Shown: positions 1 to 34,651 of the stretch, piece after piece
Numbering within the stretch: position 1 is the first letter of the stretch
Layout of the letters: every line of letters begins with the position of its first letter
Assembly: GCA_017459425.1 (NCBI GenBank)
Contig: JAFUCZ010000015.1
Location: forward strand, 1 to 34,651
Length of the DNA stretch: 34,651 nucleotides
Source: Bacilli bacterium
GTDB taxonomy: Bacteria > Bacillota_I > Bacilli_A > RF39 > UBA660
Direction: 5' to 3'
Position numbers and translations under genes: made by a program
The notes under the pieces: model-generated
The model's database searches: none
What the model was told of the DNA's origin: nothing
Seen by the model: only the letters and a program-made list of their open reading frames with translations

Positions 1-396
1 AGTCTGGGCCGTGTCTCAGTCCAAGTGTGGCCGATCACCCTCTCAGGGCGGCTACGCATCGTTGCCGTGGTAGGCCATTATCCCACCAACTAGCTAATAC
101 GGCGCAGGCTCATCTTCAAGCGAGGCTTTAAAGGCCCCTTTTAATAAAGAATGACGTATCGCTCTTTATATCATCCGGCATTAGCAATCATTTCTAACTG
201 TTATTCCAGACTCAAAGGTAGATTACCCACGTGTTACTCACCCTTGCGCCACTAAGTGGAGAATCCACGTCATAAATTTCCATTTTTGTGCAAGCACTCC
301 AATTTCCATTTAATCAGTGGGCCACTTCGTTCGACTTGCATGTCTTAGGCATGCCGCCAGCGTTCCTCCTGAGCCAGGATCAAACTCTCCAAAAAA
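1..396 (-). rRNA. rrs: 16S ribosomal RNA, 5' part only
   Basis: The minus strand reads the conserved 16S start (GAGAGTTTGATCCTGGCTCAG at about 370-388) and continues with typical 5'-domain sequence to the left window edge, so only about the first 396 bases of the gene are present. The exact mature 5' end is estimated from alignment with other Firmicutes; the A/T run at 391-400 lies at the boundary. The operon is transcribed leftwards out of the window. Confidence 0.97.
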
Positions 397-458
397 AAAT
401 TTTGTTCATTTAATTAAAATCCTGTTCAAAATTGAAATTGACGTTTTGCTCAGTTTTC

Positions 459-466
459 AAAGATCA
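459..466 (-). promoter_or_regulatory. boxA-like antitermination site in the rRNA leader
   Basis: On the minus strand, between promoter P2 and the 16S start, the leader carries TGATCTTTGAAAACT. It resembles the boxA element (TGCTCTTT) of Firmicutes rRNA leaders, where NusB/NusE bind to protect rRNA transcription from termination. Identification is by motif and position only. Confidence 0.6.
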
Positions 467-493
467 TTTCTTGCTTTCAAGTAAAGCATTATT

Positions 494-522
494 AATATAT
501 CAAATGCTTTCAAAATAGTCAA
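494..522 (-). promoter_or_regulatory. rRNA promoter P2
   Basis: Minus strand: -35 TTGACT (517-522), 17-base spacer, -10 TATATT (494-499), preceded by an A-rich tract on the minus strand (about 524-555) that looks like an UP element. It lies about 100 bases from the 16S start. Confidence 0.85.
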
Positions 523-597
523 GTGTTTTTTTCGACTTTTTTTATTTTTTTTCTTAGTTGTTGTAAATTTTTGTTTTTTTGGCTCAAAAGCATTACT

Positions 598-626
598 AAT
601 ATATCAAATAGGTTTGAAATAGTCAA
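598..626 (-). promoter_or_regulatory. rRNA promoter P1
   Basis: Minus strand: -35 TTGACT (621-626), 17-base spacer, -10 TATATT (598-603), again with an upstream A-tract (628-665). It is nearly identical to P2 and lies exactly 104 bases upstream, so the promoter block looks duplicated in tandem, as is common for rRNA operons. Confidence 0.85.
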
Positions 627-747
627 GCTTTTTTTTCGACTTTTTTTATTTTTTTTCGTTTTTTTGTTTTATAAAGCAATTTCCTAACAAAAACATCAAT
701 ATTTTAATGATTTTTTTAAAATGCTTTACAATTATAATATATTCTTA

Positions 748-780
748 AAAATGATAATAATTACAAATTACTATCATTTT
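748..780 (-). terminator. possible terminator of the DUF402 gene
   Basis: Inverted repeat AAAATGATA / TATCATTTT overlaps the stop codon of the DUF402 gene. The U-run on the minus strand is short, so strength is doubtful. Confidence 0.4.
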
Positions 781-1312
781 TTTCATTTTTTAATTCTTCA
801 TATTTTTTATAATACTCTATATTATTATCTTCGTTAAAAATTTCATCATTATTTTTATATTTTTTTATTAATTCATCAAGTGAACTTTTTATAACAAAAT
901 CCAGTTCATCTGAATAGTTCATTATTTTTTTATGGTATTTATATTCTAGTCTATCCAATATTTTATACTCTTTACTAGGGAAAACTCTTAAATCAAGATC
1001 ATAATCTATATATTTTATAGTATTATCTTCTATGATAAATGGTGTTGCAATATTACAATAATAATATATACCATCTTTTTTTAATTGTGAAATTACATTA
1101 AACCATTTTTTATAGAAAAAATATAATATAGCTGGTTCTTTTGTTTTCCAAACGCCACCCTCTGCTTCCGTCACTAGTGTTTTTTTGTTTCCAAATACAA
1201 TGTATTCATCCTTTATATCAAGTACTACAGCTTCATCCCATGCTCTATGAATTTTTCCATTATGCTTGTAACATTGTATTTCAAGTTTATCTCCTATTCT
1301 TAAATTATTCAT
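761..1312 (-). CDS. DUF402 nucleoside tri-/diphosphate phosphatase (Ntdp-like)
   Basis: The 183-residue product matches the DUF402 family, whose Staphylococcus and Bacillus members hydrolyse nucleoside di- and triphosphates. The N-terminal small barrel (IGDKLEIQ, then KIHRAWDEAVVLD) and the middle Y-Y-C-N-I-A-T-P with later D-Y-D-L-D-L-R-V acidic segment are typical of the family. An open frame extends 19 codons further upstream, but an AAAGGGGAG ribosome binding site sits just before the internal ATG at 1312, so I start there. A TATAAT-like box lies a little upstream. It is the last gene before the rRNA promoters and is probably monocistronic, because a terminator lies upstream at 1365-1391. 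Confidence 0.8.
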   Translation of the reverse strand: MNNLRIGDKLEIQCYKHNGKIHRAWDEAVVLDIKDEYIVFGNKKTLVTEAEGGVWKTKEPAILYFFYKKWFNVISQLKKDGIYYYCNIATPFIIEDNTIKYIDYDLDLRVFPSKEYKILDRLEYKYHKKIMNYSDELDFVIKSSLDELIKKYKNNDEIFNEDNNIEYYKKYEELKNEKNDSNL

Positions 1313-1364
1313 AAATATCTTCTCCCCTTTCATTATAATATTTTTTTCAAAAAAAAGAAAGTAA

Positions 1365-1391
1365 AACACTGTTTATATTTTAAACAGTGTT
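1365..1391 (-). terminator. terminator of the S41 protease gene
   Basis: Ten-base-pair inverted repeat AACACTGTTT / AAACAGTGTT followed on the minus strand by a T-rich run. It overlaps the protease stop codon. Confidence 0.65.
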
Positions 1392-2598
1392 ATTTTTTTA
1401 GTTCATTTATAGCAGTTTGTAATTGATTATCGTTTTCTTCTGTTGGATTTTCTTTGTAATCTTCAGATAATTCAACTTCAATATCTGGCTTTATTCCTAC
1501 TTCATTTATCCAATTACCTTTTGGTGTTAACCATTTTTTAGTAGTGAATTTATATTCTGAATTAGAAGATAAATTTATTAATTCTTGAACTGTTCCCTTT
1601 CCATATGTTGTAGTTCCTACTAATTTTGCGCCATATTCTTCCGTTAATGCTGCAATCATTACTTCAGATGCAGATGCTGTATTTTTATTACCAAGTAAAA
1701 CAATTTTATATTTTTTTGTTGTATTACCACTTGAATAATACTTCGTTGTTTTTTCTTTTTTCTGCATTTGATAAATTACATGGCTACTATCTAAAAATTG
1801 TGAAATCATATCTTCAACTGTAGTCAAGTGCCCACCAGTGTTATCTCTTAAATCGATTATAAGACTATCAATTTTTTTCAATTCTAATTCATTTAAAGCC
1901 TTTTTAAATTGATCTGCAGTGTTTGCAGCAAATACATCTACTTTAATGTATCCTATATTTTTACCCTCGGATTCTATAATTTTACCACTTGCCGATTTGA
2001 TTACGACATTTTCGCGTTTTAAATTAATTTCAACTTCTTCGCCGTTTCTAATTACTATTATATTAAAATTCGAATCTTTCGATGAACTTATGTATGATGT
2101 TATATCAGTACCTTTTTTCCCTAAAAAGTTTTCACCATTAATTGTTTTAAATACATCGCCCGGTTTTAATCCTGCTTTATCTGCTGGTGAATCTTCAAAA
2201 ACATTAAATATAACAATATTAGAATCACTATCTTCTGTTATTTCTACACCTATTCCTTGATAAACTCCCGCTAGTTGCTTATTAAATGTGTCAGATGTTT
2301 CTTCATTAAGATAATTTGCATATGGATCTCCAAGTGCTGAAAGCATACCATCTAATGCACCATTTAATAATTCTTTTTTGTCAACTTTATCGTAATAGTT
2401 ATTTAAAATATATTTATAATTATTTATAAATTCATTTAATTCTTCGTCATCAGATTTATCTGAAAAAATAATATCCGAGTTTTTAAGTTTTTTTATAGCA
2501 GTACTAAACAAAAATCCAGTTGTTAAACTTATTACGCATGTAATAACAAGTAATATTACTACCTCCGATACTTTAAATCCCTTTTCTTTTTTTTTCAT
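1390..2598 (-). CDS. S41 carboxyl-terminal processing protease (CtpA/CtpB family)
   Basis: 402-residue membrane-anchored serine protease. Residues 10-33 form an N-terminal membrane anchor. A PDZ domain follows (about 110-195; AGLKPGDVFKTING). The S41 catalytic domain runs from about 210 to 375. The Ser-Lys pair is visible: Ser309 in NTASASEVM and Lys334 in YGKGTVQ, with Gln338, the same spacing as in Bacillus CtpB. Family members cleave extracytoplasmic substrates; CtpB cuts SpoIVFA in the sigma-K checkpoint of sporulation, which is possible here given the spore genes nearby but not shown. RBS AGAGGTG precedes the ATG. The gene lies 13 bases downstream of the thioredoxin-like gene, so the two are probably cotranscribed. 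Confidence 0.9.
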   Translation of the reverse strand: MKKKEKGFKVSEVVILLVITCVISLTTGFLFSTAIKKLKNSDIIFSDKSDDEELNEFINNYKYILNNYYDKVDKKELLNGALDGMLSALGDPYANYLNEETSDTFNKQLAGVYQGIGVEITEDSDSNIVIFNVFEDSPADKAGLKPGDVFKTINGENFLGKKGTDITSYISSSKDSNFNIIVIRNGEEVEINLKRENVVIKSASGKIIESEGKNIGYIKVDVFAANTADQFKKALNELELKKIDSLIIDLRDNTGGHLTTVEDMISQFLDSSHVIYQMQKKEKTTKYYSSGNTTKKYKIVLLGNKNTASASEVMIAALTEEYGAKLVGTTTYGKGTVQELINLSSNSEYKFTTKKWLTPKGNWINEVGIKPDIEVELSEDYKENPTEENDNQLQTAINELKK

Positions 2599-2611
2599 GC
2601 TGCACCTCTTT

Positions 2612-3097
2612 TTATTCTTTTTCGCTTGTCGAATTTGCTTTTAATGTGTTTTCTATTTGTTCGTTTTCTTCATAAGAATTAACTATTTTACCATTTTCTA
2701 TTTCTAATAAAGTTGTATTTTTAAATCTTATTTCACTAATGTTATCAACATATAAATTAGATTCATCTGATTTATATGTTTTATTAAATGCATTTTCTAA
2801 ATCACAGAAAAATACTTTCTTAGTATTGTTATTAGAGCCAATATATTGAGATAATGTTGTTTCAGATGATGAATCTTCAACTAAAACATAATATGTTTCT
2901 TTTTTTCTATTTAGAATTTCACCAACTAAAATTTCATCATATTGAATGGCTGCATTGTTTGATTCTTTTTTTGTTTCCTTATTATTAGTAACAAGTAATG
3001 TTATTCCATAAAACGCAATAAAAGCAATTATTACAACAACTACAAATTTAATTAAACTTATTAAGTTAAATTCATCTGTATTATTATTTTTCTTCAT
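2612..3097 (-). CDS. membrane-anchored thioredoxin-like protein without CXXC
   Basis: 161 residues: a short cytoplasmic tail, one transmembrane segment (about residues 15-37), a polar linker and an extracytoplasmic domain. The domain reads like a thioredoxin fold (KKVFFCDLENAFN strand-helix; NTTLLEIENGKIVNSYE resembles the usual cis-Pro/beta-hairpin region) but has no CXXC active site, so a redox role is unlikely; a binding or accessory role is possible. I moved the start 12 codons downstream to the ATG at 3097, which follows a GGTGAT ribosome binding site. It is followed closely by the S41 protease gene. The fold call is a weak similarity judgement. Confidence 0.6.
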   Translation of the reverse strand: MKKNNNTDEFNLISLIKFVVVVIIAFIAFYGITLLVTNNKETKKESNNAAIQYDEILVGEILNRKKETYYVLVEDSSSETTLSQYIGSNNNTKKVFFCDLENAFNKTYKSDESNLYVDNISEIRFKNTTLLEIENGKIVNSYEENEQIENTLKANSTSEKE

Positions 3098-3137
3098 TAA
3101 ATCACCACTCTCAAAAACAATTATATCACACAAAAAA

Positions 3138-3165
3138 GAAAATAGATAGTTTTTTATCTATTTTC
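3138..3165 (-). terminator. terminator of the YdcC-like gene
   Basis: Eleven-base-pair stem GAAAATAGATA / TATCTATTTTC with a run of T on the minus strand. It overlaps the stop codon of the YdcC-like gene and separates it from the thioredoxin-like gene. Confidence 0.8.
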
Positions 3166-4159
3166 CAATAGGAATTGAGCTTACAGAGTTTGCCACACTT
3201 ATTAATTCTTCTTCATTTAATTTATCCGAAACCAAATAATATTCTACTCCATCGCTATACCACGTCAAAGAGTTATCATTTAATATAGCTATCGAATCAC
3301 CCAAAAATTCAATATCGCCGTTTGTAGGAATTGTAGTTAAGTCATTATTAGTTGTACTTACTTCTTGTATAAGCATAAACGGTTTTTCTCCAGAGAAAGT
3401 CATAATAATTCTTTCACCATTTTCAATTGATACTTTATCTTGGCTAGATAATGTTGTATTAGTAGGTATATACATAGGATATGTAGTATCATCCAATTTG
3501 CTTACTTGTGAATTATTTTTGCTAGCAGTAGAACCACTCATATTTTCTTTAACCGAAAAATAATTTTTATTATAAGTTGCTTTCATATCTGTATCTTTAT
3601 ATATCATTCGCATTTTTACATTATCTTCATCATCCAAAATTTCTACTTTTTCTATTTCATTATTTTTATTGATATATACTTTTTGTTTTTTTAGATTTTT
3701 ATTATTAGAATAGTTTACTTTAGAAATAATTTCATATCCATCTTTAGTTAAATTAAATGTTCTTTTTGAATCATTTGTTATATCATTTAATACGGTTTGA
3801 AATAAGTAAGCCTGAGAATTGTTATATGGCCAGTCACTTTGAAATTTAAAACTCTTATTAAGTGACGGTGTTAAAACATAAACTCCATCATTATTCTTTA
3901 GTATTATTTGTTCATGATTGTTTGTTTTATTTTTTAAACTTACTCTATACTTATCGTCTTTTTCATATGATACATCAACATCATATTTGTAAACATCTTC
4001 ATTATTATATATTTCTAAATCTCCTGTTGCATGATATCCAGTAGTTTTTTCTATTTTGTTTTTCATTTTTTTTATAACATATTTTTCATCTTTTTTTCCA
4101 CAACCACTTAATAATATGCAAAAACAAATCATACTAGCCAAAAAAATCTTTTTTTTCAT
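3158..4159 (-). CDS. LolA-like sporulation lipoprotein (YdcC/GerS-like)
   Basis: 333-residue lipoprotein. The signal peptide ends in a lipobox LLSGC (Cys20), so it is lipid-anchored outside the membrane. The mature part has the LolA/LolB-like open beta-barrel pattern of Bacillus YdcC and Clostridioides GerS, with the characteristic block TPSLNKSFKFQSDWPYNNSQ around residues 97-116. YdcC is made in the mother cell during sporulation and GerS is needed for cortex modification and germination; a similar role is inferred from the family and the spore-gene context. The RBS GAGGTGA sits 6 bases before the ATG. It has its own terminator. Confidence 0.75.
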   Translation of the reverse strand: MKKKIFLASMICFCILLSGCGKKDEKYVIKKMKNKIEKTTGYHATGDLEIYNNEDVYKYDVDVSYEKDDKYRVSLKNKTNNHEQIILKNNDGVYVLTPSLNKSFKFQSDWPYNNSQAYLFQTVLNDITNDSKRTFNLTKDGYEIISKVNYSNNKNLKKQKVYINKNNEIEKVEILDDEDNVKMRMIYKDTDMKATYNKNYFSVKENMSGSTASKNNSQVSKLDDTTYPMYIPTNTTLSSQDKVSIENGERIIMTFSGEKPFMLIQEVSTTNNDLTTIPTNGDIEFLGDSIAILNDNSLTWYSDGVEYYLVSDKLNEEELISVANSVSSIPIGK

Positions 4160-4273
4160 TTTTTCACCTCAAATTTCATTTCAATTAATTATATTGTTAT
4201 TTTTTTCTTTTATGAATGAATAATATAGAAAAAATTGTAAATGATATTTAATGATAATTGAAAGGAGAAAACT

Positions 4274-4486
4274 ATGGAAACATTACAAAAAACTGCACTA
4301 GTCGTTACAATTATTGGCGCTTTAAACTGGCTGCTAATAGGATTGTTTGAGTTTGATTTAGTCGCTTCAATATTTGGTGAATTATCATTTTTAACCAAAT
4401 TAATTTATATTTTAGTAGGTATTGCAGGTTTAATCAATATAGGAATTTTATTCGAACACATAGGTAACAGAAAAGAACTTCATTAG
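4274..4486 (+). CDS. DUF378 small membrane protein
   Basis: 70 residues with two transmembrane helices (about 8-28 and 41-60). The sequence IGALNWLLIGLFEFDLVA is the hallmark of DUF378, a small inner-membrane family of unknown function. An excellent RBS, AAAGGAG, lies before the ATG. It is an isolated plus-strand gene between two minus-strand units, convergent with cdaR, and ends in a shared hairpin. Confidence 0.9.
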   Translation: METLQKTALVVTIIGALNWLLIGLFEFDLVASIFGELSFLTKLIYILVGIAGLINIGILFEHIGNRKELH

Positions 4487-4494
4487 AAGTTCTT
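4473..4494. terminator. bidirectional terminator between DUF378 and cdaR
   Basis: Stem AAGAACTTC / GAAGTTCTT. The stop codon of the DUF378 gene lies in the loop and the 3' end of cdaR overlaps the right arm. T-rich sequence follows on the plus side. Confidence 0.7.
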
Positions 4495-5848
4495 ATTCTT
4501 TTATAATTTTTATTTTAACTTTTTTAGTTTTTGGAGCATAATTAACTTTTAAATCTGTTCCTTCAACTTTTACTTCTACTTCATGTTCTCCTTCGCCATA
4601 TCCTTTTAAATCAAGATATGCTGTAACATCATCAGAATCTAATTCTTCTATTACAGATTGTACACCTTTTAGTACAACAGTAACTTTTGTACTATTTTGG
4701 TCTACTCCTTGTACTATATATCCATCATTTAAATTACGATATTCTATAGTTACATTATCAAGTTCTTTATTTGAAACAGTTTCAAGTGCTACATTTACGG
4801 TAAGGTTATTTACACTCATTGATTTTACTCCAGATGGTTTTTTCAATTCCATTTTATAAGTTCTATTTTCTTTTAAGTCACTAACATCTACTTTAACAGG
4901 TACATATGTAAGTTTAGATAAAGTTTCTTCTGGAGCATAAACTGTAACAGTTGTTTCGTTTGAAGTTATTGAACTAATTGCTTTCCCAAAGCTAACCTCG
5001 CCTGTTGGAATAATTCTAATTGGAACTTCCTTGCTAGGTGATGCAATTTCTACATCTGCTTCTATTTTTGATGGTACAATTTCTACATCTACTATTTTTC
5101 CGTTTGAATCATATGCTTTTAATGGTACATCTTTAAGTGTAATTACTCCAACATCTTGTTTTGCTAAATCATCTACATTTATTAATGCTTTAACAGTAGC
5201 AACCTCACTTAATCTATGTTCAGCACCTTTTATAACAACTTCATCACTACTAAGTTTTACGTCCTTTATTATCTTTTTACTATCAAGTTTGTTTTGATTT
5301 AATAAATCGTATGTAAGTGTTTTACTTTCAGATACTTTAGGATAAATTATAACTGTAGCAGTTGATGGGTTAACTTTATAATCAATCGAAGGCAACGCTT
5401 GTGTGTATTTGATGCTTACCTTGTGTGTCCCTGGTTTTAAGCCACTTAAATCTACATTTATTTCTTGAGATGGAGATTGTTTTGCAAAATATAAATCTGC
5501 TTTGCTACCAATTAAAGTTACATCAACAGTTTCAGGAAGTCCTTCTATTACATATGCTTCTTCATTATATATTACATTTATAGGTTGTTCTTTTAATACT
5601 TCTGCAGAATTTTCACTAAAAATTAGTATTTTTTGATCAACAACTATAAAAATAATAATAGCAAGAAACAATGATACAAATAATAATGTATTAGTTTTAG
5701 ATAACCAATTTTCAAATTTTTTACTTGAATTACCAAAGAAATTTGAAATTTTTAATACTAATTTTGTTATTGGGAAAATTATTCTTCTATCAATGAAGTG
5801 CCAAATTGCATTAAAGAACTTTTTAAAAAAATTAATTGTCTTCTTCAT
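4493..5848 (-). CDS. cdaR: CdaR, YbbR-domain regulator of the c-di-AMP cyclase
   Basis: 451 residues: a basic cytoplasmic N-terminus, one transmembrane helix (about 53-70), then an extracytoplasmic region of repeated YbbR beta-domains ending in a Lys-rich tail (KTKKVKIKIIKE). In Bacillus, CdaR binds and modulates the membrane cyclase CdaA. Its first 17 bases overlap the end of cdaA, indicating translational coupling, and an AGGAGGA ribosome binding site lies inside cdaA. The third gene of the usual operon, glmM, is not present; the next gene downstream is convergent DUF378. Confidence 0.9.
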   Translation of the reverse strand: MKKTINFFKKFFNAIWHFIDRRIIFPITKLVLKISNFFGNSSKKFENWLSKTNTLLFVSLFLAIIIFIVVDQKILIFSENSAEVLKEQPINVIYNEEAYVIEGLPETVDVTLIGSKADLYFAKQSPSQEINVDLSGLKPGTHKVSIKYTQALPSIDYKVNPSTATVIIYPKVSESKTLTYDLLNQNKLDSKKIIKDVKLSSDEVVIKGAEHRLSEVATVKALINVDDLAKQDVGVITLKDVPLKAYDSNGKIVDVEIVPSKIEADVEIASPSKEVPIRIIPTGEVSFGKAISSITSNETTVTVYAPEETLSKLTYVPVKVDVSDLKENRTYKMELKKPSGVKSMSVNNLTVNVALETVSNKELDNVTIEYRNLNDGYIVQGVDQNSTKVTVVLKGVQSVIEELDSDDVTAYLDLKGYGEGEHEVEVKVEGTDLKVNYAPKTKKVKIKIIKE

Positions 5849-6647
5849 TTAAATCCTCCTCATCGTTTATAAGAATATTTTTCTTTGGTCGTAATTCTTC
5901 AAGTAACGATAATTTTACCTCATCTAGTGTTAAATTATAATGTAATTCTCCATCAATAGCAATTGATAATCTGCCTGTTTCTTCAGAAACTATTAAAGAA
6001 ATACAATCACAAGTTTCTGATATTCCAAGAGCAGCTCTATGTCTAGTTCCAAGACGTTTACTTATATGCATATTGTCACTAGTTGGGAATACAGCTCCTG
6101 CGCTTGTTATTTGATTACCTTGAATTATTACTCCACCGTCATGCATAGGATTATTTGGGAAGAATAAAGATATCAATAAATCAGAAGAAATATCGGCATA
6201 TATTTTTTTTGATTTTGTAATATATTCATTTAAACTATTATCACGTTCTAATACTATTAATGCACCTATTCTATTTTTTCTTAAGTAATCAACAGCTTGC
6301 ACAATTTCATAAACCATTTTTTCTCTTTCATCTACTGTAAGAACTTTGTGTCTACCTAAAAGTTGACTTCTACCAAGTTGTTCAAGTACATTTCTAATTT
6401 CAGGTTGAAATACTATTATTAAGGCAAGCGGTCCCCACATTATTACATAATCAAGTAAATAACCTATTGTAACTAAGTCAAGCCAGTCACTGACAAGTTT
6501 TAGTACAAAGATTATCATTATTCCTTTAAAAAGTAAAACCATTTTTACATTTTTTCTTAGACTTCTTAAAACATAGTATAATGCCATCCATACAAGCAAA
6601 ACATCTAGTAATTTTTTTAGTAGTTCAATTATTCCATCGACTGTCAT
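5832..6647 (-). CDS. cdaA: CdaA diadenylate cyclase
   Basis: 271 residues that make c-di-AMP from two ATP at the membrane. Three transmembrane helices occupy about residues 9-80 and the DAC domain follows (about 100-245). The catalytic loop reads HDGG (Asp170-Gly171-Gly172) where most CdaA proteins have DGA. The second nucleotide-binding motif, GTRHRAALG (about 200-208), is intact. C-di-AMP governs potassium and osmolyte balance and cell-wall integrity. The RBS TTGGAGGT precedes the ATG. It is coupled to cdaR and has its own promoter. Confidence 0.95.
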   Translation of the reverse strand: MTVDGIIELLKKLLDVLLVWMALYYVLRSLRKNVKMVLLFKGIMIIFVLKLVSDWLDLVTIGYLLDYVIMWGPLALIIVFQPEIRNVLEQLGRSQLLGRHKVLTVDEREKMVYEIVQAVDYLRKNRIGALIVLERDNSLNEYITKSKKIYADISSDLLISLFFPNNPMHDGGVIIQGNQITSAGAVFPTSDNMHISKRLGTRHRAALGISETCDCISLIVSEETGRLSIAIDGELHYNLTLDEVKLSLLEELRPKKNILINDEEDLNEEDN

Positions 6648-6676
6648 AAACTAACCTCCAATTTTTATACATAAAA

Positions 6677-6704
6677 ATTATATCATAATTAAACAATATT
6701 TCAA
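6677..6704 (-). promoter_or_regulatory. promoter of cdaA-cdaR
   Basis: Minus strand -35 TTGAAA (6699-6704), 16-base spacer, -10 TATAAT (6677-6682), about 30 bases before the cdaA start. Confidence 0.7.
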
Positions 6705-6744
6705 AGAAGTTTTTTAGTTCTTAAATTTGAAATTAAAAAAAGAA

Positions 6745-6766
6745 AAAACCAGCAAAAACTAGTTTT
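6745..6766 (-). terminator. terminator of the dacB-spmA-spmB operon
   Basis: Minus strand stem AAAACTAG / CTGGTTTT (one G-U pair) followed by TTCTTTTTTT, right after the spmB stop. Confidence 0.8.
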
Positions 6767-6773
6767 CAATATG

Positions 6774-7295
6774 TTAAAATAATATTTTAACTACAATAAT
6801 AGATGTCACAATTCCAATAAAATCAGCCAGTAATCCAACTTTAAGTGAGTATCTTATTTTTTTTATTCCAACACTTCCAAAATAAAGTGTTAAAACATAA
6901 AACGTTGTATCTGTAGATCCTTGTATACATGAAGCCATAATTCCTATCAAACTGTCCGGTCCAAAACTACTCATTATATTATTTAATATAGCTAGCGCTG
7001 AACTACCAGATATCGGTCTCATTAATGCCATTGGTAATATTTCTACTGGAATTTTCAACAGTTCAAATATAGGCTTAATAAAATTTAATAAAAAATTTAA
7101 AAATCCACTTTTTAGAAAAATATTTATTCCTAACATCATTCCAAGCAAAGATGTAAACATTGACAAAATCATTGGAATGCTTTCCTTAGCACCATCAGTA
7201 AATGAATCATAAATATTATTATTTTTATATAACCCATATATCACTATTAGTAAAACCATTAAAGGAATTATTAAATTAGAAATAGTGTTAAGCAT
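6774..7295 (-). CDS. spmB: spore maturation protein B
   Basis: 173 residues, several transmembrane helices, nucleoside-recognition/gate domain. The conserved block ALMRPISGSSALAILNNIM (about residues 88-106) and QGSTDTTFYVLTLYFG are diagnostic for SpmB. In Bacillus, SpmA and SpmB are required for full dehydration of the spore core and heat resistance. The gene overlaps the end of spmA by 8 bases and has the RBS AAAGGA, so it is the last gene of a three-gene operon. Confidence 0.92.
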   Translation of the reverse strand: MLNTISNLIIPLMVLLIVIYGLYKNNNIYDSFTDGAKESIPMILSMFTSLLGMMLGINIFLKSGFLNFLLNFIKPIFELLKIPVEILPMALMRPISGSSALAILNNIMSSFGPDSLIGIMASCIQGSTDTTFYVLTLYFGSVGIKKIRYSLKVGLLADFIGIVTSIIVVKILF

Positions 7296-7872
7296 TTGTA
7301 TTCCTTTTGTAAAATACTCTGTCTATTATAAGTGCGCTTATTAGTGATATAATTGTAGCCATTATACAAGGAAGAACTATGATCGTAGGATTAATACTTT
7401 TGTGCATCAAACGCATTGAAATAACTGTAGTTGGTATTATTGTAACGCCGCTTGTGTTGATTGCAAGAAATGTTATCATACTACGAGTTGCGGTTTCTTT
7501 TTTTTTGTTTAATTTTTGCAATGATTTCATAGCTTTTAAACCAAAAGGTGTTGCCGCATTACCTAATCCCATCATATTTACTACTATATTAGATGCTATT
7601 AATCCAAGTGACTCATGTCCATAAGGTATATCTGGAAATAATTTTGTTAAAACAGGTGATAGTTTTTCTGACATTCTATTTAATAGTCCTGAAGATGAAG
7701 CTATGTTCATAATACCTAACCATAAAGCTAAAACTGGAAATATTTTTACTATCAATTTAAATGTTTCGTTAGAACTTTCTAATATTTCTTTATTTAAAAC
7801 ATCTATTCTGCCTGTTAATATACAATATATAGAACCTGATATAATAAAAAATCCCCATATTTTATTCATCAT
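7288..7872 (-). CDS. spmA: spore maturation protein A
   Basis: 194 residues, membrane protein of the nucleoside-recognition family. Recognised by LALWLGIMNIASSSGLLNR and by GLGNAATPFGLKAMKSLQ (about residues 97-114). It works with SpmB in spore core dehydration. Its start overlaps the last 11 bases of dacB; an AGGTGA site lies 6 bases before the first of two adjacent ATG codons. Order dacB-spmA-spmB is the same as in Bacillus subtilis. Confidence 0.92.
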   Translation of the reverse strand: MMNKIWGFFIISGSIYCILTGRIDVLNKEILESSNETFKLIVKIFPVLALWLGIMNIASSSGLLNRMSEKLSPVLTKLFPDIPYGHESLGLIASNIVVNMMGLGNAATPFGLKAMKSLQKLNKKKETATRSMITFLAINTSGVTIIPTTVISMRLMHKSINPTIIVLPCIMATIISLISALIIDRVFYKRNTNA

Positions 7873-8950
7873 GTTTTATCACCTTTTTTAGTATTTTACT
7901 TAATAATGATTGCTTTTTTTGAACTTTTTCTTTTATATAAATATCAATTTTATCTATTACTTTATCCCCTAAATATATACTTGCATATCCAACTTTTGAA
8001 TTGTTTTTGTAATTTCTTATTTTATTTATTGTATATTTAATAGTTACATTATCTTTTTCACTATCAGATAGTGGATAGTTGTAATCTTTTTTTATGTAAT
8101 ATTCATAGTTCTTATAGTAGTTTTTATCATCTATAGTTATAATGCCCTTTTTTAAAATTTTATAATTTTTATATTCTTTATATGCCTCTATATATAAATT
8201 TTTATGATCTAAAAAATCATTTCCATCGTTTAATGTTACAACTACTAAATTTAAATTATCTTTTGTAGCTGTTGAAACAAGCGTACGTCTAGCAATTTTA
8301 GTAAATCCTGTTTTCCCACCAGTTGTATACTCATAGCTATTTAATAACTTGTTTTTGTTGTACCATATATATGTATTCAAATTAGTTTTCAATGTATATT
8401 TTTTTGTACCAACAATTTTTTGATAAGTTTTATTTTTCATTGCATAGCTAGCCAGTATAGCCATATCATAAGCTGTTGAATAATTCCCTTTATCTTCATC
8501 AAGTCCACTTGGATTATTAAAAGTAGTATTAGTCATACCAATTTCTTTTGCTTTTTTATTCATCATAGCAACAAATTTATCTACACTTCCACCTACGTGA
8601 TGCGCAATAGCAAGTGCTGCATCATTACCACTTCTTAACATTAAACCATAAACTAAATCTTTAATTTTAAGTTCCTCATTATGTTTTATATAAATGCCTG
8701 ATCCGTATGCTTTATCAATTTCATTGCCTATTGTGACTTTTTTTTCTAATTTACCGCTTTCAACAGCAAGTATTCCTGTCATTATCTTTGAGATTGATGC
8801 AACACTTCTTACAGTATTAATGTTTTTAGAATAAATTATTCTACCACTATCCTGATCCATTAATATTGCACAATTCGCACTTGTTGAATAACTAAAAACT
8901 GAATATGGAAAACATAAGAAAAGTATTAATATGGCTATTATTTTTTTCAT
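7862..8950 (-). CDS. dacB: D-alanyl-D-alanine carboxypeptidase (sporulation type, DacB/DacF-like)
   Basis: 362-residue secreted class-C low-molecular-weight penicillin-binding protein that removes terminal D-Ala and so controls peptidoglycan cross-linking. A signal peptide occupies about 1-22. The three active-site motifs are visible: SISK (Ser52-Lys55), SGN (107-109) and KTG (213-215). A C-terminal domain ends in a basic tail that may be amphipathic. I begin at the ATG at 8950, which has AGGTGATTAT upstream, not at the ORF start 38 codons earlier. The spmA-spmB neighbours point to cortex maturation, so the symbol follows the Bacillus operon; DacF-like is an alternative. A terminator-like hairpin lies in its leader. 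Confidence 0.88.
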   Translation of the reverse strand: MKKIIAILILFLCFPYSVFSYSTSANCAILMDQDSGRIIYSKNINTVRSVASISKIMTGILAVESGKLEKKVTIGNEIDKAYGSGIYIKHNEELKIKDLVYGLMLRSGNDAALAIAHHVGGSVDKFVAMMNKKAKEIGMTNTTFNNPSGLDEDKGNYSTAYDMAILASYAMKNKTYQKIVGTKKYTLKTNLNTYIWYNKNKLLNSYEYTTGGKTGFTKIARRTLVSTATKDNLNLVVVTLNDGNDFLDHKNLYIEAYKEYKNYKILKKGIITIDDKNYYKNYEYYIKKDYNYPLSDSEKDNVTIKYTINKIRNYKNNSKVGYASIYLGDKVIDKIDIYIKEKVQKKQSLLSKILKKVIKHDE

Positions 8951-8973
8951 ATAATCACCTATAAAATAATATG

Positions 8974-8995
8974 AAAAAAAGGACGATTTAGTCCT
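8974..8995 (-). terminator. terminator-like hairpin in the dacB leader
   Basis: Minus strand AGGAC-taaatc-GTCCT followed by seven T, 24 bases before the dacB start. No minus-strand gene lies upstream that would need it, so it may be an attenuator or a relic. Confidence 0.6.
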
Positions 8996-9031
8996 ATACA
9001 TTATTTTTTTGTTTTTAATTTTAATTTTATC

Positions 9032-9060
9032 TTTATATCTATTTTTATATTTGATATAAT
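9032..9060 (+). promoter_or_regulatory. promoter of pyrH
   Basis: Perfect -10 TATAAT (9055-9060) with a weak -35 TTTATA (9032-9037), spacer 17, about 30 bases before the start codon. Confidence 0.6.
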
Positions 9061-9089
9061 ACAATAAATAATGTTACATGGGAGGTATT

Positions 9090-9788
9090 ATGAAGTATAA
9101 ACGAGTGTTACTTAAACTTAGTGGGGAATCACTTGCGGGAAGTATGGGAAAAGGAATTGATTTCGAAAGAGTATTAGAAATATGTGAAGAAATCAAAGAA
9201 TGTGCTCAAATAGGAGTTGAAATTGGCATTGTTGTTGGAGGTGGGAACTTCTGGAGAGGAAGAAGCAATAAATATATGGATAGAGCAACAAGCGACTATA
9301 TAGGAATGCTTGGAACAACTATGAATGCCTTAGCTGTAGGCGATGCATTTAAACAACTTAATCAAGAAGTCAGAGTTCAAACTAGCGTTGAAATGCGTCA
9401 AATTGCGGAATTTTACATTAAGGATAGAGCTCTTAGACATTTGAGTAAGGGTCGTGTCGTTGTATTTGGATGCGGAACCGGAAGTCCTTTCTTTTCTACT
9501 GACACTGCTAGTGCACTTAGAGCTGCTGAGATTAATGCAGATTGTGTGTTAAAGGCAACTAATGTAGATGGTATTTATGATAAAGATCCAAAAAAACATA
9601 AAGATGCAAATTTAATAACAAAAACAAGTTATATAGATGTTCTTAATAAAAAATTGAATGTAATGGACTCAACTGCTACAAGCTTATGCATGGAAGAAAA
9701 TATACCGATAATTGTTTTCAACATTAACAAAAAAGGAAATTTAAAAAAAGTACTACTTGGGGATGACATTGGAACATATGTAAATTAA
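9090..9788 (+). CDS. pyrH: uridylate kinase (UMP kinase)
   Basis: 232 residues of the amino-acid-kinase fold; phosphorylates UMP to UDP with ATP in pyrimidine nucleotide synthesis. Motifs: KLSGESLAG at the N-terminus, VVGGGNFWRGR (about 52-62), FGCGTGSPFFSTDTASALRA and ATNVDGIYDKDPKKHKDA. The RBS GGGAGG and spacing select the ATG at 9090 over the one four codons earlier. Unlike most genomes it is not next to tsf or frr; it stands alone on the plus strand and ends in a bidirectional terminator shared with the next gene. Confidence 0.96.
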   Translation: MKYKRVLLKLSGESLAGSMGKGIDFERVLEICEEIKECAQIGVEIGIVVGGGNFWRGRSNKYMDRATSDYIGMLGTTMNALAVGDAFKQLNQEVRVQTSVEMRQIAEFYIKDRALRHLSKGRVVVFGCGTGSPFFSTDTASALRAAEINADCVLKATNVDGIYDKDPKKHKDANLITKTSYIDVLNKKLNVMDSTATSLCMEENIPIIVFNINKKGNLKKVLLGDDIGTYVN

Positions 9789-9814
9789 AAACGGTTACAA
9801 ATTGTAATCGTTTT
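9788..9814. terminator. bidirectional terminator between pyrH and the lipoprotein gene
   Basis: Stem AAACGGTTACA / TGTAATCGTTT (G-U pair) flanked by T-runs on both strands, exactly between two convergent stop codons. Confidence 0.85.
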
Positions 9815-10362
9815 TAATATGTGTACATACCATTAATTTTTGCTTCTTGTTCATCTGTTAAATTTTCAAGCATCCATTTACCAGATTTTTTTGTTAATTG
9901 AAAATCAATTGTATATTTAACTGTATCTTTAGCGTCTTTTAGTTTATCAAGTCGATATTTAGTAAATAGTGTTTCATCATATTTACCCGTTTTATCATTA
10001 AATTCATCTCGGTGATCTGCTAAATATTTATTTGCATCTGACATTATTTTTGAATAATCAGTAACTTCTATTTCTGTTGATACTGTTGCTTGATTACCAT
10101 TTACGGTTTCATCTTTTATTTCATATTTTAAATTTTTGTAATGTGTTTTCATTATATCTTTATAATCTTCTTTTGAATCATCATCAAATAAATTTTCCCT
10201 TTCTACAACTTCGTCTAATTGAGATAATACATCATCATTTAAAGTTTTGTAATTATCTAAAAACATTTCAACTTGTTTTGTTGGTGTATTATTTAATGTA
10301 TCATTACATCCAGATAAAAGAAATACAGTTATTATACTTAAAACCAAAAATATTTTTTTCAT
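9814..10362 (-). CDS. small lipoprotein of unknown function
   Basis: 182 residues with a lipoprotein signal (lipobox LLSGC, Cys19). The mature part is acidic and Lys-rich, helical at first (QVEMFLDNYKTLNDDVLSQL), then a strand-rich region with TVNGNQATVSTEIEVTDYS and FQLTKKSGKWMLENLTDEQ. This arrangement resembles NTF2-like/DUF4878-type lipoproteins. Function is unknown. The RBS AGGAGGAAAAATT precedes the ATG. It is convergent with pyrH. Confidence 0.75.
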   Translation of the reverse strand: MKKIFLVLSIITVFLLSGCNDTLNNTPTKQVEMFLDNYKTLNDDVLSQLDEVVERENLFDDDSKEDYKDIMKTHYKNLKYEIKDETVNGNQATVSTEIEVTDYSKIMSDANKYLADHRDEFNDKTGKYDETLFTKYRLDKLKDAKDTVKYTIDFQLTKKSGKWMLENLTDEQEAKINGMYTY

Positions 10363-10417
10363 AATTTTTCCTCCTATTTTTATTGTTGCTTAAAAACGAT
10401 TTTTTATACATTTACAA

Positions 10418-11059
10418 CTAATTAAATGTCAATAAATTAAAAATATTATTTAACTTAGGGGCTATCTTATCGAAATTTAGTTGCATTTGTTTCATAAATA
10501 TATTATACATTTCATTAATATTTTCTTTTTTTATATTAAAACATTCATAAAATAAGTATTGCATTTCTAAAATGTTTTTTTTATTAATTATTTTATTTAA
10601 ATTAGAATATATTTTGTTTTCAATATCCAAATCTTTTCTTGTTTTAAATTTTTCAATTTTTCTCTGATTTAATATTGTATATTTTATATTAGAAGTAATA
10701 ATACATGTGGCAATATCACACACTTCAATATCTTCATCTATTAATAATTTACTTATTTTTATAGTATTACCTTTGTTATCTAAATAAAGAGCTAAAGAAA
10801 GTGTTGCATCGCTTACTACAAAAGCATATTTGATATTTCGTATGCCTTTTTTTGTAAACATTTCACTTTTGTTTTTTATTTGTTGCAAAAACATTTCAGA
10901 AAAACATACATCATTATTTAATAATTCATATAAAACTTTTTCACTTACTTTAAAAATAGGAATTTTTCTTATGTGAGTAATGTAATCACTTTTATTCCAC
11001 TCATAAAAATCATAAGGCATTTTATTGAAATTTAATAAAATATCATAAATATAGTTCAT
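10418..11059 (-). CDS. DUF3603 family protein
   Basis: 213 residues. The N-terminal pattern MNYIYDILLNF, then DFYEWNKSDYITHIRKIPI and a later YAFVVSDATLSLALYLD segment match what I recall of the Bacilli DUF3603 family, cytosolic proteins with no known function. The start at 11059 follows an AGGAGGGAAT site; the ORF extends 22 codons further but without an RBS. The ATG overlaps the stop codon of the small membrane protein upstream (ATGA), which indicates translational coupling. No catalytic motif is apparent. Confidence 0.72.
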   Translation of the reverse strand: MNYIYDILLNFNKMPYDFYEWNKSDYITHIRKIPIFKVSEKVLYELLNNDVCFSEMFLQQIKNKSEMFTKKGIRNIKYAFVVSDATLSLALYLDNKGNTIKISKLLIDEDIEVCDIATCIITSNIKYTILNQRKIEKFKTRKDLDIENKIYSNLNKIINKKNILEMQYLFYECFNIKKENINEMYNIFMKQMQLNFDKIAPKLNNIFNLLTFN

Positions 11060-11265
11060 ATATTCCCTCCTGGTAAATAAATTGAAATAAAAATTAACAA
11101 TAATCCTACTACTGAAATAATACATTCGAACCTTCTAATTATAAAATTAACATACTCTAAAAAATTATACCCAATTGTGATTAAATTTAAATAACTTATT
11201 ATATACATCCCACCTATTACTGCTAACCCAAATCCAACTAAAAAAACAAACATTCTAAAAACCAC
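11056..11265 (-). CDS. small membrane protein, two helices
   Basis: About 69 residues with two predicted transmembrane helices (VFLVGFGLAVIGGMYIIS and CIISVVGLLLIFISIYL) and a short polar loop containing RRFE. The best start is a GTG at 11265, preceded at 5 bases by AGGTGG; a GTG three codons further upstream overlaps that site and is less likely. It is coupled by ATGA overlap to the DUF3603 gene. I do not recognise a named family. Confidence 0.65.
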   Translation of the reverse strand: MVFRMFVFLVGFGLAVIGGMYIISYLNLITIGYNFLEYVNFIIRRFECIISVVGLLLIFISIYLPGGNI

Positions 11266-11358
11266 ATGGACCACCTATTAAATTTTATTATCTAGCGTAT
11301 TAATTATTAATAATTGTATAATTTTTTAAAAATAATAAATTATAATAATGGTGAAATT

Positions 11359-11874
11359 ATGGAAATAATAATTCTTTGTATAAAAATTTTTCTAGTTCGA
11401 ATATTAGACGTTTCTTTAGGCACAATAAGAACAATAATTACAGTTAAAAGTAAAGCATTAATTGCAAGTATTGTTGGTTTTTTTGAAGTACTTGTTTGGT
11501 TTTTAATTGTAAAGGAAGCATTGAATACTACTAATAATAGTATTTTCATTGCTATTTCTTATTCTATTGGATTTGCTACTGGAACATACATTGGAAGTAA
11601 ATTATCAGATCGATTTATAAAAGGAACTTTAAGTATTCAAATTGTTACTAACAAAGCTCAAATAATTGATTTTTTGCGTAAACAAGGTTATGCTGTATCA
11701 GTAATTGATATATCTGAAATTGATGATAAAATTAAAAAATACATGTTAGTAATGGAAATAAATAAAAAAGATTTAAATGAAATTAAATCTTTAATACGTC
11801 ATATAGATAACAAAGCTTTTTTAGTTGTAAATGAATCGAAATATGTGTTTAATGGTTATTTTAAAACCAAATAA
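11359..11874 (+). CDS. UPF0316/DUF2179 membrane protein (YebE-like)
   Basis: 171 residues: three N-terminal transmembrane helices (about 3-80) with the family motif RILDVSLGTIRTI (about 12-24) and GFFEVLVWFLIVKEAL, then a small cytoplasmic DUF2179 domain (about 90-165). DUF2179 domains often bind ligands in related YitT proteins; the function here is unknown. I chose the ATG at 11359 after GGTGAAATT. It is divergent from the small membrane protein upstream and convergent with tRNA-Ala. Confidence 0.88.
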   Translation: MEIIILCIKIFLVRILDVSLGTIRTIITVKSKALIASIVGFFEVLVWFLIVKEALNTTNNSIFIAISYSIGFATGTYIGSKLSDRFIKGTLSIQIVTNKAQIIDFLRKQGYAVSVIDISEIDDKIKKYMLVMEINKKDLNEIKSLIRHIDNKAFLVVNESKYVFNGYFKTK

Positions 11875-11886
11875 TTTTTATATAAA

Positions 11887-11909
11887 AACCTGAACATAAA
11901 GTTCAGGTT
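11887..11909 (-). terminator. terminator of tRNA-Ala
   Basis: Minus strand stem AACCTGAAC / GTTCAGGTT followed by TTTATATAAAA, 12 bases after the tRNA. It can also serve the plus-strand UPF0316 gene. Confidence 0.65.
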
Positions 11910-11920
11910 AAATATCAATA

Positions 11921-11997
11921 TGGTGGAGGATATGGGATTCGAACCCGTGACCCCTTGCGTGCAAGGCAAGTGCTCTAGCCAGCTGAGCTAATCCCCC
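11921..11997 (-). tRNA. tRNA-Ala(TGC)
   Basis: Full cloverleaf on the minus strand with encoded CCA. The acceptor GGGGGAT pairs with ATCCTCC. Loop CTTGCAC gives anticodon TGC (plus positions 11961-11963). Confidence 0.97.
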
Positions 11998-12009
11998 GAA
12001 AACATATTA

Positions 12010-12038
12010 ATTTTAACATATGTTTTAATATGTGTCAA
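12010..12038 (-). promoter_or_regulatory. promoter of tRNA-Ala
   Basis: Minus strand -35 TTGACA (12033-12038), 17-base spacer, -10 TAAAAT (12010-12015), 12 bases before the tRNA. Confidence 0.8.
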
Positions 12039-12077
12039 TAACTTTTTATAATTAAATTATTTTTTTATTATATGAAT

Positions 12078-12106
12078 AAAAGATAAAACTCTGTGTTTTA
12101 TCTTTT
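12078..12106 (-). terminator. terminator of the YcgQ-like gene
   Basis: Twelve-base-pair stem AAAAGATAAAAC / GTTTTATCTTTT followed by ATTC on the minus strand, directly at the stop codon. Confidence 0.65.
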
Positions 12107-12907
12107 TTAAAAATTCAAATCATAATTTTTTAAAACACCACATTCTCCATTATCATATGAATAGCAAGGATAAACATATATTTCTTCTTTTGAACCGTCT
12201 ATTTGTTTTATATTTACTACATTTATTATTATAATATCATAACCATTTACATCTTTAGCAGTGTTTAACACTCCTTCTATTTCGTACCACTCATTTTCTT
12301 TTATTTCTACATCTCCATCATATTTAGAAATAAAACCTCCAAATGATGCATCTGCAGCACAACAGCTTATAACATATTTACCAATTGCAAAATAGCCTTT
12401 TGGAATTCCAGGTGTATTCATTAAGGTAAACCCTTTTATTCTTACAGTTTTACCAACAAATTTACTTGCATCTTTATTATAAGTTATTATATCTGTTAAA
12501 GCTGCATAGGCTTCGTCAACAATATCATAATCAATTTCATCAATATTATATTCTACTATATTATCATCTTGTGTTAATATAGACTCTTCATTTTTTTCTT
12601 CTTTAATATCACTTTGTTTGTTAAAATTTGTTGTTCTATTTGAAGCTAGCGCTGTAGTGAGTCTACCATTATTTGCAAATACAAGCATTATAATTGGTAG
12701 CAGTAAAACTGCATCACTTATTTTAAATTTTGAATTGGTTTTATCATGTATTAAAACTAGTCCCATGATTATTAAAAATGGAAGAGATAGTATTATATAT
12801 TTATGCATATTTGGCGATAAAAAATTGTTTAGATAATTTTTAAAAATTATAAATAAAACTAATCCTGAATAAATTAAACAAATAACGCCTAAAAATTTTC
12901 GTTTCAT
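12107..12907 (-). CDS. YcgQ-like putative permease-associated protein (TIGR03943/DUF1980)
   Basis: 266 residues: three or four N-terminal transmembrane helices (about 3-80), a linker, then a soluble C-terminal domain holding the family signature ISCCAADASFGGF (about 180-192) with a Cys pair, plus two more Cys near the end (PCYSYDNGEC). In other Firmicutes this protein is paired with the permease YcgR/DUF318; that partner is missing here. Possible metal or redox role is speculation. Start at 12907 after AGGTGG. It has its own promoter and terminator. Confidence 0.85.
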   Translation of the reverse strand: MKRKFLGVICLIYSGLVLFIIFKNYLNNFLSPNMHKYIILSLPFLIIMGLVLIHDKTNSKFKISDAVLLLPIIMLVFANNGRLTTALASNRTTNFNKQSDIKEEKNEESILTQDDNIVEYNIDEIDYDIVDEAYAALTDIITYNKDASKFVGKTVRIKGFTLMNTPGIPKGYFAIGKYVISCCAADASFGGFISKYDGDVEIKENEWYEIEGVLNTAKDVNGYDIIIINVVNIKQIDGSKEEIYVYPCYSYDNGECGVLKNYDLNF

Positions 12908-12943
12908 ACTCACCACCTATATAAAGTATTTTTATTTATACTA

Positions 12944-12972
12944 AATATACCATAATAGGATAAGTTTTTCAA
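12944..12972 (-). promoter_or_regulatory. promoter of the YcgQ-like gene
   Basis: Minus strand -35 TTGAAA (12967-12972), 17-base spacer, -10 TATATT (12944-12949). Confidence 0.7.
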
Positions 12973-12978
12973 TAAAAT

Positions 12979-13006
12979 AAGAATTAGATATTTTTATCTA
13001 ATTCTT
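12979..13006 (-). terminator. terminator of the CotF-like gene pair
   Basis: Twelve-base-pair stem AAGAATTAGATA / TATCTAATTCTT overlapping the stop codon; the minus-strand T-run is interrupted (ATTTTATTG). Confidence 0.6.
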
Positions 13007-13246
13007 ACTAATAAGTGTATCTAAAGTTTGTTTTATTTTGGTAGATTCAACGTTATTTGCTGTATACCATCCATATTTTGTCATACAGTCATATGTGTTT
13101 GCCTGATGTTTCATTGTTTCGTCTAACCCATGTTTAAGTAACTGTCTAATATCTTGGTTTGAACTTTCTAAAGTCCCATGAACATATACTTCAACTGTAC
13201 TTTTTAATACAAGTAAATAATTTTCCATTAATATTTGATTATCCAT
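12998..13246 (-). CDS. CotF-like spore coat protein (second of a pair)
   Basis: 82 residues resembling the C-terminal helical half of the Coat_F domain: a helix around ENYLLVLKSTVEVYVHGTLES followed by HGLDETMKHQANTYDCMTKYGWY, with the Y-x-x-M-x-x-x-G-W-Y ending typical of Firmicute coat proteins. These small ferritin-like helical proteins are deposited in the inner coat. It overlaps the upstream coat gene by 8 bases and its RBS (AGGAGA) lies inside that gene, so the two products are made together. Confidence 0.8.
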   Translation of the reverse strand: MDNQILMENYLLVLKSTVEVYVHGTLESSNQDIRQLLKHGLDETMKHQANTYDCMTKYGWYTANNVESTKIKQTLDTLISKN

Positions 13247-13430
13247 TTGCTTTATCTCCTAACATATCCATTAGTTGTGTTTTTAAGTTTGTATGTTCTT
13301 GTTTTTCGTTTTCAATAAAAGATATTAGCTTTTCATCACTTAGTTTCTCTAACATATTATCACATATTTTAATTATACTTGTTTCATGTCCTATTGCATC
13401 TTCAAAATAAAGTAATTCTTTTTGTGTCAT
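13239..13430 (-). CDS. CotF-like spore coat protein (first of a pair)
   Basis: 63 residues after moving the start to 13430, where GAGGAAAAAT precedes the ATG. The sequence is one long helix pair (YFEDAIGHETSIIKICDNM, then ENEKQEHTNLKTQLMDML) like the first half of Coat_F proteins, with His residues spaced as in ferritin-like four-helix folds. It likely packs with the product of the overlapping next gene. The family call comes from the pair considered together. Confidence 0.75.
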   Translation of the reverse strand: MTQKELLYFEDAIGHETSIIKICDNMLEKLSDEKLISFIENEKQEHTNLKTQLMDMLGDKANG

Positions 13431-13470
13431 ATTTTTCCTCCCATTTTTATTATGCACTTCTTTTAAAAAA

Positions 13471-13490
13471 AAATACCTTTTTTGGTATTT
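13471..13490 (-). terminator. terminator of the CDF transporter gene
   Basis: Minus strand stem AAATACC / GGTATTT followed by a long run of T; overlaps the stop codon. Confidence 0.85.
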
Positions 13491-14598
13491 AATCACTAGC
13501 GTCTATATCTAATGCAATATTAAATTTATATTCTGGATAATAATGTTTTATTTCATCGCATATTTGATTATAAATTACGTTTCTATGTTTTATATCGTAA
13601 TCGATAATTAAATCAAACTGTATTACATTTTCATTTTTATTAAAATAAAATCCGTGCATTTGTAATACTTCTTTATGTGAATGAACTATTTTATTAATAT
13701 CATTCCTAATTTTTAAAGCTTGTTTATCACTTGTATTAAACGAATATATTCCGATTGCTGATAGTATTACATTGTGTTGCTTTAAAACTTTTTCAGTTAT
13801 TTTTCTTGTTAAAGTGTCTATTTCATCAGCCTTCATTGTATCACTTACTTCAATATGAATTGATCCCAAGTATGTATCTGGGCCATAATTATTAAGCATT
13901 AAATCGTATGACCCTCTAACCTCTTTAAAAGAATTAACTGTTAATTTAACATTATGCGCTATATCACTATCAATACGTTCACCTAATATTCTACTTAACG
14001 TTTCTCTAATCATTTCATAGCCTGACTTAAGGATTACAATTGATATAATTACAGCTAAATATGCTTCCAGTGATATCTTGAAAAATAGAAATAACATCGC
14101 TGATACTAGTGTTGTAAAAGAAATAACTGCATCTGTTAAAGCATCTATACCAGAGTTAACAAGTGAACCAGAGTTCAATTTTTTTCCCATTTTTTTTACA
14201 TACATTCCAAGTATTAATTTAACTATTACGGCAACCATTATTATTATTAAAGAAAACATACTGTAATTAGGAGTTTGTGGATTTATAATTTTTTTAACAG
14301 ACTCTTCTAAAAAAGTAATACCTGCATATATTACCAATATTGAAATAATTAATGCTGTTAAATATTCAATTCGTCCATGACCAAAGGGGTGTTTTTTATC
14401 TGGTTGTTTAAGCGCTAATTTTGTTCCAACAATTGTAATAATTGATGATAATGCGTCTGATAAATTATTTACTGCGTCTAGTACAATTGCTATTGAATTT
14501 GAAATTAATCCAATCAAAAATTTAAATGTCGCTAACATTACATTTGAAACAATTCCTATTATACTTACCCTTATGATTTCTGACTCTCTATTATACAT
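13489..14598 (-). CDS. cation diffusion facilitator (CDF) metal transporter
   Basis: 369 residues. Six transmembrane helices lie in about 1-205, followed by a cytoplasmic regulatory domain (about 210-290) and an extra C-terminal extension of about 80 residues of similar beta-alpha character. The metal-site motifs are DAVNNLSDALS in helix 2 and SGIDALTDAVIS in helix 5; HPFGHGRIEY after helix 2 is the conserved CDF loop. Helix 2 has N where zinc-type CDFs often have H, a pattern seen in Mn/Fe exporters, so manganese or iron efflux is a reasonable guess, not shown. RBS TTGGTGATAG. The ABC transporter gene lies downstream, separate, behind its own terminator. Confidence 0.9.
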   Translation of the reverse strand: MYNRESEIIRVSIIGIVSNVMLATFKFLIGLISNSIAIVLDAVNNLSDALSSIITIVGTKLALKQPDKKHPFGHGRIEYLTALIISILVIYAGITFLEESVKKIINPQTPNYSMFSLIIIMVAVIVKLILGMYVKKMGKKLNSGSLVNSGIDALTDAVISFTTLVSAMLFLFFKISLEAYLAVIISIVILKSGYEMIRETLSRILGERIDSDIAHNVKLTVNSFKEVRGSYDLMLNNYGPDTYLGSIHIEVSDTMKADEIDTLTRKITEKVLKQHNVILSAIGIYSFNTSDKQALKIRNDINKIVHSHKEVLQMHGFYFNKNENVIQFDLIIDYDIKHRNVIYNQICDEIKHYYPEYKFNIALDIDASD

Positions 14599-14623
14599 TC
14601 TATCACCAATAAAATAGTATCAA

Positions 14624-14650
14624 AAAAGCCCTTTATAATCAAGGACTTTT
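14624..14650 (-). terminator. terminator of the ABC transporter gene
   Basis: Minus strand stem AAAAGTCCTT / AAGGGCTTTT (G-U pair) followed by T residues, just after the stop. Confidence 0.85.
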
Positions 14651-14656
14651 TAAAAA

Positions 14657-17017
14657 CTATTCTGATCTAAGTGCTTCAACTGGATCTTTCTTTGCAGCCA
14701 TTCTTGATGGTTTGCTACCAGCAATAACATTTAGTATGATACTTAATAAAATTAAGAATATTGCACTACCAATTGGTAAGCTTGCAATTCCATTTATTTT
14801 TGCTAACTTGCCAACTATTAAATTTATTTGTAAAGAGATTATTAATGCAATAAGAATACCTATTAGACCAGCAACTAATCCTTCGATAATTGTTTCTGCT
14901 CTAAATACTCTTCTTATATCCTTTTTGCTTGCCCCTATTGCTCTTAAAATACCAATTTCTTTTGTTCTTTCAAGTACACTTATATACGTTATAATTCCAA
15001 TCATAATTGATGATACTACTAAACTAATTGCTACAAATCCAATTAATACAAATGATACAATTTTTATAATATTTCTAATACCACCAACAAGTGTTTTCAT
15101 TATATCATTATATGTAATTACCAATTCTTCTTGATGGTTTGATTTTTTCTCTTTATTATATTTATCAATTAATTTTACTATTTTTTCTTTAGATTCGTAA
15201 TCGTTTGGATAAATACTAATGCTTGATGGTTCTTCAATATCATAAATAGCTAATTTTTTTGATAACTCTTCATATGTATTTGATATTCCATCAAATTGAG
15301 TACCTGTTAAAACATTTACATCTATATTTTCCATTTGTTTTTTATAAATACTTGTTTCGCTTACTTGTTTTAAAATATTCATTGTCAAATCATGAGTGTA
15401 TCCAAGTTTAGCGTTTGATGTATCTTTATCTAACACAACACCTACAATTTTTATATCCATTCCATTATCAATAACACTTTTCATATACTCTAGATCATTA
15501 GTATAATCAATAAATGATCCATTTTCTTCTTTGTAATAGTCAGTGTTTAAAATTAATTTATAAGTTCTATTTATAAACTCTGAATAATTTATATCAGAAC
15601 TTTGTACTCTATATTTTTCATCTTTTTTGATTTTATCTAGATTTTCAAGTAATTCATCATTATTTTTTATACCTAATGCATAAAGAATTGAATCATCTAC
15701 TTGCTTATTGCTACCTACTACTAAAACTACTTCATCGTAATTGCTTGGTAAAGTACCTATTAAAACCTTATAAGCATCTTTTTTACTAGATATTTCATCA
15801 AATAAATTACCTTCAGCTTTTAAATTAGTAGGATTTACTTTTGCATAATCATCACGATATACTTGTAATTCAAAGTCATATCCGTAATAAACATCTGTTG
15901 CATTTTTTTGAAACTGATCATTATTTTCTATATATTTTTTAAATTCTTTTAAATTGTTTTTAACAACTAAACCCTTGCTAGATGAAACAACTGATTCTTT
16001 TACTATATCATCATTTGAGCAAAGTTTATCACCTTTACAAGTATTTTGTTTTTCTGTAATACCAGCACTTATGCCACCAAAAACATCGTAACTTGTTTTT
16101 TCAATTTTTATTGGATAATCAGTTAATGATTCTTTTTCAATTTTTGATGCATATTTTTGAACACCATTTGAAAGTGCTAAAATCAATGCAATTCCAATTA
16201 TACCAATTGATCCTGCGAAAGCAGTTAAGAAAGTTCTTCCTTTTTTAGTCATTAAATTGTTAAATGATAATGATAATGAAGTTAATAATGACATTGAAGT
16301 TCTACCTGTTTTCAATTCTTTCTTATCTTCTTTATCTTCTTTATATGGGTTACTATCATTTATAATAACACCATCTTTTAGTTCAATTATTCTTGTTGAA
16401 TACTCTTTAGCTAGTTCTGGATTGTGAGTAACCATAATTACCAATTTATCTTTTGCTATTTCTTTTAATAAATCCATAATTTGAACACTAGTTTTCGAAT
16501 CAAGCGCTCCGGTTGGTTCATCTGCTAATATTATTTCTGGATCATTAACTAAAGCTCTAGCTATAGCAACTCTTTGCATTTGTCCACCTGATAATTGATT
16601 TGGTTTTTTATTGATGTGTTCTTTTAATCCTACTTTAGTTAAAACATCTATTGCTCTTCTTTTTCTTTCTGACTTTGGTACACCTGATAAAGTTAAAGCA
16701 ATTTCAACATTTGATAATATTGTTTGATGCATTATTAAATTGTAGCTTTGGAATATAAAACCTACTCTATAGTTTCTATAACTATCCCAATCTCTATTAC
16801 TATATTTTTTTGTTGAAACACCTTCAATCACTAAATCTCCACTACTATATTTGTCAAGTCCTCCAATTATGTTTAGTAATGTAGTTTTTCCACTTCCACT
16901 CGTACCAAGAATAGAAGCAAATTCATTTCTCCTAAATTTAATGTTAATTCCTTTTAAAACTTGCTGAGAAATTTCGCCAGTTTTATAACTTTTTTTAATG
17001 TCTTTTAATTCTAACAT
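14657..17017 (-). CDS. MacB-type ABC transporter, ATPase fused to FtsX-like permease
   Basis: 786 residues in one chain. The ATPase domain (1-220) has Walker A GTSGSGKTT (38-46), signature LSGGQ (142-146), Walker B EIILADEP (161-168) and His198. The membrane part has one helix near 265-285, a large extracellular domain of about 330 residues, and three C-terminal helices with the FtsX block LERTKEIGILRAIGASKKDI. In Bacillus-type systems such proteins export peptides or sense envelope stress. The extracellular domain has one Cys pair (CKGDKLC) that could form a disulfide. RBS AAGGGAG; a TATAAT box lies 25 bases upstream. No dedicated two-component system is adjacent, so the substrate is unknown. 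Confidence 0.92.
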   Translation of the reverse strand: MLELKDIKKSYKTGEISQQVLKGINIKFRRNEFASILGTSGSGKTTLLNIIGGLDKYSSGDLVIEGVSTKKYSNRDWDSYRNYRVGFIFQSYNLIMHQTILSNVEIALTLSGVPKSERKRRAIDVLTKVGLKEHINKKPNQLSGGQMQRVAIARALVNDPEIILADEPTGALDSKTSVQIMDLLKEIAKDKLVIMVTHNPELAKEYSTRIIELKDGVIINDSNPYKEDKEDKKELKTGRTSMSLLTSLSLSFNNLMTKKGRTFLTAFAGSIGIIGIALILALSNGVQKYASKIEKESLTDYPIKIEKTSYDVFGGISAGITEKQNTCKGDKLCSNDDIVKESVVSSSKGLVVKNNLKEFKKYIENNDQFQKNATDVYYGYDFELQVYRDDYAKVNPTNLKAEGNLFDEISSKKDAYKVLIGTLPSNYDEVVLVVGSNKQVDDSILYALGIKNNDELLENLDKIKKDEKYRVQSSDINYSEFINRTYKLILNTDYYKEENGSFIDYTNDLEYMKSVIDNGMDIKIVGVVLDKDTSNAKLGYTHDLTMNILKQVSETSIYKKQMENIDVNVLTGTQFDGISNTYEELSKKLAIYDIEEPSSISIYPNDYESKEKIVKLIDKYNKEKKSNHQEELVITYNDIMKTLVGGIRNIIKIVSFVLIGFVAISLVVSSIMIGIITYISVLERTKEIGILRAIGASKKDIRRVFRAETIIEGLVAGLIGILIALIISLQINLIVGKLAKINGIASLPIGSAIFLILLSIILNVIAGSKPSRMAAKKDPVEALRSE

Positions 17018-17082
17018 CTATTTACTCCCTTCGTTACACCATATTATACCATAACTTTTTAATTATGCATTTTTTTCTAAAA

Positions 17083-17102
17083 AAAATCACAAATGTGATT
17101 TT
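17083..17102 (-). terminator. terminator of the tRNA operon
   Basis: Minus strand AAAATCACATTTGTGATTTT followed by a run of T, 40 bases after tRNA-Pro. Confidence 0.85.
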
Positions 17103-17142
17103 CTTCATATTAACCTTAATAAAATAAGGATTTTTAACAAAC

Positions 17143-17219
17143 TGGTCGGAAAAACAGGATTTGAACCTGCAACCCCTACATCCCAAATGTAGTGCACTAC
17201 CAAGTTGTGCTATTTTCCG
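17143..17219 (-). tRNA. tRNA-Pro(TGG)
   Basis: Last of the 12-gene operon. Acceptor CGGAAAA pairs with TTTTCCG; C1-G72 as expected for Pro. Loop TTTGGGA gives anticodon TGG. CCA is encoded. Confidence 0.95.
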
Positions 17220-17224
17220 ATATA

Positions 17225-17301
17225 TGGTGCGCTCGAAGGGATTCGAACCCCTGACCTTTTGGTTCGTAGCCAAACACTCTATCCAGCTGAGCTACGAGCG
17301 C
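17225..17301 (-). tRNA. tRNA-Arg(ACG)
   Basis: Acceptor GCGCTCG pairs with CGAGCGC. Loop CTACGAA gives anticodon ACG (A34 normally edited to inosine by TadA). CCA encoded. Confidence 0.97.
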
Positions 17302-17324
17302 AGCTACGTTTGTATATAAAAAAA

Positions 17325-17400
17325 TGGTGGCTCCGAGTGGGATTGAACCACCGACACCAGGATTTTCAGTCCTGTGCTCTACCGACTGAGCTACAGAGCC
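17325..17400 (-). tRNA. tRNA-Phe(GAA)
   Basis: Acceptor GGCTCTG pairs with CGGAGCC (one U-G pair). Loop CTGAAAA gives anticodon GAA. CCA encoded. Confidence 0.97.
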
Positions 17401-17409
17401 AACTTAAAA

Positions 17410-17485
17410 TGGCGGTCCCGACGAGAATTGAACTCGCGATCTTCTGCGTGACAGGCAGACGTGATAACCGCTACACCACGGGACC
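17410..17485 (-). tRNA. tRNA-Asp(GTC)
   Basis: Acceptor GGTCCCG pairs with CGGGACC; discriminator G73 as in Asp tRNAs. Loop CTGTCAC gives anticodon GTC. CCA encoded. Confidence 0.97.
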
Positions 17486-17488
17486 ATT

Positions 17489-17565
<77 letters not shown>

Positions 17566-17578
17566 ATATATATATTAG

Positions 17579-17669
17579 TGGCGGAGAAAGAGGGATTCGA
17601 ACCCCCGCGCCGTTGCCGACCTCCTGGTTTTCAAGACCAGTCCCTTCAACCAGACTTGGGTATTTCTCC
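17579..17669 (-). tRNA. tRNA-Ser(TGA)
   Basis: 91 bases with a long variable arm. Acceptor GGAGAAA pairs with TTTCTCC; G73. Loop CTTGAAA gives anticodon TGA. CCA encoded. Confidence 0.96.
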
Positions 17670-17678
17670 AAAAAAATA

Positions 17679-17767
17679 TGGTGCCTAAGGCCGGACTTGA
17701 ACCGGCACGGGATTTGACTCCCGCAGGATTTTAAGTCCTGTGCGTCTACCAATTTCGCCACTCAGGC
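17679..17767 (-). tRNA. tRNA-Leu(TAA)
   Basis: 89 bases with a long variable arm. Acceptor GCCTGAG pairs with CTTAGGC; A73. Loop CTTAAAA gives anticodon TAA. CCA encoded. Confidence 0.96.
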
Positions 17768-17774
17768 ACAAAAA

Positions 17775-17850
17775 TGGTGTCCCGTACAGAATTCGAATCT
17801 GTGACCCTTTGATTAAAAGTCAAATGCTCTACCAGCTGAGCTAACGGGAC
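17775..17850 (-). tRNA. tRNA-Lys(TTT)
   Basis: Acceptor GTCCCGT pairs with ACGGGAC. Loop CTTTTAA gives anticodon TTT. CCA encoded. Confidence 0.97.
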
Positions 17851-17862
17851 ATATAATATTAG

Positions 17863-17937
17863 TGGCTGCCTCGGCTAGATTCGAACTAGCGCATGCCACA
17901 GTCAAAGTGTGGTGCCTTACCGCTTGGCTACGAGGCA
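17863..17937 (-). tRNA. tRNA-Gln(TTG)
   Basis: Acceptor TGCCTCG pairs with CGAGGCA (U1-A72), G73. Loop CTTTGAC gives anticodon TTG. CCA encoded. Confidence 0.96.
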
Positions 17938-17952
17938 ATAAGTAACAATTAG

Positions 17953-18036
17953 TGGTGGAAGGAGATGGATTCGAACCATCGAACCCGAAGGAACAGATTT
18001 ACAGTCTGCCGCGTTTAGCCACTTCGCTACCCTTCC
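17953..18036 (-). tRNA. tRNA-Tyr(GTA)
   Basis: 84 bases with a long variable arm. Acceptor GGAAGGG pairs with CTCCTTCC-type 3' strand. Loop CTGTAAA gives anticodon GTA. CCA encoded. Confidence 0.96.
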
Positions 18037-18043
18037 AAATAAA

Positions 18044-18119
<76 letters not shown>

Positions 18120-18120
18120 A

Positions 18121-18197
18121 TGGTGGGCGATATAGGACTCGAACCTATGACCCCTTGCTTGTAAGGCAAGTGCTCTAACCAACTGAGCTAATCGCCC
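18121..18197 (-). tRNA. tRNA-Val(TAC)
   Basis: First gene of the operon; only one base separates it from tRNA-Thr. Acceptor GGGCGAT pairs with ATCGCCC. Loop CTTACAA gives anticodon TAC. CCA encoded. Confidence 0.97.
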
Positions 18198-18213
18198 GTA
18201 CTAGACGTAATTA

Positions 18214-18242
18214 AATATATCATTTATATCAATGTTTGTCAA
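18214..18242 (-). promoter_or_regulatory. promoter of the 12-tRNA operon
   Basis: Minus strand consensus -35 TTGACA (18237-18242), 17-base spacer, -10 TATATT (18214-18219), 17 bases before tRNA-Val. The -35 lies inside the last codons of the S1-domain gene. Confidence 0.9.
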
Positions 18243-18609
18243 TAGTATTTACAACGTTTTTTGAATTTTTTAATGCTTCATCTATCCAATAAGGTAATTT
18301 TTTCTTTAGCGTGTTAAATCCGTTTTTTGTCTCAATTATTTTTCTCTTTTTTGAATTATGATTTTTTTTATAAATTAAATTTTTCATACTTAGTTTAATT
18401 TTTTTTGATTCATCATCAACATCAATTATTTCAGCATATATTTCATCACCTACTTTGCCATATGAATTTATATCTTTTACAAACTTATTAGATAACTCTG
18501 AAATATGAACTAAACCAGCATATCCATCTTGGAATGTAACAAATATTCCATAATTTTCAATGCCAGTTATTTTTGCTTTTATTACTGTACCTTTCATATA
18601 TTTTGACAT
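18229..18609 (-). CDS. S1-domain RNA-binding regulator (YugI/CvfD-like)
   Basis: 126 residues: one S1 RNA-binding domain (about 5-75) with the classic ENYGIFVTF, GLVHISELS, VGDEI and KIKLSMK strands, then a basic linker and a C-terminal segment GFNTLKKKLPYWIDEALKN as in YugI/CvfD proteins, which bind ribosomes or mRNA and affect stress responses. RBS AGGTGATATT precedes the ATG. It has a -10 TATAAT at 18631-18636, divergent from nfu. Its 3' end overlaps the tRNA operon promoter and no separate terminator is visible, so read-through into the tRNAs is possible. Confidence 0.85.
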   Translation of the reverse strand: MSKYMKGTVIKAKITGIENYGIFVTFQDGYAGLVHISELSNKFVKDINSYGKVGDEIYAEIIDVDDESKKIKLSMKNLIYKKNHNSKKRKIIETKNGFNTLKKKLPYWIDEALKNSKNVVNTIDKH

Positions 18610-18661
18610 AATATCACCTTTTTCAGTGTAATTATATCATAATTTTTCTTTCAATTAAAGA

Positions 18662-18689
18662 TTTACATTAATGATTTTTTTAGTATAAT
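18662..18689 (+). promoter_or_regulatory. promoter of the Nfu gene
   Basis: -35 TTTACA (18662-18667), 16-base spacer, -10 TATAAT (18684-18689), 18 bases before the start codon. Confidence 0.7.
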
Positions 18690-18706
18690 ATATATTGGTG
18701 ATGCAG

Positions 18707-18934
18707 ATGAAAGAAAAAGAAGAAAAAATAAAAGCAATAATTGATGAATTAAGACCATTTTTAGTAAATGATGGTGGAGATTTAGAATTTGTTAAATTAG
18801 AAGATAATATTGTATATATTAAATTACTTGGTGCGTGTTCAAATTGTTCCTTAATTGATTTTACTCTTAAAGATGGAATTGAAGCTGCCATAAAAGAAGA
18901 AATTCCTGATATAGAGGGTGTTGTAAATATTTAA
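18707..18934 (+). CDS. NifU-like (Nfu) iron-sulfur scaffold protein
   Basis: 75 residues, just the Nfu domain. It has the LRPFLVNDGGDLEFV start and the GACSNCSLID motif whose CXXC binds a [4Fe-4S] cluster at a dimer interface for transfer to client proteins. A possible client in the window is the PreA-type protein. Several upstream in-frame starts exist (TTG 18695, GTG 18698, ATG 18701), but GGTGAT at 18697-18702 serves best as an RBS for the ATG at 18707. Divergent from the S1-domain gene. No other suf genes are adjacent. Confidence 0.9.
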   Translation: MKEKEEKIKAIIDELRPFLVNDGGDLEFVKLEDNIVYIKLLGACSNCSLIDFTLKDGIEAAIKEEIPDIEGVVNI

Positions 18935-18960
18935 TAACAACTTTAAGTTGTTATTTTTTT
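18933..18960 (+). terminator. terminator of the Nfu gene
   Basis: Stem AATAACAAC / GTTGTTATT followed by TTTTT; overlaps the 3' end of the convergent YutH-like gene. Confidence 0.85.
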
Positions 18961-19856
18961 AGCCATTCTATATCGGGCATTTCAGTTAACTGACACAAAT
19001 AAATATAAAGATTTTTTAAAAAAATTTCAAATTCTTGAACCTTATTTATTATTTTTTTAATTTTACTCGTTTCCTCATTATCTACCACAATTTTTTCAAA
19101 TAAATCAAAATAATATGTCGGAAACATTATTCTTGAAAGAAATAAGATATATTCATCGTGAGTATAATGTTGATTTATAATTAAGTTTTTTAATTCGTCA
19201 TTTAATCCAAATTTTACATTATTAAAAAATCTACTTTTAATATATTCGCATATATCTCTAACTCTAGAATCAATTATGTAATTAAGTGGATTATACAAAT
19301 CAAAATGCGTATAATTACAGTTCATTCTTTTATGTTGAACAGATAAATATATATTATTTGTTAGATTATTTAATAAGCAAATTGCATTTTCTCCAAGTCC
19401 TACATAATAACTAAAACTTTCTCGAATTATTTTGTTTTTTTTACCAAAGTTTAAAATTTGATACTCCATATAATCTATTTTATCGCTCCATAAAGTTTTC
19501 CAATTTATTTCTCGATTAAAGTGATGTGCTACAGAATACGAATTATTTGTAAATGCTAATACATCATTTATATTTATTGTATTAGTTCTATTTACATAAT
19601 ATCTCATTAGTACATAATTAATTCCATCAATATTTGTTACAATTGAATTTGTTTTATTATTGATCAATTCATTTGAGATAAGCCCAGACTTTAACATTTC
19701 AAAGCTTATTTTTTTTACTTTTTCAATTATTTCGATTGGTAATTCTGTATGTATTAATGCATACTTATTTACCGATGATTTAAAAAAATAATTTTTATTA
19801 TTTTTATGGATGTCATATGAAGTCATTTGATAAAAATAATATATTGCATTCTTCAT
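18951..19856 (-). CDS. CotS/YutH-like spore coat kinase-fold protein
   Basis: 301 residues. The layout and several blocks resemble the CotS family (YutH branch) of spore coat proteins with a degenerate aminoglycoside-phosphotransferase fold: a small lobe (about 20-105), then NWKTLWSDKIDYMEYQI, IRESFSYYVGLGENAICLL, and a C-lobe reading THFDLYNPLNYIIDSRVRDICEYIKSR split by one variable stretch. A kinase-like H-x-D and a following D-S are visible but the usual HxDxxxxN and DWE signatures are not complete, so catalysis is doubtful. RBS AGGGTGATTAT. It is downstream of the patatin gene, 41 bases apart. The family call rests on remembered patterns. Confidence 0.5.
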   Translation of the reverse strand: MKNAIYYFYQMTSYDIHKNNKNYFFKSSVNKYALIHTELPIEIIEKVKKISFEMLKSGLISNELINNKTNSIVTNIDGINYVLMRYYVNRTNTININDVLAFTNNSYSVAHHFNREINWKTLWSDKIDYMEYQILNFGKKNKIIRESFSYYVGLGENAICLLNNLTNNIYLSVQHKRMNCNYTHFDLYNPLNYIIDSRVRDICEYIKSRFFNNVKFGLNDELKNLIINQHYTHDEYILFLSRIMFPTYYFDLFEKIVVDNEETSKIKKIINKVQEFEIFLKNLYIYLCQLTEMPDIEWLKK

Positions 19857-19897
19857 ATAATCACCCTATTGAATTATATGAAAATGATTGTCAAATA

Positions 19898-21112
19898 TTA
19901 TTTAATAATTTCAATATATAATGCGCATAAAAATTCCTTTTTAAACATTGTAGCAAGAAACATCAAATCGTCGCTACCTTCATTTATCTTTATATATATA
20001 TATTTAACTAATTTCTTTTTTTCAAGTAACTTTAAACTTTTTAATGCTCCATTAATATTATTTATTTCAACAATATTTATTTTATCTAATAATATTTTAT
20101 TATACTTTGAAATTCTATATATTTTTGTATCATCCATTTCATAAATAACGCCTAATTTTTCAATTGTATCTAACAAAGTTTTTTTATCATTGTCAAAAAC
20201 TTTTTTAAATGTTTTATCTTTTATTATTTTTTTTAAACTATTTCTTTCATTTTCTATATTCAATATTTTTTTTAATTTATCAAAAAATTTGTGTTCATAT
20301 TTTTTATATATTTTATTTGCTTGATGTTTTTTAAAAGTAAATATTTCTCCATCTAATTTTCCATATTCTTTTAAAGTATCAGTATAGCCATAAAAGATAT
20401 TCTTATTCGACAAATATGAATCAAAAATCAAAAATGATCCTAAATCATGCTTAGATTTTATAATCTTAACATCAACATTTTTATATTTCGTCTTTCGCTT
20501 TAGTCCTACAGCATCTAAATCTACCGCTATTATTTGTTCAGCACCCATTTTACAAGCTAAGTTAATTGGCAAGTTATCATAATATCCACCATCGATATAA
20601 TATTCTTTTTCAATTTCTTTTTTTTGAAACGCAGGGAAACAAGATGCAGAGGCAATCAAATAATCCTTTAGTTTTCCTTTTGGAATTTCATTTTTAGTTA
20701 AACTTAAGCTTTTTAATCTTGGATACTTTACTGTAACAAGTCCAAAATCTATATTTGATTTTAAAACTTTGTCCTCATCAACTAATTTTTCTATTGCTTC
20801 GTATAAATTAACTGCATTCATTCCACCTTCAAAAACTATATTTTTAGCATATGTTTTCACAATTTTTTTTGTATCAGTTACATTCATGTTATTACTTGTA
20901 TTTTGATCAAAAACAACATTAAAATTCATATTCGACCATAATTTATATGCTTTTTTATAGTTTTTTTGGGTCATTAAAACTCCATTTAATGCGCCAACAG
21001 AAGTTCCTGTAACAATATTATATTTTATTCTTAGTTTTTTTAGTGCTTTCCAAACACCAATTTGATAGGCTCCTCTTGACCCACCACCAGATAATACGAT
21101 TGCGACTTTCAT
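19898..21112 (-). CDS. patatin-like phospholipase
   Basis: 404 residues. The N-terminal half (1-200) is a patatin lipid acyl hydrolase: oxyanion loop GGGSRGAYQ, nucleophile Ser38 in GTSVG, and catalytic Asp174 in IDGGYYDN. The C-terminal 200 residues are Lys-rich and helical, with no recognised domain. Such proteins hydrolyse membrane phospholipids; in bacteria they range from housekeeping lipid turnover to effectors of defence systems, but nothing adjacent supports a defence role. RBS GGTGTT. A TATAAT at the upstream end faces the divergent TATAAT of the next gene. Confidence 0.88.
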   Translation of the reverse strand: MKVAIVLSGGGSRGAYQIGVWKALKKLRIKYNIVTGTSVGALNGVLMTQKNYKKAYKLWSNMNFNVVFDQNTSNNMNVTDTKKIVKTYAKNIVFEGGMNAVNLYEAIEKLVDEDKVLKSNIDFGLVTVKYPRLKSLSLTKNEIPKGKLKDYLIASASCFPAFQKKEIEKEYYIDGGYYDNLPINLACKMGAEQIIAVDLDAVGLKRKTKYKNVDVKIIKSKHDLGSFLIFDSYLSNKNIFYGYTDTLKEYGKLDGEIFTFKKHQANKIYKKYEHKFFDKLKKILNIENERNSLKKIIKDKTFKKVFDNDKKTLLDTIEKLGVIYEMDDTKIYRISKYNKILLDKINIVEINNINGALKSLKLLEKKKLVKYIYIKINEGSDDLMFLATMFKKEFLCALYIEIIK

Positions 21113-21157
21113 AACACCAACTCCAATTTTATTATATCAGAAAAGATATATATATGG

Positions 21158-21163
21158 TATAAT
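21158..21163 (+). promoter_or_regulatory. -10 box of the CmpB-like gene
   Basis: TATAAT 24 bases before the start codon; no good -35 is visible. An opposing TATAAT for the patatin gene lies about 25 bases to the left, so the two promoters are back to back. Confidence 0.45.
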
Positions 21164-21186
21164 AATGATAGATTGAGTGGGATTTT

Positions 21187-21846
21187 ATGTATCATTTTTT
21201 ATTTTTATTTAGTTTATTTATTATTTATTCATTTATTGGATGGACAATTGAAATGGTTGTTTGTGCAAGCGTTGATAAAAAAATAGTCAATAGAGGATTT
21301 CTAGTAGGACCATATTGTCCTATTTATGGATTTTCTTCTTTAATAATGATTGGGGTTTTGCAAAAATATTTAAATGATGCATTTGTATTATTTATTATGG
21401 CAATTTTCATTTGTACTTTTACTGAATACATAACAAGTTATATAATGGAAAAAATATTCCATGCTAGATGGTGGGATTATACAAATATCCCATTTAATTT
21501 AAATGGTCGCGTATGTCTAACTAATTCAATTTGTTTTGGAATTTTAGGAACAATTCTTTTATATGTACTAAATCCTATGATTACTAATTTTTTGGAATCA
21601 ATTAAAGTTTCCACATTTAATATTATTTTTTTTGTAATATATATTATATTTTTTATAGATGTAGTTACATCAATTAATATAATTAACAAATTAAAAATAA
21701 CTGCTGATTCTATAAGAAAAGACTATACTGAGGAAATTACTTCAAAAGTAAAAGACGTTATATTTAAAAACTCTTTGTTATCAAGACGTTTAATAAGAGC
21801 ATTCCCAAATATAACATTTAAAATTTTAAATATCAGAAAAAAATAA
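21187..21846 (+). CDS. putative ABC-transporter type IV (CmpB-like) membrane protein
   Basis: 219 residues with about five transmembrane helices. The signatures YSFIGWTIEM at the N-terminus, NRGFLVGPYCPIYGFS (about 35-50) and the block ARWWDYTNIPFNLNGRVCL (about 93-111) define the PF06541 family, annotated as ABC transporter type IV although no ATPase partner is known. Function is unknown. RBS GAGTGGGA. It stands alone, before cotZ on the same strand. Confidence 0.88.
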   Translation: MYHFLFLFSLFIIYSFIGWTIEMVVCASVDKKIVNRGFLVGPYCPIYGFSSLIMIGVLQKYLNDAFVLFIMAIFICTFTEYITSYIMEKIFHARWWDYTNIPFNLNGRVCLTNSICFGILGTILLYVLNPMITNFLESIKVSTFNIIFFVIYIIFFIDVVTSINIINKLKITADSIRKDYTEEITSKVKDVIFKNSLLSRRLIRAFPNITFKILNIRKK

Positions 21847-21926
21847 AATCTATTTTAGGCAATCATTTACACCCTTTTTCTAAACATGAATATGTTATAG
21901 TGAGAACAAATGAAGGGGTGGATTAT

Positions 21927-22364
21927 ATGTGTGATAACAACAATAAAGAATGCAAATGCATAGCTGAAATATTAACTGTTATAGCTATATTACAACAAAA
22001 TGCATCATGTTCAGATAATTGCCTAGATACGTGTGATAGAGGATTTTTAGGTAATGCTATTTCTACATTTGCATATAATACTAGACCAGTTATGTTATAT
22101 ACTTCTTTTGGAAACGGAACTCCATGGAGTATGCCTACTACTAGAGAAGATGTAACATGCGGTGATGCTGGTGTAGTATGTTCAAATGTGTTTAGAGTAG
22201 AAAAAATAGATGGTTGTTGTGCTACATTTAGGGTTCTAACAGATAACCCAGATACAACAGAAACTAATATTCCATATGTAGCTACAAATTCTTTTTTCAC
22301 AATGAATCTAAATTGTGTATGTGCTATACGTTGCTTAAATGATACTTATGTAGAAAGTATTTAA
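21927..22364 (+). CDS. CotZ/CotY-like cysteine-rich spore coat protein
   Basis: 145 residues with 13 cysteines, including CKCIAEILTVIAILQQNASC at the N-terminus, a G-C-C-A-T-F-R-V-L block (like ECCATLELL of CotY/CotZ/ExsY) and a C-terminal LNCVCAIRC. These proteins form disulfide-linked crystalline layers of the outer coat, crust or exosporium. Start at 21927 chosen by AAGGGGTG seven bases upstream; the open frame extends 9 codons further. The T-rich upstream region has no clear sigma-K promoter. Likely mother-cell expressed late in sporulation by family analogy. Confidence 0.8.
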   Translation: MCDNNNKECKCIAEILTVIAILQQNASCSDNCLDTCDRGFLGNAISTFAYNTRPVMLYTSFGNGTPWSMPTTREDVTCGDAGVVCSNVFRVEKIDGCCATFRVLTDNPDTTETNIPYVATNSFFTMNLNCVCAIRCLNDTYVESI

Positions 22365-22388
22365 AAAAAACCTTTAATGGTTTTTTTT
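22363..22388. terminator. bidirectional terminator of cotZ and the next gene
   Basis: A-run plus CC paired with GG plus T-run around a six-base loop; sits between convergent stops. Confidence 0.65.
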
Positions 22389-22722
22389 AGTTATCGTATT
22401 CAATATCTACGATATCAACAATTGGAATTAATTCATTATTTAACGTTATTAAATGTGTAGCATTCTGACCAATTATTTTTGTTTTGATTTCCTCATCCTT
22501 TAATTTAATTTTAACATCTGCTTTATATACATACCTAGGAGATGAAAAAATTGAATTTATTTTTTGTTTAATATTTTTCTCATTTATTTTTACCGTATTT
22601 TTTTGTACTTCTTCTTTAATTTCACCTTCTTTTTCATCATTGTTTGAGTAATAATATGTATTGTTATTTTTTATTTCTTTTTCTATTTTATTAGCAAATA
22701 TTTTTGACTTTTTATTGTTCAT
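22387..22722 (-). CDS. small Lys-rich protein, possible coat component
   Basis: 111 residues, highly charged. Residues 1-70 are Lys/Glu/Asn-rich and probably disordered, while 71-111 form a small strand-rich module: FSSPRYVYKADVKIKLKD, then TKIIGQNATHLITLNNELIPIVDIVDIEYDN in two parts. The C-terminal module is reminiscent of the Bacillus coat protein CotO, and the convergent neighbour is a coat gene, which makes a coat role plausible; this is a guess. RBS GAGGAGGATTAA precedes the ATG. Confidence 0.55.
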   Translation of the reverse strand: MNNKKSKIFANKIEKEIKNNNTYYYSNNDEKEGEIKEEVQKNTVKINEKNIKQKINSIFSSPRYVYKADVKIKLKDEEIKTKIIGQNATHLITLNNELIPIVDIVDIEYDN

Positions 22723-22767
22723 TTAATCCTCCTCTCAAAATATGATATGCATATGTTTGATATATTA

Positions 22768-23553
22768 TTAATTATCTAAAAACTTAGATATTATAAATCC
22801 TATTATTATTAAAAAAAATGATAGAATATTATTTAAATTAATATTTTTAATATACTCTAATAATAGTATTAGCATTGATGAAACTGCAAAACCTAGTATT
22901 GATGAATTTGTTTCATCTGGTAATTTATTATATAAATTGTTCATTATTTTAGAAAGCATAAAACCTCCGAAAATGAATCCTATAAAAAAAGGAAACAAAA
23001 TTATAATAGATTCGATACTAAAAATATTTGAAAAACTATTTATTATTAAATTATAACAATTAAAAATCATTAATAATGCTGTACCACTTACTCCCGGAAC
23101 TATTGTTGCAAATGCATCTAACACCCCCATAAAAATCAGATATATTAAATTTACTTTTTCAATTTTTAAAGTAAATTTGAGCATTATTGGCAATAAAAAA
23201 ACAAACATAAAAGAAATAAAAAAATATGCAAAGTTTTTGTAATTTATTATAATTTTTTTTCTAGCAAAATTGTAAAGGCCTCCCAGCATAAGTCCAATAA
23301 ATAAAGCGATAGTATATAAATAATATTTATCAAGGCAGAACTTAATAAACTTACTAAAAATTATAATTGAAAATAGCATTCCTAGTGCAAGTGAAAATAA
23401 ATATTTGATACTCTGTTTAGGTTTTTTTAATATATTAGAAATTGCTTCTAGCATTTTCTCATATACATTTAAGGATATAGCGAGCATCGCTCCACTTACT
23501 CCTGGCATAATTTTACCTATTCCTATTATTATCCCTTTTAAAAATTTTTTCAT
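22768..23553 (-). CDS. popT: DUF368 undecaprenyl-phosphate translocase (PopT-like)
   Basis: About 262 residues, almost entirely transmembrane (roughly eight helices). The twin family motifs, GIIIGIGKIMPGVSGAML at the N-terminus and DAFATIVPGVSGTALLM in the middle, are the inverted repeat of DUF368. PopT proteins return undecaprenyl phosphate to the inner leaflet for reuse in wall synthesis. Start at 23553, with GGAAAGTGAT upstream. It is divergent from ytaF, and the next minus-strand gene downstream is the possible coat protein. Confidence 0.88.
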   Translation of the reverse strand: MKKFLKGIIIGIGKIMPGVSGAMLAISLNVYEKMLEAISNILKKPKQSIKYLFSLALGMLFSIIIFSKFIKFCLDKYYLYTIALFIGLMLGGLYNFARKKIIINYKNFAYFFISFMFVFLLPIMLKFTLKIEKVNLIYLIFMGVLDAFATIVPGVSGTALLMIFNCYNLIINSFSNIFSIESIIILFPFFIGFIFGGFMLSKIMNNLYNKLPDETNSSILGFAVSSMLILLLEYIKNINLNNILSFFLIIIGFIISKFLDN

Positions 23554-23601
23554 ATGATCACTTTCCATTTAATTATATTCAAAACTATTGGACAAATGTC
23601 G

Positions 23602-23630
23602 TTTAGGAGTTTTTTTGTTGCAAATATAAT
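23602..23630 (+). promoter_or_regulatory. promoter of ytaF
   Basis: -10 TATAAT (23625-23630) with weak -35 TTTAGG (23602-23607), spacer 17. Confidence 0.5.
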
Positions 23631-23645
23631 ATATAGAGGTGTGTC

Positions 23646-24170
23646 ATGATAAATGTTACTTTTATATCAATTTTAATGAGTATGGATTTATTTGCCATTT
23701 CAATGTTATTAAGCATTAAAAATATCTTTATTCCTATAAAAAGTTATTTAATAATTATATTTTTTTCTGGTATAACTCTCTTTGTTTCAATGCTTTTTTC
23801 TTATTTTTTAAAAAACATTTTAAGTAATAATACTAATGAAATTATAAGTGGGTTATTATTCATAATTGTTGGAATATTTAGCATATGTAATAATATTAAA
23901 ATAGATCCAAATAATTCTAAAATAATTGAATCAAAAGAAGCAATAATTATGGGTATATTTGCTTCAATTGATTCTATAGCAATTGGAATTAATTTTGGAA
24001 TAATGAAATATAATATTGTTTTTTGTGTACTTATTTCATCGATTTGTAATTTCATTGCTATTATATTAGGTCAATTATTTAAAATATATAAATACAGTTT
24101 TTTTGAAAATATGATTTCCGTTATATTCATTATTATAGGCATTTTTAAAATAACAAAATCACTCTTTTGA
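23646..24170 (+). CDS. ytaF: YtaF-like sporulation membrane protein (MntP/DUF204 fold)
   Basis: 174 residues, about six transmembrane helices arranged as an internal repeat: SMDLFAISMLLSIKN in the first half and SIDSIAIGINFGIMK in the second, each with the acidic-in-helix pattern of the MntP/YtaF group. The loop DPNNSKIIESKEAI resembles the Ca-binding-like loop of YtaF. YtaF is produced in sporulating cells but its function is unknown; MntP relatives export manganese, so an ion transporter is plausible. RBS GAGGTG. Convergent with the adhesin gene. Confidence 0.7.
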   Translation: MINVTFISILMSMDLFAISMLLSIKNIFIPIKSYLIIIFFSGITLFVSMLFSYFLKNILSNNTNEIISGLLFIIVGIFSICNNIKIDPNNSKIIESKEAIIMGIFASIDSIAIGINFGIMKYNIVFCVLISSICNFIAIILGQLFKIYKYSFFENMISVIFIIIGIFKITKSLF

Positions 24171-24177
24171 GTGATTT
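24156..24177 (+). terminator. terminator of ytaF
   Basis: Stem AAATCACTC / GAGTGATTT overlapping the stop codon, then ATTTTAG. A second GAGTGATTT lies at 24190-24198 in the adhesin gene. Confidence 0.6.
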
Positions 24178-24187
24178 ATTTTAGTAT

Positions 24188-25651
24188 TTAGAGTGATTTT
24201 TTTATGTTTTTTATTAGAAAAACACCTATTGCTACAATAAAAATACCAATGACACCAGGGAAAGAATTCTTATTTATATTAGTATCGGGAGCTTTTATTT
24301 TTTGATTATAAAAATCTATAATTGTTTCTTCTTTGTTGATTTCTATTGTTTTTATCACATCATCTATGATATACCCAACAGGCGCTTCTATTTCTTTAGC
24401 ATAATATGTTCCATATCTTAGATTATTTAGCACTGCTTTACCACTATCATCTGTTGTTATAGTATCAATTAATTCATTTGAACTATTATATATTTCAAAT
24501 TTTGCTCCTTTTAATGGTTCTTTTGTATCCTTATTAATTTTGTTTATTATTAAATTGCAAAGTATAGGTTTATTCATAAAATAAATATCTAAATATTTTT
24601 CATCGATAAGTTCTGTATCTTCTTCAATAGAAAAATCATAACTTTCATCATTTAAATAATAACCATATGGTGCTTCTATTTCTTCTATAGAATAATTTCC
24701 TTCTTCCAGTTCAAAAGGTAATTCTAATATTCCATTATCTGTTTCAAATATATCATTAGCGTTATAAGTAAAATATTTATTTGAATTTAAATCTTTTATT
24801 CTAAATTTAACTCTATCTTCAATTAACTTCTCTGTGGATGAATCAGTTTTATATATTCTTAAAACAGCCTTTTTCATAGGTAAAGTTTCCACATCAAAAT
24901 AATAATTATCTTGGTGATTCAAGCCTAATACAGAAACTGTTTGATTATTATCAGCTAGGCATAAAAAACTCCTATAATTTCCTCTTAACTTACGCTTAAT
25001 TATTACTCTTTCAACCATCGGTTCTGTGAAATTAACTATTAATTGGTTACCATTTAAAGATACATTTGGGCTTTCTTTTTCAAGTACATATTCGTTTAAC
25101 ACATTATTTTCATCATTTATCATTATGCTTTGTCCTACCTTGCCAGATATATAGCCTGGTATTTTTGGTGGGTTTGAATATTTAGCAATTGTATCTTTTA
25201 TTTCTTGCATATAACTTGAAACATCAATTACATCGCCTTGTTGATTACTACGTGTTGTGTAATATGTTGTAAATTCAGGGAATAATTCCCATATTAATTG
25301 TTGGGTTGCCATATAATACTCTTTTGACGTATGTCCTTCATAGCCATAACCATAGTAAGCATAATTTTCTATTTTTCTTATATCGAGATATGATAAGTTT
25401 AATTCACCGAAATTTTCACTTTTTTGATATACTGATGTATTAATTATATTAGCAGGGTCCAAGCAATAAGCTATTTGACCATCAACTTTTATGTATGCGA
25501 ATCTGCCCCAATATGTTATTCCATCTTTTTTTCGGTTTGAATATACATTGTCAAAAAAATCAGTTGTAACAGTAACTTGTTCAGCACTTACTTTATTAGA
25601 CAATATAAAAAAACCAAATACTAAAAATGCTACCAAAAATATTTTTTTCAT
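24188..25651 (-). CDS. thioester-domain surface adhesin with two SpaA-type domains
   Basis: 487 residues. After a signal peptide (1-23) comes a thioester domain (about 30-170) with the expected Cys63 in AYCLDP and Gln117 in ATQQLIW, a pair that in Gram-positive adhesins forms an internal thioester able to bond covalently to host proteins. Next, after a linker, come two SpaA/Cna-B domains (about 268-350 and 362-450), each with a Lys near its start (RIYKTD, IINKINKDT) and EIEAP-Y/V-GY near its end, suiting intramolecular isopeptide bonds. It ends with a PDTN-like motif, a hydrophobic helix and a basic tail, which resembles a sortase signal but is not LPXTG. No sortase is in the window. RBS AAGGAGGT. 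Confidence 0.88.
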   Translation of the reverse strand: MKKIFLVAFLVFGFFILSNKVSAEQVTVTTDFFDNVYSNRKKDGITYWGRFAYIKVDGQIAYCLDPANIINTSVYQKSENFGELNLSYLDIRKIENYAYYGYGYEGHTSKEYYMATQQLIWELFPEFTTYYTTRSNQQGDVIDVSSYMQEIKDTIAKYSNPPKIPGYISGKVGQSIMINDENNVLNEYVLEKESPNVSLNGNQLIVNFTEPMVERVIIKRKLRGNYRSFLCLADNNQTVSVLGLNHQDNYYFDVETLPMKKAVLRIYKTDSSTEKLIEDRVKFRIKDLNSNKYFTYNANDIFETDNGILELPFELEEGNYSIEEIEAPYGYYLNDESYDFSIEEDTELIDEKYLDIYFMNKPILCNLIINKINKDTKEPLKGAKFEIYNSSNELIDTITTDDSGKAVLNNLRYGTYYAKEIEAPVGYIIDDVIKTIEINKEETIIDFYNQKIKAPDTNINKNSFPGVIGIFIVAIGVFLIKNIKKSL

Positions 25652-25673
25652 TGTTTACCTCCTTTCCAACAGG

Positions 25674-25702
25674 AGAATATAATAACTTAATAAATATGTC
25701 AA
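25674..25702 (-). promoter_or_regulatory. promoter of the adhesin gene
   Basis: Minus strand -35 TTGACA (25697-25702), 17-base spacer, -10 TATTCT (25674-25679), followed within a few bases by the RBS region. Confidence 0.65.
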
Positions 25703-25730
25703 AATACTAATTTCCCCTTTTTGCACAAAA

Positions 25731-25775
25731 AAACAGTAAGATTTATTATATCTGTTTAACAGATTCTTACTGTTT
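25731..25775 (-). terminator. terminator of the polysaccharide deacetylase gene
   Basis: Outer stem AAACAGTAAGA / TCTTACTGTTT with an inner ATCTGTT / AACAGAT stem, then seven T on the minus strand. Confidence 0.75.
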
Positions 25776-25824
25776 TGGAAAAGTTTTTTTTCAAAAATTT
25801 AAAATTAGTAGTTTTTTCATTTTT

Positions 25825-27132
25825 TTAAAATCCATAATAGGTATCTTTAGTATCACCTTTTATTTGTAATAATTCATTTATAGTAACAAATGAATATCCT
25901 TGCCTAGAAAGTTCATCAATTGACTTTAATGCGCCGTCTACACTTGTATCATATATATCATGAAATAATACAATATCTCCATCATCTGTAGTACTCATTA
26001 TTTGTTCTAATATTATATCCGCATTTCTAGATTTCCAATCTTCTGAATCTACATTCCATAAAATATTTTTCATAGGATATATACTCTTTACTCTATCATC
26101 TATGTTTCCATATGGTGGGCGAAGTAATGTTGGTTCAAAACCAGTAGCTGATTTTACTATATCTACAACGCTTGATTTTTGTGAATATATTTCTTCATCA
26201 CTTAGTTTTAATAAATTGGAATGTGAATATGTATGTATACCGATATCATGACCTTCTAAATACATTCTTTTAATTATATCTGGATTTTTTTCAGCATTTG
26301 TACCAACTACAAAGAATGTTACTTTTACGCCTCTTTTGTCCAATTCATCAAGTAATCTATTTGTTGTAAGATTAGAAGGTCCATCATCAAATGTAATTGC
26401 AACAATTTTTTTATCCTTAAAGTAATCTATATTTCTAGTAACTCTTGTTTTTTCAAATGATTCATTTATGTAAATTTTAAAATTTTCTTTTAAGTACTCA
26501 CTTAATTGTGAATATGTAAATGTTTTTGTTATTATTTCAGAATAATCTGAAATATTGCTTAATGATATTACAAAATTTATACCATCTTCATTAATGTAAA
26601 AATCATTACAGGTATCAATAGATACAAGTTTTTTTAATTTATCTTCATTTACTTTAATGCTATTTTCATTCATAAACATTAATGAAAAGTAATATAATCT
26701 ATCTTGTAAAAAATTTTTGTAATCTGTTTTTTTATCAAAGACATCTGTTAATTTAATAGCTTGGCCATCTTTTATATTATAAATTTTATGTTCTTCAGCA
26801 ATCTTTTTGGAATCAGAATATTCAACTTCTTTAAAATCAAATGTTTTAATATTTTTATATTCACTTATTTTATAATCAATTTGCATTTTATATTTTGTTT
26901 TCTTTTTAACAAAACTAATTTTATTATCAATATATTTATTTATTTTTTGATCTACTAATTTGTTACCTGTTTTTATATTTTTTATATTATATTCATAATT
27001 ATCTGTCTTTATATTTTTTTCATATTCTTTTGGTTCAAACATATTTTTAGACACAACATATAATAATATAAGCATACCAAAAATTCCTAAAAATATTAAA
27101 AGATGCGTTATATTTAATTTAAAATGTTTCAT
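25825..27132 (-). CDS. polysaccharide deacetylase with N-terminal DUF3298-like domain (PdaC-like)
   Basis: 435 residues: one N-terminal transmembrane anchor (about 8-28), a DUF4163/DUF3298-like region (about 40-235) and a NodB deacetylase domain (about 240-430). Catalytic and metal motifs are complete: TFDDGPS (247-253), HTYSH (300-304), RPPYG (338-342), D-W (365-366) and VLFHD. The layout is that of Bacillus PdaC, which N-deacetylates peptidoglycan and so protects from lysozyme. Start at 27132 after GTGAGG. Upstream of the promoter-like AT-rich region lies a 24-codon relic. Alternatives: a chitin deacetylase of similar layout. Confidence 0.88.
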   Translation of the reverse strand: MKHFKLNITHLLIFLGIFGMLILLYVVSKNMFEPKEYEKNIKTDNYEYNIKNIKTGNKLVDQKINKYIDNKISFVKKKTKYKMQIDYKISEYKNIKTFDFKEVEYSDSKKIAEEHKIYNIKDGQAIKLTDVFDKKTDYKNFLQDRLYYFSLMFMNENSIKVNEDKLKKLVSIDTCNDFYINEDGINFVISLSNISDYSEIITKTFTYSQLSEYLKENFKIYINESFEKTRVTRNIDYFKDKKIVAITFDDGPSNLTTNRLLDELDKRGVKVTFFVVGTNAEKNPDIIKRMYLEGHDIGIHTYSHSNLLKLSDEEIYSQKSSVVDIVKSATGFEPTLLRPPYGNIDDRVKSIYPMKNILWNVDSEDWKSRNADIILEQIMSTTDDGDIVLFHDIYDTSVDGALKSIDELSRQGYSFVTINELLQIKGDTKDTYYGF

Positions 27133-27230
27133 AAACCTCACCACTGCATATATATTATAACACAATCTATTTATTTTTTCATTATTTTTAGTCTTAGTAA
27201 TAATTACTAAAAAATCAATAATTTTTTAAT

Positions 27231-27308
27231 CTACGCTGCTAGCTGTATATATTCAAGTTTGCTTCCTTTAATATATTTGATTAATTTTAAAAATAATATG
27301 TAAATCAC
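27231..27308 (-). pseudogene. short open frame or gene remnant ending KGSKLEYIQLAA
   Basis: A 25-codon minus-strand frame starting at a GTG, with a stop immediately upstream and no ribosome binding site. Its last third is less AT-rich than the surrounding spacer (27180-27384) and reads like a real protein C-terminus. It may be the tail of a lost gene; I cannot name it. Confidence 0.25.
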
Positions 27309-27384
27309 TTAAAATCGGGCATTATTTTTGTTGTTTATTTTTGTTGTTTAATATATAATTATGGTATAGAAAGGAGCGATATTT

Positions 27385-27786
27385 ATGAGTAGTGCTAGAA
27401 AGCAATTAAAAAACTTTAGTTGGATCTATATAGTTATTGCAGCAATATGTGTTATAGGAACTATTCTTTGCTTTTGTTTTGCTGATAAAGCAGCAGAAAT
27501 AGTTGAAAAATCATACAAAGATATTGATTTAAAAGACATTAAACCTGAAGTTTTTCTTGCTATAAATGTCGGTTTTAGAGCTGTATTTTATCTAATTTAT
27601 TTCTGGTTACTTAGAAGAATCGTAAACGGTAAAAGTAGAGGAACATTTATTATGGTACTATTAATAATTGGAGTTATCGGTAATGTATTTAGTTTAATTA
27701 GCGGTAATTTTTCAGTTATTTTAAGTACATTAATCGATGTTTACATATTACAATTAATATTTAGAATTAGAAGTGAAGAAGACTAA
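27385..27786 (+). CDS. unknown four-helix membrane protein
   Basis: 133 residues with about four transmembrane helices: WIYIVIAAICVIGTILCFCF, FLAINVGFRAVFYLIYFWLL in part, TFIMVLLIIGVIGNVFSLI in part, and a C-terminal VILSTLIDVYILQLIF. A polar loop with DIDLKDIKPE sits outside or between the first two. No family recognised. RBS AAAGGAG before the ATG; excellent terminator downstream. It lies alone between divergent pdaC-like and the PreA gene. Confidence 0.75.
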   Translation: MSSARKQLKNFSWIYIVIAAICVIGTILCFCFADKAAEIVEKSYKDIDLKDIKPEVFLAINVGFRAVFYLIYFWLLRRIVNGKSRGTFIMVLLIIGVIGNVFSLISGNFSVILSTLIDVYILQLIFRIRSEED

Positions 27787-27797
27787 GCAGTATAAAG

Positions 27798-27825
27798 AGT
27801 CAATGTTAATGACATTGACTTTTTA
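27798..27825 (+). terminator. terminator of the four-helix membrane protein gene
   Basis: Stem AGTCAATGT / ACATTGACT followed by TTTTTATTTT. Confidence 0.9.
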
Positions 27826-27879
27826 TTTTATAATTTAATTTAAAATGTGATATAATTAATTGTAGAATAGGAGTTATAT

Positions 27880-29340
27880 ATGAATAAGTTAGAATTTGAA
27901 ATACATAAATGTGCACTTTGTTATGATGCACCATGTAAAAAAATATATAAAAATGTTGATCCTGAAAGAATTATTAGGGCCTTACGTTTAGATAATTCAA
28001 AAGGGGCTTCCACTTTTATACAAAATAATTTTTTAGAAAAAAATGATACATCTAGTGCTAAATGTCCTTGCGACGTCGATATTGAATATATTTTAAAATC
28101 TGTTGCAAAAGAAACAAAATTAGAAAAAAATTGTGAAGTAGATATTTCTACACATATATGCGAAATAAAATTAGAAAATCCATTTTTACTTTCTTCTTCT
28201 ATTGTTGGGAGTAACTATGATAAGTGTAAAAGAGCTTTAGAAGCAGGATGGGCTGGTGTTGTTTTTAAAACTATTTGCCCTTTTGATATTCATGAAGCTT
28301 CTCCTAGATTTTCAGTATTAAAAGATTGGGATAATAGCTTTACCGGATTTAAAAATATTGAACAATTATCAGAACACTCTTTAGAAGAAGATTGTGAAAT
28401 ATTGAAAAAGCTAAAGAAAGAATTTCCTAAAAAAGTTATAATTGCATCTATAATGGGTAGAAACGAAGAAGAATGGGAAATGATTTCTAGAAAAATAACT
28501 GAAACAGGATGTGACGCAATTGAATTAAATTTTTCTTGTCCTAATATGGAATTAAGTGGTACTGGTTCTGATGTTGGTCAAGATCCTGAAACAGTAAAAA
28601 GATACACAGAAGCAGCAAGACGTGGAACATCTTTACCTTTGATTGCAAAAATGACACCTAATATTACAGATATTAAATTACCTGCAAGAGCGGCTAAAGA
28701 AGGTGGCGCCAATGGGATTTCTGCAATTAATACTATAAAAAGTATTACAAATATTAGTTTTGATACTTTAGTACCCGAGCCCGATGTAAACGGAAAAACA
28801 TCAATTGGAGGTTATTCTGGAAGAGCTGTAAAACCTATTGCACTTAAGTTTGTTACAGAACTTACAACAGATGAACAATTAGAAAATATGAATATAAGTG
28901 GAATTGGTGGTATTTATACTTATAAAGATGCAATTGAATTTTTACTATTAGGTGCAACTAATGTACAATTAACTACAGCAGTTATGGAATATGGTTATAG
29001 AATTATTGATGATTTAATATTAGGTTTAAAAATATTTATGCAGGAAAATGGTTTCAAAAAAACAAGTGATTTTATAGGCATATCAAAAAAATGTGTCGTT
29101 GATTCTGATAAAATGGAAAGGGATACTATACTATTTCCTAAATTCAATTATGACAAATGTGTTGGATGCGGTAGATGCTTTATTTCTTGTAAAGATGGAG
29201 GACATTCAGCAATTAAATTTGATTCTAATATAAGAAAACCTGTTTTAGATGGTTCAAAATGTGTTGGGTGTCATTTATGCAAGTTAGTTTGTCCAAACAA
29301 TGCAATATCTACTGTTGAAAAAAGAATTTCAAAAAAATAA
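27880..29340 (+). CDS. PreA-type dihydropyrimidine dehydrogenase with reduced N-terminal Fe-S domain
   Basis: 486 residues in three parts. Residues 1-80 hold Cys11, Cys14, Cys19 (CALCYDAPC) and Cys62, Cys64, resembling a shrunken version of the helical Fe-S domain of DPD/PreT. The middle (about 94-400) is an FMN-binding TIM barrel as in PreA and dihydroorotate dehydrogenase, with NFSCPN, and a flavin-site GIGGIYTYKDA. The C-terminal part has two [4Fe-4S] motifs, CVGCGRCFISC and CVGCHLCKLVCP. PreA reduces uracil and thymine using electrons from PreT. PreT is not beside it, so another electron donor must be used. Promoter unclear; RBS is weak (AGGAG). Confidence 0.85.
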   Translation: MNKLEFEIHKCALCYDAPCKKIYKNVDPERIIRALRLDNSKGASTFIQNNFLEKNDTSSAKCPCDVDIEYILKSVAKETKLEKNCEVDISTHICEIKLENPFLLSSSIVGSNYDKCKRALEAGWAGVVFKTICPFDIHEASPRFSVLKDWDNSFTGFKNIEQLSEHSLEEDCEILKKLKKEFPKKVIIASIMGRNEEEWEMISRKITETGCDAIELNFSCPNMELSGTGSDVGQDPETVKRYTEAARRGTSLPLIAKMTPNITDIKLPARAAKEGGANGISAINTIKSITNISFDTLVPEPDVNGKTSIGGYSGRAVKPIALKFVTELTTDEQLENMNISGIGGIYTYKDAIEFLLLGATNVQLTTAVMEYGYRIIDDLILGLKIFMQENGFKKTSDFIGISKKCVVDSDKMERDTILFPKFNYDKCVGCGRCFISCKDGGHSAIKFDSNIRKPVLDGSKCVGCHLCKLVCPNNAISTVEKRISKK

Positions 29341-29371
29341 TTTTAAAAAATACTATAGAAATAATTTAAGA

Positions 29372-29405
29372 AAAATCTACACGAAATAAAAAACGTGTAG
29401 ATTTT
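29372..29405 (+). terminator. terminator of the PreA-type gene
   Basis: Stem AAAATCTACACG / CGTGTAGATTTT with a T-run. A second, weaker hairpin, CAATTAAT / ATTAATTG plus T5, follows at about 29479-29502. Confidence 0.9.
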
Positions 29406-29561
29406 TTATATGATTAAATACAAAAATTTATTGCACTAAATCTAAGTTTTTCTTATTTTAAAACTTTATTTTTTGCAATCAATTAATAAAATTAATTGTT
29501 TTTGTATTAAAGTAATAAGTAATAATTTCAAAAGAACATATTATATATTAGGGAGGTAAAT

Positions 29562-30245
29562 ATGGATAATCAAAATGAATGTTTAAACAAAAAAATAGAA
29601 GAACTTCAACATAGAGAAAAAAAGAAATGTTGTAACTATATTCCATTTATGATTCCACCAGGACCACCAGGGCCACAAGGGCCACAAGGGCCAGCAACAA
29701 TTGAAATCGGTACAGTTACAACAGGAGCACCAGGAACAAATGCAGAAGTAACTAATAGTGGAACAGACGAAGATGTTATTCTAGATTTCACTATTCCAAG
29801 AGGTAGCGATGGTAGTGATGGTTTTTTAAATTATGCTGACTTTTATGCTTTAATGCCATCTGACAATGCTGATACTGTTGCACCAGGCACAGATGTAGAT
29901 TTTCCACAAGATGGGCCAAGCAGTGGCTCTTCTATAGTAAGAGCTGGTGCAAATTCAGTTAATTTAGTTGAAATTGGTACATATCAAGTTTATTTTAGCG
30001 TTCCAATTTCTGAAGCTGGTCAATTACAATTAACACTAAATGGATCACCTTTAGCTTATACAGTAGTAGGCCGTGCGACTGGAACTAGTAACATTTCTGG
30101 TATGTTTCTTGTTGAAACATCTACAAGCAACTCTGTGTTAACAGTAAGAAATCCAGCTGGAAACCCTGCAGCTTTAACAATAACGCCATCAGCTGGAGGA
30201 GCAGCACCTGTTTCGGCTCATTTAATCATTATGCAACTTTCTTAA
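29562..30245 (+). CDS. collagen-like, BclA-type spore surface protein
   Basis: 227 residues: an N-terminal charged head (1-30) with a Cys pair, a very short collagen stretch of four G-x-y triplets (GPPGPQGPQGPA, about 33-44), a linker TGAPGTNAEVTNSGT and a C-terminal domain of about 130 residues (FLNYADFYALMPSDN..., ending HLIIMQLS). The C-terminal part matches the globular TNF-like domain of BclA-family exosporium filaments, which trimerises. The collagen run is unusually short. G+C is above its neighbours, explained by Gly/Pro/Ala codons. RBS GGGAGGT. A role on the spore surface is inferred from family and the many coat genes. Confidence 0.8.
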   Translation: MDNQNECLNKKIEELQHREKKKCCNYIPFMIPPGPPGPQGPQGPATIEIGTVTTGAPGTNAEVTNSGTDEDVILDFTIPRGSDGSDGFLNYADFYALMPSDNADTVAPGTDVDFPQDGPSSGSSIVRAGANSVNLVEIGTYQVYFSVPISEAGQLQLTLNGSPLAYTVVGRATGTSNISGMFLVETSTSNSVLTVRNPAGNPAALTITPSAGGAAPVSAHLIIMQLS

Positions 30246-30322
30246 AAATTATGTAGTTATATTATTATATCAAAATAAATAACAACTTTATATTAATATC
30301 AAAGAAGTTTTTCTACCCATGG

Positions 30323-30353
30323 GAATGTATCTATAAATATAAGTTACATTCCT
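30323..30353 (+). terminator. terminator of the collagen-like gene
   Basis: Stem GGAATGTA / TACATTCC with a 15-base loop, then TTTTTT. The rest of 30246-30527 is AT-rich with no recognisable feature. Confidence 0.75.
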
Positions 30354-30527
30354 TTTTTACTCATCAATTAATATCCATAAAGTAGTTTTAGGAATATAAA
30401 CATTAATGAAATTTAAAAGAACAACTATTCTTATGGTAAAATAGATATAGAATGTTAACTCAACCATTAGTATGTGTATCTTATAAATGACTTATTATAT
30501 AATTAAGTCGTGAAAGGAGAAAAGTTC

Positions 30528-31160
30528 ATGGAATTAATTAAAATTGGAAAATTTATTGCTGATTGTAGAAAAAAGAAAAATTTAACTCAAGAACAATTAG
30601 CAGAAAAATTATATATTACTGATCGAGCTGTGTCAAAATGGGAAAGAGGTTTATCTCTACCAGATGCCGATAAGATGTTAGACTTATGTAATATATTAGA
30701 GATTAGTGTCAACGAACTTTTAAATGGTGAAAAAATTGATATGAAAAATTACGAAAAGAAAAATGAGGAATTATTATTGGAACTTGCTAAACAAGATGAA
30801 TTAAAAAATAAAAAATTAATTACATCTATGTGGACAATTTTAATTATAAGTTCATTATTTTATGTTGGAATTTTACTTGTAGCGATAAACACTCTAAAAG
30901 AGGGAGTATTACTTGGAACAATCATTTGTATTTCAACAATCATATTTTTAGTAGCATGTTTTATTGCTTTTAAATTTGAAGTAGAAGCAGGATATTACGA
31001 GTGCAAACATTGTCATCATATATTTGAAGATAAGAATTATTTCAAATTATTAATGTCTCCACATGTCGGTACATCTAGATATCAAAAATGCCCTAAATGT
31101 GGTAAAAGATCAATGGCTAAAAAGATTACGAATAAAAAAATAAATATTAAAGATAATTAG
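30528..31160 (+). CDS. XRE-family regulator fused to two membrane helices and a zinc ribbon
   Basis: 210 residues. An HTH of the XRE/Cro type (about 4-60; LTQEQLAEKLYITDRAVSKWERG) is followed by a coiled Lys/Glu segment (about 68-92), two transmembrane helices (about 98-118 and 124-148) and a C-terminal zinc ribbon with CKHC (about 162-165) and CPKCGKRS. Membrane-anchored XRE regulators exist in Firmicutes; this one would place the DNA-binding head and ribbon on the same side if two helices hold. Start at 30528, with GAAAGGAG upstream. No target gene is evident; the flanking genes are unrelated. Confidence 0.85.
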   Translation: MELIKIGKFIADCRKKKNLTQEQLAEKLYITDRAVSKWERGLSLPDADKMLDLCNILEISVNELLNGEKIDMKNYEKKNEELLLELAKQDELKNKKLITSMWTILIISSLFYVGILLVAINTLKEGVLLGTIICISTIIFLVACFIAFKFEVEAGYYECKHCHHIFEDKNYFKLLMSPHVGTSRYQKCPKCGKRSMAKKITNKKINIKDN

Positions 31161-31180
31161 AAATTCGTATTATTTAATAA

Positions 31181-31210
31181 AAAAAAGTCGAACTAAAATT
31201 CAACTTTTTT
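31181..31210. terminator. bidirectional terminator between the XRE gene and tRNA-Trp
   Basis: Stem AAAAGTCGAA / TTCAACTTTT (one G-U pair) with A/T runs on both sides. A second perfect inverted repeat, AGACGAAT-a-ATTCGTCT at 31219-31235, lies just inside, after the tRNA. Confidence 0.8.
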
Positions 31211-31245
31211 ATATGTAAAGACGAATAATTCGTCTAATTGCTAAA

Positions 31246-31319
31246 TGGCAGGGGTAGCAGGAGTTGAACCCACATCAGCGGTTTTGGAGACCGTTATTCT
31301 ACCATTGAACTATACCCCT
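31246..31319 (-). tRNA. tRNA-Trp(CCA)
   Basis: Acceptor AGGGGTA pairs with TACCCCT (A1-U72) with G73, as in Bacillus Trp tRNA. Loop CTCCAAA gives anticodon CCA. Position 27-43 in the anticodon stem is A opposite C, a mismatch. CCA end is encoded. It confirms that UGA is not needed for Trp. Confidence 0.95.
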
Positions 31320-31328
31320 ATGCCATTA

Positions 31329-31357
31329 ATTATAACACACTATATAATGTAAAACAA
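31329..31357 (-). promoter_or_regulatory. promoter of tRNA-Trp
   Basis: Minus strand -35 TTGTTT (31352-31357), 17-base spacer, -10 TATAAT (31329-31334), 9 bases before the tRNA. Confidence 0.7.
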
Positions 31358-31385
31358 TAATTTTTTTTGAAATTTAATGTATTAA

Positions 31386-32336
31386 CTATATATTCAATAC
31401 TTGACCAATGCTTATTATGTTATTTGTTAAGTTATTTTTTTGTTTAAGATTATCTACTGTTGTATTAAACTGTGATGCAATGCTATATAATGTATCTCCG
31501 TTTTTAACTACATATGTGGTATTTACTTGTTCGGATGGTATTTGTAATATCTGCCCAACGCTTAATAAATTACTACTTAAATTATTTATTTTCATTAAAT
31601 CTTGTATACCGACATTATAATTTCTAGAAATACTATATAGCGTATCTCCTGACTTTACTGTATATTCAATAAAATCGTTATCATTTTCACCATTTAAAGA
31701 ATTATTTGGCACTTTTAATTGTTGCCCTATACTAAGAAAATTACTTCCTAAATTATTTTTAATTCTTAATTCTTGCGGTGTAGTATTAAAATTTCTTGAT
31801 ATACTATACAGTGTATCACCATTTTTTACTGTATAAAGCATGTATTCATTTTGAACAGGTGATGACTCGGGTATTTGAAGTATTTGCCCTACATTTAATA
31901 AATTACTACTTAAATTATTTAATTGCTTTAAATCTTGCAAAGTAGTATTAAATTTTTTTGCTATGCTCCACAAACTATCACCTGATTTTACAGTATAAGT
32001 ATTTTCATTTATATTTGAATTATAGCCAATATATTCTAGTAATGCTTGAACTGTTGCTTCAGCAAGTTGTTGATAATTATTTTTAAGTAAATTAACATCA
32101 TTTCCTTTGCTATCTAAAAACCCATATTCAACTATTATAGGTTCTGTTTTCCCTGTATTTCTATGTATAAAATAATAGTCTTTTGACATATTACTTGGAA
32201 GTCTACGTTGATAAACTTTTCTTGGATTTTGGCCTGCTTTTTCTAAGTTATCTAATACTAAATTAGCAAGTTTATCATCATTTCTAAGTGCATAAATTAC
32301 TTCAGCTCCATCGCCACCTGGTGACGGCTCTAGTGG
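31386..32336 (-). pseudogene. 3' part of a LysM N-acetylmuramoyl-L-alanine amidase, interrupted by an element
   Basis: From about 32318 downwards the minus strand encodes the last half of an Amidase_3 domain: GGDGAEVIYALRND, QRRLPSN, DYYFIHRNTGKTE and the catalytic Glu in IIVEYGFLDS, then four LysM repeats (YTVKSGDSL, YTVKNGDTL, YTVKSGDTL, YVVKNGDTL). The N-terminal half, with all zinc ligands (two His and a Glu) and the normal start, is absent; instead the frame continues 6 foreign codons to a stop at 32337-32339. An internal ATG (32189) exists but would give no active enzyme. The break coincides with foreign-looking sequence carrying a serine recombinase, so the front half is expected beyond the right window edge. 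Confidence 0.85.
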
Positions 32337-32377
32337 TTATTTATTTATAATTGAATACTCTTTTACTATAGTATATT

Positions 32378-33700
32378 TTAATAATCATGATACATATTAA
32401 TTTTAATGTTTTCAAGTCGTGATTTATCAAATTTTAAATTTTTTGTTTTGCCAACAATTCTATCTTCTCCACAGAAAGGGCAAATACTATAAATATAACT
32501 ATCAGGTTTACCATGCGAATATGTTTTAAGCTTACCAAAATCAAAAATGTTAAAGCAATATATACAACCGCAACGATAATTTTTAGAAAATTTTTCTGGA
32601 TGATTCATATTGGTATGTAAATGTTCCTTTTCAATTTCAGACATTCTATTATATTTTGTTATAGCACCATTTGCTCTAATAGCTCCTGTTAAATCTGCTC
32701 CTGTATTTTTTAAATTACATCTCCAAACATCAACACCTGTAAAGTCCATACCACTCATATCTATACCTTCTAGGTTGGTTTTATATAATGATTTGTATTT
32801 TATTTTTTGTGGATTTATTTTAGCATTAGTTCCTTTTAAATTGCATCCCCTAATATCCACGCCTGTAAAATCCTTATCACTTAAATCAACATTTTCACTA
32901 AATTTACATCTACACAATGATTTATTTTTTACTAACTGTGGATTAATAGCATAATCAAATTCTATTTCTTGAACATTTACATTTTTAATAGATGCATCTG
33001 TAAAATTATCTTCATTGTTCAAGTATTTTGTTCTTTGTATCTTTTCTTTTGAAGCCAAAGACATTATCTTTTTAAAATTAATTATTTCAGCATATTTATT
33101 AATCTTTTTATTATTTATGTTTTTTAATATTTTATTTACTATCATTGAAATAGAATAATCTATAATTGAAAATGAATCAATTAAACCTATTTCTTTCGGA
33201 ATAATATGTCTTAAGCTATTAATATCAAATATAATTGTTTCATATTCATATTTTCTAATTTTTTCTAGTCCTGATTTAGCAATATCTTTTCTTTTTTCTC
33301 CCTCAAAATCAAATGGAAGAGTATGAATACCTATAATTTTAATTCCCATTTTTTTAGCAATTTTAGCAAACTCAATACTTCCTCCAGTTGTTATTCCACC
33401 ACCAAGACATGCTACAAGAATAATGACCTTAAAATCTTTTAAGTTTTCAACAACTATATTACTTCCTAAACGAACAGCTTCTTCTCCAATAGATGGGTTA
33501 CCACTACAACCAAATCCACCTGTTAATTCGGTTCCAACTAATATTCCATTCCTATCTTCAAAACAATACCATATATCATGTGAATTAGAAGAAAGGCGAT
33601 AAATATTTTTCAAATTATAGTGAGTGTTTAAACTATTTGCAACATTTCTACCACTTCCACCAACACAAATAACAGCAACTTCATTTTTTTTAGATTTCAC
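32378..33700 (-). CDS. FtsZ/tubulin-like GTPase half fused to pentapeptide repeats and a zinc ribbon
   Basis: 440 residues. Residues 5-195 align with the FtsZ nucleotide-binding half: ICVGGSGRNVANSL (T1), LTGGFGCSGNPSIGEEA (T3, as GLGAGANPE in FtsZ), LGGGITTGGSIEFAKIAKKMG (T4, FtsZ GGGTGTG; near-signature with I-T for T-G), then PFDFEGEKRKDIAKSGLEKIR and an ETIIFDINSLRH segment. The chain then leaves the fold: the T7 catalytic loop and C-terminal FtsZ domain are missing. Residues 252-337 are pentapeptide repeats in two 43-residue units. Residues 353-420 hold C377/C379/C382 and C407/C410 in a zinc-ribbon resembling a 'cytoplasmic protein' family. GTG start, RBS GAGGTGAT. Confidence 0.8.
   Translation of the reverse strand: MKSKKNEVAVICVGGSGRNVANSLNTHYNLKNIYRLSSNSHDIWYCFEDRNGILVGTELTGGFGCSGNPSIGEEAVRLGSNIVVENLKDFKVIILVACLGGGITTGGSIEFAKIAKKMGIKIIGIHTLPFDFEGEKRKDIAKSGLEKIRKYEYETIIFDINSLRHIIPKEIGLIDSFSIIDYSISMIVNKILKNINNKKINKYAEIINFKKIMSLASKEKIQRTKYLNNEDNFTDASIKNVNVQEIEFDYAINPQLVKNKSLCRCKFSENVDLSDKDFTGVDIRGCNLKGTNAKINPQKIKYKSLYKTNLEGIDMSGMDFTGVDVWRCNLKNTGADLTGAIRANGAITKYNRMSEIEKEHLHTNMNHPEKFSKNYRCGCIYCFNIFDFGKLKTYSHGKPDSYIYSICPFCGEDRIVGKTKNLKFDKSRLENIKINMYHDY
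32690..32947 (-). repeat. two 43-codon tandem repeats in the FtsZ-like fusion gene
   Basis: Protein residues 252-294 and 295-337 each begin INPQ and share the -S-L-, D-F-T-G-V-D and C-N-L-K positions. They encode the pentapeptide-repeat (quadrilateral beta-helix) segment. Divergence between copies indicates an old duplication. Confidence 0.7.
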
Positions 33701-33785
33701 CAGTAATCACCTCATAGAACTATTTTATCAAAAACTGGTACATTTTTCGAGATAATATAGTTTTTATGTTAAAATATTAAATATT

Positions 33786-34651
33786 TTATAACACATTTTT
33801 ACTACAATTAATCTTTTTTCCACATCTTCCATATGGATTTCTTATTGGATTTTTATCAACATATTTAAAAGAATAATCATCAAGTATTTTATATTTAAAT
33901 TTAATTGTTATATTTCTATCTTCATCTGCTTCGATTCTATCTATTATGGTAAATAATAAGTCTCTATTTGGTTTTTCTATATTTAATAATTCTTTTATCT
34001 TCTTCGTATAATTTGGTATTTTATTAGCACTATTTTTTCTCTTTAAAATCTCAAGTTCTATTTCTTCTAATTTATCTTTTAAGTTTCTTATTTTTTGTTC
34101 ATAAGGAGATACTATCATTTTATATGATTCTAAAGAAATGTTACCAACAATTCTATCTTGATAAACTGTCTGAATATTAGAAGATAATTTTAAAATATCC
34201 TTTTCTATATCTTTCTTTATGTCATCAAGTGATTTAGTACCTGAATTAGTTCTATTAACTATTTCTTCATTTAATTCTTTAATACTTAATTCCTTAAATA
34301 AATCATATAATAATTTGTTTAATTCTTCTAATATTTCCTCTTCAAAATAATCATAAGGAAAGAAATGCGCTTTGCATCTTCCTCTAATTGGGTCTCTAGC
34401 ATATCTATTGCAGTTAATAGTCCCATAATCATGATTCTTTCGATATATTACACCTAATCTATTTCCACATTCTTTACAATAGATTAAACCTTCAAGTAAT
34501 CTAATTGGTCTTTCCGTTTTTCTAGCAACAGTTCTATTATGATTATCTCTTTTTTTGTTTATTATTCTAAATGTCTCTTTATCTACTAATGGGTCATGAG
34601 TATTTTCTACTATTACCCATAAACTTTGATCTAGTGTTACTTTCTTTTTAG
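33786..34651 (-). CDS. large serine recombinase, C-terminal part (5' end outside window)
   Basis: The minus strand frame is open from the right window edge to the stop at 33786-33788, about 288 codons; the ATG inside it at 34118 is not the true start. Visible parts: the recombinase domain (DPLVDKETFRIINKKRD), a zinc ribbon (GLIYCKECGNRLG ... NCNRYARDP ... CKAHF), a long coiled coil (about 90-200 in this fragment) and the basic C-terminus. These are the DNA-recognition and control regions of a large serine integrase; the catalytic Ser domain lies beyond the window. Such enzymes, including SpoIVCA of the skin element, insert and excise DNA by cutting at attB/attP with 2-base overhangs. Confidence 0.92.
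   Translation of the reverse strand, partial: KKKVTLDQSLWVIVENTHDPLVDKETFRIINKKRDNHNRTVARKTERPIRLLEGLIYCKECGNRLGVIYRKNHDYGTINCNRYARDPIRGRCKAHFFPYDYFEEEILEELNKLLYDLFKELSIKELNEEIVNRTNSGTKSLDDIKKDIEKDILKLSSNIQTVYQDRIVGNISLESYKMIVSPYEQKIRNLKDKLEEIELEILKRKNSANKIPNYTKKIKELLNIEKPNRDLLFTIIDRIEADEDRNITIKFKYKILDDYSFKYVDKNPIRNPYGRCGKKINCSKNVL

Follow-up and report, generated by a model that had tools for sequence, protein, structure and literature searches.

FtsZ has been linked to bacterial immunity in two described settings. The CapRel-Ebc protein is activated by the phage inhibitor Gp0.4 bound to monomeric FtsZ, and Gp0.4 itself binds FtsZ at the T7 'synergy' loop and the C-terminal domain (PMC13423816). 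The other connection comes from Kaur et al. (2020), who list, among the effector domains of VMAP ternary conflict systems, rare ones of the FtsZ/tubulin and pentapeptide kinds (PMC7159879). The assembly of FtsZ has its own requirements: in the Staphylococcus aureus protein D46, N208, D210 and D213 are needed, and D46A fails to assemble; monomers join by way of their GTP-bound top surface at the T7-exposing filament end, and bottom-interface mutants are toxic (PMC8936486). In E. coli, FtsZ Q47K serves as a monomeric mutant (PMC13423816).

The window, i.e. the whole stretch of DNA analysed, comprises 34,651 nucleotides of a contig from a Bacilli bacterium (GCA_017459425.1, JAFUCZ010000015.1). 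At 32378..33700 on the minus strand it encodes a protein of 440 aa with a GTG start, called FtsZ-PPR-Zn here for its FtsZ-like half, pentapeptide repeats and zinc ribbon. With CapRel-Ebc immunity this protein would share a tie between FtsZ state and anti-phage defence; in that system, however, a toxin-antitoxin fusion serves as sensor and the host supplies the FtsZ, whereas here an FtsZ half lies inside the cargo protein. The likeness to VMAP systems is the occurrence of FtsZ-superfamily and pentapeptide domains in conflict proteins, but the VMAP partner genes (vWA, MoxR and VMAP) are found in neither assembled end of the element described below, about 3.7 kb of which is unassembled. No described protein with the three-domain architecture appeared in the literature searched, in agreement with the earlier note on this DNA, whose author knew of none.

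Anatomy of the protein

The FtsZ-like GTPase domain with helix H7 occupies residues 1-196 (33113..33700, minus strand). It matches Pfam Tubulin/FtsZ (PF00091, E 4e-18, residues 7-167) and NCBIfam ftsZ (TIGR00065, E 2e-33, residues 3-199); as the latter match scores 116 bits, with the cut-off set at 295, the protein is not an FtsZ by the equivalog criterion. Its closest match in a phmmer search of the PDB is FtsZ 1w5f (E 2e-22), and it is about 26-38% identical to FtsZs from related genomes. An AlphaFold2 model, built on FtsZs from related genomes, has block-mean pLDDT values of about 64-97 over residues 10-200, mostly above 80. Top Foldseek matches of this half in the PDB are all FtsZ (4dxd: E 1e-13, rmsd 2.0 over 192 columns); structure prediction of the chain alone, a check the earlier note proposed, returns an FtsZ fold and not another Rossmann fold. 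The host genome has its own ordinary FtsZ elsewhere, on contig C7.

What this half shares with FtsZ is the N-terminal GTPase fold with loops T1-T6 and most of the nucleotide pocket; T2 and T6 are altered. The motifs read GGSGRN in T1, GFGCSGNPSIG in T3, GGGITTGG in T4 and PFDFEGEKR in T5, with F177 and D181 in H7. In an alignment with 23 FtsZs, the protein agrees with 40 of the 87 near-invariant columns and departs from the other 47. Many of those kept lie at the pocket: G14, G15, G17 and N19 in T1; G62, G64, P69 and G72 in T3; G100-G102, T105 and G106 in T4; P129, F130, E133 and R137 (R143 of S. aureus FtsZ) in T5/H5; and the two H7 residues. Lost against the same 23 sequences are D46 and Q48 of T2, which have become His41 and Asp42, and N166 of T6, now Ile160.

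Helix H7 ends near residue 196, and the following stretch, residues 197-230 (33011..33112, minus strand), consists of a segment at the T7 position, NKKINKYAEIINFKKIMS, and a predicted helix H8 (209-228). Neither NxDxxD nor a T7 GxxNxD with the catalytic Asp pair could be placed in the segment NKYAEIINFKKIMS in any alignment tried. Homology to FtsZ stops at residues 192-220, ahead of the repeats; unlike FtsZ, the chain lacks the C-terminal polymerisation domain and the tail peptide, and carries repeats and a zinc ribbon instead. Taken with the published requirements for assembly, the kept pocket and the losses in T2 and T7 suggest a module that would bind GTP, be dead for hydrolysis and polymerise poorly through either face.

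The pentapeptide part (residues 244-345; 32666..32971, minus strand) comprises about two superunits of 42-43 residues of the type INPQ...DFTGV. Tandem A(D/N)LXX repeats are recognised by Pfam (PF00805, E 6e-10) and modelled as a right-handed square beta helix, with local pLDDT about 80-95; Foldseek matches of this region are weak, the top one being a pentapeptide protein (E 0.02). A linker and the zinc ribbon complete the chain (residues 346-440; 32381..32665, minus strand). The ribbon itself spans residues 370-440, with cysteines in the pattern C377-G-C379-xx-C382 ... C407-xx-C410 (CGCxxC ... CPxCG). AlphaFold2 gives no confident model for the ribbon; a profile match (E 2e-6) to phrog_30788, also annotated 'cytoplasmic protein', marks it as a member of a small orphan family. 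The same ribbon occurs alone or after another Cys-rich protein (C-terminus of L055; L051), and plasmids of Priestia and Mycobacterium carry it under the name 'cytoplasmic protein'. As to expression signals, a ribosome-binding sequence, GAGGTGA, lies at 33707..33713 (minus strand) upstream of the GTG; searches for a promoter and a terminator of the gene gave no signal above shuffled sequences.

The earlier note, made from the sequence alone, had already divided the 440-residue chain into an FtsZ GTPase domain, a pentapeptide helix and a zinc ribbon, and profile matches and model confirm the division. Its account of the motifs (T1, T3 and a T4-like GGGITTGG kept) is largely borne out by the alignment, which adds T5 as largely kept; the reported absence of the C-terminal polymerisation domain likewise stands. 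The statement that the T7 loop is lacking needs division: the catalytic Asp residues are indeed gone, but the T7/H8 region is present in degenerate form. Loss of those aspartates also supports its expectation that the protein should not hydrolyse GTP in the normal way.

The integrative element and its variable slot

FtsZ-PPR-Zn is carried on an integrative element, as the earlier note had proposed; the proof is a host gene split in two. The adjacent LysM gene (31386-32189) represents the C-terminal half of a LysM/Amidase_3 gene, a half also delimited as 31386..32318 (minus strand), while the N-terminal half is found on C18, a second contig of this genome (4039-4341, also delimited as about 4090-4356); joined at GGTGG, the two give an open frame of 402 residues running through ...HINAGGGDGAEVIYALRN.... 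The attR site, AACCACTAGAGCCGTCACCAGGTGGCGAT, is at 32310..32340 (minus strand), with an arm that the nearest sister elements conserve, and the C-terminal half of a large serine recombinase (33786..34649, minus strand) is cut off by the end of the contig. The element thus shows its recombinase, its two att ends and a split target gene. The size of the unassembled gap, and a total of about 10 kb for the whole element, are estimates from comparison with the sister element L088. An assembly chimera is ruled out, since recombinase and att boundaries agree with those of sister elements.

On the C18 end of the element lie a C5 methyltransferase (PADLOC, E 8e-168), an AbiL-like ATPase (E 1e-40) and the candidate defence gene PDC-M36A (E 8e-24). 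The outermost C18 bases begin a frame that matches, in a stretch of 94.6% DNA identity, the MutH/Sau3AI-type REase of L088 (PADLOC, E 3e-106). As a control, ten host genes of the window gave one weak PADLOC match. FtsZ-PPR-Zn itself matches no PADLOC model.

Many genomes of this bacterial family have related recombinases, with 46-93% identity. In 16 of 19 loci examined the corresponding half of that amidase gene adjoins the recombinase end by protein match, and in L089 it does so by DNA match together with the attR arm; of the remaining loci, L098 has the LysM part only and L099 no amidase half within reach. The space between recombinase stop and att is a variable slot, and it is this slot that FtsZ-PPR-Zn occupies here. 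In five sister elements the slot holds known, candidate or defence-associated genes: a type III-A retron pair in L097 (G215:C13, 1291-3688; RT, E 7e-105; PRTase, E 1e-29), DUF4238 in L089, PDC-S64 with DUF4238 in L101, a Schlafen-AlbA_2 protein in L098 and a weakly matching HEPN protein in L105. Elsewhere it holds different or uncharacterised proteins, and it is empty in L091, L095 and L106. FtsZ-PPR-Zn is therefore placed in a slot, and on an element, that carry defence genes, and the defence or mobile context that the earlier note had thought possible is now much stronger.

Several slot genes matched no family (L088:9889-10656, L090:9800-11432, L102:9838-10713, L104:2289-3044 and L100:6022-9744), the search having covered some, not all, of the libraries for L102 and part of the L100 genes. 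At the other end of L088, a Pycsar set (PycC, PycTM and a second PycC-like gene) is found at 1106-3758 (G019:C9). The slot in the amidase gene, small and easy to read, can serve as a source of defence candidates, and its uncharacterised occupants are worth testing.

Relatives and parallel fusions

The earlier note had also called for a search for the same three-domain order in other genomes, which leaves FtsZ-PPR-Zn single so far. Overlapping genome samples of the family (243), class (395), order (385) and phylum (392) yielded ordinary FtsZs only and no second FtsZ-pentapeptide protein, and a tblastn search of phages and plasmids gave none either. No relative came from pattern scans, a method that detects close relatives only, of IMG/VR and some 85,000 species genomes. 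Two viral matches were rejected as relatives: MT835896 is an ordinary bacterial dcw/ftsZ stretch and L067 an ordinary FtsZ. Another divergent form turned up as well, a second FtsZ paralogue of 498 aa with a long N-terminal extension (L023:6192-7688; G037:C6), in which T4 is altered (GRGTGSVG) and T7 is kept (NLDYAD).

Searched with the C-terminal part, 20 of the 243 family genomes contain the same pentapeptide type, which follows various N-terminal regions. A match in G126 spanning residues 158-335 was rejected as an FtsZ fusion; it belongs to a DnaB_C domain (E 1e-36) fused to INPQ-type repeats (L035:8925-10271, G126:C50), at a locus with a Rep gene (ORF2/G2P) beside tRNA-Leu. This fusion is a second case in which the nucleotide-binding domain of an essential host machine precedes the same repeats. 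It differs from FtsZ-PPR-Zn in having DnaB in place of FtsZ, with the Walker motifs kept, in its larger number of repeat units, and in a C-terminal end that runs off the contig. Genes with long INPQ pentapeptide arrays, some in tandem, are present at four more loci of related genomes (L024, L040, L048 and L052).

Possible functions

The best-supported way to understand the protein, favoured here tentatively, is as defence cargo whose non-polymerising, hydrolysis-dead FtsZ half would act as bait or GTP sensor. The element would then be a defence-carrying one of the serine-recombinase type, inserting into a conserved amidase gene, and its cargo protein an anti-phage one that senses infection: the FtsZ half would be bait for a factor acting on FtsZ, be it one of its partners or a division inhibitor from a phage, or would read the GTP state, while pentapeptide helix and zinc ribbon might be scaffold, output or target-binding parts. 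This reading is favoured because element and sister slots carry defence genes, as against the single weak match among the host genes; because pocket residues are kept while T2, T6 and T7 residues are lost; because DnaB_C, at a locus with a Rep gene, is joined to pentapeptide repeats of the same type; and because the CapRel-Ebc precedent makes FtsZ part of a phage-infection signal (PMC13423816). The defence link is guilt by association, yet positionally precise.

Other points count against the defence reading. Pentapeptide repeat and zinc ribbon both lack a known effector role, which leaves the protein with no assigned activity in killing or signalling; with one known copy, constraint on the protein is not measurable; no PADLOC model matches it; and since several sister slot genes are of no known function, defence need not be the sole use of the slot. 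Bait for inhibitors of the type of Gp0.4, the best-characterised FtsZ trigger, is an unlikely role, as the parts that Gp0.4 binds, T7 loop and C-terminal domain, are lost or missing; some other ligand would be needed.

Plant NLRs carry integrated decoys of attacked host proteins. A bolder version of the defence reading, rather improbable as it stands, supposes the same design here: a degraded half of an essential phage target (FtsZ, with DnaB in parallel), fused with a common pentapeptide module and carried from genome to genome by defence elements, which would catch the phage factor that attacks the host protein and trigger immunity. Were this confirmed, bacteria too would be shown to make immune proteins that contain the host protein under attack, and the recent finding that ties FtsZ to phage defence would be extended.

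Selective retention of the nucleotide pocket, with filament-contact and catalytic residues lost, would also suit a switch unrelated to FtsZ function, in which the domain is reused as a GTP/GDP sensor governing the pentapeptide and zinc parts; that the same repeat is combined, as a module, with DnaB_C, a different nucleotide-binding domain, points the same way. We consider such a switch unlikely: the literature searched holds no known case, and loss of the guanine-contacting T6 Asn and of the T2 Asp near the Mg site may leave nucleotide affinity and specificity low.

Equally in doubt is a division poison. Here the nucleotide face of the FtsZ half would bind host FtsZ filaments at their T7 end and stop them growing, on activation or constitutively at low level, leading to abortive infection or element maintenance. 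The kept pocket residues and R137 would allow it, and the growth of filaments at the T7-exposing end and the toxicity of bottom-interface mutants provide a rationale (PMC8936486). But the docking face is damaged: the T2 positions needed there for assembly are His41 and Asp42, at sites where S. aureus D46A (PMC8936486) and E. coli Q47K (PMC13423816) illustrate the consequence. Capping of host FtsZ, a possibility raised in the earlier note, is weakened by these replacements.

That the gene is a functionless accident of fusion, or cargo in decay, is doubtful. The single copy and the 47 changed columns would fit, but 440 codons stay open through three domains behind a ribosome-binding sequence, zinc cysteines and nucleotide motifs are intact, and boundaries agree with the conserved slot. 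Very improbable, finally, is a DNA mimic like MfpA or Qnr that protects topoisomerase or blocks restriction, with FtsZ and zinc parts as accessories: pentapeptide fold (Pfam, model) and a restriction-modification set on the same element speak for it, but the repeat domain is not acidic (net charge about +1.4) and scores far under the MfpA and HetL model cut-offs.

Elsewhere the window holds a cluster of 12 tRNA genes (17143-18197, minus strand), a 404-aa protein weakly matching phospholipase defence effectors (19898-21112) and a 227-aa protein with a weak, exosporium-like match to the BclA C-terminus, under the family cut-off (29562-30245).
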